This document shows positions 1 to 64,000 of a DNA stretch of 64,000 nt, one piece after another. The notes below the pieces were generated by a model that saw nothing but the letters and a program-made list of their open reading frames with translations, did no database searches and was not told where the DNA came from. Each line of letters opens with the position of its first letter. Positions within the stretch are counted from its first letter, which is position 1. The stretch covers positions 1 through 64,000 of the forward strand of contig JAFQQT010000043.1 of NCBI GenBank assembly GCA_017410455.1, written 5' to 3'. The translations under genes were made by a program, and so were the position numbers. This stretch comes from Clostridia bacterium. Its GTDB lineage: Bacteria > Bacillota > Clostridia > Christensenellales > Aristaeellaceae.

Positions 1-821
1 CCCGCACGGGCAGGATCACCATCAACCGTGGTACGGCCTCGTGCACGGTGACGATCACACAGGCCAAGGCGGACAGCGTGTCTGCCACGCCCACGTCCAA
101 GAGCGTTACGGCGGAGAAGCAGACCGTGTCCGTCTCGGTGAAGGCCAACGGCGGCTGGAGCGCAACGAGCGACGCAAGCTGGATCACGCTGGACAAGACC
201 AGCGGCACGGGCAACGCGACGGTGAAGGTGACGATCTCGGAGAATTCGTCCATGACGAGCTCCCGCACGGGCTATGTTACCTTCACATGCGGCGCACAGA
301 CGCAGACGGTGACCATCACGCAGGCAAAGAAGGATACGCCCTTCGATGTGACGCTGTCTGCGCCCAGGAAGAACCGGCTCGGCAGGCAGAACTCTGTCCC
401 GGTCTACTCCGGCCCCGGCACGAACTACTACCGCGCTGCCAACGGCAAGGCGGAATGCACGGTTTACGCCGACTTCTACGTCTGGGGCTACGACAGCAGC
501 ACCGGCTGGTACATGATCACCTACGAGACCAACGGTGGCGGCAACCGCACGGGCTACATCAAGAAGGGCACGTTCAGCGGTACGATCGATACCGGTGTGC
601 TGACCTTTGCCAGCAAGGCGGCCAGGACCACCCAGCGGGTCGCCCTGACGGATGATCCCTACGGCCTCGAGACCACCATCTTCACCCTCAACTCCGGCAC
701 GAACGTGACCTACCTGGGCACCTATGTCAACGGTCAGGACACCTGGTACTACATCGAGTGCACGGCGAACGGCAAGAAGACCCGCGGATTCATTCCGGAG
801 GGGACGCTGGAGGTCAGGTAA
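1..821 (+). CDS. Secreted/surface protein with BACON and SH3 domains (5'-truncated)
   Basis: The reading frame is open from base 3, so the gene starts before the window; the ATG at 48 lies inside a domain repeat and is unlikely to be the start. The visible 273 residues hold the end of one BACON-like beta-sandwich (closing with TVTITQA), one complete BACON unit with the typical WSATSDASWITL core and the same closing motif, then two bacterial SH3-type segments (YSGPGTNYYRA near residue 140; a second near 215). BACON and SH3b domains are usually found in exported carbohydrate- or cell-wall-binding proteins, so a surface role is inferred. The N-terminus, and any enzyme domain it carries, is not visible. 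A hairpin with a T-run follows the stop codon. Confidence 0.8.
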   Translation, partial: RTGRITINRGTASCTVTITQAKADSVSATPTSKSVTAEKQTVSVSVKANGGWSATSDASWITLDKTSGTGNATVKVTISENSSMTSSRTGYVTFTCGAQTQTVTITQAKKDTPFDVTLSAPRKNRLGRQNSVPVYSGPGTNYYRAANGKAECTVYADFYVWGYDSSTGWYMITYETNGGGNRTGYIKKGTFSGTIDTGVLTFASKAARTTQRVALTDDPYGLETTIFTLNSGTNVTYLGTYVNGQDTWYYIECTANGKKTRGFIPEGTLEVR

Positions 822-829
822 ATCCCCCG

Positions 830-865
830 GGAGGGCTGCTGCAGGCGCGGCGGCTCTCCTTTTTT
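830..865 (+). terminator. Rho-independent terminator
   Basis: A GC-rich stem (830-839 with 850-859, including two G-T pairs) is followed directly by a run of six T. It sits just after the BACON/SH3 gene and before the promoter of the TIR gene. Confidence 0.65.
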
Positions 866-875
866 CGATATTATG

Positions 876-904
876 TTGCTTGCGGTGGATTCTTGTGGTA
901 CAAT
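876..904 (+). promoter_or_regulatory. Sigma-A type promoter of the TIR gene
   Basis: TTGCTT (876-881), 17-bp spacer, TACAAT (899-904). It lies 32 bp before the proposed GTG start at 936, giving a very short leader. Confidence 0.55.
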
Positions 905-935
905 ATCCATAAAACGGGTATTGGAGGGAAACCTC

Positions 936-3197
936 GTGCCAACGATAAAGGAATGCCGCTGCTGTGGCTATCTGATGAAGTTTCCGGAAAATGTGGGTGT
1001 GCTTGCCTGTCCGGCCTGCAGCACGCGGAATCAGGAGCCGAAGATGGAGGGCACGGTGCTGGCGAATTTCCGTCATGCCATCCGGCTGCAGAAGGCGATG
1101 GAGTTCGATCGTGCCCGGGCAAGCTATGATTTGGTGCTCAACTTTGCCCCCGACAATGCTGAGGCGTTGTGGGGGCGCTTGCTGTGCCATTATGGTGCTG
1201 CTCCAGTGTCGGAGGATGGGCGGAATTTCTACATGATCCATCGCCCGGATGAAATGGTACCTCTGCGGGAACAGCCGGATTATGAGTATGCATGCCAGCT
1301 GGCCGATCCGGCCCTGCGGTCGCAGATCCAGGAGGAAGCGGCCTATATTGATCGTGCGATTCTGCGCATCCGTCACATGGCAGAGACCAAACCGGACTTT
1401 GACATTTTCATATGCCACAAGTGCAGCCATCCGGAGGGCGGCTATACGGAGGACTACAAGCGCGCAAACAATCTCTACATGCGCCTGAAGGACAAAGGTT
1501 ACCGGGTCTTCTTTGCGCCCCTTGAGATGGAGAAGCACGCCGCGGGTGAGGACTACGAGGCGATGATCTACCATGCGCTGAAGACCTCGAAAGTGATGCT
1601 GGTGGTCTGTTCCGATTCCGAATACCTGCACAGTAAATGGGTGCAGGCGGAGTGGCTGCGTTTCCTGCGCATGATGTCGGGCGACGATGAAAAGCGGCTG
1701 ATCCCGCTGCTCTACGGTGGTATGGATCCCTGCCGCCTGCCCAAGCACTTCCAGTACCGCCACCTGCAGTGCATCAACATGGAGGGCGATGGGTATGAGC
1801 TGGTGGAGCAGAACGTGGAGAAGATCATTCGGAAGTGCGGCGGAGAGTCGGGGGAAGAACCGCCGCCTCCGCCACCCCCGCGCAAGTCCGGAGGGTGGAT
1901 TCTGCTGCTGGTGCTGGCGCTGCTGGCTGCTGCGGCAGCTGGCGCGTACTTCTTGCGGAATGAGGGGGGGACGGCATGCGAACATCTCCACAGCAGCTGG
2001 CAGACGAAAGCTTCCTATAAGAGTAACAATAGTGTGTATCACACCGTCACGGAGGTGCAGACGAAGGTCTGCAACGACTGCGGCAAAGAGCTGCAGCGTA
2101 TGCCGGCAACGACTCGTGAAGAAGCGCATGTCTATGTGGACAGCGAGTGCCAGCATTGCGGCGTGCTGTCTGTGACCACGCTGCCTGTGACCACACCGCC
2201 CGTGACCACACCGCCTGTGACCACACCGCCCGTGACCACACCGCCTGTGACCACACCGCCCGTGACCACACCGCCTGTGACCACACCGCCTGTGACCACA
2301 CCGCCCGTGACCACGCCGCCTGCGACACCTACGCCGAGCCCAACGCCTACACCTACACCTATTGCTATTGTTTCGATGACCATGGATATTGCCTATAATG
2401 AAGATTCTGAGATTGCTACGGTGTCCTGGTCGTCTGTCAGTGGCGCGGTGAAGTACCGCGTGAAACGGGCGAAGGGGAAGGATAACGAGCGCGGCGATTG
2501 GACGACAATCCAAGAGACATCCGCGATGAAGTACGCGGATGATGGCATCACAGGGCGCATGTACAGCACGTATCAGGTGGAGGCGATTGACCGGTACGGG
2601 AATGTGATCGGACGATCGACTGAGAGGAGCGTGTATGCGGCGACGTGGGGTCCCCGGATATGGACTGAAATACCTCCGAAAGAGGATGGTGTTACTCGGA
2701 TTGTTGACAGAAGGACACAGTACCAGTATCGGGATCAAGAAGTTGAGTACAGCCCGTGGAGTAGTTGGAGCCTTTGGACAATGACTCGTAGGGAGATAGC
2801 TGACTCCAATCTTATGCGTGAAGAAATGGACGTAAAATATAAATGGTGGGCTGCGAAATGCAATATATGTGGGCGTCATAATCCATATCATGGTTCTAAG
2901 GTGAAATGTTATGGTTGCGGTATTACACTTTATAACGATAAGGGACTCTGGTCGAATGCTTTCTATTATTCGGATCACTCGTCGGGAAGTGAGCTGGATG
3001 GAAGATCAAATGGAAGAATCTATGATGGGAATCGGTATTGGCTTACATCGGAGAAGGTGACGGTATATCGATATAAAACCAGAAGCGTATCTTACGGTTG
3101 GAGTGAGTGTTCTGCATGGCAGGATGAGTATGTGGAAGAGACATCTACACGCAAGGTTAATAGAAGGACGCTCTATTGTTACCAAAAACTCGAATGA
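936..3197 (+). CDS. Transmembrane TIR-domain protein with extracellular zinc-ribbon, FN3 and Trp-rich domains
   Basis: Start chosen at GTG 936, because GGAGGG (923-928) lies seven bases upstream; a longer frame from 873 has no ribosome site and overlaps the promoter. The 753 residues run: CxxC-14-CxxC zinc ribbon (Cys7, 10, 25, 28); helical TPR-like part (about 38-150); TIR domain (about 155-290) opening with FDIFICH and carrying a Glu at about 208 (GEDYEAMI) that lines up with the catalytic Glu of SARM1-type TIR NADases; Pro-rich linker; one membrane segment (about 322-341) preceded by Arg-Lys; CxxC pairs (CNDC, CQHC); ten five-residue VTTPP-type repeats (413-462); a fibronectin-III-like domain (about 480-570); and a Trp/Tyr-rich tail with another CxxC-CxxC ribbon. 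The TIR should face the cytoplasm and the rest the outside. NAD cleavage is inferred, not shown. The 3' third is visibly AT-richer than its neighbours. No obvious operon partner. Confidence 0.85.
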   Translation: MPTIKECRCCGYLMKFPENVGVLACPACSTRNQEPKMEGTVLANFRHAIRLQKAMEFDRARASYDLVLNFAPDNAEALWGRLLCHYGAAPVSEDGRNFYMIHRPDEMVPLREQPDYEYACQLADPALRSQIQEEAAYIDRAILRIRHMAETKPDFDIFICHKCSHPEGGYTEDYKRANNLYMRLKDKGYRVFFAPLEMEKHAAGEDYEAMIYHALKTSKVMLVVCSDSEYLHSKWVQAEWLRFLRMMSGDDEKRLIPLLYGGMDPCRLPKHFQYRHLQCINMEGDGYELVEQNVEKIIRKCGGESGEEPPPPPPPRKSGGWILLLVLALLAAAAAGAYFLRNEGGTACEHLHSSWQTKASYKSNNSVYHTVTEVQTKVCNDCGKELQRMPATTREEAHVYVDSECQHCGVLSVTTLPVTTPPVTTPPVTTPPVTTPPVTTPPVTTPPVTTPPVTTPPVTTPPATPTPSPTPTPTPIAIVSMTMDIAYNEDSEIATVSWSSVSGAVKYRVKRAKGKDNERGDWTTIQETSAMKYADDGITGRMYSTYQVEAIDRYGNVIGRSTERSVYAATWGPRIWTEIPPKEDGVTRIVDRRTQYQYRDQEVEYSPWSSWSLWTMTRREIADSNLMREEMDVKYKWWAAKCNICGRHNPYHGSKVKCYGCGITLYNDKGLWSNAFYYSDHSSGSELDGRSNGRIYDGNRYWLTSEKVTVYRYKTRSVSYGWSECSAWQDEYVEETSTRKVNRRTLYCYQKLE
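2172..2321 (+). repeat. 15-bp tandem repeat (10 copies) encoding a VTTPP linker
   Basis: Ten in-frame 15-bp units, based on GTGACCACACCGCCY, code for VTTLP followed by nine VTTPP. The units differ almost only at third positions (T or C at the last base), which suggests recent slippage expansion. The array forms a Thr/Pro-rich stalk between the membrane-proximal part and the FN3-like domain of the TIR protein. Confidence 0.95.
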
Positions 3198-3293
3198 TGG
3201 TGATTTGGCGAGGATACATCTCAATAGGAATGCTATGGCTCTCTCTTCTGCAACACCTCGATGTAAATCCCCCCGTAACATTCTCCCACGACC

Positions 3294-3322
3294 TTGACTT
3301 TCCGCGGGATTTGCAATAGAAT
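3294..3322 (+). promoter_or_regulatory. Sigma-A type promoter of the SH3-repeat gene
   Basis: TTGACT (3294-3299), 17-bp spacer, TAGAAT (3317-3322); 74 bp upstream of the ATG at 3397. Confidence 0.65.
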
Positions 3323-3396
3323 GTACACAGGAGAACCGCGCCTTTTATGAAAACAGCGCGATTCGGCCCGAGTGAGGTAGTTGAGGTGATATCACC

Positions 3397-6300
3397 ATGA
3401 AGCATGGTATCAAGTGGTTTGCGGCGTTGACGGTCGTGCTGGCGCTGCTGCTGTCCCTGGGGATGGCGGCGGCAGAGGGCGCTTATGGCGTGGCGACGCT
3501 CGATCGGGTGGCGGTGCGCAAAAAGCCCACCACCGAGGCAACGTACTGGTTCCGCATCGACACAGGCTTCGTCTGCGAGATCCTGGATATGGTGGAGGGC
3601 GATGGGGAGTACTGGTACAAGGTCAACAGCACCCACCCCGATCCTAATAAGGATAACACTTACATTGGCTATGTCCGCGCCAACGCCTTCCGTCCGATGA
3701 CGGCGGAGGAAACGCAGCAGTACCTGAACGGCGGGAGCGTGCCGGCGGCGACGGCCACCCCCACGGCCACCCCGACTTCGGGCAGCGCGAACATCCCCTC
3801 GGATGTGATCGGCGGCTTCGGCGGCAGCTTCGACGTGGGCATCATGGTTGGCGCGACGGCCACTCCCACGGCCACCCCGGCCTATAACCCCGGCGATGAG
3901 GAGGACGACTACGTCTCCGATGGCGTTGGCTCTGGCACCCCGGTGACCAACGCCACCGGCCAGGTGACCGCCAGCGGCACCAACTTCCGCACCGCCCCCA
4001 GCCTGGATGGCGGCCTGATCGGCAAGCTGAACGCCGGTACTGTGGTGGAGCTGGTGACCATTCCTGCGCAGGTGGGCAGCGACTACTGGTACCGCGTGCG
4101 CTACAATGGTCAGGAGGGCTACATCCAGTCCAACTACATCCGCGTGCTGTCCGTGGGCTACACCCCCACGCCTGCCCCCAGCGCCTATGGCTATGCCAAG
4201 CTGATCTACGACAGCGCGAACCTGCGCGACGCGCCCGGCGGCACCACCCGCGCCCAGTGGGAGGGCAAGGGGAGCCTGCTGCAGATCGTCGGTGCGGCGC
4301 AGTCCAAGAACGGCTACCTCTGGTATCCGGTCTACTATGGCGTTGACGGCGTCATCTACTACGTCCGCGAGGACGTGATCACCCTGATGGGCTACACCGG
4401 TGGCGCGACGGCCACTCCGGCCCCGGATTACTCCGGCGCATACGGCTATGTGAAGACCGTCGAGGCCGGCGTGAACCTGCGCCTCAAGCCCGGCGGAGAG
4501 ACCGTGGCGCAGGTGCCGCGCGGCGAGGTGCTGCCCTGCATCGGCGCGCCTGTCACCCCGGCGGATTCTGACTACACCTGGTACTACGTCCTCTACGGCG
4601 ACCTGCGCGGTTATCTGCGCGGCGACTGCGTGGTGGTCTGTGCGGCGGATGGCGGCTCCATTGTCGCGCCCGTCGTCACCCCCACCCCGACCCCGGAAGT
4701 GGGCAGCGCCTATGGCTACATCCGCCTGACCAAGAGCGGCGTCAACCTGCGCGACAAGCCCGGCGGAACCTCCCAGGTGCAGCTGCCCCGGGACCTGATC
4801 CTGCCCCTGACGGGCCCGAAGGTCTCCTCCGGCCGCTACGACTGGTACCCCGTGCGCACCCCCGATGGCCGCCTGGGCTACATCCGCAGCGACTGCATGG
4901 TGCTGTGCGACGCCAACGGCAACGAAGTTTCCGCCACGCCGACGCCCGTCCCCGGCGGCAGCACCGGCAGCACGCCCACCCTGTCCGCCTACGGCTATGT
5001 GCAGATCACGGCCAGCGGCACCAACCTGCGCGACAACGTCGCCGGCGACACCATCACCCAGCTGAAGAGGAACACCGTGTGGCCCATGTGCGGCCTGGCG
5101 GTCAACTATGGCCAGTACACCTGGTATCCCGTGCAGGCGGGCGCCTACACCGGCTGGGTGCGCGGCGACTGCGCCTTCAAGCTGTCCGCTTCGCAGGAGC
5201 TGAGCTACCTGCAGAACGGCACCATCCCCGATGAGACCCCCGTGCCCACCCCCACGCTGAGCAACTACGTCATCACCGTCCTGGACTATGTGAACCTGCG
5301 CGCCTCCGCCTCCCGCGATGCGGCTGCGCCCTACAAGGTCCGCACCGGCACGGTCATGACCTACACGGGCACCAAGACCGTGGGTACCAGCCTGTGGTAC
5401 CGCATTGTATATGAAGGAACGGAGCTCTGGGTGCTGGGCACCTGCGTGGAGGTCATGACCACCGCGGAGTACGAGCAGTGGCTGGGCAACAACCCCGGCG
5501 CGGCGCCTGAAGCCAGCACGGGCTACGTCATCACCGTCAAGAGCGGCGTGAACGTCCGCAGCACGGCGGGCGGCTCCACCATCGTGGGCCGGCTGAACCG
5601 TGGCACGGTCGTGCCCTACTACGGCTCCCTGGTGCAGGGCGGCAGCTACAGCTGGTACGCCATCCGCACGGGCGATGGCCTGGAGGGGTACATCCGCAGC
5701 GACATGGTCAAGACCTGCGACGCCTCGGGCAACATCATCGTGACTACCACGCCCACGCCCACCCCCGGCAGCAGCTCCGGCACGCAGCAGGAGGCGGTCT
5801 ACACCACGCTGCGCCTGGGCTCCACCGGCACGGCCGTGTATAACCTGACCTACGAGCTGAAGAAGCAGGGCTTCTACACCGGCGCGGTCACCAGCAGCTA
5901 CACCGAGGCTGTCCGCCAGGCGGTCATCGCCTTCCAGAGCGCCAAGGGCCTGGATGTGGACGGCATCGCCGGCAGCAAGACCCAGCATGCCCTCTACGGC
6001 ACCGTTGCCCCCGGCACGGCCGATCCCAACAACCTGACCTTCACCTTCTACCCGGTGGAGAAGATCGACTGGTTCACCGGCGGCATCCAGCAGCTGTGGG
6101 CCAAGGGCGCCAACTACAAGGTCTACGACGTGAAGACCGGCATCGTCTGGTGGGCGCACCGCTGGAGCGGCGGCTTCCACGCGGATATCGAGCCCCTCAC
6201 CGCGGCGGACACCGCGCGCCTGTGCCAGATCTACGGCGTGGATGATGCCCAGGACATCTGGGACAACAACCTCTGGCACCGCCGCCCCTGCCTGGTGACC

Positions 6301-6507
6301 ATCGGCAACCGCACCTTCGCCTGTTCGCTGATGGGCATGCCTCATAACCCTGACGGCGACACCATCTCCAACAACAACATGACCGGCCAGATCTGCATGC
6401 ACTTCACCAACTCGAAGGGCCATGACTCCGGCAAGGTCGATACCTACCACCAGAAGGCCATTCAGGAGGCTTACGACTGGGCCAAGGCTCGCTATGGCGC
6501 GAAGTAA
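3397..6507 (+). CDS. Secreted multi-SH3, peptidoglycan-binding protein with a conserved C-terminal domain
   Basis: Start ATG 3397 with GAGGTGA upstream. The 1036 residues begin with a signal peptide (KHGIKWFAALTVVLALLLSL, cleavage likely after AAA). Eight SH3b-type repeats follow, most with the pattern AYGYV...GVNLRDKPGG...WYPV...GYIRSDC, separated by Thr/Pro-rich linkers such as TPTPTP. Then comes a PG_binding_1 domain (LRLGSTGTAVYNL...AVIAFQSAKGLDVDGIAG), and a C-terminal domain of about 160 residues with HRWSGGFHADIEP and GQICMHFTNSKGHDSG motifs. SH3b and PG_binding_1 both bind cell wall, so wall attachment is likely. The C-terminal domain has Cys and His placed like a catalytic pair, but I do not recognise a characterised enzyme. 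It is preceded by its own promoter and followed by a terminator. Confidence 0.88.
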   Translation: MKHGIKWFAALTVVLALLLSLGMAAAEGAYGVATLDRVAVRKKPTTEATYWFRIDTGFVCEILDMVEGDGEYWYKVNSTHPDPNKDNTYIGYVRANAFRPMTAEETQQYLNGGSVPAATATPTATPTSGSANIPSDVIGGFGGSFDVGIMVGATATPTATPAYNPGDEEDDYVSDGVGSGTPVTNATGQVTASGTNFRTAPSLDGGLIGKLNAGTVVELVTIPAQVGSDYWYRVRYNGQEGYIQSNYIRVLSVGYTPTPAPSAYGYAKLIYDSANLRDAPGGTTRAQWEGKGSLLQIVGAAQSKNGYLWYPVYYGVDGVIYYVREDVITLMGYTGGATATPAPDYSGAYGYVKTVEAGVNLRLKPGGETVAQVPRGEVLPCIGAPVTPADSDYTWYYVLYGDLRGYLRGDCVVVCAADGGSIVAPVVTPTPTPEVGSAYGYIRLTKSGVNLRDKPGGTSQVQLPRDLILPLTGPKVSSGRYDWYPVRTPDGRLGYIRSDCMVLCDANGNEVSATPTPVPGGSTGSTPTLSAYGYVQITASGTNLRDNVAGDTITQLKRNTVWPMCGLAVNYGQYTWYPVQAGAYTGWVRGDCAFKLSASQELSYLQNGTIPDETPVPTPTLSNYVITVLDYVNLRASASRDAAAPYKVRTGTVMTYTGTKTVGTSLWYRIVYEGTELWVLGTCVEVMTTAEYEQWLGNNPGAAPEASTGYVITVKSGVNVRSTAGGSTIVGRLNRGTVVPYYGSLVQGGSYSWYAIRTGDGLEGYIRSDMVKTCDASGNIIVTTTPTPTPGSSSGTQQEAVYTTLRLGSTGTAVYNLTYELKKQGFYTGAVTSSYTEAVRQAVIAFQSAKGLDVDGIAGSKTQHALYGTVAPGTADPNNLTFTFYPVEKIDWFTGGIQQLWAKGANYKVYDVKTGIVWWAHRWSGGFHADIEPLTAADTARLCQIYGVDDAQDIWDNNLWHRRPCLVTIGNRTFACSLMGMPHNPDGDTISNNNMTGQICMHFTNSKGHDSGKVDTYHQKAIQEAYDWAKARYGAK

Positions 6508-6520
6508 AAACTGAATTGCC

Positions 6521-6555
6521 CCGGCAGCTGCACGATGATGCGGCTGCCGGTTTTT
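6521..6555 (+). terminator. Rho-independent terminator
   Basis: Perfect 8-bp stem CCGGCAGC (6521-6528) / GCTGCCGG (6543-6550) followed by TTTTT. From here to 6744 I see no gene, only AT-rich DNA with an inverted pair GTTACCG (6611-6617) / CGGTAAC (6660-6666). Confidence 0.9.
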
Positions 6556-6744
6556 ATGTGCCGGTCACCATATGGGCATTTCTGGATACAGTACACAAAA
6601 AGAACAGAAGGTTACCGCGAAAATACACGAAAAATACAATTCAAATACAATCATGTAAACGGTAACACTCAGGAACGAAAACGGTTTAGGGCTCAAAAAT
6701 GCAGGATTTGGCCTCCGGAGTTGCAAATCGGTCTTTTTTTCCGC

Positions 6745-6774
6745 TTGACAACCGGAAAGCGAATCATCTATAAT
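6745..6774 (+). promoter_or_regulatory. Promoter of the oligopeptide transporter operon
   Basis: Consensus TTGACA (6745-6750), 18-bp spacer, TATAAT (6769-6774). The leader carries a small hairpin, CGCATCG (6783-6789) / CGATGCG (6794-6800), then GGGAGG 7 bases before the ATG at 6827. This is the strongest promoter in the window by consensus, as expected for a highly expressed binding protein. Confidence 0.85.
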
Positions 6775-6826
6775 AGAAAAAACGCATCGCTATCGATGCG
6801 GAAATTTTGCAAGGGAGGAAACCATC

Positions 6827-9238
6827 ATGAAGAAGCTTCTGGCTCTCGTCATGGCGCTGTGCATGCTGTGCGGTGCTGCCATGGCTGAAGGAACTTCTGC
6901 CCAGGAAGGTGTTTACACCTACAATGACTACCTGACCCTGTCCCCCTCCAACTGGAATGAGCTGACCTACCAGGACAACAATGATACCGAGATCATGTCC
7001 TACATCGGCAGCTCCTTCTTCACCTACGACTTCAAGTTCGACGAGTACGGCGAGATCATCCCCGGCGAATTTGAAATCATCTACAGCGCCGCTACCGCGC
7101 TGGAGGATGTGACCGCCAAGTACGCCGAGGCCTGGAACCTGCCCGCTGACGGCAAGGGCTATGCCTGGAAGATCACCCTGCGTGACGATCTGAAGTGGGA
7201 GAATGGCGATCCCATCAAGGCTGAGGACTTCGTGTACACCATGTCCGAGCAGCTGAACCCCCTGTTCCAGAACTACCGCGCTGACTCCTTCTACGTTGGC
7301 TCCACCATCATCGCCAACGCTGCTTCCTATGTCAAGCAGGGCCAGAGCGTTGTGGAAGACAACTCTGCCACTGGCAAGTACACCGTCGCTGACCTGGTCA
7401 AGGGCGAAGACGGCGTGTACACCCAGCCCGACGGCGGCAAGATCTCCTTCGCGCTGACCACCGGCCTGGACTGGTGCGGCGGCAAGACCGTGACCCAGTA
7501 CTCTGCCTACCTGGATGCGGACGCCTTCGCTGCGCTGCAGGGTCTGGCTGACGAGAATGGCCTGGTTGCCGTGACCGATGACACCATCGCGCTGGTCACC
7601 AAGCTGATCGACACCGACAACTGGGGTCATGAGCCTCCGGAGAATGTCCCCTACTACATGGTTTACGAGTTCACCTACGGCGCCATGGACTTCTCCGAGG
7701 TCGGCATCTTCGTTGGCGACAACGAGTATGAGCTGGTCGTCGTTCTGGAGAAGGCTCTGGATCTGCTGAAGGAAGACGGCACCCTGTCCTACAAGGCTGC
7801 TTACAACTTCTCTTCTCTGCCCCTGGTTCACAAGGCCACCTACGAAGCCTGCAAGATCGCTCCCACCGAGGGCGTTGAGCTGTGGACTTCCAACTACAAC
7901 TCCAGCAAGGAAACCACCATGTCCTGGGGCGCCTACAAGCTGGAGTCCTTCCAGTCCGGCACCCAGTTCGTTCTGGTGAAGAACGAGAACTGGTACGGCT
8001 ACGGCCTGCCCGAGAACGAGGGCCTGTACCAGACTGATCGCCGCGTTGTCAACATCGTGAAGGACTGGAACTCTGCCTGGCTGATGTTCCTGGCCGGCGA
8101 AGTGGACGGCATCGGCATCGACGTGTCTGTTGCTGACGACTACAAGGGCTCTGAGCGCGCCTACTTCACCCCCTCTGACTTCGTGTCCTCCATGCAGCTG
8201 CAGTCCAACGTGACCGAGCTGAAGAACCGCGAGACCGAGGGCATCAACAAGTCCATCCTGGGCTATGCTGATTTCCGTAAGGCTCTGTCCCTGGGCATCA
8301 ACCGTGCCGACTTCACCACCCAGTGCACCACCTCTTCCAAGCCCGGCTTCGGCCTGTTCAACTCCATGCACTACTACGACGTGGCCAACGGCGGCGTGTT
8401 CCGTAACACCGACGAGGCTCGTCAGGTGCTGTGCAACATCTACGGCGTTGACGCTACCCAGTATGCTTCCCTGGAAGACGCTGTGGACGCCATCACCGGC
8501 TACAACCTGGATCTGGCCCGTGAACTGGTGACCAAGGCCTACAACGAGGCTCTGGCTGCTGGCGACATCAAGGAAACCGACATCGTGAAGCTGACCTTCG
8601 GCACCGGCTCCATCACTGAGGCCGTGACCCGTCAGGTGAACTTCATTGAGGACTCCTGGAAGAAGATGCTCGAGGGCACTCCCCTGGAGGGCCGCCTCGA
8701 GGTCGAAGTCCTGGACTTCGCTTCTGCCTGGGCTAACGACTTCCGTGCTGGCAAGTACGACGTCTGCATGGGCGGCTGGACCGGCGCTGCCTGGGATCCC
8801 GGCTACTTCCTGCTGGCCTACCTGGATTCCGGCTACATGTACTCCAAGGCTTGGGATACCGCCAACACCATGATGACCTTCACCATGAAGGGCGTTGCTG
8901 AGGACGGCGGCGACATCACCGAGACCATGGGTCTGCTGGACTGGTATGCCTGCCTGAACGGCACTGGCAAGTACGACTGGTCTTCCAACGGTCTGCCGCA
9001 GGAGAAGCGTCTGCAGCTGATCGCCGCGCTGGAGGAGCAGGTGCTGCAGGTGTACTACACCGTGCCGCTGGCCAACAGCTTCTCTGCTTCCATGCTGTCC
9101 TACAAGGTGGACTACATCACCTATGAGTACAACACCTTCATGGGCTACGGCGGATTCAAGTACATGACCTACAACTACGACGACGCCCAGTGGGCCGCCG
9201 CGGTTGCCGAGCAGAATGGCGAGCTGAATTACAAGTAA
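6827..9238 (+). CDS. Oligopeptide-type ABC transporter substrate-binding protein (SBP family 5)
   Basis: 803 residues with an N-terminal signal peptide (MKKLLALVMALCMLCGAAMA). Family-5 features include YAEAWNLPADGKGYAWKITL, LRDDLKWENGDPIKAEDFVY and the late ADFRKALSLGINRADF segment. It should capture peptides outside the cell and deliver them to the permeases encoded next. Two oddities: it is much longer than the usual 520-600 residues, with extra material between the early and late family motifs, and the signal peptide lacks a clear lipobox (cleavage at AMA-EG fits signal peptidase I), although binding proteins of monoderm bacteria are normally lipoproteins. Codon use is strongly biased, suggesting high expression. 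Followed by structured intercistronic DNA and then oppB-type and oppC-type genes. Confidence 0.9.
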   Translation: MKKLLALVMALCMLCGAAMAEGTSAQEGVYTYNDYLTLSPSNWNELTYQDNNDTEIMSYIGSSFFTYDFKFDEYGEIIPGEFEIIYSAATALEDVTAKYAEAWNLPADGKGYAWKITLRDDLKWENGDPIKAEDFVYTMSEQLNPLFQNYRADSFYVGSTIIANAASYVKQGQSVVEDNSATGKYTVADLVKGEDGVYTQPDGGKISFALTTGLDWCGGKTVTQYSAYLDADAFAALQGLADENGLVAVTDDTIALVTKLIDTDNWGHEPPENVPYYMVYEFTYGAMDFSEVGIFVGDNEYELVVVLEKALDLLKEDGTLSYKAAYNFSSLPLVHKATYEACKIAPTEGVELWTSNYNSSKETTMSWGAYKLESFQSGTQFVLVKNENWYGYGLPENEGLYQTDRRVVNIVKDWNSAWLMFLAGEVDGIGIDVSVADDYKGSERAYFTPSDFVSSMQLQSNVTELKNRETEGINKSILGYADFRKALSLGINRADFTTQCTTSSKPGFGLFNSMHYYDVANGGVFRNTDEARQVLCNIYGVDATQYASLEDAVDAITGYNLDLARELVTKAYNEALAAGDIKETDIVKLTFGTGSITEAVTRQVNFIEDSWKKMLEGTPLEGRLEVEVLDFASAWANDFRAGKYDVCMGGWTGAAWDPGYFLLAYLDSGYMYSKAWDTANTMMTFTMKGVAEDGGDITETMGLLDWYACLNGTGKYDWSSNGLPQEKRLQLIAALEEQVLQVYYTVPLANSFSASMLSYKVDYITYEYNTFMGYGGFKYMTYNYDDAQWAAAVAEQNGELNYK

Positions 9239-9263
9239 TTCGACGTCCTGCATTTAGCGGCGA

Positions 9264-9291
9264 TGAGGGATCGTTCTTGAACGGTCCCTCA
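9264..9291 (+). terminator. Stem-loop after the binding-protein gene (partial terminator or RNA stabiliser)
   Basis: TGAGGGATCGTT / AACGGTCCCTCA stem with loop CTTG (one T-G pair). There is only a weak T-rich tail, so incomplete termination or protection of the 3' end of the binding-protein message is more likely than full termination. Confidence 0.55.
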
Positions 9292-9353
9292 TTGTCGCGT
9301 TCAATGGTGCAGCCCTGAAGGCTGCCAGTTAAGCCTGAATGGGCGCACCACAC

Positions 9354-9407
9354 TTTGCGCTACGAAAATTCTGGGGTAGATATATTGCAGAGTTTTCGTA
9401 GCGCAAA
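9354..9407 (+). repeat. Long perfect inverted repeat in the SBP-permease gap
   Basis: The 15-bp arms TTTGCGCTACGAAAA (9354-9368) and its exact complement (9393-9407) extend inward by five more pairs (one G-T), giving a stem of about 20 bp with a 14-base loop. A further pair of arms, TGGTGC/GCACCA with GCCC/GGGC, spans 9305-9350. No T-run follows, so this is not a standard terminator; it could be an operator, an RNA processing site or a small mobile palindrome. Confidence 0.8.
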
Positions 9408-9492
9408 GGCGCGGCCGATTCCCCCCTACCCCTGAATACCTGATGCGGAAGCTTATCAGGACGATAGAAAAAACAGAAAGGAGATTATCACT

Positions 9493-10518
9493 ATGTATAT
9501 GGCCAAATATATCGGCAAAAGAGTTGGTCTGATGATCATTACTTTTCTGATTATCTTTGTTACATGCTTTGTGCTAATCAAGCTTCTTCCCTTTGATGAC
9601 ACCGCTGGCTTCGGCCAGGATACGGAGAAGATCCGTGCGCAGTTCAGGGCCCGTGGTTATTATGACCCCATCCCGCAGCAGCTGGTGCAGTACCTGCGCC
9701 GCATCTTCAAGGATGGCGACTTCGGCATCGGCTTCAATATTCCGGAGTACCGCGGCCGCTATGTCTGGGATGTGTTCGTTGAGAAGCTGCCGCCCACGAT
9801 CCTGATCAACGTGTATTCATCGCTGATAGCGGTGCCGATCGGCATTGCGCTGGGCATCCTTGCGGCCCTGAAGAAGAATAAGTGGCAGGATCATGTGATC
9901 AGCACCGGCGTCATGGTGGTTATTTCCGTGCCGAGCTTTGTGTACGGTTCCCTGCTGCTGTTCCTGGTGTGCTTCAAGCTGGACCTGCTGCCGCTGAAGA
10001 TGGCTTCCTTTGCGGAAATCATCAAGGCATACCCGGCGGAGAACTATGTCTACACCCCCGGCTCTGCCAACTGGCCGCTGTTCTTCAACCAGAAGATGTT
10101 CGTGTCCATGCTGCCTGCGGTCTTCGCCATGAGCTTTGGCTCCATTGCCGGCTATGCCCGCTTCACCCGTGCGGAGCTGACGGAAGTGCTGACCAGCGAA
10201 TTCATGCTGCTGGCCCGTACCAAGGGTCTGACCAAGGCGCAGGCGACCACCCGTCATGCGCTGCGTAATGCGATGGTGCCGATCTTCCCGTCCATCGTTG
10301 GCGAATTCATCAGCGTGCTGTCTGGCTCCCTGGTGCTTGAGAAGATCTTCTCGATCCCGGGTGTGGGCGGTCTGTACCTGTCTGCGATCAATGCCAATGA
10401 CTATGACTTCTTTATGATGCTGTCCGGTTTCTACCTGCTGGTCGGTCTGGTTGCCAGCCTGGTGATTGACCTGTCTTACGGCGTCATCGACCCGAGAATC
10501 AGGATGGGGGCGAAGTAA
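9493..10518 (+). CDS. Oligopeptide-type ABC transporter permease, OppB/DppB family
   Basis: Start ATG 9493, nine bases after AAAGGAG (9477-9483); an in-frame ATG two codons later is an alternative. 341 residues with six predicted membrane segments. The first is at the N-terminus (GLMIITFLIIFVTCFVLIKLLPF), and the BPD_transp_1 core carries the EAA-type loop (ARTKGLTKAQATTRHALRNAMVP), which contacts the ATPases. Ends with the family-typical SYGVIDPRIRMG. Length is close to normal, with a short insertion around residues 175-195. The next permease gene starts on the base after the stop codon, so translation is probably coupled. Confidence 0.93.
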   Translation: MYMAKYIGKRVGLMIITFLIIFVTCFVLIKLLPFDDTAGFGQDTEKIRAQFRARGYYDPIPQQLVQYLRRIFKDGDFGIGFNIPEYRGRYVWDVFVEKLPPTILINVYSSLIAVPIGIALGILAALKKNKWQDHVISTGVMVVISVPSFVYGSLLLFLVCFKLDLLPLKMASFAEIIKAYPAENYVYTPGSANWPLFFNQKMFVSMLPAVFAMSFGSIAGYARFTRAELTEVLTSEFMLLARTKGLTKAQATTRHALRNAMVPIFPSIVGEFISVLSGSLVLEKIFSIPGVGGLYLSAINANDYDFFMMLSGFYLLVGLVASLVIDLSYGVIDPRIRMGAK

Positions 10519-12066
10519 ATGAAGGCACAGGATTATAAGATCTCAAGTGAAAAATTCACATTCCGTGCCACAGAAGGCGGACTGCATGATACGAAGCTGG
10601 AAACCAAGCCGGTAACCTATTTCCGTGATGCGCTGAACCGCTTCGCGAGGAACAAGGGCTCCATTCTGGCGTTCGGAATCATCATGATGCTGGTCCTGTT
10701 TGCGGTGGTCACGCCCATCTTGTCGCCCTATACGGTGGAGTATCATGACACGTATTACAGATTCCTGCAGCCCCGGAATGAGCTGTTCGTGAAGCTGGGC
10801 ATCCCCTTCTGGGATGGCGGTACGTTCAAGGAAGTGAACAAGCTTTCTTACGATATGTATCGCGCCATTCAGATCGAAACGGGGCGTCAGGTGATCATGG
10901 ATGAGCCCGAGATCGTTACTGAAACGTACATGGGCAAAACGAAGGAGCTGTATCAGTTCCGCCTGGATACCTATCATGCGGTGGGCGTTCAGTATGTGAC
11001 GCTCTCCACCAAGGAATACCAGGCTCTTCAGCAGTACCAGGATGAGAAGCAGGTCCAGGTCATCTACCCGATCACGGACCCCAAGCTGCGTCCGAAGGCT
11101 GAGCAGGATGAGAATAACGCGAATATCTGGTACAGGACGAAGCTGGGCGGCGGCCGCAAGACGGAGATCGTCTACGATAAGGAAGGCAACTTTGTGCCGA
11201 TCTACCAGGCCAATGACGGTACCGATCTGTACACCAGCACCATGTTCTGGGAGGGCGAGGAAAAGCTCTACAACTATGCCCAGAAGATGGACGGCGACCT
11301 GTGGAAGATCCGCGTGGATTACCGTGAGTACTACGTCTACACCCACTATGTCGCTGGCGATGGCATCACCGAGCCCTCCTTCCTGCTGGGCACGACGGAT
11401 GCGGGCAAGGACATCCTGACCTGCCTGTCCAGCGGCGCGCGGTTCTCCTTCATCCTGGCCATGATCGTGGCTACCGTGAACCTGACGGTTGGTGCGATCT
11501 ACGGCGCCATCGAGGGCTACTACGGCGGCAGGATCGATATTGTCATGGAGCGCTTTGTGGAGCTGCTGTCCTCCATTCCCTTCATGATCGTCATCACGCT
11601 GCTGAAGTATCACCTGAAGGTTGATCACATCATAGTGCTGTTCATATCCTTCTTCCTGACAGGCTGGACGGGCATGGCGGCCAGGACGCGTATGCAGTTC
11701 TACCGCTTCAAGAATCAGGAGTATGTGCTGGTGGCAAGGACGCTGGGCGCCCGCGACCGCCGGATCATGTTCAAGCACATCTTCCCCAACGCGATCGGCA
11801 CGCTGATCACCAGCTCCGTGCTCGTGATTCCCAGCGTCATCTTCTCCGAGACCAGCCTGACCTACCTGGGTATCATCGACCTGAACACCGGCAGCATGAC
11901 CAGCGTTGGCACGCTGCTGGCAAAGGGCCAGACGTACCTGTTCACCTATCCCCACATCATTCTGTTCCCCGCGATCTTCATCAGCCTGCTGATGCTGAGC
12001 TTCAACCTGTTCGGCAATGGCCTGCGCGATGCATTCAACCCCTCCCTGAGAGGCAATGAGGAATAA
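10519..12066 (+). CDS. Oligopeptide-type ABC transporter permease, OppC/DppC family, with large extracellular insertion
   Basis: 515 residues against about 300 for the family. An N-terminal cytoplasmic part and the first membrane segment (GSILAFGIIMMLVLFAVVTPIL) are followed by an extra, mostly soluble region of about 200 residues (roughly 78-285). The normal sequence then resumes with FLLGTTDAGKDILTCLSSGAR, the EAA loop (ARTLGARDRRIMFKHIFPNA) and the closing NGLRDAFNPSLRG motif. The insertion sits between the first and second membrane segments and should face outside, where it could contact the enlarged binding protein. It starts directly after the preceding gene with no gap. Confidence 0.92.
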   Translation: MKAQDYKISSEKFTFRATEGGLHDTKLETKPVTYFRDALNRFARNKGSILAFGIIMMLVLFAVVTPILSPYTVEYHDTYYRFLQPRNELFVKLGIPFWDGGTFKEVNKLSYDMYRAIQIETGRQVIMDEPEIVTETYMGKTKELYQFRLDTYHAVGVQYVTLSTKEYQALQQYQDEKQVQVIYPITDPKLRPKAEQDENNANIWYRTKLGGGRKTEIVYDKEGNFVPIYQANDGTDLYTSTMFWEGEEKLYNYAQKMDGDLWKIRVDYREYYVYTHYVAGDGITEPSFLLGTTDAGKDILTCLSSGARFSFILAMIVATVNLTVGAIYGAIEGYYGGRIDIVMERFVELLSSIPFMIVITLLKYHLKVDHIIVLFISFFLTGWTGMAARTRMQFYRFKNQEYVLVARTLGARDRRIMFKHIFPNAIGTLITSSVLVIPSVIFSETSLTYLGIIDLNTGSMTSVGTLLAKGQTYLFTYPHIILFPAIFISLLMLSFNLFGNGLRDAFNPSLRGNEE

Positions 12067-12089
12067 GGAGATAACAAAGAGCTTGCTGC

Positions 12090-12120
12090 CGGAGGAAACG
12101 GCCAGGGGTTGTTTCCTCCG
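12090..12120 (+). other. Intercistronic stem-loop between permease and ATPase genes
   Basis: Perfect 10-bp stem CGGAGGAAAC (12090-12099) / GTTTCCTCCG (12111-12120). The left arm contains GGAGG, so it hides a ribosome-site-like sequence. No T-run follows. It lies in the 80-bp gap before the first ATPase gene and could set the ratio of permease to ATPase. Confidence 0.65.
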
Positions 12121-12146
12121 CACAGCAGAAAGGAATGGCCATATAG

Positions 12147-14300
12147 ATGGATAAGAAATTGGAAGTAAGAGATCTGCAAATATCCTTCCGCACGCAGGGG
12201 GGAATTCTGAAGGCTGTCCGCAATATCTCCTTTAGCCTGAATAAGGGTGAAACCCTGGCGATCGTTGGTGAATCCGGCTCGGGTAAGTCCGTGACCAGCA
12301 AGGCAATCATGGGCATTCTGGCTGGTAACTCCATCGTCGAAGGTGGCGAAATCCTTTACGATGGTCAGGACCTTCTGAAGATCTCTGAGGATGATTTTCA
12401 CAAGCTCCGCGGCGACAAGGTCGCGATGATCTTCCAGGACCCCATGTCCAGCCTGAATCCGATCATGCGCATCGGTCAGCAGCTGACGGAGGCGATGATT
12501 CTTAAGGCCAGGACCGGCAAGCGCAATGCGAAGAAGGCTTTCAACAGCAAGCTGAAGCACCTGGGCCAGAACATCAATGCCGCCGACAGGGAGGCAGGCC
12601 GGGAGCGGACGGCGCAGGTGGCGGCGAAGCTGAAGACGTTTGAAACCTTCTGCATCTCTGCAACCAGGATCGAAGGCGCCTACAACGTGGCTTACGGCAA
12701 TGCCATGCAGCTGGATGTGGACCTGCAGGATGCGATCCTGATGCTCCAGAGGGGGAAGGCTTTCGACCCGGCTGCAGAGCTGAAGCGCTTCCGCCAGCTG
12801 TTCGCTGCGTCTGTCAATCCTTATGTGCTGACGAAGGATGCGGCGTATGACGAGTACATCGCCAGCCTGAATGTGCTGATTGCCCAGGGCAAGAAGGCGG
12901 ATCGTGCACAGACGCTTGAGGTGCTGGAAGCAGGCAGGACGATGATCAGCGCTGCGCTCAAGAATGAGAAGCCTGACTTCTTTGCGCTGGGCTACTACAA
13001 CATGGCCAACCCCGGCGAGAACCTGAGCACGCTCGCAGCCTCTGTTGACGAACTGAACGAGAAGACCCGCCGCTTCATGGACGAGAGCTTCATGGATGAC
13101 TTCATTGCCATGGCGGAGACGGGTGTGGCTTACTCGCACAGGCAGTCCGTGGAGGCTCAGGGGAAATGCCTGCCTGAGCTGAGGGAAGCGCTGGAGTACT
13201 TCAGCTCCGACATGGTGGAGCAGGGCAAGGCCTATGCGTACCTCAGGAGCCTGTCCGCCCGGGTGGGCAAGGCGATTGACCGCCTGCGCGTAAAGAAGGA
13301 AAGCGTGGAATATGTCTTCCACACGACCCTTGAGAAGGCCATTGACGATTACTTCAACGGCATCAAGCGCAACCCCATTGAGGAGAAGATTTACCTCCGC
13401 AACAAGAGGAAGTATGAGGCGATCGTTGCCAAGGGCCAGCAGCCTGACTGGGTGCTGCAGGCGCAGGTCATCGTCGATGTGGAGGAGAAGAAGAAGAACA
13501 TCTGCAGGGCGCTGGAGAACCTGATCGCCTATTACGAGCACCGCGTTGCCAATGGCGAGAGCTTTGACGCCCATGCCGGCGTGCTGGAGATTGTCGAGTT
13601 CCTCAAGGATCAGGCCTCCAAGCTGGTGGTGATGATGAACAAGCGCATCGCCAAGGCGAAGGCCATCAAGCTGATGGAGGAGGTTGGCATTCCTGAGCCG
13701 ACCACCCGCTTCAAGCAGTATCCCTTCGAGTTCTCCGGCGGCATGCGTCAGCGTATCGTGATTGCCATCGCGCTGTCTGCGAATCCGGACATCCTGATCT
13801 GCGACGAGCCGACGACCGCTCTGGACGTGACCATTCAGGCGCAGATCCTGGAGCTGATCAATAAGATCAAGAAGGAACGCAACCTGTCCGTGATCTTCAT
13901 CACCCACAACATGGGCGTTGTTGCCAACATGGCGGACAGAATCGCGGTTATGTATGCTGGCAAGATCGTTGAGTACGGCACGGCGGAAGAGGTCTTCTAT
14001 GAGCCTGCCCATCCCTACACCTGGGCGCTGCTGAGCAGTATGCCTGACCTGCATACCAAGGAGAAGCTGGAATACATCCCGGGTACTCCGCCGAACATGA
14101 TCTTCCCGCCCAAGGGCGACGCCTTTGCGCCCCGCAACAAGTATGCGCTGGAGATCGATTTCGAGCTCGAACCGCCGCTGTTTGAGATCACCCCCACGCA
14201 CGCTGCTGCGACCTGGCTGCTCCATCCCAATGCGCCCAAGGTTGAAATGCCCCAGTTGATCAAGGCCCGCATTGAGCGCTCGAAGAAGGAGAGGGAGTAA
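12147..14300 (+). CDS. Oligopeptide-type ABC transporter ATPase, OppD/DppD family, with about 385-residue insertion
   Basis: All ATPase motifs are present: Walker A GESGSGKS (41-48), Q-loop MIFQDPMSSLNP (Gln97), signature SGGMRQR, Walker B ILICDEPTTALD, H-loop ITHNMG, and the C-terminal oligopeptide-transporter extension, though its metal-cluster cysteines are not evident. At 717 residues it is over twice the usual 330. The excess is one block (about residues 120-505), rich in charged helices, inserted between the Q-loop and the SGG signature, in the helical subdomain that contacts the permeases. Removing it leaves a standard OppD (KARTG... then AIKLMEEVGIPEPTTRF). The reading frame is intact and codon use matches the neighbours, so this is not an assembly artefact on its face. 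Second ATPase gene follows one base after the stop. Confidence 0.92.
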   Translation: MDKKLEVRDLQISFRTQGGILKAVRNISFSLNKGETLAIVGESGSGKSVTSKAIMGILAGNSIVEGGEILYDGQDLLKISEDDFHKLRGDKVAMIFQDPMSSLNPIMRIGQQLTEAMILKARTGKRNAKKAFNSKLKHLGQNINAADREAGRERTAQVAAKLKTFETFCISATRIEGAYNVAYGNAMQLDVDLQDAILMLQRGKAFDPAAELKRFRQLFAASVNPYVLTKDAAYDEYIASLNVLIAQGKKADRAQTLEVLEAGRTMISAALKNEKPDFFALGYYNMANPGENLSTLAASVDELNEKTRRFMDESFMDDFIAMAETGVAYSHRQSVEAQGKCLPELREALEYFSSDMVEQGKAYAYLRSLSARVGKAIDRLRVKKESVEYVFHTTLEKAIDDYFNGIKRNPIEEKIYLRNKRKYEAIVAKGQQPDWVLQAQVIVDVEEKKKNICRALENLIAYYEHRVANGESFDAHAGVLEIVEFLKDQASKLVVMMNKRIAKAKAIKLMEEVGIPEPTTRFKQYPFEFSGGMRQRIVIAIALSANPDILICDEPTTALDVTIQAQILELINKIKKERNLSVIFITHNMGVVANMADRIAVMYAGKIVEYGTAEEVFYEPAHPYTWALLSSMPDLHTKEKLEYIPGTPPNMIFPPKGDAFAPRNKYALEIDFELEPPLFEITPTHAAATWLLHPNAPKVEMPQLIKARIERSKKERE

Positions 14301-14301
14301 T

Positions 14302-15426
<1,125 letters not shown>

Positions 15427-15810
15427 ATGAAAGCACTGCGTAAATACCTGATCACCATCATCGTGGGTCTGGCGGCGGTGGCCGGCATCGTCTGGGCAAA
15501 GGATATCTTTGCCCAGACGGAGCCCACGAAGATTTACCACATCCTCTGCGATGCGTTCTTTGCGGTCGGATGGGTGTTGTTTGCTGCGGGTGTGCTGGTC
15601 TTCACCAGCAATGAGGGCACGTTTGACATGCTCGCTTACGGCATCAGCTCCTTCATCGACCTGTTCCGCGACAAGAGCAGGAAGAAATACGCCACATTCT
15701 TTGATTACCGGGAAAGCCGGGGAGAGAAGAAGTTTTCCTTCGGGTTTCTGATACTCTGCGGCCTGGCCTTTCTGGCTGTTTCCCTGGTTTTTCTGCCACT
15801 CTGCTCCTGA
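15427..15810 (+). CDS. DUF3899-family small membrane protein
   Basis: 127 residues starting on the base after the stop of the preceding ATPase gene. Three hydrophobic segments: N-terminal (LITIIVGLAAVAGIVWA), central (AFFAVGWVLFAAGVLVFT) and C-terminal (FGFLILCGLAFLAVSLVFL), with the family-typical NEGTFDMLAYGI stretch between. DUF3899 proteins are small membrane proteins of Bacillota with no assigned function. Its place as last gene of the transporter operon suggests a link to the transporter, but this is inference. Confidence 0.8.
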   Translation: MKALRKYLITIIVGLAAVAGIVWAKDIFAQTEPTKIYHILCDAFFAVGWVLFAAGVLVFTSNEGTFDMLAYGISSFIDLFRDKSRKKYATFFDYRESRGEKKFSFGFLILCGLAFLAVSLVFLPLCS

Positions 15811-15829
15811 GGGAGCCGGGTGGCTTTTT
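15811..15829 (+). terminator. Short hairpin with T-run, possible operon terminator
   Basis: A short stem, AGCC (15814-15817) / GGCT (15822-15825), is followed by TTTTC. The stem is short, so efficiency is doubtful, but it is the only candidate after the transporter operon. Confidence 0.4.
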
Positions 15830-15901
15830 CGTGGCTGCCCCGGCGATATGCCCGCGCAACGCCGACGCCCGCCGGAAGGATCGCTCCGCCCGTGCTGGCA
15901 C

Positions 15902-15931
15902 TTGACAATCTGATCATCCCACGTCTATAAT
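15902..15931 (+). promoter_or_regulatory. Promoter of ridA
   Basis: Consensus TTGACA (15902-15907), 18-bp spacer, TATAAT (15926-15931), 62 bp before the ATG at 15994. Confidence 0.8.
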
Positions 15932-15993
15932 GTTACGGAAGAGCCCGGATGCGGGCGCGTTTCCCATCATGACTGCAAAGGAGCATAAGCGCT

Positions 15994-16395
15994 ATGAACA
16001 AGATTCTTTCCACCCCCAACGCCCCCGCCGCCATCGGCCCCTACAGCCAGGGCGTGCAGGCCTGCGGCAGCATGGTGTTCGTCAGCGGACAGCTGCCCTT
16101 CGTCCCCGAGACCGGCGCGCTGCTGGAGGGCACCGTGGGCGAGATGACCACCCAGTGCATGAAGAACATCCAGGCCATCCTGGCTGAGGCCGGTGCGACC
16201 CTGGCCGACGTGGTCAAGACCACCATCTTCCTGAGCGACCTGAACGACTTCGCCGAGGTGAACGCCGCCTACGCGACCTTCTTCCCGGCCAATCCCCCGG
16301 CCCGTGCCTGCGTGCAGGTGGCCCGGCTGCCCCGCGACGCCAAGGTGGAGATCGAGGCGATTGCCAGCGCGCCGCTGGACCCGGCTCGCGATTGA
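15994..16395 (+). CDS. ridA: RidA-family reactive intermediate (enamine/imine) deaminase
   Basis: 133 residues, full length for the RidA/YER057c family. Visible family motifs: N-terminal AIGPYSQGV, VFVSGQLPF, the central ADVVKTTIFLSDLNDFAEVN, and the C-terminal ARACVQVARLPRDAKVEIEAIA. The Arg of PARACVQVA (the residue that binds the substrate carboxylate) and the Glu of VEIEAIA are both present, so it should hydrolyse the 2-aminoacrylate and other enamines released by PLP-dependent dehydratases. The PLP-metabolism gene downstream fits this theme. It has its own promoter and an AAAGGAG ribosome site. Confidence 0.93.
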   Translation: MNKILSTPNAPAAIGPYSQGVQACGSMVFVSGQLPFVPETGALLEGTVGEMTTQCMKNIQAILAEAGATLADVVKTTIFLSDLNDFAEVNAAYATFFPANPPARACVQVARLPRDAKVEIEAIASAPLDPARD

Positions 16396-16546
16396 GCAGG
16401 CTTTTCACTCTGAGCTGAATGCGCGTGCGGCGTTGGCATAGTTGTGCGTCACATGGGACACAGAGGGTGTGCCGCGTGGGTACGGCACGCGACAGGCGTG
16501 CCGCGCTTGAGTTGAGCACTTCCGAAAAACGAAAGAGGTGAGACCC

Positions 16547-17362
16547 GTGGGCAAGAAGATCCTCCTCGTCCACGACATGACGGGATACGGAAAGGTGGCC
16601 CTGGCGGCGCTGATGCCGGTGCTCAGCCACATGGGGCACCACCTGTACACCCTGCCCACGGCCATCGTCAGCAACACGCTGGACTACGGCGCCTTCGAGA
16701 TCCACGAGATGACGGACTACATGCGCCGCACCCTGGCGGTGTGGAAGCAGCTGGGATTCAGCTTCGAGGCGGTGTCCACGGGAATGATCTTCTCCGACGA
16801 GCAGGCGGAGCTGGTCTCCGGCCTGTGCCGCGAGAGCGCCGCGAAGGGCTGCATGGTCTTCGTCGATCCGGTGATGGGCGACGAGGGCAAGCTGTACAAC
16901 GGCGTGACCGAGGCGACTGTCACCCACATGCGGGAGATGGTCTCCGTGGCGGACTATACCATGCCTAACTACACCGAGGCCGCCTACCTTGCTGGCGCAC
17001 CCATCCAGGATGACCTGACCCGTCAGGAGGCGGACGCCCTGGTGGATGCCCTGCGGGAGATGGGCGCGAAGTCCGTGCTGATCACCAGCGCGAAGGTGGA
17101 GGGTGCGTACTGCGTCGTGGGCTACGACCACCGCGCAGGCGAACGTTTCCTGCTGCCCTTCGAGATGGTGCCGGTGTTCTTCTCCGGCACGGGCGACATC
17201 TTCAACGGCGTGCTGACCGGCCGCGTGCTGGATGGCGATCCGCTTCCCAAGGCCGTGCAGAAGGCCATGGACGCGGTGCGCGAGATGATCCTGCGCAACC
17301 GCGACAACGAGGATCACTACGTGGGCGTGCCGCTGGAGACCTGCCTGGACGTGCTGGAGTGA
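16547..17362 (+). CDS. Pyridoxal/pyridoxamine kinase (PdxK/PdxY-type, ribokinase superfamily)
   Basis: Start chosen at GTG 16547, because AAAGAGGTG (16532-16540) is well placed for it; the GTG at 16538 would overlap the ribosome site. 271 residues. Begins KKILLVHDMTGYGKVA, then has LPTAIVSNT, VDPVMGDEGKLYNG, MPNYTEAAYLAG and the FSGTGDIFNGVL segment with the catalytic GTGD Asp. It should phosphorylate pyridoxal or pyridoxamine for PLP salvage. About 150 bp separate it from ridA; this gap holds short inverted GTGCCG/CGGCAC pairs (16469-16512) and no clear terminator. Confidence 0.85.
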   Translation: MGKKILLVHDMTGYGKVALAALMPVLSHMGHHLYTLPTAIVSNTLDYGAFEIHEMTDYMRRTLAVWKQLGFSFEAVSTGMIFSDEQAELVSGLCRESAAKGCMVFVDPVMGDEGKLYNGVTEATVTHMREMVSVADYTMPNYTEAAYLAGAPIQDDLTRQEADALVDALREMGAKSVLITSAKVEGAYCVVGYDHRAGERFLLPFEMVPVFFSGTGDIFNGVLTGRVLDGDPLPKAVQKAMDAVREMILRNRDNEDHYVGVPLETCLDVLE

Positions 17363-17393
17363 TCCGGTGCGCCAGCGAAAATGACATAGGAAA

Positions 17394-17434
17394 GGCCGTG
17401 CAGCCCGCGCTGGGTGGCACGGCCGTTTGCTTTT
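17394..17434 (+). terminator. Terminator between convergent genes
   Basis: Stem GGCCGTGC (17394-17401) / GCACGGCC (17417-17424), with a T-rich tail (GTTTGCTTTT) on the plus side. It may serve both the kinase gene and the convergent minus-strand gene ending at 17438. Confidence 0.6.
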
Positions 17435-17437
17435 GCG

Positions 17438-18586
17438 TTACTCGTCCACGATGAAGACCATGGGCGGCACGGGGGCGTCGTGGGGCAGATCGCCCCGGCG
17501 GAGGGCTTCCTCGCGCAGGGCCATGGGGATGGCGAAGGACTGGATGCGGCGCACGGGGGCGATACGGCCCTCCAGGTGGCGGGGGATGCGGGTGCGCAGG
17601 AGCGGCAGGGCGGTGCGGAGGATGGCATCCAGCGCATCGGCCAGCGCGGGCAGCTGCTGAAGGCGCAGGGCATCCAGGGCAGCGTATTCAGCCTGCGTCA
17701 TCACGGGCAGGGCGACGGCGGGCCGGCCATCCGCCATGCGGAGCACGCCGCAGTCCGTCAAGTGGGGGATGTTGGCCAGCAGCTCCGGCTCGAAGCCCGC
17801 CTCGCGGGGATCCATGCCGGTGTGAAGGAGCCGCAGCAGGCGCAGGAGCTGCAAGTTGTCCATGTCGGTGGGGCCGTGCTGATAGCGGTTGAGGGCGGGC
17901 TGGGTGTCGTAGATGCGCAGTTCGATGGACTTCGCGCCCATGCAGTCCTCCATGCAGGCCCAGCGCATGCCGGCGTAGCAGTAACGGCTGGGAGCGTAGG
18001 TGGAGAAGTCGAAATTCAGCGGATAGCGGCTGCCCACGGCGATCCAATCGCCGCCGTCCGGCCGGGGCGGGAAGACGTCCTCGCCGGGGGCGATGCGATG
18101 CAGCGCCGTGTACAGCGCGGTGGACAGCAGGTGCAGCAGGAAGAAGGCCTCCAGCTTGCCTTGCTCCTCCGGCGGTTGGCGACGATGAACGGGGGTGAGG
18201 CGCAGCGCGTCCACCAGCGCGGCGAGGTGGGGGCGCAGCGCGTCGTAGTGGGTGCGGGCGAGGCCGAGCTCCACCTGCAGGGTGCGGGTGCGCTCCTCCG
18301 GACTGCCGATGAGGAAGTCCGTGGCGACCTTGCCGCCGGGGAGGGCACGCATCAGCTCGCTGCGCACCAGCGCGTCCACGGCGGGCTCGATGTAGGCGGT
18401 GGGCACGCCCACGTGGCGGGCGATCTCCACCGGGGTGAGGGGCTGCTGATAGGCGGCGATGAGGATGTTCTGCCGCAGCAGGTCGTCTGCCACCAGGCTG
18501 TAGGGCTCGTCGTTGAGCCCCATGCGGCCGTGGCAGCCGATGTCCAGCCGCTCGGGCTCATAGCTCTGCTGACCGTATTCTTCCAT
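17438..18586 (-). CDS. Winged-helix protein paired with the upstream sigma factor
   Basis: The frame opens at 18607, directly after the sigma-factor stop, but AAAGGA lies nine bases before the in-frame ATG at 18586, which is preferred (382 residues). Residues about 30-100 look like a winged helix-turn-helix (LVADDLLRQNILIAAYQQPLTPVEIARHVGVPTAYIEPAVDALVRSELM). The remaining 280 residues are a Leu/Arg-rich domain with the motif YAGMRWACMEDCMGAKSIELRIYDT and no membrane segment; I do not recognise a characterised family. The tight coupling to the sigma factor suggests a shared regulatory job, for example a sensor or co-regulator. It is not a typical anti-sigma factor, as the zinc-binding HxxxCxxC motif and membrane helix are missing. 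Confidence 0.75.
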   Translation of the reverse strand: MEEYGQQSYEPERLDIGCHGRMGLNDEPYSLVADDLLRQNILIAAYQQPLTPVEIARHVGVPTAYIEPAVDALVRSELMRALPGGKVATDFLIGSPEERTRTLQVELGLARTHYDALRPHLAALVDALRLTPVHRRQPPEEQGKLEAFFLLHLLSTALYTALHRIAPGEDVFPPRPDGGDWIAVGSRYPLNFDFSTYAPSRYCYAGMRWACMEDCMGAKSIELRIYDTQPALNRYQHGPTDMDNLQLLRLLRLLHTGMDPREAGFEPELLANIPHLTDCGVLRMADGRPAVALPVMTQAEYAALDALRLQQLPALADALDAILRTALPLLRTRIPRHLEGRIAPVRRIQSFAIPMALREEALRRGDLPHDAPVPPMVFIVDE

Positions 18587-18607
18587 GTGGGTCATTCCTT
18601 TCCGCAT

Positions 18608-19048
18608 CTACTGGCGACCGGCGTGGAGGCGGCTGAGCACCGTGCCGGCGGGGATGCCCAGCGCGGCGGCGACGTCAGCGACCTTTTCTCCGTGGAGGTA
18701 ATGCCGGATGACGGCCTCGCGGTAGCGCCCGGCCAGGAAGGCGACCTCCCGGCGGACGGCGGCGGCCCCGGATTCGCGGTCGGCGTCGTCATATGCGGGG
18801 GCGGGCGGCTCCGGCACGCAGTCGATGCAGACCGTCGGCAGACGGTACTTCCGCCGCAGCATGTCCGCGTGGCGGCGGCGCAGGACGGTTGCCAGCCACG
18901 CCTGCGGATCCTTCGGTTCGGCGGCGGATGACAGGGCGGACAGCAGCGTCTCCTGCGTCAGCTCCTCGGCCTCATCCGTGGAGCCGCACAGATGCAGCGC
19001 CTGCCGGAAGAGCCAGTCCATGTGGGAGGTGAGGGTCTCGTGGATCAC
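18608..19048 (-). CDS. ECF-like RNA polymerase sigma factor
   Basis: Start GTG 19048, seven bases after GGAGG. 146 residues, somewhat shorter than typical ECF factors (160-200). Sigma-2 region about 10-70 (MDWLFRQALHLCGSTDEAEELTQETLLSAL, with the DAEELTQE-like core, then WLATVLRRRHADMLRR); sigma-4 region about 100-145 (FLAGRYREAVIRHYLHGEKVADVAAALGIPAGTVLSRLHAGR), which contains the -35-recognising helix-turn-helix. It ends right after that helix. The stop codon TAG touches the frame of the winged-helix partner, so the two are co-translated. Confidence 0.88.
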   Translation of the reverse strand: MIHETLTSHMDWLFRQALHLCGSTDEAEELTQETLLSALSSAAEPKDPQAWLATVLRRRHADMLRRKYRLPTVCIDCVPEPPAPAYDDADRESGAAAVRREVAFLAGRYREAVIRHYLHGEKVADVAAALGIPAGTVLSRLHAGRQ

Positions 19049-19078
19049 GGCATTTCCTCCTTTCGTGAAGGGTGGGCA

Positions 19079-19090
19079 TGAACGCGTTCA
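19079..19090. promoter_or_regulatory. Palindrome upstream of the sigma factor
   Basis: Perfect 12-bp palindrome TGAACGCGTTCA, 31-42 bp upstream of the sigma-factor start. Possible operator; no binding protein can be assigned from sequence. Confidence 0.35.
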
Positions 19091-19143
19091 CCTGTATTGT
19101 CGCGGGCGGTGGCAAATGATTCGGTGGCTGCTGAAATTGAGTG

Positions 19144-19186
19144 GATAAAAGGCGCGGCCTGCACCCATCCATGAATGCAGGCCGCG
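19144..19186 (-). terminator. Terminator of the minus-strand GH3/small membrane protein unit
   Basis: Perfect 11-bp stem CGCGGCCTGCA (19153-19163) / TGCAGGCCGCG (19176-19186), followed on the minus strand by CCTTTTAT. Confidence 0.85.
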
Positions 19187-19191
19187 AAGGA

Positions 19192-19407
19192 TCAGAAAAT
19201 GCACTTGAGCATCAGCCCGCCGCCGAAGATGATCAGCGGAATGCCGATGATCGCGCCGATGATGGTGATGCACAGCGCCACGCCGATGGCGCAGATGGCC
19301 AGGCCGATGATCAGCGAGATCAGCCGGCCCGTCGCCTCCAGAATGAGGCCGATCAGCCAGCCGCAGAAGCGGAAGGGTGCGGTGATGATGTCCCACAAAC
19401 AGCCCAT
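19192..19407 (-). CDS. Small hydrophobic membrane protein
   Basis: 71 residues, with AAGGAGG ahead of the ATG. Almost the whole protein is hydrophobic: an amphipathic start (GCLWDIITAPFRFCGWLIGLI) and two Gly/Ile-rich segments (LISLIIGLAICAIGVALCITII and GAIIGIPLIIFGGGLML). It lies 12 bp after the GH3 gene and before a strong terminator, so it is co-transcribed with that gene. The family is not recognised; similar short Gly/Ile membrane proteins are common and uncharacterised. Confidence 0.7.
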   Translation of the reverse strand: MGCLWDIITAPFRFCGWLIGLILEATGRLISLIIGLAICAIGVALCITIIGAIIGIPLIIFGGGLMLKCIF

Positions 19408-19419
19408 AAGGGTACCTCC

Positions 19420-21636
19420 TTACAGCCTGAACGTCGTCTTCAGCAGATCCTCATTCTTGCTGCTGTGGCCGATGAAGAGCTCGAACTCGCCCGGCTCCAC
19501 CACGCGCTTTTCCTCGCGGTTGACCAGGGAGAAGTCATCCCGCTTCAGCTGGATGGTGACGGTCTTCGTTTCGCCGGGGGCGAGGGACACGCGGGTGAAG
19601 GCGATGAGCTGCTTCACCGGGCGGATGACGCTGGCCACCACGTCGTGCATGTAGACCTGCACGACTTCCTCGCCGGCCACGTCGCCCGCGTTGGTCACCT
19701 CCACCGTGGCGATGAAGGTTTCGGGGTCGAAGGTCAGATTGGCGTAGGTGAAGGGCGCGTAGCCGATGCCTTCGCCAAAGGCGTACACGGGCGTGCGGGG
19801 CAGGTCCATGTAGCGGCCGCCGTGCCAGCCGGGGAGGCTGTTGTAGTACACGGGCAGCTGGCCGGAGTGGGCGGGGAAGGAGATGGGCAGGCGGCCGGAG
19901 GGGTTGAAGCAGCCGAAGGCCGCCTCGGCCACGGCCTGTCCGCCGTACTGGCCGCCGTTGAAGGCCACGATCACCGCGTCGGCGGTCTCGGCGATCTCGC
20001 CCATGCACAGGGGCTTGGAGCTCACCAGCACCACCGTCAGCGGGATGTTCAGCGCGCGCAGGGCCCGGTAGAGTTCCATCTGCTGGCCGGAGAGGTCGAG
20101 GTTGCCGCGGTCCTTGTATTCGCCGTGCTGGTCGATGGTGTCGCCCACCACCAGGATGATGGCGTCGGCGTCCTTCGCCGTTTCCACCGCGCCGGGGATG
20201 TCGTCGGCGGGGGTGTTGCGCTTCATGGCAATCTGGCGGATGTACTCCGCCACAGGGTCCTTCAGCGCCGGGCCTTCGATCATCGCAATGACCTCCGGCG
20301 GCAGCGGGCGCACCGCGCAGCCGACGTGGTACACGCACTGGGCGCCGCGCTCGGCACACAGGGCCTCGAAGCCCTCCTTCACCGTCACGTAGGGGCGGTG
20401 CGGCGGGCGGAAGTCCGTGGCGTTGGGGTGGGTGAGGTAGGTCCAGTCGCCGTACTGGCTCTGGATGTCGTCGGCGTTCTGGCCGATGACGGCGACCTTC
20501 TTCACGCTCTTCAAGGGCAGCATGCCGTTGTTCTTCAGCAGGGTGATGGAGCGCTTGCCAGCGCGATAAGCGGCGTCGCGGTGGGCCTGGCAGCCGATGC
20601 AGCCGGGCACGCCCTTCTTCTCGGGCTGCTCGAAGAGGTTCATGCGGAACTTCATCGTCAGGATGTGGCGCACGGCCTCGTCCAGCACGCCTTCGGCCAG
20701 CTTGCCGGAGCGCACGGCGCGGATGGCGGCGTCGTAGTACTCCATGGTGCTCATGATCATGTCGTTTCCGGCCTCGGCAGCCTGGACGGCGGCGTCCTGC
20801 ATGTCCTCGGCGACGAACTGCTGCTGCACGAGGCTCCCGCAGTTGTTCCAGTCCGTCACGAGGAAGCCGTCAAAGCCCATTTCGTCCCGCAGGATGGTCT
20901 TCAGGGTCTTGGGGTCGGCGGTGAAGGAGTGGCCGTCGATGGAGCCGTAGGCGGTCATGAAGGTGGCGCAGCCCGCATCCACCGCGCGCTGGAAGGGCGG
21001 AATGAAGACCTCCTTCATCTTGCGGTAGGTCATCTGGGTGTCCACCGCGTCGCGGGCGCCCACGGCCTCGCCGTAGCCGATGTAGTGCTTCGCGCAGGCG
21101 AGGATGGAGTCCGGCGCGTCCAGGCTCTCGCCCTGATAGCCGCGGACGATGCCGTAGGTCATTTCGCCCGAGAGGTAGGGATCCTCGCCGAAGGTCTCAT
21201 CGATGCGGCCCCAGCGGGAATCGCGGCCCAGGCAGCACACGGGGGAGAAGGTCCAGTGCAGGCCGTCGGTGGCGACTTCGCGGGCGGTGACGCGGCCCAT
21301 CTCCTCGGCGATGGCCGGGTCCCAGGTGCAGGCCGTGGCCAGCTGGGAGGGGAAGATGGCAGCCTCCGTGTTCAGGCCATGGCCGTGAATGGCGTCGATG
21401 CCGAAAATGACGGGGATGCCCAGGCGGCTCTTGTGCAGGGCGGTCTGCTGCACCTCGCGGGCGTCATCGCCCAGCACATGCAGGAAGGAGCCCGCGCCCA
21501 GCTCCGCCCAGCGCAGGGATTCTTCCCGGCCCACGACGGAGTAGGGGACCTGCACCATCTGCGCGGCCTTCTCTTCCAGGGTCATCCGGGACAGCAGGTC
21601 TTCGACTTTCTGCTGGATGGCTTCGTTGGTCAGCAT
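19420..21636 (-). CDS. Beta-glucosidase-type glycoside hydrolase, family 3
   Basis: Start ATG 21636, seven bases after GGAGGT; the upstream ATG at 21651 would place the ribosome site inside the gene. 738 residues. The N-terminal barrel carries GIDAIHGHG, FSPVCCLGRDSRWGRIDETFGEDP, KHYIGYG, and FLVTDWNN, whose Asp is the expected nucleophile. The GH3 C-terminal domain (KKVAVIGQNADDIQSQYGDW) and a fibronectin-III-like tail (PGEFELFIGHSS) follow. No signal peptide, so it probably acts in the cytoplasm on imported oligosaccharides. Substrate (beta-glucoside, beta-xyloside or other) cannot be decided. Divergent from the fucosidase gene, with a promoter in the gap. Confidence 0.92.
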   Translation of the reverse strand: MLTNEAIQQKVEDLLSRMTLEEKAAQMVQVPYSVVGREESLRWAELGAGSFLHVLGDDAREVQQTALHKSRLGIPVIFGIDAIHGHGLNTEAAIFPSQLATACTWDPAIAEEMGRVTAREVATDGLHWTFSPVCCLGRDSRWGRIDETFGEDPYLSGEMTYGIVRGYQGESLDAPDSILACAKHYIGYGEAVGARDAVDTQMTYRKMKEVFIPPFQRAVDAGCATFMTAYGSIDGHSFTADPKTLKTILRDEMGFDGFLVTDWNNCGSLVQQQFVAEDMQDAAVQAAEAGNDMIMSTMEYYDAAIRAVRSGKLAEGVLDEAVRHILTMKFRMNLFEQPEKKGVPGCIGCQAHRDAAYRAGKRSITLLKNNGMLPLKSVKKVAVIGQNADDIQSQYGDWTYLTHPNATDFRPPHRPYVTVKEGFEALCAERGAQCVYHVGCAVRPLPPEVIAMIEGPALKDPVAEYIRQIAMKRNTPADDIPGAVETAKDADAIILVVGDTIDQHGEYKDRGNLDLSGQQMELYRALRALNIPLTVVLVSSKPLCMGEIAETADAVIVAFNGGQYGGQAVAEAAFGCFNPSGRLPISFPAHSGQLPVYYNSLPGWHGGRYMDLPRTPVYAFGEGIGYAPFTYANLTFDPETFIATVEVTNAGDVAGEEVVQVYMHDVVASVIRPVKQLIAFTRVSLAPGETKTVTIQLKRDDFSLVNREEKRVVEPGEFELFIGHSSKNEDLLKTTFRL

Positions 21637-21674
21637 ATGATCTACCTCCATGGCGTGATTGTATCTGTATGCCT

Positions 21675-21703
21675 ATCATACCCTGTCCGGGAAAGAATTG
21701 CAA
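21675..21703 (-). promoter_or_regulatory. Promoter of the GH3 gene
   Basis: On the minus strand: TTGCAA (21703-21698), 17-bp spacer, TATGAT (21680-21675), 39 bp before the start codon. On the plus strand of the same gap a TTGACA (21708-21713) lacks a good -10 partner. Confidence 0.65.
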
Positions 21704-21817
21704 CTGTTTGACAAATTTTCGTCGTATTTCGCTTTGATTCCAGCAGGTGAAAAGGGGTCGTGTGTCGTATGTTTGTATCAGATACCCCTATAACTTCCTG
21801 CACATGGAGGAGAAGGA

Positions 21818-23284
21818 ATGGATCGTCAGCTTTATCTGGCCGAGATCGACCGGGTCAACCGGGAGGGCCGCTATCATCCCGACTGGGACTCCCTGGCCCA
21901 GCATCCCGTGCCTGCGTGGTACCGCGAAAAGCGCCTGGGCATCTTCCTGCACTGGGGCGTTTTCTCCGTGCCCGCGTATCACGACTGGTACGCCCGCAAC
22001 ATGTATATCGAGGGCTCCGAGGAGTACAAGTGGCACCTGGAGCACTACGGCGACCCGAAGGATTTCGGCTTCAAGGACTTCATCCCGGACTTCCGGATGG
22101 AGAACTTCGACCCGCAGCTGTGGGCGAAGCTCTTCCGGGAGGCCGGTGCGGACTATATCGTCCCCGTGGCCGAGCATCATGACGGCTTCCAGAACTATGC
22201 CAGCGAGCTGAGCCACTGGAATGCCATGGAGATGGGCCCCCACCGCGACATCACCGGCGACCTGCTGCGGGAGTGCGAGCGCGTGGGCATGACCATGGGC
22301 CTGTCCACCCACCGCGTGGAGCACTGGTTCTTCCTGGGCCACGCGAAGGAGACCGGCGGAATCGGCGAAACGCAGCTGGGCGACTACGAGTGGCCCGCCA
22401 TGCCGGAGCGCAACCATCACGACCTCTTCAGCGAGCCCACCCCTACGGAGGAATTCCTGACCGACTGGCTGCTGCGCTGCTGCGAGCTGGTGGACCGCTA
22501 CCATCCCCGCATCGTCTACTTCGACTGGTGGATTCAGCACAGCGCGGTCAAGCCCTACCTGAAGCGCTTTGCGGCGTACTACTTCAACCGCATGGAAGCC
22601 TACGGCGGCTGCGTCATCAACTACAAGCACGACGCCATGCCCTTTGGCATCGGCGTGCCGGATATCGAGCGCGGCGCATTCGCCGAAGCCAAGCCCTTCC
22701 TGTGGCAGAGCGACACCTCCGTCATGCGCCACAGCTGGTGCTACTCCGAGCAGCCCGGCAAGGCCGTGTTCAAGACCCCGGCGGAGGTCATCAGCGATCT
22801 GGTGGACTGCGTGTGCAAGAACGGCCGCCTGCTGCTGAACTTCGGCCCCAAGCCCGACGGCGGACTGCGCGAGAAGGAAATCGAAATTCTGAAGGCCATG
22901 GCTGCCTGGATGAAGGTCAACGACGAGGCCGTCCACGGCACCTCCGTCTGGCGTATCGCCCAGGAGGGCCCCACGAAGATCCAGGAGGGCCAGTTTGCCG
23001 ACGGCGCGGCCCGCGGATACACCAGCGAGGACTTCCGCTTCACCTGCAACGGCAGCCGCGTCTACGCCACCTGCCTGGTGTGCCCGGAGGACGGCAAGCT
23101 GCACATCAAGTCCCTGCGCGAGGCGGACGCGTCCCACCTGCCCCTGTGGCATGGCGTGATCGAAAAGGTCGAGGTGCTGGGCTGCGGCGAGTGCGCCTGG
23201 ACCCGTGATGAGGAGGCCCTGCATGTGGACATGGGCGACTGGCGCAGCGACATGCCCGTGGTCGTGAAGATCACGACGGACTGA
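21818..23284 (+). CDS. Alpha-L-fucosidase, glycoside hydrolase family 29
   Basis: 488 residues, start ATG 21818 with GGAGGAGAAGG just upstream. GH29 hallmarks: WYREKRLGIFLHWGVFSVPA, YIVPVAEHHDGFQNYASELSHWNA, and RIVYFDWW, where the Asp is the expected nucleophile; then NFGPKPDGGL near residue 345, typical of the family. A small C-terminal beta domain follows. No signal peptide, so intracellular action on imported fucosylated oligosaccharides is inferred. Fucose-containing glycans are common in the gut (mucin, milk) and in some plant xyloglucans, where the neighbouring alpha-xylosidase would also act. Confidence 0.93.
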   Translation: MDRQLYLAEIDRVNREGRYHPDWDSLAQHPVPAWYREKRLGIFLHWGVFSVPAYHDWYARNMYIEGSEEYKWHLEHYGDPKDFGFKDFIPDFRMENFDPQLWAKLFREAGADYIVPVAEHHDGFQNYASELSHWNAMEMGPHRDITGDLLRECERVGMTMGLSTHRVEHWFFLGHAKETGGIGETQLGDYEWPAMPERNHHDLFSEPTPTEEFLTDWLLRCCELVDRYHPRIVYFDWWIQHSAVKPYLKRFAAYYFNRMEAYGGCVINYKHDAMPFGIGVPDIERGAFAEAKPFLWQSDTSVMRHSWCYSEQPGKAVFKTPAEVISDLVDCVCKNGRLLLNFGPKPDGGLREKEIEILKAMAAWMKVNDEAVHGTSVWRIAQEGPTKIQEGQFADGAARGYTSEDFRFTCNGSRVYATCLVCPEDGKLHIKSLREADASHLPLWHGVIEKVEVLGCGECAWTRDEEALHVDMGDWRSDMPVVVKITTD

Positions 23285-23701
23285 TGAAGGCTGTCACGTT
23301 CTTCTGTGCAGGCTGCATCTGCTGCAGGGGAGTAGCCAAAGAGCTCCCTCTCTGAGGCGCGACGCGTTAACAAAACATGCCATTGGCACGTTTTTAGCCA
23401 AAGCAGGGGGTTATCTATGATTGCGACCCGGACAGCTGTCAGCGCAGATGCCTGAGGGAGTCCCACCCGCATGACCGCATAACACCAGCGCGGCTCGCCC
23501 TCTGCGAGCCGTGCCCGCGCGGGACGCCCGTCGCGTCCCGTGCGACGCGCAACCCGGCAACAGCCCCACGCGCGCATACCCCCAAAGGAAAAATCAACAA
23601 AAATCGCGAGAACGGGTTTCGAAAGGGTCGAAGACCCTTCGCAGGGTGCAGGGGCAGAGCCCCTGCCCGCCGGAGGCCCCCGCGCAGAAGGAGCGATTCC
23701 C
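23285..23701 (+). other. Gene-free interval filled with hairpin repeats
   Basis: No convincing gene in 417 bp. It holds several hairpins: GGCTCGC/GCGAGCC and GGGACG/CGTCCC around 23490-23540, AAGGGT (23623-23628) / ACCCTT (23634-23639), and GCAGGGG (23648-23654) / CCCCTGC (23660-23666). Fragments resembling the 53-nt element seen elsewhere in the window (CTCCCTC near 23342, CTGAGGGAGT near 23453) also occur. An open frame runs through part of it into the GH31 gene but has no family match. GGAG precedes the GH31 start. Confidence 0.6.
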
Positions 23702-25945
23702 ATGAAATTCACCCAGGGTTATTGGATGATCAAGGACGGCTATAACATGTCCTACGCGACCCACGCGGTGCGCGTGAACAAGACCGACAAGGCCATGCAG
23801 GTCATTTCCGCCTGCCGGCCCATCACCAACCGCGGCGCGATCCTCGATGGCGGCACGCTGACCGTCACCTTCACCGCCCCCCGCAGGAACATCATCCGAG
23901 TGAAGGTCACCCACTTCGCCGGCACGAAGGTGCGCGACCCGAAGTTCGAGACCTTCACCGAGGACGTGACCCCCGTCATTACCGAGGACGAGAACTATGC
24001 CTGCTTCACCTCCGGCGAGCTGACCGCCCGCGTCACCAAGGCCTGCGGCCAGTGGCAGGTGGAGTACATGGTGGGTGACAGGGTCATCACCTCCACCGGC
24101 TGGCGCGGCATGGGCCGTGCGCTGGCCAAGGACGGCACCGAGGTATCCCTGCTGCCTCACGGCAAGTCCTACATGAGCGACAGCCTCCAGCTGGACGTGG
24201 GCGAGTGCGTCTACGGCCTGGGCGAGCGCTTCGGCGCTTATGTCAAGAACGGCCAGAGCGTTGATATGTGGAATGCCGACGGCGGCACGGCCAGCGAGCT
24301 GGCGTACAAGAACATCCCCTTCTACATGACCAACCGCGGCTACGGCGTGCTGGTGGAGGACGCGGGCGACGTGTCCTTCGAGGTTGCCAGCGAGAAGGTG
24401 GAGCGCGTGCAGTTCTCCCACGAGGGCGAGACGCTGGTGTATGACGTGATCTACGGCGGCGACCCCAAGGGCACCCTCGACCTCTACACCGCCCTGACCG
24501 GCCGTCCGGCGCTGCTGCCTCCGTGGAGCTTCGGCCTGTGGCTGTCCACCTCCTTTACCACCAATTATGATGAGGCCACCACCTCCTCCTTCATCAACGG
24601 CATGGCCGAGCGCGACATCCCGCTGTCCGTCTTCCACTTTGACTGCTACTGGATGCGCGGCTTCAACTGGTGCGACTTCGAGTGGGACAAGGACGTGTTC
24701 CCGGACCCCGAGGGGATGCTCAAGCGCTACCACGACAAGGGCCTGAACCTGTGCTGCTGGATCAACCCCTACATCGGTCAGGCCAGCCCCCTCTTTGAGG
24801 AAGGCATGGAGCACGGCTACCTCCTGTGCAAGGAGAACGGTGACGTCTGGCAGACCGACATGTGGCAGGCGGGTATGGCCATTGTGGACTTCACCAACCC
24901 CGACGCCTGCAGGTGGTATGCTTCCTACCTGTACAAGCTCATGGACATGGGCATCGACTGCTTCAAGACCGACTTCGGCGAGCGCATTCCCGTCCGCGGC
25001 GTGAAGTGGTTTGATGGCAGCGACCCGGTCAGGATGCACAATTACTACACCTACCTGTACAACAAGGTCGTCTTTGACGTGGTCAAGGACCGCAAGGGCG
25101 AGGGCGAGGCCATCCTCTTTGCCCGCTCTGCCACCGTGGGCGGCCAGCAGTTCCCCGTGCACTGGGGCGGCGACAACTCGGCCTCCTACATCTCCATGGC
25201 CGAAACCCTGCGCGCGGGCCTGAGCATGTCCCACTCCGGCTTCGGCTTCTGGAGCCATGACATCTCCGGCTTTGAGTCCACTGCCCCCGCGGATGTGTAC
25301 AAGCGCTGGCTGCAGTTCGGCCTCATGTCCTCCCACAGCCGCCTGCACGGCTCCACCTCCTACCGCGTGCCGTGGCTCTTTGACGAGGAGAGCGTGGACG
25401 TGTGCCGCAAGTTCACCAAGCTCAAGTGCCGCATGATGCCCTACCTGTACCAGAAGGCCGTGGAGGCCCACCAGTACGGCTGGCCCATGATGCGCCCGAT
25501 GATCGTCGAATTCCCGGACGATCCCGCCTGCGACACCCTTGACCGTCAGTACATGATGGGCGACGCCGTGCTGGTGGCCCCCATCTTCCGCAAGGACGGC
25601 CAGGTGCAGTACTACCTGCCCGAGGGCACCTGGACTAGCCTGCTGGATAACGGCCAGGTGGAGGGCGGCAAGTGGCAGACCGAGATCCACGACTTCATGT
25701 CCATGCCCCTGATGGTGCGCCCCGGTACGGTGCTGCCCCTGGGTGCGGTGGACAACCGTCCCGACTATGATTACCTGGATGGCCTGGAGCTGCACGTCTA
25801 CCAGCTGGAGGACGGCGAGAGCCAGACTGTCACGATCCCCGACCTGAAGGGCAACGCGGCTGCCACCTTCACCGTGACCATGGTGAACGGCGAAGCCAAG
25901 GTGGAGACGGATTCCGCCAAGCCCTACACGGTGATCCTCCACTGA
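23702..25945 (+). CDS. yicI: Alpha-xylosidase, glycoside hydrolase family 31 (YicI type)
   Basis: Start ATG 23702 with GAAGGAG upstream; a longer frame from 23540 runs through repeat DNA. 747 residues, close to E. coli YicI (772). Motifs: VYGLGERFGAYVKNGQSVDMWN, FHFDCYWMRGFNWCDFEWD, the nucleophile Asp in CFKTDFGERIP, the acid/base Asp in FPVHWGGDN, and the downstream SGFGFWSHDISGFE. It should release alpha-linked xylose from the non-reducing end of isoprimeverose or xyloglucan oligosaccharides. No signal peptide, so cytoplasmic. Together with GH29 and GH3 it could finish breakdown of fucosylated xyloglucan fragments; this pathway is inference. Confidence 0.92.
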   Translation: MKFTQGYWMIKDGYNMSYATHAVRVNKTDKAMQVISACRPITNRGAILDGGTLTVTFTAPRRNIIRVKVTHFAGTKVRDPKFETFTEDVTPVITEDENYACFTSGELTARVTKACGQWQVEYMVGDRVITSTGWRGMGRALAKDGTEVSLLPHGKSYMSDSLQLDVGECVYGLGERFGAYVKNGQSVDMWNADGGTASELAYKNIPFYMTNRGYGVLVEDAGDVSFEVASEKVERVQFSHEGETLVYDVIYGGDPKGTLDLYTALTGRPALLPPWSFGLWLSTSFTTNYDEATTSSFINGMAERDIPLSVFHFDCYWMRGFNWCDFEWDKDVFPDPEGMLKRYHDKGLNLCCWINPYIGQASPLFEEGMEHGYLLCKENGDVWQTDMWQAGMAIVDFTNPDACRWYASYLYKLMDMGIDCFKTDFGERIPVRGVKWFDGSDPVRMHNYYTYLYNKVVFDVVKDRKGEGEAILFARSATVGGQQFPVHWGGDNSASYISMAETLRAGLSMSHSGFGFWSHDISGFESTAPADVYKRWLQFGLMSSHSRLHGSTSYRVPWLFDEESVDVCRKFTKLKCRMMPYLYQKAVEAHQYGWPMMRPMIVEFPDDPACDTLDRQYMMGDAVLVAPIFRKDGQVQYYLPEGTWTSLLDNGQVEGGKWQTEIHDFMSMPLMVRPGTVLPLGAVDNRPDYDYLDGLELHVYQLEDGESQTVTIPDLKGNAAATFTVTMVNGEAKVETDSAKPYTVILH

Positions 25946-26010
25946 GCGAGGCGCCGTTTCAGGTGCTTCTCCGGCCCGCAGGGCTGTAAGACCAGGAAGA
26001 AGGTGCCCCC

Positions 26011-27198
26011 ATGACGTATCCCCGCCCCACTGCGCAGGATGTGCTGCAGGCGATGGCCCGCGGCGAGATCAGGCCGTACTATCAGCCGCAGTATGATGTG
26101 CTGACAAACAGGATGAAGAGCGTCGAAGCCCTGGCCCGGTGGATCCTGCCGGACGGGACGGTGCTCGCGCCCGGGCATTTCGTGCCCGTGCTGGAGCAGA
26201 CGGACGCCATCTGCCAGCTGGACTGGCACATGCTGCGGGAGGTCTGCGCTTTCCTGTGCCGTCAGCCGGCGGAGCAGAGGCACCGCATCGCCGTCAACTT
26301 CTCCCGCTGGCACTTCAACGACCCGGAGTTTCTCGCCCGCCTGTGCGCCATCGTGGATGAGCATGGCCTGCCCCACAACCTCATTGGCGTGGAGATTACC
26401 GAGTCTGCCGCCGTGGCGCACGGGCCGGACGTGGTGGAGTGGGTCAACGCGGTCAAAGCGGCGGGCTTCCTGGTGGCGATGGACGATTTCGGCTCCAGCC
26501 TGTCCAGCCTGTCCTTCCTCAAGGATGTGCCGGTGAATGTGCTCAAGCTGGACCGCAACCTGCTCTCCAGCAACTGCGAGAGCGAGCGCGAGCGCGTGAT
26601 GCTCGAAAGCATCATCTCCTTTGCGCACCGGCTGAACATGACCACCATCGCCGAGGGCGTGGAAACGCAGGAGCAGCTGAGCTTCCTGCGCACCAGCGGC
26701 TGTAAACGGGTGCAGGGCTTCCTGATGGCCCGGCCCATGCCGGCGGACGAATACGCCGAAGCCTGCGCCAAGGATGACCCGGAGGGCGAGGATGTGCTGT
26801 TCATGCAGTCCCAGACCAGCGCCATGGGGATGCTGATGGACGTCATTTTCCAGCGTTTCCCGCTGATCATCCTGGCCAACATCACCCGCAACAGCTACTA
26901 CATGATGGCCTATGAGCATTTCACCACCCGCACCTGCACGGCGGCAGGCGTGTTTGACGAGCTGATCGAGGACGGAACAGCCACCATGCACCCGGAAGAT
27001 CAGATGCGCTTCCGCGTCGCCTTTGACCGGCAGAACCTGCTTGCCGCCCATGCCCGGGGGCAGAAGAGCGTGCGCGTGGTGACCCGCCAGCGCGGCGACG
27101 ACGGCGTGTACCGCCTGGTGGAAACGGTGGATTACTTCGTCGAGAATCCGTCCACCGATGATGTGCTGATCATTGCCATGAGCCAGAACATCGATTAA
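26011..27198 (+). CDS. EAL-domain cyclic-di-GMP phosphodiesterase with C-terminal PAS-like domain
   Basis: 395 residues. The EAL domain fills about 8-250 with all metal and catalytic signatures: EALARW (EAL), VNFSRW (Asn), VEITES (Glu), AMDDFGSSLSS (DDFG), LKLDRN (Lys), AEGVET (Glu) and VQGFLMARPM (Gln). It should therefore hydrolyse c-di-GMP to pGpG. The last 130 residues (NITRNSYYMMAYEHFTTRTC to LIIAMSQNID) look like a PAS-type sensor placed after the EAL domain, which is the reverse of the common order. No membrane segment, so cytosolic. A LURP-one-like gene follows 15 bp later and is probably co-transcribed. Confidence 0.92.
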   Translation: MTYPRPTAQDVLQAMARGEIRPYYQPQYDVLTNRMKSVEALARWILPDGTVLAPGHFVPVLEQTDAICQLDWHMLREVCAFLCRQPAEQRHRIAVNFSRWHFNDPEFLARLCAIVDEHGLPHNLIGVEITESAAVAHGPDVVEWVNAVKAAGFLVAMDDFGSSLSSLSFLKDVPVNVLKLDRNLLSSNCESERERVMLESIISFAHRLNMTTIAEGVETQEQLSFLRTSGCKRVQGFLMARPMPADEYAEACAKDDPEGEDVLFMQSQTSAMGMLMDVIFQRFPLIILANITRNSYYMMAYEHFTTRTCTAAGVFDELIEDGTATMHPEDQMRFRVAFDRQNLLAAHARGQKSVRVVTRQRGDDGVYRLVETVDYFVENPSTDDVLIIAMSQNID

Positions 27199-27213
27199 GG
27201 AGCCGAAATACGA

Positions 27214-27699
27214 ATGAGACTCTACATCAAGCAGAAGGTGTTCTCCTGGAAGGACAAATTCACCGTCAAGGATGAATACGGTGAGGATCGCTACAAGGTG
27301 GAGGGCGAGTTCTTCTCCATCGGCCGCAAGCTCCATGTGTGCGATATGGCGGGGAGTGAAGTGGTCTACATCGCCCAGGAGATCTGGTCCTGGATGGCGA
27401 AGTACCATGTGCACATCCGTGGCCACCATGCGGCAGACGTGAAGCAGAAGTTCAGCTGGTTCCGCCCCAAGTACGAGCTGAGCGGCCCGGAATGCTCCGG
27501 CTGGACGGTGGACGGCAGCTTCTGGGAGCATGATTACGAGGTGCTGGACGGCACGGGCAACTGCATCGTGCGCATCTTCAAGGAGTGGATGACCTGGGGC
27601 GACAGCTATGTGCTGGATATCGCTGACCCGGCGGACGAGCTGCTGGCCCTGGCCCTGGTGCTGACCATCGACTGCGTGAAGGCCAGCCAGAACAACTGA
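27214..27699 (+). CDS. LURP-one-related (DUF567/YxjI-like) protein
   Basis: 161 residues, the usual length for bacterial LURP-one proteins. Beta-rich sequence MRLYIKQKVFSWKDKFTVKDE..., a middle GRKLHVCDMAGSEVVYIAQEIWS, and a closing hydrophobic helix (ELLALALVLTIDCV) match the family, which resembles the Tubby C-terminal fold (12-strand barrel around one helix). The function in bacteria is unknown; membrane phosphoinositide-like binding has been suggested for the fold. It follows the EAL gene by 15 bp and precedes a strong terminator. Confidence 0.85.
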   Translation: MRLYIKQKVFSWKDKFTVKDEYGEDRYKVEGEFFSIGRKLHVCDMAGSEVVYIAQEIWSWMAKYHVHIRGHHAADVKQKFSWFRPKYELSGPECSGWTVDGSFWEHDYEVLDGTGNCIVRIFKEWMTWGDSYVLDIADPADELLALALVLTIDCVKASQNN

Positions 27700-27706
27700 C
27701 ACAATG

Positions 27707-27748
27707 AAAAACGCGAGCCTGTATCGGAGGATACGGACTCGCGTTTTT
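27707..27748. terminator. Bidirectional terminator between convergent genes
   Basis: Perfect 11-bp arms AAAAACGCGAG (27707-27717) / CTCGCGTTTTT (27738-27748) with a further CCTGTATC/GATACGG inner stem. A-run and T-run on opposite sides let it work in both directions, for the LURP-one gene and the minus-strand gene ending at 27765. Confidence 0.92.
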
Positions 27749-27764
27749 GCTTGCGGATGCGGGG

Positions 27765-28565
27765 TCAGTCCAGCGGCCAGCTGCCTTTGCCGAAGTGGTT
27801 CTCGAAGGCTTTCCTGCCGTAACGTGCCGGATCGCGCCCAATCTGTACGCCCCGCAGGCAGCGCAGGATCCACCAGAGCAGCACTGCGGCGCAGATGGGA
27901 ACCATGAACCAGTCGTCGGCGGTGCTATCCGGGTTCCTCAGGCAGAAGAAGGCCCACATGCCGCCGACGAAGGCGAGAAAGACGCCAAAGAACCACCAGC
28001 CGAAGAGAACCGCGCCGGCGTTGGGAACATTGCCGTGGAAGACGTCGCCTTTACGGGGCGGGGTGGGGTCAACGCCCCGGGCGCGGCACTCCTGCTGGGC
28101 GCGGCGGATGAAGTCCTCCGCGTCCGGCATGCTGTAGTTGACGCAGAACCTGCGGCCGGATGCGATGATGAAGCCATCCTGCCGGGTTCCGCCGGAGCCG
28201 CAGTTGCCGGGCTGCACGGCGGTCACATCCTCCCAGCGTAGCGCGTGGATCCGCCCTAAAAAGGTGCGGATGGTCAGCCCGCCCGTGCCATAGCGGATGC
28301 AGCTGATGAAGCCGAAGGGCGCAAGCAGCGACGCAAAGAGCGCCATGCCGGCCAGCAGGGGAGCGGCCTCCGGCATATCCGTGACCAGCGGGATGATGAG
28401 CGCCAGCGTGGCGAAGCCAAGGACGCCGAAGAGGAACATGCCCCGCATGAAGCCGGACTGGCAGACTGTGAGCGGCTGATCCTCCGGCGCGTCGAGGTCA
28501 CGGTTCAGCCAGCAGAGCAGCAGGATCAGCAGGGCGGGGGCGAGGAGGGCGAGGGTGAGGGTCAT
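27765..28565 (-). CDS. Membrane protein with bacterial PH-like middle segment
   Basis: 266 residues. Two or three hydrophobic segments at the N-terminus (LALLAPALLILLLCWL, FLFGVLGFATLALIIPLV, AGMALFASLLAPFGF), a soluble middle (IRYGTGGLTIRTFLGRIHALRWEDVTAVQPG) that resembles bacterial PH domains, and two more segments near the C-terminus (AVLFGWWFFGVFLAFVGGMW, VPICAAVLLWWILRCL). No characterised family recognised; a membrane-associated sensor or structural role is only a guess. Probably the last gene of the minus-strand unit with YwlG and the DUF2974 gene (27 bp gap upstream). Confidence 0.7.
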   Translation of the reverse strand: MTLTLALLAPALLILLLCWLNRDLDAPEDQPLTVCQSGFMRGMFLFGVLGFATLALIIPLVTDMPEAAPLLAGMALFASLLAPFGFISCIRYGTGGLTIRTFLGRIHALRWEDVTAVQPGNCGSGGTRQDGFIIASGRRFCVNYSMPDAEDFIRRAQQECRARGVDPTPPRKGDVFHGNVPNAGAVLFGWWFFGVFLAFVGGMWAFFCLRNPDSTADDWFMVPICAAVLLWWILRCLRGVQIGRDPARYGRKAFENHFGKGSWPLD

Positions 28566-28592
28566 GCTGTACCTCCGCAGGGGAACCGGGCC

Positions 28593-29141
28593 TTACTCAT
28601 ACACCGCTCTGCTGCCGCCGATGTAGGGCAGGCGGCTGTAAGCCATGACGAGGTTGGCGTGGCCGACCTTGTCGTACTCGATGCGCAGGGGCACCGCCAC
28701 GGGGCGGATGTGCATGCCCACGAGGGTGTCGCCGACGTCGATGGCGGCCTCGGCCTGGATAAATGCGGCCAGGGCGGGCTTCGTCAGGCGCTTCCAGGCG
28801 GCCGCAGGGACGCTGCCGCCCGCCTTGGGCTGGGGCACGGCGTTGACCTGCATCAGGCAGCGGGAGCGCAGCACGCTCTCTTCCATCACGATGGCGCGGT
28901 TCAGGTGCTCGCAGCACTGGAAGGCCGCGTGCATGCCGCGGGTGGCGCAGGCGGTCAGCATGGCCTCGGCGATCACCTCGCCCAGTTCGGGCACGCTCCC
29001 CTTGCCGATGCGCGCGCCGGCCACTTCGCTGGTGGAGCAGCCCAGGACGATCACGCTGCCGGGGGCGATATTGCCAGCCTGGCACAGCGCGCCGACGGCG
29101 GCGTCCAGGGTGCGGAAGATCTCGTTCTTCAGTTCGTTCAT
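28593..29141 (-). CDS. YwlG/UPF0340 family protein (TIGR01440)
   Basis: 182 residues, full length for the family. Conserved segments: VIVLGCSTSEVAGARIGKGS, CEHLNRAIVMEE, AEAAIDVGDTLVGMHIRPVAVPLR and the closing GHANLVMAYSRLPYIGGSRA. The family is widespread in Bacillota, often near glyA/upp-type genes, and has no established function. It overlaps the DUF2974 gene upstream by 4 bp (ATGA), so the two are translated together. Confidence 0.92.
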   Translation of the reverse strand: MNELKNEIFRTLDAAVGALCQAGNIAPGSVIVLGCSTSEVAGARIGKGSVPELGEVIAEAMLTACATRGMHAAFQCCEHLNRAIVMEESVLRSRCLMQVNAVPQPKAGGSVPAAAWKRLTKPALAAFIQAEAAIDVGDTLVGMHIRPVAVPLRIEYDKVGHANLVMAYSRLPYIGGSRAVYE

Positions 29142-30250
29142 GTGGGGGTGTCTCCTTCCGTGATGGGGGCGTCCTCGCGGCGGGCGCGCAGGTGCCCCAG
29201 GATGTTCTGGGCGCCGATGGAAAGGAAGTCGCCTGAGAGGGTGATGATCATCAGCGCGGTGTCGAAATCGACCTTCTGCAGGGCCTTGAGGATGCCGGCG
29301 GCCCGCCCGGGAACGTCCACCAGCAGCTCCTTCATGGTGGAGGCGCCGCTGGCCTCCAGCAGGTCAAAGAGGGTGTTCACAAAGCGGCGGCGCTGCTCCG
29401 GGCTGACGCGGGAGAGCCAGGTGTGTACCGTCTGGTTCACCAGCTGGCTGCTGGCGTCCACCTCCGGCACCTGGGTGAAATGCGCGCCCATCAGCTGCCA
29501 GGTGAAGGTGTCGTGCTGCAGCAGCCCCGTCGCATCCGACCGGACGACCGTGTACTGCGGGTGATAGGCCAGGAGCATACCCACCACGCTGGTCTGGGGC
29601 ACGAAGGAACGGATGCGCGGCGCGATGCGGGCGTAGCCGTCGGAGGCCATGGTGGCGTCGTCCAGGCCGGGGCCGTCGAAGGAGTACACCGCGATGATGC
29701 GCTGCTGAACCTCCGGGTCGGCATGGGCGGCGGCATAGATGGCAAGGTTCCCGCCCTTGCTGTGCCCGCCGAGGATGAGGCGGCCGGGGAGGGCCGCTGC
29801 GGCCTGCGCGAGATACGCCACGGCGGCGGTTTGGGCAGGTACGGGGCTCTCGAAGGCCATGTTGAAGTCCTCCCGCCAGCCCACGATGGTGTTGTCCGTG
29901 CCGCGGAAGGCGATGTAGTGCGTGCCGTCGGGCAGGTCGAGGGTGATGGCGGCGAACTGCATGTCGCGGTCCGGGTCGGTGTGCGCGATGGCCCGGTGGA
30001 TGCGCAGCCCGGAGAAGCGCTCGGTCATCCCGGCGGCGCTGAGCAGGGCGCGGCCCTCCTTGACGAAGTTGATCTCAATGGCGGGCGGCGGTGGCAGGTG
30101 CGCGGCGGCGTCCTGTACCAGCACGGGCTCCGCCGGGTAGGTCTGGTAGCTCAGCGTGGCGGCGATGAGGCTGTCCACGTCGTTGAAGGGGACGTCCCTT
30201 CCGATGGGCGTGTCACCGCGCCAGAGCAGGTAGTCCATCATGTTGGGCAT
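29138..30250 (-). CDS. DUF2974 / Mbeg1-like alpha/beta-hydrolase
   Basis: 370 residues. DUF2974 pattern: N-terminal MDYLLWRGD and DSLIAATLSY, IAFRGTDNTIVGWREDF, and the nucleophile elbow GGHSKGGNLAIYAA, whose Ser should be catalytic; then SFDGPG and the HDTFTWQL region with the candidate His. The fold is lipase-like and no signal peptide is seen, so a cytosolic esterase or lipase is likely; the substrate is unknown. Stop overlaps the start of the YwlG gene by 4 bp. Confidence 0.9.
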   Translation of the reverse strand: MPNMMDYLLWRGDTPIGRDVPFNDVDSLIAATLSYQTYPAEPVLVQDAAAHLPPPPAIEINFVKEGRALLSAAGMTERFSGLRIHRAIAHTDPDRDMQFAAITLDLPDGTHYIAFRGTDNTIVGWREDFNMAFESPVPAQTAAVAYLAQAAAALPGRLILGGHSKGGNLAIYAAAHADPEVQQRIIAVYSFDGPGLDDATMASDGYARIAPRIRSFVPQTSVVGMLLAYHPQYTVVRSDATGLLQHDTFTWQLMGAHFTQVPEVDASSQLVNQTVHTWLSRVSPEQRRRFVNTLFDLLEASGASTMKELLVDVPGRAAGILKALQKVDFDTALMIITLSGDFLSIGAQNILGHLRARREDAPITEGDTPT

Positions 30251-30273
30251 GATATCCCTCCCTTCGGTCGGGA

Positions 30274-30389
30274 AATTCGGAATTCGGAATTCGGAATTTT
30301 ACTGGCTGAAAACATGGTGCCGGGAGGCGGAGCGCAGAATGAGAATATGCAGGGGCAGTCGATCAATTCCGCATTCCGAATTCAAAACT
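30274..30389. repeat. Small inverted-repeat element between minus-strand genes
   Basis: Three tandem AATTCGG units (30274-30294) on the left are mirrored by CCGCATTCCGAATTC (30369-30383) on the right, enclosing about 75 bp. The arrangement looks like a miniature element with imperfect terminal inverted repeats. It fills most of the 151-bp gap before the FtsK gene end. Confidence 0.55.
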
Positions 30390-30401
30390 GACTCCCCGGC
30401 A

Positions 30402-33400
30402 TCAGTCCAGCTGGCCGCTGTCCTTCATGACTTCGAATTCCTCGCGGGTGATGAGGCACAGGCGGGGCTTGGCGCCGTCCTTCTGGGAGATGATGCCGCG
30501 CTTCTCCATCTCATCCACCAGGCGGCCGGCACGGGCATAGCCCAGGCGGAGGCGGCGCTGGATGAGGGAGGTGGAGACCTGCCCGTCGTTGACGGCCATC
30601 TCGATGGCCTGCATGAGGAGGCTCCCATCGCCGCCGGTGTAATCGTCGTCGGCGGATGCATCGGGGATGACCACCGCGTCGGCCTCGTTCTGCAGCTTCT
30701 CCAGCTCCTCGAGGATGGCGGGGTCGTATTCGCCCGGGCAGGTGGCGCGGATGGTATCGGTGATGCGGTTGACCTCGCCGTCGGAGAGGAAGCAGCCCTG
30801 CACGCGGATGGGCGTGAACTCGCCCGTGGGCATGTAGAGCATGTCGCCAAAGCCCAGGAGCTGCTCGGCGCCGATGCGGTCCAGGATCGTGCGGCTGTCC
30901 ACGTTGGAGGACACCTTGAAGGCGATGCGGCTGGGGATGTTGGCCTTGATCAGGCCCGTGATCACGTCCACAGAGGGGCGCTGGGTGGCCACGATCAGGT
31001 GGATGCCCGCCGCACGGGCCAGCTGGGCCAGGCGGCAGATGCGCTCCTCAACGTCCTTCTTGCAGGTCATCATCAGGTCGGCCAATTCGTCGATGACGAT
31101 GACGATGCGGGGCATGCGGTCCTCTTCGTTGGCGGACTCGTTGTAGCCGTCGATGGCGCGCACGCCGGCCTCCTGGAAGCGGCGGTAGCGGTCCATCATC
31201 TCGCCAACGGCCCAGGCCAGCGCGCCGGAAGCCTTGTGGGGGTCGCTGACCACGGGCACCAGCAGGTGGGGGATGCCGTTGTAGCACTGGAGCTCCACCA
31301 CCTTGGGGTCCACCAGAATGAGGCGCACGTCCTTGGGGCTGCAGCGGTAGAGGAGACTGTTGATGATGGTGTTGATGCACACCGACTTGCCCGAGCCCGT
31401 CGCGCCTGCGATGAGCAGATGGGGCATCTTGGCCAGGTCGCAGATGACGGGCGTGCCGGCGATGTCCTTGCCCAGGGCCACGACCAGGGGCTTGGTGGCC
31501 TTGCGCATGGGCTCGGACTCCAGGACCTCCCGCAGGGTGACCATCGCGCGCTCGTGGTTGGGGACCTCCACGCCCACCAGCGACTTGCCGGGGATGGGCG
31601 CCTCGATGCGCACGGACTTGACCTCCAGGTTCATGGCGATGTTGCGGTTCAGGTCCGTCACCTTGCTCACGCGAACGCCGGGGGCCAGCTCCAGCTCAAA
31701 CCGGCGGATGGCCGGGCCATGGGTGATGTGGCGGACCTTCGCGGGCACCTTGAAGGACTGCAGCACGTTTTCCAGGCAGCGGGAGAGAACCTCATCCTCC
31801 TCGGCGCTGATGCCGGCCTGGGGCTGCGGATCAGCCAGCAGATCCAGCGACGGGAAGACGTAGGGAGTCTCCTCGCGGGTGCGCATCATCGCGCCATCGG
31901 GCATGAGGGTCGTTGTGGTGCGCACGGGCGGCGTAGCGGGCTTCACGATGGGCTGCGGCGCGGTGGGGGCTGCAGCGTCGGGGCCCTCCTCCCACGGGGG
32001 CGCAGCGTCGTTGGCCCACACGGTGGGGGTCGCCTGCTCGCGGGAGGCCGCCGCCCGGGGACGGGCCGGTGCGGGTTCGTTCCGCCAGGAAGCGCTGCCG
32101 CCGGCTTCGGGCTGACTCCAGGCCGAGGGGGTGTCCTTGCGGGTGCTGCGGACAGGCGCGGCGGGTTCGGCCTCTGCGGGAACCGGCGCAGTGGAGGCGC
32201 CTCCCTTGGCAGCCATGGCGGCCTGCATGCGGTCGGCGAAGCTGCCCTTGCGCACGGCGCGGGCAGGCTGGGCGGGCGTTTCGGGGGAGGCGGGCTGCGC
32301 CTTCTGCGGGGCGGGCGCCTCCTCCGGCACGGGTTCGGGGCGGACGATCACGGGGGGTGCCTCCTGCACAGCGGGCGCGGGGGCCGCAGCGGGCTGCACC
32401 GGAGCGGGTGCGGCTTCGGCGGGAGCGGTCTGCGGCGCGGCGAAATCATCCGCCACAGGGACGGGCCGGGTCGCCACGCGGCGGCGGGGCGCGGTGGCCT
32501 CGCCGGGCTGCACATCGTCGGCAGGATCCTCTGCGGGCTCAAACAGGCCACGGCGGCGGCGCGGGGCTTCCGGTGCGCTGGCCCTGGACTTGTCGCGGCG
32601 GAAGAGGCCCTTCGGCTCGCTGACGGGGGGGATGTCCGCCGGTGCGGCGAAGGGGTCGGAGGCGTCGGCCTTCGCCTGGGGCGCGGTGGACTGCATGGGG
32701 GCGACCGGCGCGGCCTGCCTGCGCACGGGGCGCTGGGGCATGGCCTGCGGGCGGCCGTGGGTGTTGTTCCAGTTGGCGGCGCCGGGGGGCGTCATGTTCT
32801 GCCAGGGATCGGGGACATCCGCAGGCATGGGCGCGGGCGGCACGGGCTGGGCAGGGGGCATGGCGGGCTGCTGCATCTGCTGTTGCTGCATCTGCTGCTG
32901 GAGCTGCGCCTGCTGCTGCATCTGCAGTTGCTGCTGGCGCTGCTGTTCGGCCAGGGCGGCCTCCTGCTCGCGCTGGATGCGCTCCTGTTCGCGCTGGAGG
33001 CGCTTCTGCTCCCTGAGGGCAGCGCGCTGCTGGCTGGTGGAGGAGAGGCTGGCAGCAATGGCCTTGAAATCCAGCCGGATGAGGAAGAGGAAGGCGACGA
33101 TGGCTGCCAGCACGGCGATCACAAGGCCGAAGATATTGCCCAGGCCCTTCCACAGCGGCCAGGAGAGGAGCATGCCAAGGAAGCCGCCGCCGATGGAGCG
33201 GCCATCGTTGCGACGGCTGCCGCTGCCATACTCAAAGGCGTCGGCCAGGAAGGCGGGATAGCTGTCGCCGGCAACGCCCTCCTGCTGCACGCCCTGGCGC
33301 ACGGCCTCCATCAGGGAAGTGCCGGAGCGGATGTAGGTCATCAGCGTGACGGTGGTGCACAGCAGTACCAGCAGCACGCTGGCCAGGATGAAGGGGCGGA

Positions 33401-33668
33401 CCGGGGGTTTGCGCTGGGTGGACATGATCACCAGCACGCCGCCCCAGATGGGAATAACAGGCAGGGCAAAGGCCAGCGTACCGGCCATGCCGCCGGCGAA
33501 TACGCGCAGGATGCGGAAGATGTCGCCGTCCAGCTTCGTGATGGCAGCGATAAAGACCAACAGGCCCAGTGCGATAAGCACCAGGCCGATGATCAGGCAG
33601 ACGACCATGCTGTCGGCAGAGTAGGCAGGCGTGCGCTTGCCCTGTTGGGGTTTCCTGGTTTGCGCCAT
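30402..33668 (-). CDS. ftsK: DNA translocase FtsK/SpoIIIE
   Basis: 1088 residues. Four membrane segments in the first 180 residues (for example VVCLIIGLVLIALGLLVFIA), a long linker with a Gln-rich coiled coil (QREQERIQREQEAALAEQQR and on) and a Pro/Ala-rich stretch, then the motor: Walker A GATGSGKS (about 752), Walker B IVIDELADLM (about 856), ATQRPSVDVITG, and the C-terminal gamma winged helix (LRLGYARAGRLVDEMEKRGI), which reads oriented DNA sites. It pumps chromosomal DNA through the closing septum. A 1088-residue length with an extended linker is larger than B. subtilis SpoIIIE (787) or SftA. Encoded alone, 50 bp after a secreted-protein gene. Confidence 0.95.
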   Translation of the reverse strand: MAQTRKPQQGKRTPAYSADSMVVCLIIGLVLIALGLLVFIAAITKLDGDIFRILRVFAGGMAGTLAFALPVIPIWGGVLVIMSTQRKPPVRPFILASVLLVLLCTTVTLMTYIRSGTSLMEAVRQGVQQEGVAGDSYPAFLADAFEYGSGSRRNDGRSIGGGFLGMLLSWPLWKGLGNIFGLVIAVLAAIVAFLFLIRLDFKAIAASLSSTSQQRAALREQKRLQREQERIQREQEAALAEQQRQQQLQMQQQAQLQQQMQQQQMQQPAMPPAQPVPPAPMPADVPDPWQNMTPPGAANWNNTHGRPQAMPQRPVRRQAAPVAPMQSTAPQAKADASDPFAAPADIPPVSEPKGLFRRDKSRASAPEAPRRRRGLFEPAEDPADDVQPGEATAPRRRVATRPVPVADDFAAPQTAPAEAAPAPVQPAAAPAPAVQEAPPVIVRPEPVPEEAPAPQKAQPASPETPAQPARAVRKGSFADRMQAAMAAKGGASTAPVPAEAEPAAPVRSTRKDTPSAWSQPEAGGSASWRNEPAPARPRAAASREQATPTVWANDAAPPWEEGPDAAAPTAPQPIVKPATPPVRTTTTLMPDGAMMRTREETPYVFPSLDLLADPQPQAGISAEEDEVLSRCLENVLQSFKVPAKVRHITHGPAIRRFELELAPGVRVSKVTDLNRNIAMNLEVKSVRIEAPIPGKSLVGVEVPNHERAMVTLREVLESEPMRKATKPLVVALGKDIAGTPVICDLAKMPHLLIAGATGSGKSVCINTIINSLLYRCSPKDVRLILVDPKVVELQCYNGIPHLLVPVVSDPHKASGALAWAVGEMMDRYRRFQEAGVRAIDGYNESANEEDRMPRIVIVIDELADLMMTCKKDVEERICRLAQLARAAGIHLIVATQRPSVDVITGLIKANIPSRIAFKVSSNVDSRTILDRIGAEQLLGFGDMLYMPTGEFTPIRVQGCFLSDGEVNRITDTIRATCPGEYDPAILEELEKLQNEADAVVIPDASADDDYTGGDGSLLMQAIEMAVNDGQVSTSLIQRRLRLGYARAGRLVDEMEKRGIISQKDGAKPRLCLITREEFEVMKDSGQLD

Positions 33669-33720
33669 GTTGGCCTCCGTTTCGGGTTCTTTCGGGTTTT
33701 GTCGGGCGTACGGGCGGGCG

Positions 33721-34881
33721 TCACTTCATGAGGAATACGGTGCGCAATACGCCGTCTTCATCCGCATGCAGGCGCAGGCGGTAGTCGCCCAGGGTGTAGA
33801 AGTCGCTCGTGCCGGGGACGATGCGCCAGCTTTCGGCGCTTCGGGCGCTGGTGGTGATGCTGGCGTCCGGCTCGCCCAGCGCAGCGCGCCATTGGGCAAG
33901 GGTGGTATGGCCGGTGCACAGGCCGTGCAGGTTCAGCCGGTCGGCGCGGATGATGTTGACCACGCTCTTATCCCAGCTGTCGGTCAGCTGATCGGTGATC
34001 AGATACACGCCGCGGAATGCGCCATCCTCCAGGATGAACATGCGGCCGGCCTCGCACAGCTCGTTGTCGGTCAGCTGGGCGTAGCGGTCGGTCAGCTCCT
34101 TCACGCTCTGGCCGATGATGGCGGGCACGCCGGGGAAGCCGCCGTGGGCAATGGCGGCGGTGAGCTGCTCGCGGGCTGCGGCCTCATCCAGCGTCAGGGT
34201 CTGCCCGACGTTCAGCGCATGCAGGGGGCTGCCTTCTGTGAGGTCGAGCGCCTCCCGCAGCTCCGTCCACAGGAAGGTGACCGTCCCCGCCCGATCGGAC
34301 AGGGTGCGGAACTGCTCCATGGGATAGCACAGCGTCAGCCCCTGCGGGGTGAGGAAGAATGTTTCGGGCAGGGGCAGGAGGTTCCCGGCGGCCAGGTGCG
34401 CGCTCTGCTCCGGGGCGACCTGCTCCAGCAGGAGCGCCTCCAGCAGCGCGCGGGCTTCGGCCTCATCGGTGAACAGCGCGCCCAGGGGGATGGCTTCCCC
34501 CGTGGCGAGGTCGATGCTCACGGCGTTCCACACCTGCGTGGAGCGGGTGGTCTCCACCGCGCCATCGGCCAGGAAGGCGCAGGAGAACACATTGCCCGTC
34601 AGTGTGCAGACGTAGCTGACGTTCAGCTTCACCGGCGCGGTCATCAGCACGGCCATGCGGTTGATGCGCTTCTCGATCTGCCCGGCCTGCATGATGGCGT
34701 CGTTCACGGCCTTCTGCAGGTCGGCGTCGGCCATGCCGGTCAATTGAGGATAGTGGATGGAGGAGCCCAGCAGGTCCAGGGCCACGTCGGTCACCTGCGG
34801 CCCCTGGGGCGGATCATCGGCCAGCGCGGGCAGGGTCAGCGTCACAAGGGCCAGGAGCAGTGCGAAAATACGCTTCAACAT
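33721..34881 (-). CDS. Secreted protein with RsiV-like (DUF3298/DUF4163) domain
   Basis: Start ATG 34881, seven bases after GGAGGT; the frame opens two codons earlier at a TTG. 386 residues with a signal peptide (MLKRIFALLLALVTLTLPALA, cut before DDPP). The region about 40-240 follows the DUF4163-DUF3298 pattern of the outer part of RsiV-type anti-sigma factors: NAVSIDLATGEAIPLGALFTDEAEA, FFLTPQGLTLCYPMEQF. No membrane anchor or cytoplasmic sigma-binding part is present, so it is a free secreted domain. In RsiV this domain binds lysozyme; such a role here is speculation. The C-terminal 120 residues are unassigned. Confidence 0.8.
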   Translation of the reverse strand: MLKRIFALLLALVTLTLPALADDPPQGPQVTDVALDLLGSSIHYPQLTGMADADLQKAVNDAIMQAGQIEKRINRMAVLMTAPVKLNVSYVCTLTGNVFSCAFLADGAVETTRSTQVWNAVSIDLATGEAIPLGALFTDEAEARALLEALLLEQVAPEQSAHLAAGNLLPLPETFFLTPQGLTLCYPMEQFRTLSDRAGTVTFLWTELREALDLTEGSPLHALNVGQTLTLDEAAAREQLTAAIAHGGFPGVPAIIGQSVKELTDRYAQLTDNELCEAGRMFILEDGAFRGVYLITDQLTDSWDKSVVNIIRADRLNLHGLCTGHTTLAQWRAALGEPDASITTSARSAESWRIVPGTSDFYTLGDYRLRLHADEDGVLRTVFLMK

Positions 34882-35017
34882 AAGCAATACCTCCGGAGTT
34901 TATATTCTACTACATTTAACGAATTCGTGCAAGGGTTCCATCCCGTCTGCGCCGGATCTGCCCGTGTTCTTCAACGCGCGAAATGTGTAAAAATCGCATG
35001 TTGTCCCCCGGGGGAGA

Positions 35018-35047
35018 TTGACTTTCTCCCCGCGGATATGCTATCCT
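35018..35047 (+). promoter_or_regulatory. Promoter of the PIG-L/NAGPA gene
   Basis: TTGACT (35018-35023), 18-bp spacer, TATCCT (35042-35047), 51 bp before the ATG at 35098. The 216-bp gap to the divergent secreted-protein gene shows nothing else clear. Confidence 0.5.
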
Positions 35048-35097
35048 GCATATGATTGACATCAACCTTCCGACGGAATAGAAAGGCAGATCATACG

Positions 35098-37236
35098 ATG
35101 AAGAAATTCCTGACCGGCCTGCTGCTGACCCTGCTGCTGCTGTGCGCCACCTGCACGGCGCTGGCGGCTGAAGCGGTGGATATCACCAGCGATTGCAAGT
35201 TCAAGCTGTGCTACACCGGCCGCAAGTACACCCAGATGACGGACAAGAAGTACACCTCCTACTGGGAGAGCAAGAGCGTCAACAACCCCTGGATCATGCT
35301 CACCGCGCCGGAGGATACGCCCATTGCGGGCCTGTACATCTGCTTTGGCAACATGCCCCCAGCCTGGGAGGTGCAGGTGTCCGACGACGGCGAGGACTGG
35401 TTCAAGGCTGTCGATGGCGACACCCGCTTCCTGCACAGCTATGTGGCCCTGCCCGAGCCCAGCCGGTATGTGCGCGTCATCGTCAACTATGAGAAGAAGT
35501 ACACCCTGCGCGTCAACGAGATCTACGCGCTCTCCGAGGGCGAGCTGCCCGACTGGGTGCAGGTGTGGGAGCCCACCCATGAGAAGGCGGACATCCTCTT
35601 CATCTCCACCCACCCGGATGACGAGCTGATCTTCTACGGTGGCGCGATCCCCACCTATGCGGTGGAGCAGGGCCGCAGGGTCGTGGTGGCCTACTTCAGC
35701 CGCTCCAACACCACCCGCTCCTCCGAGCTCCTCAACGGCCTGTGGCACATGGGCGTGCGCAACTACCCCGTCATCGGCGATTTCCGCGATTCCAAGGCCA
35801 AGAACGTCACCGAGGCCTACAAGAACGCCGGCGGCAAGTCCAAGGTGAATGAGTGGGTCGTGGGGCTGTACAGGCAGTACAAGCCCGAGGTCGTCGTCGT
35901 GCAGGATGTGGATGGCGAGTATGGCCACACCCAGCACAAGATGGTCTCCGAGGCGGCTCTCAACGCCATCGCCCTGGCGGCCAATGAGGATGAATATACC
36001 GACCTCACCGTGGCGTATGGCACCTGGGAGGTGCGCAAGCTCTACCGCCACCTGTGGCCGGAGCAGCAGATCATCTTCGACTGGGATGTGCCGCTGGAGA
36101 GCATGAACGGCTACACCGGTCTGGAGCTGGCGGACGAGGCCTACCGCATCTATCACAAGACGCAGGCCTCCAGCGGCTTCAGCGTCCTGGAAACCGGCAA
36201 GGAGTACGACAACCGGGTCTTCGGCCTGGTGTACTCCACCGTGGGCGACGATGTGGCCCACAATGACTTCCTGGAGAACATCGAGCTGACAGAATATGTT
36301 CCCACCACCCAGCCCGAGGTCAAGGTGGACGCCAGCCGCTACGAGCACCTGCTGCCCGCCCTCAACGAGCGCGGCTTCATGGACGAGGGTGAATTCATCT
36401 ACTCCTCCGAGGATGAGGGCCTGTGGATCTTCATCGATGAGACCTCGAAGATCATCATCGAGCGCAAGTACGACGCCACCAAGCCCCTGACCTGGTTCGA
36501 GGCGGACATCTGGACGGACGTGGAGGCAGGCGAAATGATCCAGAGCATCTGGAACGACGCAGCCAAGACCACCAAGGTCCGCGTGGACGCCCAGGAGACT
36601 GCCACCAAGCACGGCGTCGTCTTCGCCATGAACACGGACTACTTCACCTACCGCGTGGACGTGAGCAACAACCGCGCCACAGGCGTGGTGGTGCGCGATG
36701 GCGAGATCCTCTACGACGACCCCTATACCGAGAAGAAGGCCAATGTCAGCGGCCTGTTCCCCAACCTGGATATGTGCGCCTTCTTCCCGGATGGCTCCAT
36801 GGAGGTCTACCGCTCCTACGAGATCACCGCTCAGGAGCTGGTGGATCAGGGCGCGTACATGGTCTACTCCTTCGGCCCCTACCTGATGAAGGACGGCAAG
36901 CTGTCCGAAATGGCTTACGAGAGCAGCGAGAGCAAGAATCCCCGCTGCGCCATCGGCATGGTGGAGCCCGGCCATTACGTGGCCATCCTCTGCGAAGGCC
37001 GCCTGGACCGCCGCAGCGAGGGCGTCACGGTCTCCTACCTGGCCAAGCTCATGCGCGCCAAGGGCTGCGTCAACGCCTTCAACCTGGATGGCGGCCAGAC
37101 CGCGGTCATGGTCTTCATGGGCAAGCAGATCAACAGGATCGGCGAGTACGACGGCGGCAAGACCAACTCCCGCAAGACCTGCGAGGTTATGGGCGTGGGC
37201 TATTCCGATCAGGTCGGCGTCTATGAGGTCAAGTAA
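35098..37236 (+). CDS. Secreted PIG-L deacetylase fused to a phosphodiester glycosidase (NAGPA) domain
   Basis: Start ATG 35098; 712 residues after a signal peptide (KKFLTGLLLTLLLLCATCTALA). Three parts: (1) about 25-150, a discoidin-like beta domain (NNPWIMLTAPEDTPIAGLYI...WEVQVSDDGEDWFKAV); (2) about 160-370, a PIG-L/LmbE deacetylase with the metal motif HPDDE and the later GEYGHTQH histidines; (3) about 450-705, a NAGPA-type domain with NPRCAIGMVEPGHYVAILCEGR and FNLDGGQTAVMVF. PIG-L enzymes de-N-acetylate GlcNAc-containing glycans; NAGPA-type domains cleave sugars from phosphodiester links. Secreted together they suggest trimming of a phosphate-containing wall or environmental glycan; that substrate is inference. 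Own promoter and terminator, so monocistronic. Confidence 0.88.
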   Translation: MKKFLTGLLLTLLLLCATCTALAAEAVDITSDCKFKLCYTGRKYTQMTDKKYTSYWESKSVNNPWIMLTAPEDTPIAGLYICFGNMPPAWEVQVSDDGEDWFKAVDGDTRFLHSYVALPEPSRYVRVIVNYEKKYTLRVNEIYALSEGELPDWVQVWEPTHEKADILFISTHPDDELIFYGGAIPTYAVEQGRRVVVAYFSRSNTTRSSELLNGLWHMGVRNYPVIGDFRDSKAKNVTEAYKNAGGKSKVNEWVVGLYRQYKPEVVVVQDVDGEYGHTQHKMVSEAALNAIALAANEDEYTDLTVAYGTWEVRKLYRHLWPEQQIIFDWDVPLESMNGYTGLELADEAYRIYHKTQASSGFSVLETGKEYDNRVFGLVYSTVGDDVAHNDFLENIELTEYVPTTQPEVKVDASRYEHLLPALNERGFMDEGEFIYSSEDEGLWIFIDETSKIIIERKYDATKPLTWFEADIWTDVEAGEMIQSIWNDAAKTTKVRVDAQETATKHGVVFAMNTDYFTYRVDVSNNRATGVVVRDGEILYDDPYTEKKANVSGLFPNLDMCAFFPDGSMEVYRSYEITAQELVDQGAYMVYSFGPYLMKDGKLSEMAYESSESKNPRCAIGMVEPGHYVAILCEGRLDRRSEGVTVSYLAKLMRAKGCVNAFNLDGGQTAVMVFMGKQINRIGEYDGGKTNSRKTCEVMGVGYSDQVGVYEVK

Positions 37237-37263
37237 ATACGGATCCTGATCCGGACTGACCGG

Positions 37264-37296
37264 CCCCCGGGGAGAGCGTCTCTCCGGGGGTCTTTT
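37264..37296 (+). terminator. Rho-independent terminator
   Basis: CCCCC plus GGAGA on the left pair with TCTCC plus GGGGG on the right (a two-base bulge at 37269-37270), followed by TCTTTTC. Confidence 0.85.
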
Positions 37297-37334
37297 CATG
37301 CTGGTTTTCGTGGTGGGGGACGGTGGGGGGGAGG

Positions 37335-37378
37335 GATGAATGAATAATGAATAGTGAATAATAAATAATAAAGAATGA
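37335..37378. repeat. AT-rich GAATRATA-type short repeats
   Basis: About 44 bp built from variants of GAATGAATAATGAATAGTG, sharply AT-rich against the surrounding GC-rich DNA. A related patch lies at 40789-40814. No coding role seen. Confidence 0.6.
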
Positions 37379-37394
37379 GATGGTGCACCGGGGG

Positions 37395-37423
37395 TTGACA
37401 TTGGTTGAATGATGTGTTATATT
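37395..37423 (+). promoter_or_regulatory. Promoter of the secreted protein gene at 37505
   Basis: TTGACA (37395-37400), 17-bp spacer, TATATT (37418-37423), 81 bp before the ATG. Confidence 0.75.
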
Positions 37424-37504
37424 TATCGCAGAACGGAAAAAGTTTTGGGGTTTGAAACGGAATCGGCGTGGACGGCGTATATACTGTTGAAGGGAGTGAG
37501 CGCA

Positions 37505-38527
37505 ATGAAGAGAATCCTTGTACTGCTGCTGGTGGCGGCGATGGCATTGATTTGCATCCCTGCGCTGGCGGAGGGCGCGTATTTCAGCGGCGAGCGCGGC
37601 AACAACAGCCGCCCCGCGCTGGCGGTGGTGAACGGGCAGGTCTACGGCCTGAGCGGACATGAGGGCGCAATGGCGATGTTCACCCCGGCGGTGGAGCGCT
37701 GGAGTCCCTCCGGCAAGCGCACCCGCGTGGGGCAGAATGCGTTCCTGAACAGCGAGATCGGCTATATCTCAGGCGCGGGCGATGCGCTGCTGATCCTCCG
37801 GGAGGAGAGGAACTGGCTGGAGCTGCTGGACCCGACGGCGGCCTTCACGCCCCGGGCGGAGCTGTGGTACCCGGCGACGGGCCGCAGCGTGCGCATCCCG
37901 GACGGGGCCTTTGCCCTGCAGGGGCGGCTCTTTGTCTATCGCGACGGCCAGCTGCAGCAGCTCTCGGCGGATGGCCGGGAGGTCGTCGCCTCGTGGGCAG
38001 GGAAGCCCGTGTACCGCTGGGATTCCTTCATCCTGCTGCAGGATGGGGAGCGGCATCAGGTGCTGGAGATTGCCAGCGGCGTCTGCTGGGACGTGACGGC
38101 CCTGAAGCTGGACCTCGGCTGGAGCACGGAGGCCGTGGTGGAGGATGGCGTGATGTACCTGCTGGAGGGCGCCGCGCTGACGGCCATCGACCTGCGGGAT
38201 GGTGCGCGGGAGTGTCTGCTGTCCTTCCCGGAGGATGCGTACAGCACCTTCCTGTTGGATGCGGAGCGGGTCATCCTGCTGTGCAGCAAGAAGCGGGGCG
38301 AGCCTGCCACGTCCGCCGTCTATGACCGGGCGACGCTTGCGTGCACGCAGACCTTCACCCACCGGACGAACCCGGTGGACGCGCTGCTCGTGGGTGACCA
38401 GCTGTACATGCGCGATCCCTATGGTTTTACCTACCTGGGGGCGCAGGAGCGCTGGTCCGACCCGGCCTCGGCCTCCATCATCGATCTGACCACGGGCAGC
38501 GAGGTGTACTGGGAGCTGAATGAGTGA
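37505..38527 (+). CDS. Secreted beta-propeller-like protein of unknown function
   Basis: Start ATG 37505 with GGGAGTGAG upstream; the frame is open further 5' but without signal-peptide or ribosome-site logic. 340 residues, signal peptide MKRILVLLLVAAMALICIPALA. The mature part is made of repeated beta units alternating a display of a value and a label (VVNGQVYGLSGHEGAM, ALQGRLFVYRDGQLQQLSADGRE, VVEDGVMYLLEGAALTAIDL, LVGDQLYMRDPYG), as in six- or seven-blade propellers. No catalytic motif or family match recognised. Flanked by its own promoter and terminator. Confidence 0.75.
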   Translation: MKRILVLLLVAAMALICIPALAEGAYFSGERGNNSRPALAVVNGQVYGLSGHEGAMAMFTPAVERWSPSGKRTRVGQNAFLNSEIGYISGAGDALLILREERNWLELLDPTAAFTPRAELWYPATGRSVRIPDGAFALQGRLFVYRDGQLQQLSADGREVVASWAGKPVYRWDSFILLQDGERHQVLEIASGVCWDVTALKLDLGWSTEAVVEDGVMYLLEGAALTAIDLRDGARECLLSFPEDAYSTFLLDAERVILLCSKKRGEPATSAVYDRATLACTQTFTHRTNPVDALLVGDQLYMRDPYGFTYLGAQERWSDPASASIIDLTTGSEVYWELNE

Positions 38528-38556
38528 CAAGGACGTTGACAACATCATCTGGATGA

Positions 38557-38589
38557 AGCTCCGGCTGCGCGCTGCGCCGGGGCTTTTTT
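38557..38589 (+). terminator. Rho-independent terminator
   Basis: AGCTCCGGC (38557-38565) pairs with GCCGGGGCT (38576-38584, one G-T pair), then TTTTTTC. Confidence 0.88.
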
Positions 38590-38610
38590 CGTTTTGCGCG
38601 GCGGGAGAGG

Positions 38611-38639
38611 TTGCATTTCCAGCAGAAAACAGGTATACT
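38611..38639 (+). promoter_or_regulatory. Promoter of the Ig-like protein gene
   Basis: TTGCAT (38611-38616), 17-bp spacer, TATACT (38634-38639), 97 bp before the ATG at 38736. Confidence 0.65.
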
Positions 38640-38735
38640 GAAAGATGAGATTTCAGGGAAGAAATGCAAGCCTTCCCACGTCTGTATAGATGAAACGAAA
38701 GACACCGGAAACAAACCCAATGGGAGGTATCGGCC

Positions 38736-40790
38736 ATGAAGAGATTGCTGCCCCTGCTCCTGACTGCCATCCTGCTGCTGACGCTGCTGCCCGGCGCGGC
38801 GCTGGCGGAGAACAAATTCTACTTCGACAAGACCTACAACACCGTCATGGAAGGCGAGATGCTCCAGCTGGTGCTCATCCGCGAGGGTGACTGCGCCGAT
38901 GATGGCCAGCTGACCTTCACCTCCAGCAACAAGCGGGCCGTCACCGTGGATGAGGATGGCTTTGTCTACGGCGTTGGCAAGGGCACGGCGACCATCACCG
39001 CCACCCTCAAGGGCTATAACCGCACCTGGACAGCCAAGCTGACCGTCACCTGCGCCCGGGGCGTTACCGAGGTGCGCGTGAACGAGGACAAGCTGTCCGT
39101 CTATGGCGTGTATGACCCGCTGATCTCTGGCGTGGTCGACCCCTGGGGCGAGTATGGCGAGCTGCCGGTGCTGCTGATCCGCAAGGGCAAGCAGGTCACC
39201 ATCAGCGCGACGCTCTACCCCACCGACGCCACGAACCGCAAGTGGCAGCTGACCACCTCTGACGCCAATGTGGCCCGCGTGAGCGGCACGACCATCACCG
39301 GCCGCGCAGCCGGCGAGTGCCTGGTGACGGTGCAGAGCGTGCAGAACCCCGACGTCTACACGGCCTACCATGTGCTGGTGGTGGAGCCCGTGACGAAGGT
39401 GAAGGTCACCGGCACGGAGAAGACCATCTACGTCGGCGAGACCCTGGTGCTGGACGCCACCGTCACGCCTGCCAACGCCACCATTCAGGGCGTCACCTGG
39501 TCCTCCAGCCGCGAGGACAACGCCTCCGTGGACGCCTATGGCGTGGTCTACGGCGTGTCCAAGGGCGACGCGGTCATCACTGCCCGCGCTGCGGACGGCT
39601 CCGGTCAGTACGCCACCTACACCGTCACCGTCAAGCAGCAGCCCGAGTCCATCACCCTGAACAAGGACGTCATCACCCTCAAGACGGGCAACTACCAGAC
39701 CCTGACGGCCACCGTCCTGCCCAGCACGACGGACAACAAGTCCGTCAACTGGTATTCCTCCGATGAGTCCGTGGCCAAGGTGAGCACCTCCGGCCGCGTC
39801 ACCGCCGTCAGCCCCGGCACGGCCATCATCACCTGTGAGAGCAAGACCCACAATTACGTTTACGCCCAGGCGGTGGTGAATGTCTACCAGCCTGTGACGA
39901 AGCTGAGCTTCATTGAGAAGAACCCCTATGTGGCCGTGGGCGAGAGCATCACCCTGAGCTGGGAGATCGGCCCGGACACCGCCACGGATACCTCCGTGAC
40001 CCTCTCCACCAACAAGGAGAGCGTGCTGGAGGTGCATCAGGATGGCACCGTCATTGGCCTCAAGCGCGGCGAGGCGTATGTCTACGTCACCGCCAACGAT
40101 GGCTCCGGCAAGAAGGCTTCCATCAAGGTGACCGTCACCCAGCCGGTGGAAGGCGTGGAGATGAAGTATGACCAGGTCAGCGTGGGCGTGGGCAGCAAGG
40201 TGACCAACACCGCCCAGTTCACCCCCTCGGACGCTTCCATCACCAGCATGACCTGGTACTCCGCCGACCCGAACATCGCCACCGTGTCCGGCACGGGCTC
40301 CAAGGCCACCGTCACCGGCAGGGCCTGGGGTGATACCACCATCATCGGCGTGACCGATGACGGCAGCTATGTTACCACCTTCGACGTGTCCGTGGGCAAC
40401 CTCGATGAGGCGCTGGTCATCACCAATCTCTATGTGGAGGACAACGACACCATCCGCATCGTGACCTACAACCAGTCCAACCTGGTCATCACCCGCTTCT
40501 ACTACGAGATCGAGCTCTACGACGCCTGGGGAAATCCGCTGGATTGCAACTACCGCAACCACTCCAACATGTTCGAGGGCAGCAACAAGAACACCATCTA
40601 CCCCGGCGAGTCCCTGGGCCGCGGCACCTACTCCTTCGGCAGCGAATTCAGCCGCCCCTGGGGCATCGGCAAGGTGGTCATGACCATCACCGGCTACGAG
40701 ACCGAGGACGGCACCAGCCGCTACATCCGCCAGGAAAACCGGGTGGAGCGCGTCTGGGAGGCGACGGTGATGGAGGAGTATGGTTACTGA
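38736..40790 (+). CDS. Secreted protein of bacterial Ig-like (Big_2) repeats
   Basis: 684 residues. Signal peptide MKRLLPLLLTAILLLTLLPGAALA. About six Big_2-type units follow, recognisable by VTISATLYPTDATNRKWQLTTSDANVARVSG, LVLDATVTPANATIQGVTWSSSREDNASV and QTLTATVLPSTTDNKSVNWYSSDESVAKV, each ending in a GxAxITA-like strand. The last 110 residues (LVITNLYVEDNDTIRIVTYNQSNL...) form a different beta domain of unknown type. No sorting signal or membrane anchor is visible. Such proteins usually mediate surface contacts or carbohydrate binding; the function here is unknown. Confidence 0.88.
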   Translation: MKRLLPLLLTAILLLTLLPGAALAENKFYFDKTYNTVMEGEMLQLVLIREGDCADDGQLTFTSSNKRAVTVDEDGFVYGVGKGTATITATLKGYNRTWTAKLTVTCARGVTEVRVNEDKLSVYGVYDPLISGVVDPWGEYGELPVLLIRKGKQVTISATLYPTDATNRKWQLTTSDANVARVSGTTITGRAAGECLVTVQSVQNPDVYTAYHVLVVEPVTKVKVTGTEKTIYVGETLVLDATVTPANATIQGVTWSSSREDNASVDAYGVVYGVSKGDAVITARAADGSGQYATYTVTVKQQPESITLNKDVITLKTGNYQTLTATVLPSTTDNKSVNWYSSDESVAKVSTSGRVTAVSPGTAIITCESKTHNYVYAQAVVNVYQPVTKLSFIEKNPYVAVGESITLSWEIGPDTATDTSVTLSTNKESVLEVHQDGTVIGLKRGEAYVYVTANDGSGKKASIKVTVTQPVEGVEMKYDQVSVGVGSKVTNTAQFTPSDASITSMTWYSADPNIATVSGTGSKATVTGRAWGDTTIIGVTDDGSYVTTFDVSVGNLDEALVITNLYVEDNDTIRIVTYNQSNLVITRFYYEIELYDAWGNPLDCNYRNHSNMFEGSNKNTIYPGESLGRGTYSFGSEFSRPWGIGKVVMTITGYETEDGTSRYIRQENRVERVWEATVMEEYGY

Positions 40791-40814
40791 ATTATGAATT
40801 AGGAATTATGAATT
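40789..40814. repeat. GAATTATGAATT tandem patch
   Basis: Two 12-14 bp units (GAATTATGAATT and AGGAATTATGAATT) overlapping the stop codon of the Ig-like gene. Resembles the AT-rich patch at 37335-37378. Confidence 0.65.
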
Positions 40815-40883
40815 GAGCGTGTGGTGCTGATTCGGATTCCTGCTGATCGCACGGATTCCTTGCGGGGGCCGTGCGATTTTGCT

Positions 40884-40911
40884 TTGCATTCGCAGCGATA
40901 TATGATATAAT
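40884..40911 (+). promoter_or_regulatory. Promoter of mnmG
   Basis: TTGCAT (40884-40889), 16-bp spacer, TATAAT (40906-40911), 69 bp before the GTG start at 40981. Confidence 0.65.
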
Positions 40912-40980
40912 ATGCAGCTGGAAGTCCGGACGGGCTTTACAAACCACATTCATCATTCCCCCGACGAAGGAGGGGCAGAA

Positions 40981-42834
40981 GTGTCTGATCTTGTTGTGAT
41001 CGGCGGCGGCCATGCGGGCTGCGAGGCGGCCCTGGCGGCGGCCCGTATGGGTATTGATACGCTGCTGCTGACATTGAATATGGACGGCGTGGCGCTGATG
41101 GCCTGCAACCCCGTCATCGGCGGCAGCGCCAAGGGGCATCTGGTGCGCGAGCTGGATGCCCTGGGCGGCGAAATGGGCCTGGCCATCGACGATACCTTCC
41201 TGCAGAGCCGCATGCTCAATACATCGAAGGGCCCGGCGGTGCATGCCCTGCGCGCCCAGGCGGACAAGCAGGAGTATCAAAATCGCATGCGCACGGCCCT
41301 GTTCACCCAGCAGCGGCTGACTGTCCGCCAGGGGGAGGTCTCCGCCATCGACGTGGAGGCGGGCCGGGTCGTTGCCGTCCACACGGCCAGCGGCCAGCGC
41401 ATTCCCTGCCGGGCGGCCATCGTGGCCAGCGGTGTATACCTGCGCAGTGATATCATCATCGGCGAGAGCATTACCCCCGGCGGCCCCCAGGGCCTGATGA
41501 GCGCGCCCCATCTGTCCGCGAGCCTGGAGGAGATCGGCTTCCCCCTGCGGCGCTTCAAGACCGGTACGCCCGCCCGCATCGACGTGCGCACCATCGACTT
41601 TGACGAGATGACGCCCCAGCCCGGGGACGAGCCGGTGGTGCCCTTTTCCTTCCTGACGGAGAAGCAGCTGGTCAACACCCATCAGTGTTACCTGACCTGG
41701 ACAACCCCGGAAACCCACGACATCATCCGCGCCAACCTGCACCGCGCGCCGCTGTATTCCGGCAAGATCCACGGCGTCGGCCCGCGCTACTGCCCCTCCA
41801 TCGAGGACAAGATTGTCAAATTCGCCGACAAGGAGCGCCATCAGGTGTTCCTGGAGCCGGAGGGCATGAAGAGCCACGAATGGTACGTCCAGGGCATGTC
41901 CACCAGCCTCCCGGAGGACGTGCAGTGGGAGATGTACCGCAGCGTTCCTGGCCTGCGTCGGGCGGAGCTGACCCGGCTTGCCTACGCCATCGAGTACGAC
42001 TGCATCGACAGCCGCCAGCTTCGTCCCACGCTGGAAAGCCTGCATGTGCGCGGTCTCTACTTCGCCGGGCAGATCAATGGCACCAGCGGCTACGAGGAGG
42101 CCGCCTGTCAGGGCCTGCTGGCGGGCATGAACGCCGCCCTGTCCATCCAGGGCCGGGAGGGCCTTGTCCTCACCCGCGACATGGCCTACATCGGCGTCCT
42201 CACCGATGACCTGACCACCAAGGGCACGGACGAGCCCTACCGCATGATGACCAGCCGCGCCGAACATCGGCTGAAGCTCCGCCAGGACAACGCCGACCTG
42301 CGCCTGACGCGCATCAGCCATCAGCTGGGCCTGGCCACCGACGAGCGCATGGAGCGCACGGAGCGCAAGATCCGAGAGACGGAAAGGCTCCTGGGCGTCC
42401 TGCGGGCGACCCGCTACACCCCCGGCGCGGACTTTTCCCGTTGGCTGACGGCTCACGGTCAGCCTGAGGCCGCCGCAGGGCTGTCCGCTGAGGAACTGCT
42501 GCGCCGCCCGGACGTCCGCCTCGCCGACCTGTGTGAAATGTCCCCGGAGCTGGATATCCCCGACGGCCAGGCCAGAGAGCAGGTGGAGATCGCCGTGAAG
42601 TACGCCGGTTACCTGGACCGGCAGGACGCGATGATCCGCCGCGCCCGCCAGATGGAGGAGACCCTGCTGCCGGAGGACGTCGATTATGCCGCCGTCACCG
42701 GCCTGCGCATCGAGGCCCGGCAGAAGCTGGAGAAGCAGAAGCCCCGGAGCCTGGCCGCCGCCAGCCGCATCCCCGGCGTGTCTCCGGCGGACGTGGCGGT
42801 GCTGATGGTCTGGCTGGAAAAGACAAGAGGCTAA
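40981..42834 (+). CDS. mnmG: tRNA uridine-5-carboxymethylaminomethyl modification enzyme MnmG (GidA)
   Basis: Start chosen at GTG 40981: GGAGGGG (40969-40975) lies five bases upstream and the protein then begins directly with the FAD-binding strand (SDLVVIGGGHAGCEAALAAARMG). 617 residues, normal for the family. Other signatures: MACNPVIGGSAKGHLVRE, KTGTPARID, GVGPRYCPSIEDKIVKF, and FAGQINGTSGYEEAACQG. With MnmE it installs the cmnm5 group at wobble uridine 34 of several tRNAs. In many Firmicutes mnmE-mnmG-rsmG sit together near the origin; here mnmG stands without mnmE or rsmG. Confidence 0.96.
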   Translation: MSDLVVIGGGHAGCEAALAAARMGIDTLLLTLNMDGVALMACNPVIGGSAKGHLVRELDALGGEMGLAIDDTFLQSRMLNTSKGPAVHALRAQADKQEYQNRMRTALFTQQRLTVRQGEVSAIDVEAGRVVAVHTASGQRIPCRAAIVASGVYLRSDIIIGESITPGGPQGLMSAPHLSASLEEIGFPLRRFKTGTPARIDVRTIDFDEMTPQPGDEPVVPFSFLTEKQLVNTHQCYLTWTTPETHDIIRANLHRAPLYSGKIHGVGPRYCPSIEDKIVKFADKERHQVFLEPEGMKSHEWYVQGMSTSLPEDVQWEMYRSVPGLRRAELTRLAYAIEYDCIDSRQLRPTLESLHVRGLYFAGQINGTSGYEEAACQGLLAGMNAALSIQGREGLVLTRDMAYIGVLTDDLTTKGTDEPYRMMTSRAEHRLKLRQDNADLRLTRISHQLGLATDERMERTERKIRETERLLGVLRATRYTPGADFSRWLTAHGQPEAAAGLSAEELLRRPDVRLADLCEMSPELDIPDGQAREQVEIAVKYAGYLDRQDAMIRRARQMEETLLPEDVDYAAVTGLRIEARQKLEKQKPRSLAAASRIPGVSPADVAVLMVWLEKTRG

Positions 42835-42844
42835 GGAGCGAACA

Positions 42845-42897
42845 GGCTCCCTCCCCGAGGGAGCTGTCATCGAGCTTGCTCGATGACTGAGGGAGTT
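42845..42897. repeat. 53-nt structured dispersed element, copy A
   Basis: Contains GCTCCCTC/GAGGGAGC hairpin, then TCATCGAGC-TT-GCTCGATGA hairpin, then CTGAGGGAGTT. A second copy of equal length lies at 63637-63689 on the opposite strand, with compensatory changes in the second hairpin. Next to it, GGGCGA (42935-42940) / TCGCCC (42948-42953) is another palindrome. Confidence 0.85.
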
Positions 42898-42974
42898 CGC
42901 GCCCCATGTAACTTGAACGAACTTGCCGCATGGCGGGCGATCAATGGTCGCCCCTACGGCTGTTGGAGGCAACC

Positions 42975-43418
42975 ATGATCAATTTCCGCGCCATCACCGA
43001 GGACAACTTTGACGCCATCATCAGCATGAAGCGCCCTGACGATGAGCATTTTGTGGCCAGCAACGCCTATTCCCTGGCGCAGGCCTGGCTCTACCGGGAT
43101 GCGGGGGATGTCTACCCCTTCGCTATCTATGACGATGATACCCCGGTGGGCTTCATGATGCTGGACGAGGATCTGGACGAAAGGTGCCTGATCATCTGGC
43201 GCATCATGTTTCCGGCGGAGAACCAGTTCAGGGGTTATGGCACGGCTGCCATCCGGGAGATCATCCGCCTGGCGGGGGAAAGCGGGAAGTATGACTTCCT
43301 GCTGATCAACTATGCGCCGGACAACAAGATTGCCGAGCATGTCTACACCAAGCTGGGCTTCCGTCCCACGGGGGGATTCGAGCATGGCGAGTACGAGCTG
43401 CGGCTTGATCTGAAATAA
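42975..43418 (+). CDS. GNAT-family N-acetyltransferase
   Basis: Start ATG 42975 after TTGGAGG; the frame is open to 42930 through repeat DNA. 147 residues. GNAT fold: MINFRAITEDNFDAIISM (beta 1), PVGFMMLDED (beta 4), IWRIMFPAENQFRGYGTAAIREII, which carries the acetyl-CoA loop (QFRGYG), and YAPDNKIAEHVYTKLGFRPTG. It is most like the spermidine/diamine acetyltransferase branch (BltD/PaiA type), but the substrate is uncertain. The next gene begins 17 bp later. Confidence 0.9.
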   Translation: MINFRAITEDNFDAIISMKRPDDEHFVASNAYSLAQAWLYRDAGDVYPFAIYDDDTPVGFMMLDEDLDERCLIIWRIMFPAENQFRGYGTAAIREIIRLAGESGKYDFLLINYAPDNKIAEHVYTKLGFRPTGGFEHGEYELRLDLK

Positions 43419-43435
43419 GAAAGAGGTCAGTGACC

Positions 43436-44347
43436 ATGAATCCTTCCTACCTGCTTGTCATTCTCGGCGTGGTGATGGTGTCCTATTCCGGCCCGCTGGT
43501 GAAGCTGGGCCTGCAATATGACGCCAACCCGGCCACCATCGCCATGATGCGCATGGCCCTGACGGCGCTGATCCTGCTGCCGCTGCTCTTCGTGAAGCGC
43601 AAGGGGCAGGCCGCGCCCGTGCAGAGCCTGCTGAAGATGACCCGCGGCCAGTGGCTGTGGAGCGTCGCGGCCAGCGTGTGTCTGGCGCTGCACTACCTGA
43701 CCTGGATGACCTCGCTGGATCAGACGGACACCTTCGCCTCCGTGGCGCTGGTGTGCACGCAGCCGCTGTTTGTGGCGGCGCTTTCCGGCCTGGTGCTGAA
43801 GGAGCGCATGCCGCGGGCGGCCATCCCCGGTGCAGCGGTGGCGGTGATCGGCGCGCTGCTAATTGCGCTCAATGCCCTGCTGGGCGGCGTATCGGGCGAC
43901 CTGACCGGCGCGCTGCTGGCGCTGGCGGGCGCGATCATGATGGCCGGGCACTGGCTGTGCAACCGCTATGCGCGGCGCACGGTGGAGGCGCTGCCCTTCA
44001 TGGTGCTGCTCTACGCGCAGACGGCGCTGCTGCTGGCGCTGACGCTGCCCTTCCTGGGCGGCTTCAGGATGACGTGGATGGCGCTGCTGGCCGTGGCAGG
44101 CCTGGCGGTGGGCTGCACGCTCCTGGGGCACTCCATGTTCACCCTGGCGCTGGGCAAGGTGTCGGCGACGGTGGTGTCCTTTGCCATCCTCGGCGAACCT
44201 GTGGGCGCAATGGTCTGGAGCTTCATCATGTTCGGCGAGAAGCCGCCGCTGCTGGTTTTCATCGGCGGCGTGGTGACCATTGCCGGCCTTGCGCTGTACC
44301 TGATGGGCACCTCCGGGCTGCTGCGGCGCAGGAGCGGCAATGCATGA
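43436..44347 (+). CDS. EamA/DMT-family transporter
   Basis: Start ATG 43436, eight bases after AAAGAGGT; a GTG two codons earlier is less well placed. 303 residues with about ten membrane segments in two EamA halves: first half with GPLVKLGLQYDANPATIAMMRM, AASVCLALHYLTWMTSLDQTDTFASVALV; second half starting near LAGAIMMAGHWLCNRYA and ending with GEKPPLLVFIGGVVTIAGLALYL. Drug/metabolite exporters of this family move small molecules such as amino acids or sugars; substrate unknown. It probably shares a transcript with the GNAT gene. Confidence 0.9.
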   Translation: MNPSYLLVILGVVMVSYSGPLVKLGLQYDANPATIAMMRMALTALILLPLLFVKRKGQAAPVQSLLKMTRGQWLWSVAASVCLALHYLTWMTSLDQTDTFASVALVCTQPLFVAALSGLVLKERMPRAAIPGAAVAVIGALLIALNALLGGVSGDLTGALLALAGAIMMAGHWLCNRYARRTVEALPFMVLLYAQTALLLALTLPFLGGFRMTWMALLAVAGLAVGCTLLGHSMFTLALGKVSATVVSFAILGEPVGAMVWSFIMFGEKPPLLVFIGGVVTIAGLALYLMGTSGLLRRRSGNA

Positions 44348-44428
44348 CCCGGCCATCCCCCCCTTCCCAAAATGCGAATTCTATGGTAAACTGTACAGAG
44401 TACCGATATGACAAGGAGGAACCCTCCC

Positions 44429-45349
44429 ATGGCTGAAGAGAAGAAGGAAAAGAAGGGCTTGTTTGCCCGTCTGCGCGAGGGCCTGTCGAAGACCCGCGAT
44501 GTGCTGACCGGCCGCGTGGACACGCTGGTCAGGGAGACCCGCAAGATCGACGAGGAGTTCTATGAGGAGCTGGAGGACATTCTCATCATGTCCGACTGCG
44601 GCATGAAGGCCACCATGGCCATCATGGACGAGCTGCGCGAGCGCGTTTCCGCCGGCAAGATCAAGGACGCGGAAACTGCCCGCCAGATCCTCAAGGACAT
44701 CATGATCGAGCAGATGAACATCCCCCGTCCGCCGCTGCGCTGGCCCATGGTGATGCTGGTGGTGGGCGTCAACGGCGTTGGCAAGACCACCACCATCGGC
44801 AAGCTGGCCCTGCGCTTCCAGGACATCGGCCGCCGCATCATCCTCTGCGCGGGCGATACCTTCCGTGCCGCCGCCGCCGAGCAGCTGACCGTGTGGGCGC
44901 AGCGGGCCCGCGTGCCGATCGTCAAGCATGCCGAGGGCGCCGACCCCGCCGCCGTGGTCTTTGACGGCGTGAAGTCCGCCAAGGCCCAGGGCGCGGATCT
45001 GCTGATCGTGGATACCGCCGGCCGCCTGCACAACAAGAAGAACCTGATGGACGAGCTGAACAAGATGCGCCGCGTCATCGACCGCGAATACCCCGAGGCG
45101 GACGTGCGCTGCATCCTCGTGCTGGACGCCACCACCGGCCAGAATGGCCTGGCTCAGGCCCGCGCCTTCAAGGAAGTGTGCGAGATCGGCGGCATCATCC
45201 TCACTAAGCTGGACGGCACCGCCAAGGGCGGCATCGCGCTGGCCATCCGCCAGGAGCTGAACGTGCCCGTGTGGTACATCGGCGTGGGCGAGGGCATCGA
45301 GGATCTGCAGCCCTTCAACGCCAAGGACTTCGTCGAGGCGCTGTTCTGA
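44429..45349 (+). CDS. ftsY: Signal recognition particle receptor FtsY
   Basis: Start ATG 44429 with AAGGAGG upstream. 306 residues; the acidic A domain is almost absent, as in many Gram-positive FtsY, leaving a short lysine-rich N-terminus ([19 protein letters not shown]). NG domain motifs: [15 protein letters not shown] (P-loop), [37 protein letters not shown] and the closing [22 protein letters not shown]. It binds SRP at the membrane and delivers ribosomes making membrane proteins. The usual smc or ffh neighbours are not in this window. Confidence 0.97.
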
Positions 45350-45603
45350 GTAAAGTCACAAAGCTTGCAGCCCTGACGGCCGTTCCTACGCGTAAGGAAG
45401 CGATTTTGCAAGCAAAATCGCGCGAAAATCGCCGCGCATGTCGCCGATTTTCGATTTGCAGTCTACCGACGGTGAATGACTGAAACGAATGGATGACGGC
45501 CTTGATCGCATGAGGCGACCTGTGTGGCTTTGATTGCCGCTGACATAATCCCCCGCCCCTTCCGCGTAGGATGAACGGACATCCTGCGCGGGGAGGGGCG
45601 GCT
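45350..45603 (+). other. Gene-free interval with a perfect hairpin
   Basis: No gene seen. GCGATTTTGC (45400-45409) / GCAAAATCGC (45412-45421) forms a 10-bp stem with a two-base spacer; a related CGATTTTCG lies at 45445-45455. It may end ftsY transcripts, although no clean T-run follows. Confidence 0.6.
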
Positions 45604-46605
45604 GTGAAGGACATTTCGTGGGCGGCCTGCCTGCGCCTGGGCGTGACGGCGGCTGCGGTGTGGTTCATCTGCGCGGGGGGAATGGCGGCGCTGCTGCATG
45701 CGCTGACGCCCCTGCTGTTGGGCATGGGGCTGGCCCTTGTGGTTGATGTTCCCATGGCGGCGCTGGAGCGGCGGTTCTTTCCCGGCGGTGGACGCGTGGC
45801 AAGGCTGTGCTGCCTTATGCTGTCGCTGGCGGGCGTGCTGGCGCTGCTGGTGTGGATGGCCCTGGCGATGCTGCCGCAGGTGCTGCAGTGCCTCACGCTG
45901 CTCAGCACCCGCCTGCAGGCCGCAGGGCTGCCGCAGTGGAGCGCGCTGGCGGAGCGCGTGATGCAGCTGGCGCTGGACAATGCGTCCGCCTGGCTGAGCA
46001 CGGCGGCGGGGGCGCTGGGTTCGCTGGCACGCCTTGCCGTGGACGCCCTGCTGGGGCTGATCCTCGCGGTGTACCTGCTCACGGGAAAGGAGCGCATCGC
46101 TGCGCAGCTGACCCGACTGACCCGGCGCACGCTGGGGGAAGCGTGGCTGCGGCGCGGAACGGCGGCGCTGTCCGCCCTGCGGGACGCCTTCCGGGCGAGC
46201 CTTGTGGGCCAGTGCCTGGAGGCGTTGATCCTGGGCTGCCTGTGCCTGATCGGCATGGTGCTGCTGCGCCTGCCGGGGGCGCTGCCCATCTCGGCCATGG
46301 CCGGTCTGACGGCCTTTGTGCCCCTGGTTGGCGCGCCGCTGGCCGCCGGCGTGGGGGCGTTGCTGCTGCTGCCGGAGGGAATCCCGGCGGCGATGACCTT
46401 TGTGGTGTTTTTTCTTGCGATCCAGCAGCTGGAGAGCGGCTTCATCGGCCCCCGGGTGGTGGGTGCGGGCCTCGGCCTGTCCCCCCTGTGGACGCTGCTG
46501 GCGGTGCTGCTGGGTGGCTGCGTGTTCGGCATTCCCGGCGCGCTCTTTGCCGCGCCCGTGGCAGCTGCGGCGCGGACGCTCCTGCTGAAGGAGAATGAAC
46601 CCTGA
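45604..46605 (+). CDS. AI-2E family (YtvI/PerM-like) membrane permease
   Basis: Start chosen at GTG 45604 with GGGGAGGGGCGG upstream; the longer frame from 45571 gives a polar, non-matching extension. 333 residues, about eight membrane segments. The family pattern shows in the first long hairpin (AALLHALTPLLLGMGLALVVDVPMAALERRF), the central ARLAVDALLGLILAVYLLTGKERI and the C-terminal FVVFFLAIQQLESGFIGPRVVGAGLGLSPLWTLLAVLLGG. Family members export various small molecules or ions; the name AI-2E comes from E. coli TqsA and does not fix the substrate. Confidence 0.88.
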   Translation: MKDISWAACLRLGVTAAAVWFICAGGMAALLHALTPLLLGMGLALVVDVPMAALERRFFPGGGRVARLCCLMLSLAGVLALLVWMALAMLPQVLQCLTLLSTRLQAAGLPQWSALAERVMQLALDNASAWLSTAAGALGSLARLAVDALLGLILAVYLLTGKERIAAQLTRLTRRTLGEAWLRRGTAALSALRDAFRASLVGQCLEALILGCLCLIGMVLLRLPGALPISAMAGLTAFVPLVGAPLAAGVGALLLLPEGIPAAMTFVVFFLAIQQLESGFIGPRVVGAGLGLSPLWTLLAVLLGGCVFGIPGALFAAPVAAAARTLLLKENEP

Positions 46606-46672
46606 CGAAGCGCGAAGGGCGGCTGGCTCTGCCGGGTCTGCCGTTCCGGATATGATGTTTGGAGGTGGCGAT

Positions 46673-47404
46673 ATGCCGTCCCTGTCCCCGTACCGCAGCG
46701 ACCTTGACTATGCCTATGCTCCCGGGATGTTCCCGGCGATGGAGTGCCTGCTGCACCGGCCGGACTGCGCGCGGCGCATCCTGCTGCACTCCAAGTCCGC
46801 CGGAACGGAGGGTGCCCAGCGCCTGACGGAGCTGGCGGCGCAGCTCCATGTCCGCGTGGAGGAGGCCGACCGGGCCCTCGGCCGCATCTCCGGCAAGGAG
46901 AACTGCTTCGCGGCGGCGGTGTTCGCCAAGTTTGACGACGCGCTGGCAGCGGACAGGCCCCACATCGTGCTGCACAACCCCTCCGACTGCGGCAACGTGG
47001 GTACCATCCTGCGCACGGCTCTGGGCTTCGGCGTGGAGGATGTGGCGCTCATCCGCCCCTGCGTGGACGTGTTCGACCCCCGGGTGGTGCGCGCCAGCAT
47101 GGGCAGCATGTTCCAGCTGCGCATCCGCACCTATCAGGATTTCGCGGCCTACGAGGCGGATCACCCCCAGCGGGCGCTGTTCCCCTTCATGCTGGATGGC
47201 TCGCGGAGCCTGCCGGACGTGATTGCCGGCGGCGTGCCGCAGAAGTGGACGCTCATCTTTGGCAACGAGGGCAGCGGCCTGCCGCCGGAGTTTGCCGGCA
47301 AAGGCCAGCCGGTGCGCATCCCCTCCAACGAGCGCATCGACTCGCTGAACCTGTCCATCGCCGCGGCGATCGGCGTCTACAGTTTTGTGCAGAAAGGAAT
47401 CTGA
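46673..47404 (+). CDS. TrmH/SpoU-family RNA 2'-O-methyltransferase
   Basis: Start ATG 46673, six bases after GGAGGT; the frame is open upstream from 46595 but overlaps the preceding gene. 243 residues. The SpoU fold occupies about 100-243 with the three trefoil-knot motifs: LHNPSDCGNVGTILRTALGFG (motif 1, with the catalytic-type Arg), LIFGNEGSGLP (motif 2) and IPSNERIDSLNLSIAAAIGVY (motif 3). It should methylate a ribose in rRNA or tRNA using SAM; the target nucleotide is unknown. The N-terminal 90 residues replace the usual L30e-like domain. The NifX-like gene follows after 3 bp. Confidence 0.9.
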   Translation: MPSLSPYRSDLDYAYAPGMFPAMECLLHRPDCARRILLHSKSAGTEGAQRLTELAAQLHVRVEEADRALGRISGKENCFAAAVFAKFDDALAADRPHIVLHNPSDCGNVGTILRTALGFGVEDVALIRPCVDVFDPRVVRASMGSMFQLRIRTYQDFAAYEADHPQRALFPFMLDGSRSLPDVIAGGVPQKWTLIFGNEGSGLPPEFAGKGQPVRIPSNERIDSLNLSIAAAIGVYSFVQKGI

Positions 47405-47407
47405 CCC

Positions 47408-47797
47408 ATGCGGATTGCGACAACTTATGAAAACGGCGAGATCTTCCAGCACTTCGGCCACACGGAGGCCTTCAAGGTCTACCAGGTGGAGGACGGCCGG
47501 GTGATCTCCAGCGAGGTGGTTTCCACCGGCGGGCATGGCCACGGGGCCCTGGCGGCGGTGCTGGCCGGGCTGCAGGTGGATGTGCTGATCTGCGGCGGCA
47601 TCGGCGGCGGCGCGCAGGCGGCGCTCCAGCGCATCGGCGTTGAGCTGTGCGCGGGCGTGAGCGGCAGCGCGGATGAGGCCGTGGCGGCGTATCTGGCGGG
47701 CACGCTGAGCTGCTATGCCGGCGCGACCTGCGGCCATCGCCATGACCATGGCGACCACGACTGCAGCAACCACACCTGCGGCGGCGGCTGCCGCTGA
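47408..47797 (+). CDS. NifX/NifB-type dinitrogenase cofactor-domain protein with His/Cys tail
   Basis: 129 residues. The first 100 match the dinitrogenase iron-molybdenum cofactor domain (MRIATTYENGEIFQHFGHTEAFKVYQVEDG, DVLICGGIGGGAQAALQRIGVEL). The last 30 residues are a dense His/Cys/Asp stretch (CGHRHDHGDHDCSNHTCGGGC), probably a metal-binding tail. No nif genes are near, and this domain is common as a stand-alone protein in anaerobes, where its function is not known; metal or metallocluster handling is the reasonable guess. It follows the methyltransferase gene by 3 bp. Confidence 0.88.
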   Translation: MRIATTYENGEIFQHFGHTEAFKVYQVEDGRVISSEVVSTGGHGHGALAAVLAGLQVDVLICGGIGGGAQAALQRIGVELCAGVSGSADEAVAAYLAGTLSCYAGATCGHRHDHGDHDCSNHTCGGGCR

Positions 47798-47810
47798 CGA
47801 AGAAACGGAA

Positions 47811-47847
47811 CCGGGGGCTTCATAGGGTGTGGAGTCCCCGGATTTTC
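47811..47847 (+). terminator. Rho-independent terminator
   Basis: CCGGGG (47811-47816) / CCCCGG (47836-47841) with an internal loop, followed by ATTTTCT. Confidence 0.65.
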
Positions 47848-47924
47848 TGCCCGTACGGCGGATGCGCCCGGCTGCATAGGCTGCGCAGGAAAAGGCCATC
47901 CTACCCTCAGCGGAGGGCCTGCAT

Positions 47925-48212
47925 ATGAAGGAATGGACGGCCTGGATGGCGAACAAGCTGGATGAACACCTGATGCAGCTGGAGCGGCTGCGCCTGCCGG
48001 AGTACATCCGGTATCTGGAGGATAAGAAGCGGTTCTACCGCATGCAGCTGCTGGGCGGGATCGTGCGCGGGCTGGGCACGGCCATCGGATTCACGATCCT
48101 GGGCGCGGTGCTGGTGTGGCTGCTGCAGGGGCTGGCGCAGCGCAATCTCCCGGTCATCGGGGATTTCCTTGCGCAGATCGTCAGCCTGGTGCAGCGCAGA
48201 TTGGAGTATTGA
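47925..48212 (+). CDS. DUF5665-family small membrane protein
   Basis: 95 residues, matching the DUF5665 pattern: an N-terminal amphipathic part (KEWTAWMANKLDEHLMQLERLRLPEYIRYLED), one membrane segment (IVRGLGTAIGFTILGAVLVWLLQGLA) and the closing NLPVIGDFLAQIVSLVQRRLEY. The family is found mostly in spore-forming Bacillota and is of unknown function. It lies 3 bp before lspA, so the two are co-transcribed. Confidence 0.82.
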   Translation: MKEWTAWMANKLDEHLMQLERLRLPEYIRYLEDKKRFYRMQLLGGIVRGLGTAIGFTILGAVLVWLLQGLAQRNLPVIGDFLAQIVSLVQRRLEY

Positions 48213-48215
48213 CGG

Positions 48216-48719
48216 ATGAAAAAGTGGTTCTGGCTGGCGGCGGCGGTGGTGATCGCCGATCAGCTCGTCAAGGGGCTCAGCATTGGCCTGGCGGGGGATG
48301 TGACGCTCATCCCCGGCGTGCTGCGCTTCACCTACGAGGAGAACACCGGCATGGCCTTCAGCATGCTCAGCGGCCACACATGGCTGCTGGGGGTGGTATC
48401 CGCCGCAGCCATCGTGCTGGGCTGGTGGGTCCTGCGGGCCTTCCGGCTGGGGCCGGTCAGCCGCATCGCCGCCATGCTGATGCTGGGCGGCGCGGTGGGC
48501 AATATGATCGACCGCTTCCTGCGCGGGTATGTGGTGGATATGTTCGAGGTGCTGTTCGTCCGATTTGCGGTGTTCAATGTGGCGGATGCGGCGCTGACGG
48601 TGGGTGCCGGGCTGATGGCGGCGTCGCTGCTGCTTTGTCCCGGTGAATGGACTGAAAAGCATGGAGGCACGAAGGATGGAAAATCAGATGCAGGCGCAGC
48701 GGATCGAATCGACGGGTGA
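48216..48719 (+). CDS. lspA: Lipoprotein signal peptidase (signal peptidase II)
   Basis: 167 residues with four membrane segments. The family blocks are AAAVVIADQLVKG, LRFTYEENTGMAFSML (with the conserved Asn), LMLGGAVGNMIDRFLRGYVVDM and FAVFNVADAALTVG; the catalytic Asp pair is in GNMIDR and NVADAA. It cleaves prolipoprotein signal peptides before the lipidated Cys. The C-terminal 25 residues (HGGTKDGKSDAGAADRIDG) are extra and overlap the following pseudouridine synthase gene by 44 bp, the widest gene overlap in the window. lspA followed by rluD is a common order. Confidence 0.95.
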   Translation: MKKWFWLAAAVVIADQLVKGLSIGLAGDVTLIPGVLRFTYEENTGMAFSMLSGHTWLLGVVSAAAIVLGWWVLRAFRLGPVSRIAAMLMLGGAVGNMIDRFLRGYVVDMFEVLFVRFAVFNVADAALTVGAGLMAASLLLCPGEWTEKHGGTKDGKSDAGAADRIDG

Positions 48720-49596
48720 CGGCCGCCGTCTGGACGTGCTGCTCTCGGAGGCCTCCGGGCTGACCCGCAGCCGCATCGCGACCCTCGTGGAGGAGGGGCA
48801 GGTCACCGTGGACGGCAAGCCCGCCGCCAAGGCCGGGCTGAAGACGAAGGCTGGGCAGACCATCGTCCTGACGGTGCCCGCGCCCAAACCCGCCGCCCCT
48901 GAGGCCCAGGACATCCCGCTGACCATCCTCTACCAGGACGATGACCTCGCCGTGGTCGTCAAGCCCTGCGGCATGGTGGTGCACCCGGCGGCAGGCAACG
49001 AGGATGGCACGCTGGTCAACGCCCTGCTGCACCACCTGGACAGCCTGGGTGGCATCGGCGGCGAGCTGCGCCCCGGCATCGTCCACCGGCTGGACAAGGA
49101 CACCAGTGGCCTGCTGCTGGTGGCCAAGAACGACGCATCCCAGCTGGCGCTTTCCGGGCAGCTGTCTGCCCGCACGATGGAGAAGCACTACCGCGCGCTG
49201 GTGGAGGGCAACCTCCGCGAGGACGCGGGCCGCATCGAGGCCGCCATCGCCCGGAGCAAGAAGGACCGCAAGAAGATGGCCGTGGACGAGGAGGGACGCG
49301 AAGCCATCACCGAATGGACGGTGCTGGCGCGCGGCCGCGGCGTGACGCTGCTGGACGTGCACATCCTCACCGGGCGGACGCATCAGATCCGCGTCCACAT
49401 GCGCCACATCGGCCACCCGGTCTGCGGCGACCCCATCTACGGCAGCCAGAAGGGCGCGAAGGTGCCCCGGCTGATGCTCCACGCATATTCGCTGACCTTC
49501 ACCCACCCGCGTTCCGGCGAGCGGCTCACCTTCACGGCGGAGCTGCCGGAGGCATTCCGGCGGGGGATGAGGAGCAATGGGGCGGAAGAAGAGTAA
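48676..49596 (+). CDS. RluA-family pseudouridine synthase (RluD-like)
   Basis: Start ATG 48676, preceded by GGAGGCACGAAGG. 306 residues: S4 RNA-binding domain about 15-75 (GRRLDVLLSEASGLTRSRIATLVEEGQVTVDGKPA) and catalytic domain about 85-290 with the active-site Asp in GIVHRLDKDTSGLLLVAKN, plus HYRALVEG and LTGRTHQIRVHMRHIGHPVCGD. It should convert specific 23S rRNA uridines (positions 1911/1915/1917 for true RluD) to pseudouridine; the exact target is inferred. Overlaps lspA by 44 bp, so expression is coupled. Confidence 0.94.
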   Translation: MENQMQAQRIESTGDGRRLDVLLSEASGLTRSRIATLVEEGQVTVDGKPAAKAGLKTKAGQTIVLTVPAPKPAAPEAQDIPLTILYQDDDLAVVVKPCGMVVHPAAGNEDGTLVNALLHHLDSLGGIGGELRPGIVHRLDKDTSGLLLVAKNDASQLALSGQLSARTMEKHYRALVEGNLREDAGRIEAAIARSKKDRKKMAVDEEGREAITEWTVLARGRGVTLLDVHILTGRTHQIRVHMRHIGHPVCGDPIYGSQKGAKVPRLMLHAYSLTFTHPRSGERLTFTAELPEAFRRGMRSNGAEEE

Positions 49597-49603
49597 CACG
49601 CAA

Positions 49604-49644
49604 CAGGAGAGACTCCCTGGCCATGGGGGAGCCCCTCCTGTTTT
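49604..49644. terminator. Terminator between convergent rluD-like and cwlD genes
   Basis: CAGGAG (49604-49609) / CTCCTG (49635-49640) with an inner CTCCC/GGGAG stem, followed by TTTTG. Flanking AA and TT runs suggest use in both directions. Confidence 0.75.
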
Positions 49645-49645
49645 G

Positions 49646-50419
49646 TTATTGCCCCACCCGCACATACTCCACCACGCCCTCGGCCACAGCCTCTGCCAGC
49701 CGGGCCTGATAATCGCTGTCCAGCAGCAGCTTTTCCTCGGCGGCGTTGGAGATGAAGCCGCACTCCACCAGCACCGAGGGCACGTCCAGCTGCAGGATGA
49801 AGTAGTCCCCCGGCAGGGCGGCGCGCTCCTTGGCGGGCTGCAGCTCCGCGATCAGCGCGGCCTGGATGCACCCGGCCAGCAGCCGCCCGCTGTCGCTGCC
49901 CTCGCGGTAGAACACCTGGGGCCCGGATTCGGCGCGGCTGCGGTACTCGTTCATGTGGATGGAGATGACCATGTCCGCGCCGCCCTGCACGGCCATATCG
50001 ATGCGCGCCTGCATGTCCTGCCGTTTCATGGTCAGCCCGGCGGGACGGGGGGTGCTGGTCAGATCCACGTCCTCCCGGCGGGTCATCAGCACGGTGGCGC
50101 CGCGCCGGGTGAGGGCCTCCTCGACTTTCAGGGCCACGGACAGGTTCAGCTCCTTCTCCCATGTGCCGCTGTCCCGGGCGCGGGCGCCGCCGTCGTAGCC
50201 GCCGTGACCGGGGTCGATGAGGATGGTCAGCCCGGAGAGCGGCCCCGTCGGCGCGGGGGATGCGGTGGCGGCGGCTCCGGTGGAGGCCTCCGGCGCAAGG
50301 GATGCCCTCCGCCAGGCGGATACGGCGGTCAGCCCGCCAAAGAGCACCACCAGCGCCGTGAGCAGCGTGACGCAGCGTTCGGCTACGGGACGGGGGATGG
50401 TCGGTTTCTTCTCGTTCAT
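49646..50419 (-). CDS. cwlD: N-acetylmuramoyl-L-alanine amidase, CwlD type (Amidase_3)
   Basis: 257 residues. One N-terminal membrane segment or uncleaved signal (CVTLLTALVVLFGGLTAVSAW), a Thr/Ala linker, then the Amidase_3 domain: zinc ligands in LIDPGHGGYDGG (His), WEKELNLS (Glu) and ISIHMNEY (His), and the catalytic Glu in VLVECGFISN. CwlD removes peptide side chains from muramic acid, the first step in making muramic lactam in spore cortex, so it supports a spore-forming host. The distant relation to other amidases means a vegetative wall role is possible. It lies next to a DnaA-box cluster. Confidence 0.9.
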   Translation of the reverse strand: MNEKKPTIPRPVAERCVTLLTALVVLFGGLTAVSAWRRASLAPEASTGAAATASPAPTGPLSGLTILIDPGHGGYDGGARARDSGTWEKELNLSVALKVEEALTRRGATVLMTRREDVDLTSTPRPAGLTMKRQDMQARIDMAVQGGADMVISIHMNEYRSRAESGPQVFYREGSDSGRLLAGCIQAALIAELQPAKERAALPGDYFILQLDVPSVLVECGFISNAAEEKLLLDSDYQARLAEAVAEGVVEYVRVGQ

Positions 50420-50555
50420 GGTTCATACCTCCGCGCTGGAAGGTATGCGCACGGGTGCCGGTTCATCCTCCTTTCACGATTGTATACAGTGCTATTCAGT
50501 GTTGCAGCGCATGATGAACGGAGTTGTAAACCGTATTCACAATTGTAAAAACTGG

Positions 50556-50726
50556 TTATGCACAGCCAAAGACGGCCGTCATCCACAGTTTCCACAAGGT
50601 TATCCACAAACCCACAGGCGAATCTTGCGGATATTTCGCGGGGTCGCGGGAAGTTATCCACACTGTCCACAGGTTATCCACAGCATTCATCCACATGTGA
50701 ACAGCTGTGGAAAGCCCTGTGGATAA
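50556..50726. other. DnaA-box cluster, candidate replication origin or DnaA-titration site
   Basis: Within 171 bp: three perfect TTATCCACA on the plus strand (50600-50608, 50654-50662, 50674-50682), one perfect copy on the minus strand (50718-50726), TTATGCACA (50556-50564, fits TTATNCACA), two one-mismatch TCATCCACA (50579-50587, 50687-50695), plus several weaker TTTCCACA/TGTCCACA sites. Chance occurrence of this density is negligible in GC-rich DNA. The sites lie in an otherwise gene-free 760-bp gap (50420-51179). No dnaA, dnaN or rpmH is in the window, and flanking genes point toward the site rather than away, so origin function is likely but not proven. Confidence 0.75.
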
Positions 50727-50892
50727 CTCAAAAAGGCGGAAACCGGATGCGCGGCGGGTCGGAAATGATGCATAAAAATGCACGTTCGCGCATGTTCGGG
50801 CGCGAAAAGCTGTTACAATTGGTCATATCCGGCACCGTGCGGCACAGGAGCGAAAAATTTTCGGAAAAGCGAAAATGGGAATCCCCAAAGAA

Positions 50893-50920
50893 AAACGGGC
50901 CTGCGGTTGCAGACCCGTCA
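50893..50920 (-). repeat. 28-nt hairpin repeat, copy 1 (terminator-like)
   Basis: An ACGGGCCTGC-GGTT-GCAGACCCGT hairpin within a 28-nt sequence that is repeated exactly at 51141-51168. On the minus strand copy 1 is followed by TTTTT, so it can act as a terminator. Confidence 0.85.
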
Positions 50921-51000
50921 GACTGGCAAAAACTTCAGCCCGCTAATTCGCCGTCGGCAGACTGAAATCGTATCCGCCGGGTTTCCCGGCGGGGCGGGGC

Positions 51001-51134
51001 GGTTTCGGCTTCAGCCGAAACCATTCCTTAGATTTTTCACGGCCATCAGCCTTGGCTGACAGTGAAAAATGCCCGCTTCCGCAGAAGCGGAATCTCTTCC
51101 TGCTCTCGAAAAAGTGGTCGCAGCCACTTTTTCG
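51001..51134. repeat. Cluster of hairpins between the two 28-nt repeats
   Basis: GGTTTCGGCT/AGCCGAAACC (51001-51022), ATTTTTCAC (51032-51040) / GTGAAAAAT (51062-51070) with inner TCAGCC/GGCTGA, a palindromic GCTTCCGCAGAAGC (51075-51088), and CGAAAAAGTGG (51107-51117) / CCACTTTTTCG (51124-51134). No coding potential is seen. Whether this is transcribed is unknown. Confidence 0.75.
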
Positions 51135-51140
51135 ACACGC

Positions 51141-51168
51141 AAACGGGCCTGCGGTTGCAGACCCGTCA
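51141..51168 (-). repeat. 28-nt hairpin repeat, copy 2 (terminator-like)
   Basis: Exact copy of 50893-50920, placed 12 bp after the stop of the minus-strand SH3 gene, as expected for its terminator. A short T-run (TTTG) follows on the minus strand. Confidence 0.8.
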
Positions 51169-51179
51169 TGAGAGTGAGT

Positions 51180-51950
51180 TCAGCGTTCCATGTTCGTCAC
51201 GCCCGAGGAGATCCAGCCGTAATCGCCATCGACGCAGATGTAGTACCAGACCTTGCCGGTGTTGCCCACGCGGCTGTCGAGGATCTCGTACCACTGGCCT
51301 TCGCGCACGCCGGTGACGTAGCTGTACTGGGTGCCGGGGCCGGAGCGGACGTTGGCGGTGCTGGCGATGATCATGCACCAGTCGTTGCCAGAGGGCGTGG
51401 CGTTGGGGTAGGTGTCCTCGCCATAGTACTTCCAGCCGCCGGCGAGCATGTCGATGGGCACCCAGACGCGGACGTTTTCGCAGGGCCAGGAGCTGTTGGT
51501 GTCGATGAGGGCGAATTCCTCCTCGACCTCCAGGATGCTGCAGTTGGTTTCCCGGACGAGGTACCAGTCGTCGTAGTAGGCGTGGCCGTAGCCGGGGCCG
51601 TCGTAGCCATAGCCGCTGTCGATCAGGTAGGTGTACTCCAGCACGCGCTCTTCGGGCACGGCGGAGAGGTCGACGTTCAGGCGCTGGGCGCCGGTGTAGG
51701 CGCGGTAGATGCGCCCGCCGGCGGTGAACTCCACCTGCACCCACCAGATGCGGTTCGTCGCGTCCCACACCTTGGTGTGGACGGTGACCTGCTGGCCGGC
51801 GGAGAGGAAGGTGCCGGGCTCGGTGTAGCCGGTGCCGGGGCCGGTGCGGGTGGCCAGGGGCATCTTCGTGGTGGCGGTGGTGGCGGCCAGGGCGGGCGCG
51901 CAGGAAAGCAGCAGGCAGAGCGCGAGCAGCAGGGCGGTGATGCGTTTCAT
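51180..51950 (-). CDS. Secreted SH3-domain protein
   Basis: 256 residues. Signal peptide MKRITALLLALCLLLSCAPALA, then an SH3b unit (TRTGPGTGYTEPGTFLSAGQQVTV...WWVQVEF), a middle Tyr-rich beta region (YTYLIDSGYGYDGPGYGHAYYDDWYLVRETNCSI) and a second SH3b unit (ASTANVRSGPGTQYSYVTGVREGQWYEI...WYYICVDGDYGWI). A wall- or glycan-binding role is likely; no enzyme part. The CAPA stretch in the signal is not a good lipobox. It lies 29 bp after the next secreted-protein gene and may share its transcript. Confidence 0.85.
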   Translation of the reverse strand: MKRITALLLALCLLLSCAPALAATTATTKMPLATRTGPGTGYTEPGTFLSAGQQVTVHTKVWDATNRIWWVQVEFTAGGRIYRAYTGAQRLNVDLSAVPEERVLEYTYLIDSGYGYDGPGYGHAYYDDWYLVRETNCSILEVEEEFALIDTNSSWPCENVRVWVPIDMLAGGWKYYGEDTYPNATPSGNDWCMIIASTANVRSGPGTQYSYVTGVREGQWYEILDSRVGNTGKVWYYICVDGDYGWISSGVTNMER

Positions 51951-51979
51951 GGTGGGGCTCCTTTCGTACAGGGCGGTTG

Positions 51980-52615
51980 TCAGGGCTGGGCGGGCAGTTC
52001 GTCAAGGATGAGCATGCCGTTGCGCCCGCTGGTGGAAACCTGGAAGAGGCGGGTCATGCCGTCGGCGTCGGTGAAGGACAGGCCGTAGGCGGTCATGTCG
52101 CCATAGAAGACGACGCCGGCCACAAAGGGCGTGCCGGGGGTCAGCTCCGGCAGGATGCAGAGGGTCTCGCCCGGGACGGGGCCATCCTCCGTACCTGTAT
52201 CAATGCTGATAAGGTGCACATTTCTCATTGGCGCATGGGCGCGGAAGGCGATCCACGTGGTGAATTCGCTCTCCTCGGCGGCAAAACGGAGGTATTCGCC
52301 CTCCGGCGGGCAGTCCCGGGCGAAGGCGGCGGACACGGGCCAGGCGGCGATCCTTTCGTCCCGCACGTGGGTCAGGTCGATCCAGCCTGCGCCGGACTTC
52401 AGCCGCCCCCACAGGTGGCCTTCGCCGTCGTCCGCCTCCTCGACGATGGTGTACACACCGGCCTCGCGCACGGTGCCGACGCAGAATTCATCGTAGGAAG
52501 GGCCGGAGAAGATCATCTCGTCCGGGCGCGGAACTTTCTGCAGATAGGGAACCTCTGCGAAGGCTGGCAGTGTCAGGATGAGCGCGAGGAACAGGAAGAT
52601 AAGCGTCTTTCTCAT
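51980..52615 (-). CDS. Secreted protein with N-terminal SH3-like domain
   Basis: Start at ATG 52615 (MRKTLIFLFLALILTLPAFA signal peptide) with GGAGA upstream; the frame opens at 52684 without a ribosome site. 211 residues. After the signal, FCVGTVREAGVYTIVEEADDGEGHLWGRLKSGAGWIDL resembles an SH3 unit. The remaining 120 residues (FTTWIAFRAHAPMRNVHLISID to LFQVSTSGRNGMLILDE) form a beta-rich domain I do not recognise. Likely co-transcribed with the SH3 gene downstream. Confidence 0.75.
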   Translation of the reverse strand: MRKTLIFLFLALILTLPAFAEVPYLQKVPRPDEMIFSGPSYDEFCVGTVREAGVYTIVEEADDGEGHLWGRLKSGAGWIDLTHVRDERIAAWPVSAAFARDCPPEGEYLRFAAEESEFTTWIAFRAHAPMRNVHLISIDTGTEDGPVPGETLCILPELTPGTPFVAGVVFYGDMTAYGLSFTDADGMTRLFQVSTSGRNGMLILDELPAQP

Positions 52616-52649
52616 GGGGCAGGTCTCCTTACGACGGCGTGTTCTACAG

Positions 52650-52678
52650 AAAAACCCCGTCGGAAAAGCACGACGGGG
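52650..52678 (-). terminator. Terminator of the AraC-family gene
   Basis: CCCCGTCG (52654-52661) / CGACGGGG (52671-52678); on the minus strand followed by TTTTTC. Confidence 0.88.
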
Positions 52679-52685
52679 CTGCATA

Positions 52686-53591
52686 TCACTTCTTGCCGCT
52701 GCGGGAGCCGCGGATGGTGGCGTCGGGCTTGGCCGCCTGCTTCATGAAGGCGGAAGGGCTGATGCCCACGATGTTCTTGAACTGCTTGGAGAAATGGTAG
52801 GGGTCCTGCATGCCGACCTCGATGCCGGCCTGGCGCACGGTGTGGCCCTCCTCGCGCAGCAGCTCCTTGGCGCGCTCCATCTTGCAGTGCAGGACGTAGC
52901 TGAGCGGCGGCATGCCCACCTCGCTGACAAAGCGCTTGCGGAAGGTCTCCATGGGCATGCGGGAGATGGCAGCCATCTCCGCCAGGGAGAAGTTGTCGCG
53001 GTACTGGTTGGCGCGCAGGGTGTCCACCACCTTGGCGATCTCGTGGGAGAGCATCGCATCCATGGCCACGGGCTGGCCCCAGTGGCTGGCCAGCATGCCA
53101 TACATCAGGTGCTGCAGCTGATAGGTGGCGTCGGCGGTGCCGCTGTGGCGCACCATCACCTGCACGATCTGCTTGGCCAGGTACATCTGGCTGGGCAGCG
53201 CGCCCTGGCGCAGGGGCATGTGCAGGAGCGCGCCCATCTTGCGCACCACCATGGGCGCCAGCGGGCCCTCCAGCGACACCCACACGCAGTGGGCCTGGTC
53301 GGCCACCTCCAGCCGGGCAGCCTTCTCCCCGGCGGGCAGGAAGCAGGTGTCGTTCGCCTTCAGGGGGAGCTCCGTGCCCTCCCAGTGCAGCACCACTTCG
53401 CCCGCCTCCACGGCGAACCACACCCACTGCTCGTGGCTGAGGATGGGGTAGGAGCCGGCGGTGAATGCGGCGGTACCGGCGGCGTGGATCCATGCGCCGC
53501 TGGCCTTGGTCAGGCTGCCGGGCTTGTGCCAGCCTTCGGTGGACAGGGATGGGGCGATGCCCTCGAGTTCTGCAAACAGGTAGGATGCCAT
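52686..53591 (-). CDS. AraC-family transcriptional regulator
   Basis: Start ATG 53591 with AAAGGAGG upstream; the longer frame to 53729 would run through the promoter. 301 residues: N-terminal cupin-type sensor (about 20-150, GEVVLHWEGTELPLKANDTCFLPAG), then the AraC double helix-turn-helix (about 200-295: NFSLAEMAAISRMPMETFRKRFVSEVGMPPLSYVLHCKMERAKELL and IEVGMQDPYHFSKQFKNIVGISPSAFMKQ). Usually such regulators sense a sugar and control transport or degradation genes; the target is not obvious here, as neighbours are not sugar genes. Preceded by a perfect promoter with an inverted repeat in its spacer. Confidence 0.93.
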   Translation of the reverse strand: MASYLFAELEGIAPSLSTEGWHKPGSLTKASGAWIHAAGTAAFTAGSYPILSHEQWVWFAVEAGEVVLHWEGTELPLKANDTCFLPAGEKAARLEVADQAHCVWVSLEGPLAPMVVRKMGALLHMPLRQGALPSQMYLAKQIVQVMVRHSGTADATYQLQHLMYGMLASHWGQPVAMDAMLSHEIAKVVDTLRANQYRDNFSLAEMAAISRMPMETFRKRFVSEVGMPPLSYVLHCKMERAKELLREEGHTVRQAGIEVGMQDPYHFSKQFKNIVGISPSAFMKQAAKPDATIRGSRSGKK

Positions 53592-53636
53592 GGTGAATGC
53601 CTCCTTTGACCAAATCACACATTTTCCATTATGGAC

Positions 53637-53665
53637 ATTATAGTGCCCATACGGCACATTGTCAA
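53637..53665 (-). promoter_or_regulatory. Promoter of the AraC-family gene with operator-like spacer
   Basis: On the minus strand: TTGACA (53665-53660), 17-bp spacer, TATAAT (53642-53637): full consensus. GTGCC (53643-53647) / GGCAC (53653-53657) inside the spacer forms an inverted repeat, placed where a bound protein would block RNA polymerase. Confidence 0.85.
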
Positions 53666-53709
53666 GGCGGTTTACGTCGTTTTGGAGAATTTCGCGGTTG
53701 CTGCGGCAC

Positions 53710-53738
53710 AAAAACGGCTCCCCGCTCAAGGGGAGCCT
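53710..53738 (-). terminator. Terminator of the PAP2 gene
   Basis: GGCTCCCC (53716-53723) / GGGGAGCC (53730-53737); followed on the minus strand by GTTTTTG. Confidence 0.88.
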
Positions 53739-53745
53739 GTCGGCA

Positions 53746-54396
53746 TTAGTGGCAGAGCATGCGGCACACCGCCCGGTACAGCATCACCAGCCCGGCGCTG
53801 AGCAGCGCCCCGCCGATGATATCGCTCAGCCAGTGCACGCCCGAGAGCACGCGCCCGATGACCATGAAGGCTGCGAAGGCTGCAAGCAGCAGGCAGAGCC
53901 ATCGCCGCAGAGCGGTCTGGCGGAGCCGCTCGTGCAGCTGCATCATGGCTGTGGGGATGACGCACAGGGTCATCAGCGTCGTGGAGGAGGGATAGGAGGC
54001 TTCCAGCCGGCCACCGATCAGCACCGGCCGGCGGTTGACCACGTATCCCTCAAAGAGCAGGTACGCCGCGATGACGAGCAGGTAGAACCCGCCCAGGACG
54101 AGGAGGCTGTGATCCACGCGCAGGATGTGTTTCCGGCGGATCCACTGCGCCAGCCCCAGCAGCGCGAAGGCCAGCGCGATCCCCACCGGGATCAGCCCCA
54201 GCCAGTCCGTGAGGGCGTACAGGGGCATGCTCACGCCCGTGAGGCGGTGGAAGCTGCCGTTGAGCGTCGCCAGGCCCACGGTGGAGCCTTCGGGGCCGAT
54301 GGGTTGCACGTCCACATGGCACACGGCGATGGTCCACAGGACGAAGGCGGCGAGCAGGGCCGCGGCGACAGAGAAATTCCGGATCGTTGCTTTCAT
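53746..54396 (-). CDS. PAP2-family membrane phosphatase
   Basis: 216 residues, about six membrane segments. PAP2 signatures: YVVNRRPVL (motif 1), YPSSTTLMTL (motif 2) and VIGRVLSGVHWLSDIIGG (motif 3, with His and Asp). Motif 2 has SST instead of the usual SGH, so the general-acid His is missing; the motif 3 His nucleophile is present. It may hydrolyse undecaprenyl-pyrophosphate or another lipid phosphate, with reduced or altered activity. Followed by a terminator, and separated from the XRE gene by about 100 bp. Confidence 0.87.
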   Translation of the reverse strand: MKATIRNFSVAAALLAAFVLWTIAVCHVDVQPIGPEGSTVGLATLNGSFHRLTGVSMPLYALTDWLGLIPVGIALAFALLGLAQWIRRKHILRVDHSLLVLGGFYLLVIAAYLLFEGYVVNRRPVLIGGRLEASYPSSTTLMTLCVIPTAMMQLHERLRQTALRRWLCLLLAAFAAFMVIGRVLSGVHWLSDIIGGALLSAGLVMLYRAVCRMLCH

Positions 54397-54501
54397 GTTA
54401 TCAACCTTCCTTTGCTGGTTTGGCTTTCGCCTGCAACCATGGTAGGGGAAGGTGGCGGCGATGTAAAGGAACGCGCCGTCACAGGGGCGATACGCTTCGT
54501 A

Positions 54502-55107
54502 TCAGCGCTTTCCGGCGGGGAGAACGGCCTTGATGACCAGGTGCACGAAGAGGAAGATGGCGGCATAGGGCTGCCGGCAGAGGGTGAACAGCAGCACGCC
54601 CGCCGCCGTCAGCGCCAGGGAGCCCCATGCCTTGCAGCGCAGCCAGGCCGGATGGGTGCAGCGCTGCAGCGCGAGGGTCATCAGGCCGGAGAGGATCAGC
54701 GCGACCACGATGGCCAGGAAGGCGGCCATCAGCAGGGGCGATTTGCCCGTGAGCGTCAGCAGGGACGCCGCCTGCACCGCATCGCCGGCCGCCTGCCCGA
54801 AGAAGGGCAGGAACAGCAGCAGCGCCGCGCTGCAGTCGGTCAGGCCGCAGGCGACGTCGCGCATGTGGGTGGTCTGCTGGCGCTTGTCCTCCTCGGCGAG
54901 GGTCAGCAGCTCGCTGCCGGAGAGCAGCTCATCGATGCTGACGGAGAAGTACTGCGCGATGGCCTTCAGGGAGTCGATGTTGGGATAGCCCCGGCCGGAC
55001 TCCCACTTGGATACCGCCGCCCGGGACACGAAGAGGATCCCGGCCAGCTCCTCCTGCGTCAGGCCCCTGCGCCTGCGCAGCTCCTGCAGCTTCTCGTTGA
55101 ATTCCAT
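54502..55107 (-). CDS. XRE-type HTH regulator with membrane segments
   Basis: 201 residues. The N-terminal 65 residues are an XRE helix-turn-helix (NEKLQELRRRRGLTQEELAGILFVSRAAVSKWESGRGYPNIDSLKAIAQYFSVSIDELLSG). The remainder has three or four hydrophobic segments (SAALLLFLPFF, PLLMAAFLAIVVALILSGLMTLAL, ALTAAGVLLFTL). Such membrane-tied XRE regulators are frequent in Clostridia; the signal and targets are unknown. Encoded before the Ste24-type protease gene in the opposite-order minus-strand group. Confidence 0.9.
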   Translation of the reverse strand: MEFNEKLQELRRRRGLTQEELAGILFVSRAAVSKWESGRGYPNIDSLKAIAQYFSVSIDELLSGSELLTLAEEDKRQQTTHMRDVACGLTDCSAALLLFLPFFGQAAGDAVQAASLLTLTGKSPLLMAAFLAIVVALILSGLMTLALQRCTHPAWLRCKAWGSLALTAAGVLLFTLCRQPYAAIFLFVHLVIKAVLPAGKR

Positions 55108-55183
55108 GATGGGCCTCCTTGTGCGATGCGGTATCCCGGGACAGAACGAGCCGCGGCAGAACGCTCTGTCGCGGCCCGGTAAC

Positions 55184-56410
55184 TCACTTCTTCAGCGCCT
55201 TTTCAATGGCCTCGATGCGCTGGCTCAGCGGGGGATGGCTGTACTCCAGCGCCACCAGCACCGGGGAGGGCGCCAGGTGGGCGAAGTTCTCCTTCGCCAG
55301 CTTCTTCAGGCCCGCGGTGAGGTATTTGCCGTAGCCTTCCTTGACGGCCTGCTGGTCGGCGCGGTACTCCGCGTGGCGGCTGTAGGCGTTGGTGAGAAGG
55401 CCCGTCAGCGGCTGCACCAGCCCCAGACCCGCGCCCAGCAGGATGAAGGCGAAGCCGTAGTTCACCGCGTCAAAGCCGAAGGCGGCATGCATGGCGGGCT
55501 CGCGCACGCACAGCCACACGGTGACGGCCATCAGCAGGAGGTTGAGCAGATTGAGGATCTGCTGCTTGAGCACGTCCTTGTGCAGGCCGTGGCCCAGCTC
55601 GTGGGCGAAGACGGCGCAGATCTCATCCGTGGACATGGCGTTCACCAGATTATCGAAGAGCACGATGGACTTGAGCTTCCCGAAGCCGGTGAAGTAGGCG
55701 TTGAGCTTGGTGGTGCGGCGGGAGGCGTCCATCACCTCGATGGCCTTGACCTGATAGCCGTGCTTCGTCAGCAGGGCCATCAGCTTCTCCTTCAGCTCGC
55801 CATCCTCCAGGGGCACGAACTTGTTGCCCATGCGGCTGAAGACGGGGCCATAGAGGAAGGAGATGAGGAGCGTGAAGCAGAAAACCACGCCGGTGAACAG
55901 CAGGATGACCCAGTCGCCCATGGCACCGTGGATGAGCGCCAGCAGGCTCATGAGGATGCCACTGAGGAGGATCCCGATGATGAAGCCGCGGATCTGATCG
56001 ATCACGAAGGTCCTGACCGTGGAGCGGTTGAAGCCATACTTCTGCTCGATGACCATGGTGTCGACCCACTCCAGGCCCACGTTGGCGACGGTCTCCACCA
56101 GCGTCTGGAAGAGCACGACCGCCAGCAGCTGCACATAGATGTTGGCCGGGAAGAGGCTGGCGAAGGCCGCGTGGGCGTCCAGCAGCAGCAGCACCGCCGT
56201 CAGCGCCAGGGACAGCAGGGTCGAGAAGACCTGCAGGCGGTTCTTCTCCGCGCTGTACAGCCGCCAGCGCTGGTAGGTCTCCGCGTCGTAGACGTCGGCG
56301 ACATTCTCGGGGATGGGGTTGGATGCGCTGCGGCGGGACACGATGTGCAGCGCCAGACGGTATGCATGGCCGATGGCCACCAGGATCAGCACGAGCAGCT
56401 TCCAGTTCAT
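55184..56410 (-). CDS. M48-family (Ste24-type) membrane metalloprotease
   Basis: Start ATG 56410 after AAAGGAGG. 408 residues. N-terminal Ste24-like membrane region (about 1-190, including QTLVETVANVGLEWVDTMVIEQKYGFNRST), the zinc motif AVFAHELGHGLHKD (HExxH, about 285), membrane segments after it, and a C-terminal AEYRADQQAVKEGYGKYL with the third zinc ligand Glu. This branch cleaves CAAX-type or other membrane-tethered proteins, or degrades misfolded membrane proteins; the substrate is unknown. Monocistronic, or the first gene of a unit with the XRE gene. Confidence 0.9.
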   Translation of the reverse strand: MNWKLLVLILVAIGHAYRLALHIVSRRSASNPIPENVADVYDAETYQRWRLYSAEKNRLQVFSTLLSLALTAVLLLLDAHAAFASLFPANIYVQLLAVVLFQTLVETVANVGLEWVDTMVIEQKYGFNRSTVRTFVIDQIRGFIIGILLSGILMSLLALIHGAMGDWVILLFTGVVFCFTLLISFLYGPVFSRMGNKFVPLEDGELKEKLMALLTKHGYQVKAIEVMDASRRTTKLNAYFTGFGKLKSIVLFDNLVNAMSTDEICAVFAHELGHGLHKDVLKQQILNLLNLLLMAVTVWLCVREPAMHAAFGFDAVNYGFAFILLGAGLGLVQPLTGLLTNAYSRHAEYRADQQAVKEGYGKYLTAGLKKLAKENFAHLAPSPVLVALEYSHPPLSQRIEAIEKALKK

Positions 56411-56618
56411 GGGGGAACCTCCTTTGTAAGGCGTATTGCGGGGCATGTGTTGAGTATAGCGCGTTTCGGCGGGGGATGCAAGCGGAATCCAGCGAAAAAG
56501 CACAGGCAGGACAAAATCGGGCAGCGTCCTGCGGGCAAGTTCATTCCTGCCCTTGCATCCCGGCGATATCTGTGCTACAATCCGTCAGAACGCACTGATG
56601 ACAGGGAGGTACCTTCCC

Positions 56619-57785
56619 ATGATGATGCTGCTCCTTGCGGTGATCTACGCCGCCTTTATCAGCCTGGGTCTGCCGGACTCGGTGCTGGGCTCCGCCTGGC
56701 CGGTGATGTACGGGCCCATGGGCGTGCCCTTCTCCTGGGCGGGGATCGTATCCACACTGATCTCCGTGGGCACGGTGATCTCCAGCCTCTTTTCCGACCG
56801 GCTGACGCTGAAGCTGGGCCCGGGGCGGGTCACGGCCATCTCCGTCGCGCTGACGGCGGCGGCCCTGCTGGGCTTCTCCTGCTCGACGCAGTTCTGGATG
56901 CTCTGCGTCATCGCCATCCCCTATGGCCTGGGCGCAGGCAGCATCGATGCGGCGCTGAACAACTACGTCGCCCTGCACTACTCCAGCCGCCACATGTCCT
57001 GGCTGCACTGCATGTGGGGCGTCGGCGCCAGCGTCGGCCCGGTCATCATGGGCTGGGTGCTCACCGGCGGCGGGCAGTGGCCCACGGGCTACCGGATCAT
57101 CGCGGCGATGCAGGCGGTGCTGTCGGCCATCATCCTGCTGAGCCTGCCGATGTGGCGCAAGCGCCCCGGCACGGAGGCTGCGGCGGAGGGCGGCGCCCCG
57201 GCGAAGGCCATCCCGCTGACGCAGCTGATCCGCATGCCCGGCGCGCGGGAGGTCATCCTGACCTTCTTCTGCTACTGCGCGCTGGAGTCCACCGCAGGCC
57301 TGTGGGCCAGCACCTACCTCGTGCTGTACCACGGCGTGGCGGAGGATGTGGCGGCCACCTGCGCGAGCCTTTTCTACATCGGCATCACCTTGGGGCGGGC
57401 CATCAACGGCTTCCTCACTGCGAAGTTCAGTGACACGCAGCTGGTGCGCGCCAGCCTTGTGCTGATGGGCGCGGGCGTGCTGGTGCTGCTGCTGCCCCTG
57501 GGGCAGTGGGCTGCCATGGCGGGGATGATCTTCTTCGGCCTGGGCTGCGCGCCGGTGTACCCCTGCATCATCCATGCGACGCCCGCCCGCTTCGGTGCTC
57601 AGAAGTCGCAGGCCTTCATTGGCGTGCAGATGGCGGCAGCCTACCTGGGCACCACCACCATGCCGCCCGTCTTCGGCCTGCTGGGCCGGGGGATCGGCAT
57701 GTGGCTCTTCCCGGTGTTCCTGGCGGTGGGGCTTGGGGTGATGGCGGTCATGCATGAGCGGCTGGTGCGGACGACAGAGGGGTAA
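56619..57785 (+). CDS. Major facilitator superfamily (MFS) transporter
   Basis: Start ATG 56619, eight bases after GGGAGGT. 388 residues with 12 predicted membrane segments. First half: AVIYAAFISLGLPDSVLGSAWPVM, then the MFS loop-2 type sequence SLFSDRLTLKLGPGRVT; second half: EVILTFFCYCALESTAGLWAST, GITLGRAINGFLTAKFSDTQLVR. It resembles sugar or fucose-type permeases (FucP-like: LPDSVLG, ALNNYV) but the substrate is uncertain. Its stop is 140 bp before cinA. Confidence 0.88.
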   Translation: MMMLLLAVIYAAFISLGLPDSVLGSAWPVMYGPMGVPFSWAGIVSTLISVGTVISSLFSDRLTLKLGPGRVTAISVALTAAALLGFSCSTQFWMLCVIAIPYGLGAGSIDAALNNYVALHYSSRHMSWLHCMWGVGASVGPVIMGWVLTGGGQWPTGYRIIAAMQAVLSAIILLSLPMWRKRPGTEAAAEGGAPAKAIPLTQLIRMPGAREVILTFFCYCALESTAGLWASTYLVLYHGVAEDVAATCASLFYIGITLGRAINGFLTAKFSDTQLVRASLVLMGAGVLVLLLPLGQWAAMAGMIFFGLGCAPVYPCIIHATPARFGAQKSQAFIGVQMAAAYLGTTTMPPVFGLLGRGIGMWLFPVFLAVGLGVMAVMHERLVRTTEG

Positions 57786-57889
57786 ACCCGCCTGTTGTAT
57801 CCTGAAACATACCCTGGTGTGCTGGGGTAAATATCGGGAGAGGACGTCCTGTACTGCCTTGGCAGGAAATGCCGCCCTGTATCGCGAAT

Positions 57890-57923
57890 ACCTCCCCGAC
57901 GACTATGTTCCGGGGAGGTTTTT
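57890..57923 (+). promoter_or_regulatory. Hairpin with T-run overlapping the cinA ribosome site
   Basis: ACCTCCCCG (57890-57898) / CGGGGAGGT (57911-57919) forms a 9-bp stem, and the T-run (57919-57923) follows. The ribosome site GGGGAGG is in the 3' arm and the ATG at 57926 lies just after. It can act as the terminator of the MFS gene, and would also hide the cinA ribosome site when formed. Confidence 0.75.
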
Positions 57924-57925
57924 GT

Positions 57926-59080
57926 ATGATCGCGGAGATTCTCTGCATCGGCACGGAGCTGCTGATGGGGCAGACCCTCAACACCAACGCGCAGTTCATT
58001 TCCCGCCGCCTTTCGGCGCTGGGAATCAGCCAGTACCATCAAAGCGTAGTGGGCGACAACGAGGAGCGGCTGGAGGCGGCGAAGGTCGCCGGGCAGGCCC
58101 TCGTATTGCGCCCGGAGGCGGAGGCCATGGTGCGCGAGCGCTTCCGCCGCCTGGGCCGCACGATGACGGAGAACAACCTCTCCCAGGCCATGTTCACCCC
58201 GGACAGCACCGTGCTGGAGAACCCCTGGGGCACCGCGCCGGGCGCCATCGTGCCCGTGGGGGAGGGCAAGGCGGTCATCCACCTGCCCGGCCCGCCCAGG
58301 GAACTGGAGCCGATGTTCACGGAGCATGTGGAGCCCTGGCTGCAGACCCGCTCCGGCCGGGTGCTGGTCAGCCGGTACATCCGTATCTTCGGCATGGGCG
58401 AGGCGGAGGTGGACAGCCGCCTGAGCGACCTGATGGAGGGCAGCAACCCGACCCTCTCGCCCTACTGCGCCACGGGTGAGGTGATGCTGCGGGCCACCGC
58501 CAGCGCGGCGAGCGAGGCCGAAGCGCAGGAGCTGCTCCTGCCCCTGATGATCGAGGTGCGCCTGAGGCTGGGCAGCGTCATTTACGCCGTGGAGGAGGAT
58601 GACGGCGGCTCGCTGGAGAAGTGCGCTGTGGCGGCGCTGGGCGCGCGGGGCTGGACCTGTGCGACCTGCGAGAGCCTCACCGGCGGCCTGATCGCCGCGA
58701 CGCTGGTGAATGTCAGCGGCTCCTCCAGCGTGGTGCGCGGCGGCTTTGTCACCTACCAGACGGATACCAAGACCCTGCTGGCAGGCGTGCCGGCGGAGGT
58801 CATCGAGGAGCACAACGTGGTCAGCGCCGAGGTGGCCATGGGCATGGCACAGGGCACGCGCGAGCGCCTCGGGGTGGATATCGCCGTGAGCGCCACGGGC
58901 CTGGCCGGCCCCGGCGGCGGCACGCCTGAGCGCCCGGTGGGCACGGTGTTCGTCGGCGTTTCCACCGCGAAGGGAACCTACGCCATCCCCCTGCACCTGA
59001 CCGGCGACCGGCTGCGCATCCGCACCCTGTCCGTCAAGCACGCCATCAACGCCCTGCGCATGGAGGCGCTGAAGAAGTAA
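57926..59080 (+). CDS. cinA: CinA-family protein with internal deletion; intact nicotinamide-nucleotide amidase domain
   Basis: Start ATG 57926 with GGGGAGG upstream. 385 residues against about 410-420 for the family. The N-terminal MoCF-like domain begins normally (MIAEILCIGTELLMGQTLNTNAQFISRRL...VVGDNEERLEAA), but about 33 residues expected to include the GGLGPTxDDxT signature are missing; the sequence jumps from KVAGQ to ALVLRPEAEAMVRERF. The C-terminal domain is intact: CESLTGGLIAATLVNVSGSS, VVRGGFVTYQTDTKTLLAGV, AVSATGLAGPGGGTPERPVGTVFVG, and should deamidate nicotinamide mononucleotide in NAD recycling. The N-terminal activity (ADP-ribose pyrophosphatase or similar) is probably lost. 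The reading frame stays open across the deletion. Confidence 0.88.
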   Translation: MIAEILCIGTELLMGQTLNTNAQFISRRLSALGISQYHQSVVGDNEERLEAAKVAGQALVLRPEAEAMVRERFRRLGRTMTENNLSQAMFTPDSTVLENPWGTAPGAIVPVGEGKAVIHLPGPPRELEPMFTEHVEPWLQTRSGRVLVSRYIRIFGMGEAEVDSRLSDLMEGSNPTLSPYCATGEVMLRATASAASEAEAQELLLPLMIEVRLRLGSVIYAVEEDDGGSLEKCAVAALGARGWTCATCESLTGGLIAATLVNVSGSSSVVRGGFVTYQTDTKTLLAGVPAEVIEEHNVVSAEVAMGMAQGTRERLGVDIAVSATGLAGPGGGTPERPVGTVFVGVSTAKGTYAIPLHLTGDRLRIRTLSVKHAINALRMEALKK

Positions 59081-59085
59081 ACAGG

Positions 59086-59123
59086 AAACCGCCCTGCAGG
59101 CACGACGTCTGCAGGGCGGTTTT
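59086..59123. terminator. Bidirectional terminator between cinA and rfbD
   Basis: Perfect 14-bp stem AAACCGCCCTGCAG (59086-59099) / CTGCAGGGCGGTTT (59109-59122) with A-run and T-run at opposite ends; separates convergent genes. Confidence 0.92.
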
Positions 59124-59133
59124 GCTATGCAGT

Positions 59134-59973
59134 TCAGTCCCCCACGATGTAGCGGCGCAGCGCGTCCTCCCAGATGGGCAGGCGGGGGAAGCTGTTTTCG
59201 TCCAGCGAGCGCTTCGACAGGCGGCTGTTGAGGGGTCTGCGGGCGGCGCTGGGGTACTGGCTGGAGGGGATAGGGATCACCCGGCAGCGGCTGCCGTCCG
59301 CCCGGAGGATGACGCGGGCGAAGTCCGCAAAGGAGCAGAAGCCCTCGTTGGTGACGTTGTAGGTGCCGTAGCGCTCGGTGATGATCATCTGCGCGATGAG
59401 GCGGGCCAGGTCGAGGGTGTAGGTGGGGGAGCCGATCTGGTCATCCACGACGGTGATCTGCGATTTTTCCTGGCCCAGGCGGCGGATGGTCTCCACGAAG
59501 TTGCCGCCCCCGTGGCCGAAGAGCCAGGACACGCGCAGGATGAAGTGCCGGGAGGTGAGGCTGCGAACGGCCTCCTCGCCCTGCAGTTTGGACAGGCCAT
59601 AGACGTTTCGCGGGTTGGGCTTGTCGTATTCCTCCCGGGGCGTGTCGCCGGAGCCGTCAAAGATGTAGTCGGTGGAGATGTACAGGAGCCGGGCGTTCAC
59701 CGCGACGGCAGCCCGGGCGATGTTCAGCGTACCCATGCCGTTGACGGCGCAGCAGGCGACGGGCTCGCTCTCGGCGGCGTCCACGGCGGTCCAGGCGGCG
59801 CAGTGGACGATGGCTTCCGGCTGGAAGGCCTTCACGGCGGCCAGGACGGCAGCGGCGTCCCGCAGGTCGAAGTCCGCTGAGGATGTGCCCAGGCACTCGT
59901 GCCCCTGGGCTGCAAGCACCCGCAGCACGTCCTGACCGAGCATGCCTGTGGCGCCGGTGACGATGATTCTCAT
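59134..59973 (-). CDS. rfbD: dTDP-4-dehydrorhamnose reductase
   Basis: 279 residues, full length. Extended SDR fold: TGATGMLGQDVL (NAD(P) binding), YISTDYIFDG, NVYGLSKLQGEEAV, where YxxxK are the catalytic residues, LRVSWLFG, and the closing RRPLNSRLSKRSLDENSF. It makes dTDP-L-rhamnose from the 4-keto precursor, the last step of the rhamnose-donor pathway. The other genes of that pathway (rfbA, rfbB, rfbC) are not in the window. Own promoter. Confidence 0.93.
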   Translation of the reverse strand: MRIIVTGATGMLGQDVLRVLAAQGHECLGTSSADFDLRDAAAVLAAVKAFQPEAIVHCAAWTAVDAAESEPVACCAVNGMGTLNIARAAVAVNARLLYISTDYIFDGSGDTPREEYDKPNPRNVYGLSKLQGEEAVRSLTSRHFILRVSWLFGHGGGNFVETIRRLGQEKSQITVVDDQIGSPTYTLDLARLIAQMIITERYGTYNVTNEGFCSFADFARVILRADGSRCRVIPIPSSQYPSAARRPLNSRLSKRSLDENSFPRLPIWEDALRRYIVGD

Positions 59974-60009
59974 GGATACACCTCCGCTTCATGTGCCTTT
60001 CCGGAAAGT

Positions 60010-60038
60010 ATTATACCATTTTGGCCAATGTTATGCAA
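60010..60038 (-). promoter_or_regulatory. Promoter of rfbD
   Basis: On the minus strand: TTGCAT (60038-60033), 17-bp spacer, TATAAT (60015-60010), 37 bp before the start. Confidence 0.8.
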
Positions 60039-60065
60039 GGGTGCAACGCGAAAACAGACAGAAAA

Positions 60066-60096
60066 AGGCAGTGGCGGACCGGATCCACCGCTGCCT
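60066..60096. repeat. 31-nt palindromic repeat, copy 1 (terminator on minus strand)
   Basis: AGGCAGTGG...CCACCGCTGCCT hairpin, followed by TTTTT on the minus strand. A second copy with two mismatches lies at 60285-60315, in the same orientation. Confidence 0.85.
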
Positions 60097-60367
60097 CAGA
60101 CCATCAAAAAAGCCCGCAACCGCATCTTTTCCGGCAGGGATGCCGGAAAGGATGCTTCCTGCGTTGGCTGCAGCTGCAGATCCGGTCATTTACCGCGAAG
60201 TAAACTCCCGGATCTGCAGCTTTGCCGCCTTGGCTTGCAGACTTTTTTGAAGGTCTGCAAACCATCGACTTTGTCGATGCTTTGAGGCAGCGGCGGATCG
60301 GATCCACCGCTGCCTTTGCTGTTATTCATACATTTGTCCGGGCCTGACGGCTGTCCGGGCGGGTTCC
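60097..60367. other. Gene-free interval with nested hairpins
   Basis: No gene seen between rfbD and the SARP regulator. Besides the two 31-nt palindromes it contains TTTTCCGGCA / TGCCGGAAA (60127-60149) and paired copies of GATCTGCAGCT / AGCTGCAGATC around 60165-60225. It looks like successive terminators or a small palindromic element. Confidence 0.65.
60285..60315. repeat. 31-nt palindromic repeat, copy 2
   Basis: AGGCAGCGG (60285-60293) / CCGCTGCCT (60307-60315) with CGGATC/GATCC inside; 29 of 31 bases match copy 1. No T-run at this copy. Confidence 0.85.
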
Positions 60368-61567
60368 TCAGGCCTGCTGGGGCTTCCACGGGCCGTTGCC
60401 GGTGCTGATGGTGGTGAAGTCGAAGGTCAGCGTGCATCCGGCGGGGAACTGCAGGTAGAAGCTGCGCTTGAGGCGGTCGGCCACGGTGACGGCGTCGATG
60501 TGCGTGGCATGGGGCAGCAGCACGGCCACCTGCGTGGCGTTCAGGCGGGTGATGACGTCGCCGCGCCGGAGCTTGGCCACCATCACGTTGATCAGCCCCG
60601 TCATGGCTGCATCCAGCTGCCAGGGGGACTTCTCCAGCCCGCTGAGCATGGCCACGCCCAGGGTGATGGAGCTTTCGGTGCGCTCCAGGCTGCGCTGCTC
60701 CAGGCGGAAGAGCTCGCCGAACACCACGCGGTCGCACACCAGCGCGCCGGGGGCGTCTGCGCCCTGCAGGAGCTCGTCCCGCAGGGAGTCCAGGGCCTGG
60801 TGCAGGTCGCGGCTGCCCTGCAGCATGCGGGAATAGTATTCTTCCAGCGCCCGGGCGGGATCCTCGGCGGCGGCATGCAGCCCGCTGGCATGGTGATACT
60901 GCTGCAGCGCCTCGCTCTCGCGGCCGGAGTGCACCAGCGCGTCCATCAGGCGCATGTTCAGGGTGCTGTTCATGGGGTCGGCGTCCAGGGCTTCACGGCA
61001 GATGCTCACCATCTGCTGCATGCGCCCGGCGTCCTGCAGCTTCTGCAGCGCCTCTTCCACCACGTTGAGGTAGAGCTGGTGGAGTTCGTCGGTGCGCTGC
61101 TGCATCCAGTCGGGCTGGTCCATATCGCGCAGCAGGCGTCCGGTGTAGAGGGTCATCATCTGGCGGAAGCTGTGGGACTGCAGATCGTTCTCCACGTCGA
61201 TGCGCCCGTGCAGGCTGCTGGCGATGGTCAGGAATTCCTCCACGTCCACGGTCACGCCGGGCTGCGTTTCCCAGATGTAGCCGCCGCGAACCGTCTTCAG
61301 GCATGCGCCCAGGGAGGAACCCACCTGGGCCAGCAGCGTGCGCATGCGGCTGATGAGCGTCTTCAGGGCGCTTTCAGGGCGGGTGGCGTCGCTGTCGGGC
61401 CACATGGCGCGGGTCAGCGCCTGGGTGGTTTCCATGCGACCGCGGTTGAGGATCAGGTACTGTATCAGCTGGAGACCCTTGGGCGAGTGCGCCAGCACGT
61501 CGGTCATGGGCCTGCCGTCCACATCCACGTGGAAGCTGCCCAGCAGCCGGAGCCGGATTTCACTCAT
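60368..61567 (-). CDS. SARP/BTAD-type transcriptional regulator with degenerate GGDEF-like domain
   Basis: Start ATG 61567 with AAGGAAGGA upstream (a GTG one codon earlier is possible). 399 residues. Winged helix of OmpR/SARP type (about 5-95, RLRLLGSFHVDVDGRPM...LKTLISRMRTLL...GGYIWET), a bacterial transcriptional activation (BTAD) region with TPR-like helices (about 100-245: VDVEEFLTIASSLHG...LDADPMNSTLNMRLMDALVHSGR...ALQQYHHA), then a C-terminal domain (about 290-395) whose spacing fits a nucleotide-cyclase/GGDEF fold (LRRGDVITRLNATQVAVLLPHATHIDAVTVADRLKRSF), but the GGDEF signature is replaced by NATQV. It could sense rather than make a nucleotide. No DNA target is known. Own promoter. 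Confidence 0.88.
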   Translation of the reverse strand: MSEIRLRLLGSFHVDVDGRPMTDVLAHSPKGLQLIQYLILNRGRMETTQALTRAMWPDSDATRPESALKTLISRMRTLLAQVGSSLGACLKTVRGGYIWETQPGVTVDVEEFLTIASSLHGRIDVENDLQSHSFRQMMTLYTGRLLRDMDQPDWMQQRTDELHQLYLNVVEEALQKLQDAGRMQQMVSICREALDADPMNSTLNMRLMDALVHSGRESEALQQYHHASGLHAAAEDPARALEEYYSRMLQGSRDLHQALDSLRDELLQGADAPGALVCDRVVFGELFRLEQRSLERTESSITLGVAMLSGLEKSPWQLDAAMTGLINVMVAKLRRGDVITRLNATQVAVLLPHATHIDAVTVADRLKRSFYLQFPAGCTLTFDFTTISTGNGPWKPQQA

Positions 61568-61599
61568 CACATCAGATCCTTCCTTGGTAGTTTTAGGGT

Positions 61600-61628
61600 A
61601 TTATAGCACAGTTGGATGAAAACGGCAA
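61600..61628 (-). promoter_or_regulatory. Promoter of the SARP gene
   Basis: On the minus strand: TTGCCG (61628-61623), 17-bp spacer, TATAAT (61605-61600), 32 bp before the start codon. The -35 overlaps the right arm of the preceding gene's terminator. Confidence 0.7.
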
Positions 61629-61638
61629 GTCTTTGCCG
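61619..61638 (-). terminator. Terminator of the YeeE/YedE-like pair
   Basis: CGGCAA (61623-61628) / TTGCCG (61633-61638), loop GTCT, followed on the minus strand by TTTT. Confidence 0.65.
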
Positions 61639-61658
61639 CAGGCTTGTCTGCTGCGGCG

Positions 61659-62486
61659 TCACGCTTCGTCGGGAGGATCGGTGGGGGATGAGGGGTCTGC
61701 GTCCTGCGGGGGTTCACCGGCGTCGGGCGGGTCTTCGGCGCCGGCTTCCTCGGCGGGGGACTCATCCGTTGCGGTATCCACCACCAGCGGCTCCTCGCCG
61801 GGCAGCAGGGCCACGAAGGTTTCCTCCGGCGCGTCGGCAGCGGGTGCAGGGAGGCACAGCAGGGGCTCGGTCGGGGGCAGGGCAGGGGGCTCCGGCGGCA
61901 TTTCCGGGGCGGATTCATCCGGCGCTTCCGGGGCTGCGGCCCGGTTGGAGGGGATGCACGCCGCGATGGCCATCAGCAGCAGTCCCGCGCAGCCCTGTCC
62001 CAGAAAACCCCCGCCCAGCAGATACGGCTCGTCCAGCGTCACGCGGAAGAGCGTTGTGGCGCTGTGCGGCGGCAGGCTGCGCAGCGCTGCCAGCGGGCCA
62101 TCCAGCAGGGGCAGCAGCAGCGTTCCGGCCAGGCAGCCTGCCAGCGTGCACAGCGCGGATGCGCCATGCCGCCCCGACACCCCCGCAAAGGCCGTCAGCG
62201 GCGTGAAGCCCGCCAGCGCCACGGCCACGCCGAACACCGCGCCGCCCGCCAGCGCGCCGGCGGACAGGGGCAGCACCACCACCCCGTCCACATCGATGAC
62301 GGCCAGCCACATCAACAGCGCCGTCAGCGCCATGCCCGCGCCCACGGCCTCCAGCAGGCTGCGCGTGGCGTGGCACACCCGGAAGGCCAGCGCGCGGCGC
62401 AGCTCCACCGGGCTGCACAGGCGCGTCCAGCGCAGCGTCAGCCCCAACAGCAGCCCCAATATCCCGGGGATCAGCAGCGCCCTCAT
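61659..62486 (-). CDS. YeeE/YedE-like membrane protein with acidic Pro-rich tail
   Basis: Start ATG 62486, overlapping the upstream gene's stop by 4 bp. 275 residues. About 180 residues of membrane segments (MRALLIPGILGLLLGLTLRWTRLC, MALTALLMWLAVI, VLPLSAGALAGGAVFGVAVALAGFTP, FLGQGCAGLLLMAIAACI) with the GGGFLGQGC motif that fits the GGxLGxGC of YeeE/YedE sulfur-transport proteins. The last 90 residues are low complexity, rich in Pro, Glu and Ala, and cytoplasmic by the predicted topology. It may be one half of a split YeeE/YedE transporter for thiosulfate or a selenium-related compound; confidence in the family is moderate. Confidence 0.65.
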   Translation of the reverse strand: MRALLIPGILGLLLGLTLRWTRLCSPVELRRALAFRVCHATRSLLEAVGAGMALTALLMWLAVIDVDGVVVLPLSAGALAGGAVFGVAVALAGFTPLTAFAGVSGRHGASALCTLAGCLAGTLLLPLLDGPLAALRSLPPHSATTLFRVTLDEPYLLGGGFLGQGCAGLLLMAIAACIPSNRAAAPEAPDESAPEMPPEPPALPPTEPLLCLPAPAADAPEETFVALLPGEEPLVVDTATDESPAEEAGAEDPPDAGEPPQDADPSSPTDPPDEA

Positions 62487-62872
62487 GCGTCCACCTCCTG
62501 CCGGGTCAGCCGGGCGGTGAGGCAGGCGGATACCGCCGCTGTCCCCGCGAAGGCACAGGCTCCTGTGCTGCCCTCCAGCAGAGCAGGCAGGATGCGCCCC
62601 GTGCCGGCCATGCCGCAGGCCAGGGCCATCGCTGCGCCGTAGAGGAAGCAGGTCAGCATCCGCATGGGGCGGGGCCTTGTCATCCTCTGCCTGCGCCGCA
62701 GCAGCGCAATGAGCGCTGCCAGCCCGGCTCCTGCGGCCACCGCCGCTGCCAGAATCAGCGCGTACCTTTCGCCACGGTAGGCTGCCAGCCAGTCCACGCC
62801 GCCCGGCAGCAGCAGCGCCGCCCACAGGCACGCCAGCCAGAATCCACGCCAAAGGGGATGCTCCCTGCGCAT
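62483..62872 (-). CDS. YeeE/YedE-like membrane protein (N-terminal half)
   Basis: 129 residues with four hydrophobic segments (FWLACLWAALLLPGGVDWL, LILAAAVAAGAGLAALIALL, MRMLTCFLYGAAMALACGMAG, ACAFAGTAAVSACLTA). RPMRMLTCFLYGAAMALACG resembles the first half of YeeE/YedE proteins, although the usual GCPxR motif reads GMAGTGR here. It overlaps the downstream partner by 4 bp, so the two are translated together and may form the two halves of one transporter. The assignment is tentative. Confidence 0.6.
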   Translation of the reverse strand: MRREHPLWRGFWLACLWAALLLPGGVDWLAAYRGERYALILAAAVAAGAGLAALIALLRRRQRMTRPRPMRMLTCFLYGAAMALACGMAGTGRILPALLEGSTGACAFAGTAAVSACLTARLTRQEVDA

Positions 62873-62912
62873 ATCATCACCTCGCAGGAAGCATCCCCTG
62901 ATGGATGCGGAA

Positions 62913-63485
62913 TTATTCGGCTGTCAGCGCGGTTTCGATGCAGGCAGTCAGCGCCAGGGCGGCGCGCTCGGCGCACAGCACGGCTTCGTCCGGCACATGG
63001 ACGAACAGCCCGCGATACCCCAGCTCCGCCTCATGAAGCAGCAGGTGGTAGTACACATCGTTGCACACATACGCCCCCGCGGACAGGCTCAGCCCCGCGG
63101 GGATCTCCTTTGCCCGGAGGGCTTCGACCATCGCATGCACGGGCAGGCGGGTCATCAGGGCGGTTTCGCCGCCGGGGCAGATGGGCTCGCCGGAAAAGCG
63201 CTGCCCGGCGTTATCGGGGATGGCGCCCCAGCGGTAGTTGAGGGCGACCAGTTCCGGCGTGACGCCGCTGCGCCCGCTGGCAACGCCCGTGCAGATGACC
63301 AGCTCCGGCTGCAGGCGGCGGATCTCCGCCAGCAGGAGGTCGGCGGCCTGCTGATACACGACGGGCAGCCGCATGCGGTGCACTTCGCGCCCGCAGACCG
63401 CCTCCGGCACGCGCTGCACCGCCTCCCACGAGGGGTTGGCAGCCGCGCCGCCGAAGGGCTCGAATCCGGTGAGGAGGATGGACAT
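62913..63485 (-). CDS. pcp: Pyroglutamyl-peptidase I
   Basis: Start ATG 63485 (the frame is open upstream through repeat DNA without homology). 190 residues, a little short of the usual 205-215. Family C15 motifs: SILLTGFEPFGGAAANPSWEA, the PDNAGQRFSGEPI region with the catalytic Glu, the active-site Cys in SAGAYVCNDVYY, and the His in GLFVHVP. It removes N-terminal pyroglutamate from peptides in the cytoplasm, in keeping with peptide use by this organism. Its leader (63486-63807) is full of repeats. Confidence 0.9.
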   Translation of the reverse strand: MSILLTGFEPFGGAAANPSWEAVQRVPEAVCGREVHRMRLPVVYQQAADLLLAEIRRLQPELVICTGVASGRSGVTPELVALNYRWGAIPDNAGQRFSGEPICPGGETALMTRLPVHAMVEALRAKEIPAGLSLSAGAYVCNDVYYHLLLHEAELGYRGLFVHVPDEAVLCAERAALALTACIETALTAE

Positions 63486-63520
63486 GGTGGTGGCCTCCGG
63501 GGGTGGTGGTGTGGGGGAAT

Positions 63521-63796
63521 GTCCCCTTGCGGGGTGTAGGTTGTTATGTATCAAGAAAGGAGGAGCTGCATAGTGAAGCAGTTTTTCCGTCCCCTTGCGG
63601 GGCAATGAAGCAGCCGCCACGCCCGCTGCGGCGGGGAACTCCCTCAGTCATCCCGCAGGCGGGATGCCAGCTCCCTCGGGGAGGGAGCCTTTGGGTGCGG
63701 CGGGGTGGGGTGGTGTGTCCCCTTGCGGGGCTGTAATGTAATGGAATTTCTCATTTCGTTGTTGGTTTGTTTGCTTGCTTCCGTCCCCTCGCGGGG
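63521..63796. repeat. Four copies of a GTCCCCTTGCGGGG hairpin
   Basis: Copies at 63521-63534, 63589-63602, 63717-63730 and 63783-63796 (the last has C for T). Spacings are 68, 128 and 66, close to multiples of 64-68. The second and fourth are preceded by TTCC. The 53-nt element copy B lies between the second and third. The interval 63486-63852 has no gene. Confidence 0.85.
63637..63689. repeat. 53-nt structured dispersed element, copy B
   Basis: Reverse complement of copy A (42845-42897) with the same outer sequence (GGCTCCCTCCCCGAGGGAGCTG and CTGAGGGAGTT in its own orientation), but its inner stem reads CCCGC/GCGGG where copy A has CGAGC/GCTCG. Equal length, compensatory stem changes. Confidence 0.85.
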
Positions 63797-63807
63797 TGTG
63801 CATCCCC

Positions 63808-63836
63808 ATTATACCACACCCCGCTCCCCTGCGCAA
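63808..63836 (-). promoter_or_regulatory. Possible promoter of pcp
   Basis: On the minus strand: TTGCGC (63836-63831), 17-bp spacer, TATAAT (63813-63808). About 320 bp upstream of pcp, which would give a long repeat-filled leader. Confidence 0.45.
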
Positions 63837-63852
63837 CCCCGGCCGCCGCGCC

Positions 63853-64000
63853 TCATACGCGGCCGGCGGGGGCTGCCCCGGGTGCATAAGGCGCACCGGT
63901 CAGGGGGATGTATGTGGAAGGCTTGCGCAAAGCCGGGATTTTCGCGTCATCGCGGGTGGTGGCGGAGGTTTCCGTGGGGTCGGCAAGGCTGGTCAGCAGA
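63853..64000 (-). CDS. 3' end of a gene continuing past the window (unknown)
   Basis: A minus-strand frame is open from the window edge to TGA at 63855-63853, about 48 residues, ending LTGAPYAPGAAPAGRV. Composition is Pro/Ala/Thr-rich with no domain recognised. It may be the linker tail of a larger protein; whether it is coding depends on the sequence beyond the edge. Confidence 0.4.
   Translation of the reverse strand, partial: LLTSLADPTETSATTRDDAKIPALRKPSTYIPLTGAPYAPGAAPAGRV

Follow-up and report, generated by a model that had tools for sequence, protein, structure and literature searches.

A DnaA-box array kept upstream of the spore-cortex amidase gene cwlD in Christensenellales, a candidate extra-origin regulatory element

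Introduction

Clusters of DnaA boxes outside the chromosomal origin of replication (oriC) are, to our knowledge, described from few model species, and their occurrence has seldom been traced through evolution. Bacillus subtilis possesses six such extra-origin clusters (Okumura et al. 2012, as cited in the accessible text of PMC5295017 and PMC13220808), and the same portion of PMC5295017 doubts that they matter much. According to the accessible text of PMC4447404, DnaA of B. subtilis is furthermore an activator of sda and an apparent repressor of several genes. Here, we analyze a dense array of DnaA boxes in a genome of the order Christensenellales that an earlier note, made from the DNA alone, had put forward as a possible oriC. 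The window, i.e., the whole stretch of DNA analyzed, comprises bases 1-64000 of the 85-kb contig C30, which belongs to a 3.30-Mb assembly of 93 contigs.

Results

A consensus scan of the window revealed seven DnaA boxes with at most one mismatch, four of them perfect, within the 171 bp from 50556 to 50726 (Table 1). Perfect boxes (TTATCCACA) start at 50600, 50654, and 50674 on the plus strand and at 50718 on the minus strand, while boxes with one mismatch are located at 50556 (TTATGCACA) and at 50579 and 50687 (both TCATCCACA). Further boxes with two mismatches were recognized by eye, in register with the others, at 50588 (GTTTCCACA), 50663 (CTGTCCACA), and, on the minus strand, 50706 (CTTTCCACA). 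The whole 64-kb window contains ten boxes with at most one mismatch, versus about five expected, and seven of the ten fall inside the array. Among 60 windows simulated with a first-order Markov model, the densest 171 bp held one box in 57 runs and two boxes in three runs, as compared to seven in the real sequence. Scan and simulations agree with the earlier note, which had described four perfect boxes, three on the plus and one on the minus strand, as clustered in these 171 bp. The assembly as a whole contains 39 perfect boxes, versus 10 occurrences of a reversed control, and at least two perfect boxes within about 300 bp are found in five places, namely the cwlD array, one place on contig C7, and three on contig C87.

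The array contains two triads of boxes arranged head-to-tail, with 54 bp from the perfect box of the first to the first box of the second. This distance is exact in seven of the 11 box-bearing loci of the genus, amounts to 52-53 bp in three, and was not seen in one. In an alignment of the 11 genus loci, identity in 20-bp bins is 0.80-0.95 at the triads (0.82 and 0.95 for the first), 0.53-0.65 in the spacer between them, and 0.70-0.72 at the last boxes; conservation is higher at the boxes than in the inter-triad spacer. Head-to-tail boxes two to three bases apart favour DnaA oligomers. The DnaA of this genome carries GNRDHTTVLHG, which we take to be the canonical domain IV signature, as expected of a box-binding domain. 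DnaA binding at the array is nevertheless a prediction, which leaves room for the proposal that the sequence is kept for another protein or another reason and is not bound by DnaA. We consider this highly improbable, as the units with the highest conservation conform to the DnaA consensus while the inter-triad spacer varies.

The array starts 137 bp upstream of the spore-cortex amidase gene cwlD (start 50419, minus strand), which was not mentioned in the earlier note. It is gene-free, as that note had stated, and lies between the cwlD start and the gene at 51180-51950, both on the minus strand. The claim that the genes on both sides converge on the site did not hold: it is the rluD-like gene and cwlD that converge, near 49.6 kb, and the array is situated between tandem minus-strand genes, upstream of cwlD. 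Two further statements were accurate, that mnmG is about 8 kb away (its end at 42834 is at a distance of 7.7 kb) and that neither dnaA nor dnaN is near the site, these genes being on contigs C46 and C87, respectively. In the genus members viewed, the far side of the array is occupied by genes other than the secreted-protein gene of the window. The interval between the array and this next gene also contains an identical 26-base hairpin-like repeat at 50895-50920 and 51143-51168, 248 bp apart.

Table 1. Coordinates of the array, its parts, and neighbouring features in the window
Feature	Position	Strand	Evidence or remark
DnaA-box array	50556..50726	+	seven boxes with at most one mismatch, four perfect; simulations
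First triad	50579..50608	+	starts 50579, 50588 (two mismatches), 50600 = 0, 9, 21
Second triad	50654..50682	+	starts 50654, 50663 (two mismatches), 50674 = 0, 9, 20
Extra box TCATCCACA	50687..50695	+	box scan
Inverted box pair	50706..50726	-	CTTTCCACA (two mismatches) and TTATCCACA, starts 12 bp apart
cwlD-like N-acetylmuramoyl-L-alanine amidase	49646..50419	-	TIGR02883, E 5.1e-56, 189.8 bits, below the 221.55 cut-off
RluA-family pseudouridine synthase (rluD-like)	48676..49596	+	TIGR00005; convergent with cwlD
Predicted secreted protein (by eye), far-side gene	51180..51950	-	gene calls
GTTCG-N5-GTTCG element	50784..50798	+	beyond the boxes; putative binding site
CGAAAA-A-TTTTCG inverted repeat	50851..50863	.	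CCCCAAAGAA comes next; by eye, several genus members have similar sequence

A search for CwlD in 60 relatives gave no match in nine genomes and weak matches only in eight (best E value 1e-15 or worse, taken as other amidases); 43 loci from 22 families were counted as clear orthologues. Of these 43, 30 have at least two boxes in the 600 bp preceding cwlD, representing 16 of the 22 families and distributed over the genus (11/17), other genera of the family (4/5), and other families of the order (15/21). The remaining 13 loci have no box at all in the upstream stretch. By comparison, at least two boxes were found downstream of cwlD in 2 of 43 loci and in 0.5 to 1.1% of shuffles. A further control with 30 mnmE genes, all from the same family, gave two of 60 flanks (0/30 upstream, 2/30 downstream), two flanks being shorter than 600 bp. 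The additional named loci L073-L076 all carry boxes (4/4); L071 and L072 are the loci of G009 and G007 and were not added to the 43. Named cwlD loci are the best 80 of 509 candidate loci, and two boxes upstream were detected in five of the 74 more distant ones among these 80, versus 1.4% of shuffles, although some of the 74 may belong to the order. A blastp comparison among reading frames of at least 70 aa within 0.9-3 kb, which may miss weak homologues, gave no far-side counterpart at any other of the 43 loci for 12 of the 19 box-bearing loci outside the genus; three share tsaD, and a few have others in common. The array is attached to the cwlD upstream region, often with differing far-side genes. 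Its retention there across relatives suggests that DnaA regulates cwlD, is held in reserve at this site, or both.

Within the family, seven of 22 loci lack boxes, and five of these form one clade (96/93) in a tree that is based on a single short protein and has eight weak forks. Members of this clade carry mnmG upstream of cwlD at 0.3-0.5 kb (three loci) or at 1.05 kb with another reading frame in between (two loci); because mnmG sits so close to cwlD, a rearrangement may have removed the element. The three-box core, allowing up to two mismatches, was sought in four of the six box-less genus members; none was found in G004 and G014, and one copy each in G006 and G012, both on dnaN contigs and the latter beside a ferritin-like gene.

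The box-bearing loci of G057, G056, and G059 (same order) have their boxes downstream of tsaD and upstream of cwlD. The order tsaD-cwlD also exists without boxes in G036, G038, and G051, and tsaD of the window genome is located elsewhere (C47). We considered tsaD as the real anchor, in analogy to gcp of B. subtilis, presumably a synonym of tsaD, and rejected it, with boxes in three of six tsaD-adjacent loci and 27 box-bearing loci without detected tsaD. The presence of spoIVA in 45 of the 60 genomes, including the window genome, suggests that the lineage is probably spore-forming and that CwlD is probably a true spore-cortex amidase. The element is dispensable, as 13 of 43 loci are box-less though 12 of those 13 genomes possess spoIVA.

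Skew was calculated in 5-kb bins, for this genome (G000) on contigs C7, C30 (to 84 kb), C46, and C87 of the 93. On the window contig, 9 of the 10 bins ahead of the array and all 7 from the array on are positive, i.e., the sign is kept. On C87, bins of -0.121, -0.131, and -0.034 are followed by 12 of 12 positive bins, with the minimum at about 14 kb. This contig encodes dnaN (12516-13619, minus strand), with six boxes with at most one mismatch just upstream (13703-14032), while dnaA on C46 has one perfect box upstream. The true oriC is very probably at about 14 kb of C87, by the dnaN boxes, and the array very probably is not the chromosomal oriC, because skew does not change sign at the array, has its minimum at the C87 dnaN, and both dnaA and dnaN are on other contigs. 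The origin proposal of the earlier note is contradicted by just this finding of a skew minimum elsewhere, beside dnaN.

Relatives gave a more mixed picture. In G016, all 8 bins as far as the dnaN boxes have negative skew and three of the four bins beyond them are weakly positive, and 13 of the 14 bins surrounding its cwlD array are negative. Skew turns at dnaN were also apparent in other families, namely in G042, where the cwlD array is 10 kb off, in G039, whose cwlD is on another contig, and, on the basis of one short bin, in G058; in G042 and G058 the turn is away from the cwlD cluster. The sampled dnaN contig of G012 and the data for G041 were noisy, and G057 had no clear turn within the 20 kb taken. 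In favour of the array functioning as oriC or as a second active origin, G007 has negative skew in 35 of the 41 bins preceding that of the array and values near zero in the last four (17 kb), with no clear sign change on its dnaN contig, and in G052 array and dnaN are 1.4 kb apart, too close for skew to separate them. Box density and ordered spacing are origin-like as well. Yet such an origin is extremely improbable, given the kept sign in G000, the negative surroundings in G016, and the turns at dnaN in G000, G016 (weaker), G042, G039, and G058 (by one bin). Moreover, the array has no AT-rich stretch inside (AT fraction in 40-bp steps 0.42-0.53, as compared to 0.68 directly before it at 50520-50559) and is missing upstream of 13 of 43 cwlD genes. 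For origin finding it follows that a dense box cluster is not necessarily oriC.

Several other box clusters were observed. On C7 (L034), eight boxes occupy 9626-9891, flanked by a gene for a low-molecular-weight phosphatase and by the 3' end of mnmE, with parA and parB close by. Seven boxes at the same spacing recur on C129 of G009, and 15 of 17 genus loci have no such cluster at mnmE; retention in only 2 of 17 led us to reject this cluster as an equally tethered sister of the cwlD array. On C87 (L035), one cluster (8224-8337) falls within the coding sequence of addA at a distance of about 5.4 kb from oriC, with addA-internal counterparts in G007 (C11, 112953-113049) and G016 (C25, 34064-34155). 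A second one (4982-5089) comprises seven boxes upstream of a gene assigned as ferritin-like by a weak family match and is about 8.6 kb away from oriC; clusters at this gene exist also in G007, G016, and G012, the dnaN segment of G012 being inverted relative to the cluster. G007 additionally carries six boxes on one strand (C11, 72092-72209), which are about 45 kb from dnaN and adjoin a reading frame. Five-box clusters directly downstream of cwlD, after truA-rplM-rpsI-like genes (names by eye), are present in Anaerovirgula (L082, 6621-6748) and in a Tissierellales genome (L126, 6674-6827).

The further clusters of this genome, one next to mnmE on C7 and three surrounding oriC on C87, are in accordance with a pure DnaA reservoir of the B. 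subtilis type, which would delay initiation and for which cwlD would merely be a long-standing neighbour. The distance between cwlD cluster and dnaN is about 1.4, 8.6, 22, and 57 kb in four of the 38 genomes in which both genes were detected, namely those that carry them on a single contig, a sharing that selects short distances, and the clusters of L082 and L126 are downstream of cwlD. In addition, B. subtilis without its six clusters initiates early, strongly only if all six are removed, as stated in the accessible text of PMC5295017 and PMC13220808. A titration site could, however, sit anywhere, yet the array is upstream of cwlD in 30 of 43 loci, and of 17 genus loci only 2 retain the larger mnmE cluster. 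We therefore regard a pure reservoir as unlikely, if not strongly so. A reservoir function may be part of the answer; alone, it would leave the attachment to cwlD in 16 families unexplained.

Beyond the boxes, GTTCG-N5-GTTCG occurs as a single copy in each of eight of the 18 genus genomes, by its coordinates always within 100 bp of the cwlD array. Three box-bearing genus loci are without it, and the alignment bin at the element has 0.75 identity. A LexA site was discarded as an explanation, as the repeat is direct and not inverted (by eye). Ordered boxes with conserved flanks (GTTCG-N5-GTTCG, CGAAAA-TTTTCG) that could bind an accessory protein would also suit a datA- or DARS-like site altering the nucleotide state of DnaA. 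This seems quite improbable: the GTTCG element, searched within the genus, is present in only 8 of 18 genomes whereas the boxes reach other families, and B. subtilis is without datA, DARS, and IHF according to the accessible text of a 2026 review (PMC13220808).

Discussion

With little more than even confidence, we interpret the array as an extra-origin DnaA-binding regulatory element that is attached to the cwlD upstream region and also holds DnaA off oriC. From the observed boxes, their order, spacing, and conservation, and the unchanged skew sign, we infer DnaA binding, an effect on cwlD and its direction, and any titration as follows. The perfect boxes would be occupied by DnaA, which would extend along the packed head-to-tail boxes into an oligomer located about 140-300 bp ahead of the cwlD start. 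Expression of cwlD, which belongs to late spore-cortex formation, would then depend on how much DnaA is present or which state it is in, most likely through repression in replicating cells, in analogy to most DnaA targets named for B. subtilis. The array would also keep several DnaA molecules from oriC.

Attachment to cwlD favours regulation. A positional role is favoured by the extra clusters around oriC and by the downstream clusters of L082 (Anaerovirgula) and L126 (the Tissierellales genome), whose placement would fit such a role better. Regulatory and positional roles are inseparable by sequence. Counting against the proposed regulatory element are the box-less cwlD loci (13/43) and the upstream pairs in only 5 of 74 distant named loci (best 80 of 509 candidates), and against cwlD as anchor the boxes of three box-bearing loci that are also downstream of tsaD, a possible other anchor.

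It is intriguing, if doubtful, to propose that DnaA directly gates cwlD across an order of spore-forming Clostridia via one ancient cis element that might also serve as a DnaA sink. If true, spore-cortex maturation would be tied to the replication state of the chromosome. The array upstream of one sporulation gene in 16 of 22 families poses a direct question, namely whether the replication initiator regulates late spore formation. Our literature search retrieved no paper joining 'DnaA box' with cwlD or with Christensenellales, and none combining dnaA, cwlD, sporulation, and replication initiation. Of the genes compared below, sda is linked to sporulation.

The array shares with datA and DARS of Escherichia coli that these are non-coding DnaA-box loci outside oriC, but E. 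coli is phylogenetically remote. It recalls the B. subtilis DnaA region between gcp and ydiF in that the boxes of G057, G056, and G059 adjoin tsaD; unlike that region, tsaD of the window genome is on C47, and G036, G038, and G051 are box-less. Boxes upstream of a gene are also a feature of DnaA-regulated promoters of B. subtilis, which include sda, ywlC, vpr, trmE-noc, and others in the accessible text of PMC4447404; here, in contrast, the putative target is a cortex amidase gene, and the word cwlD is absent from the main text of that paper, which lists the top DnaA regions of B. subtilis. With the extra-origin clusters of B. subtilis, finally, the array has in common several boxes in a short stretch outside oriC, and it differs from them in its location at cwlD and in that the role of DnaA is here a predicted one.
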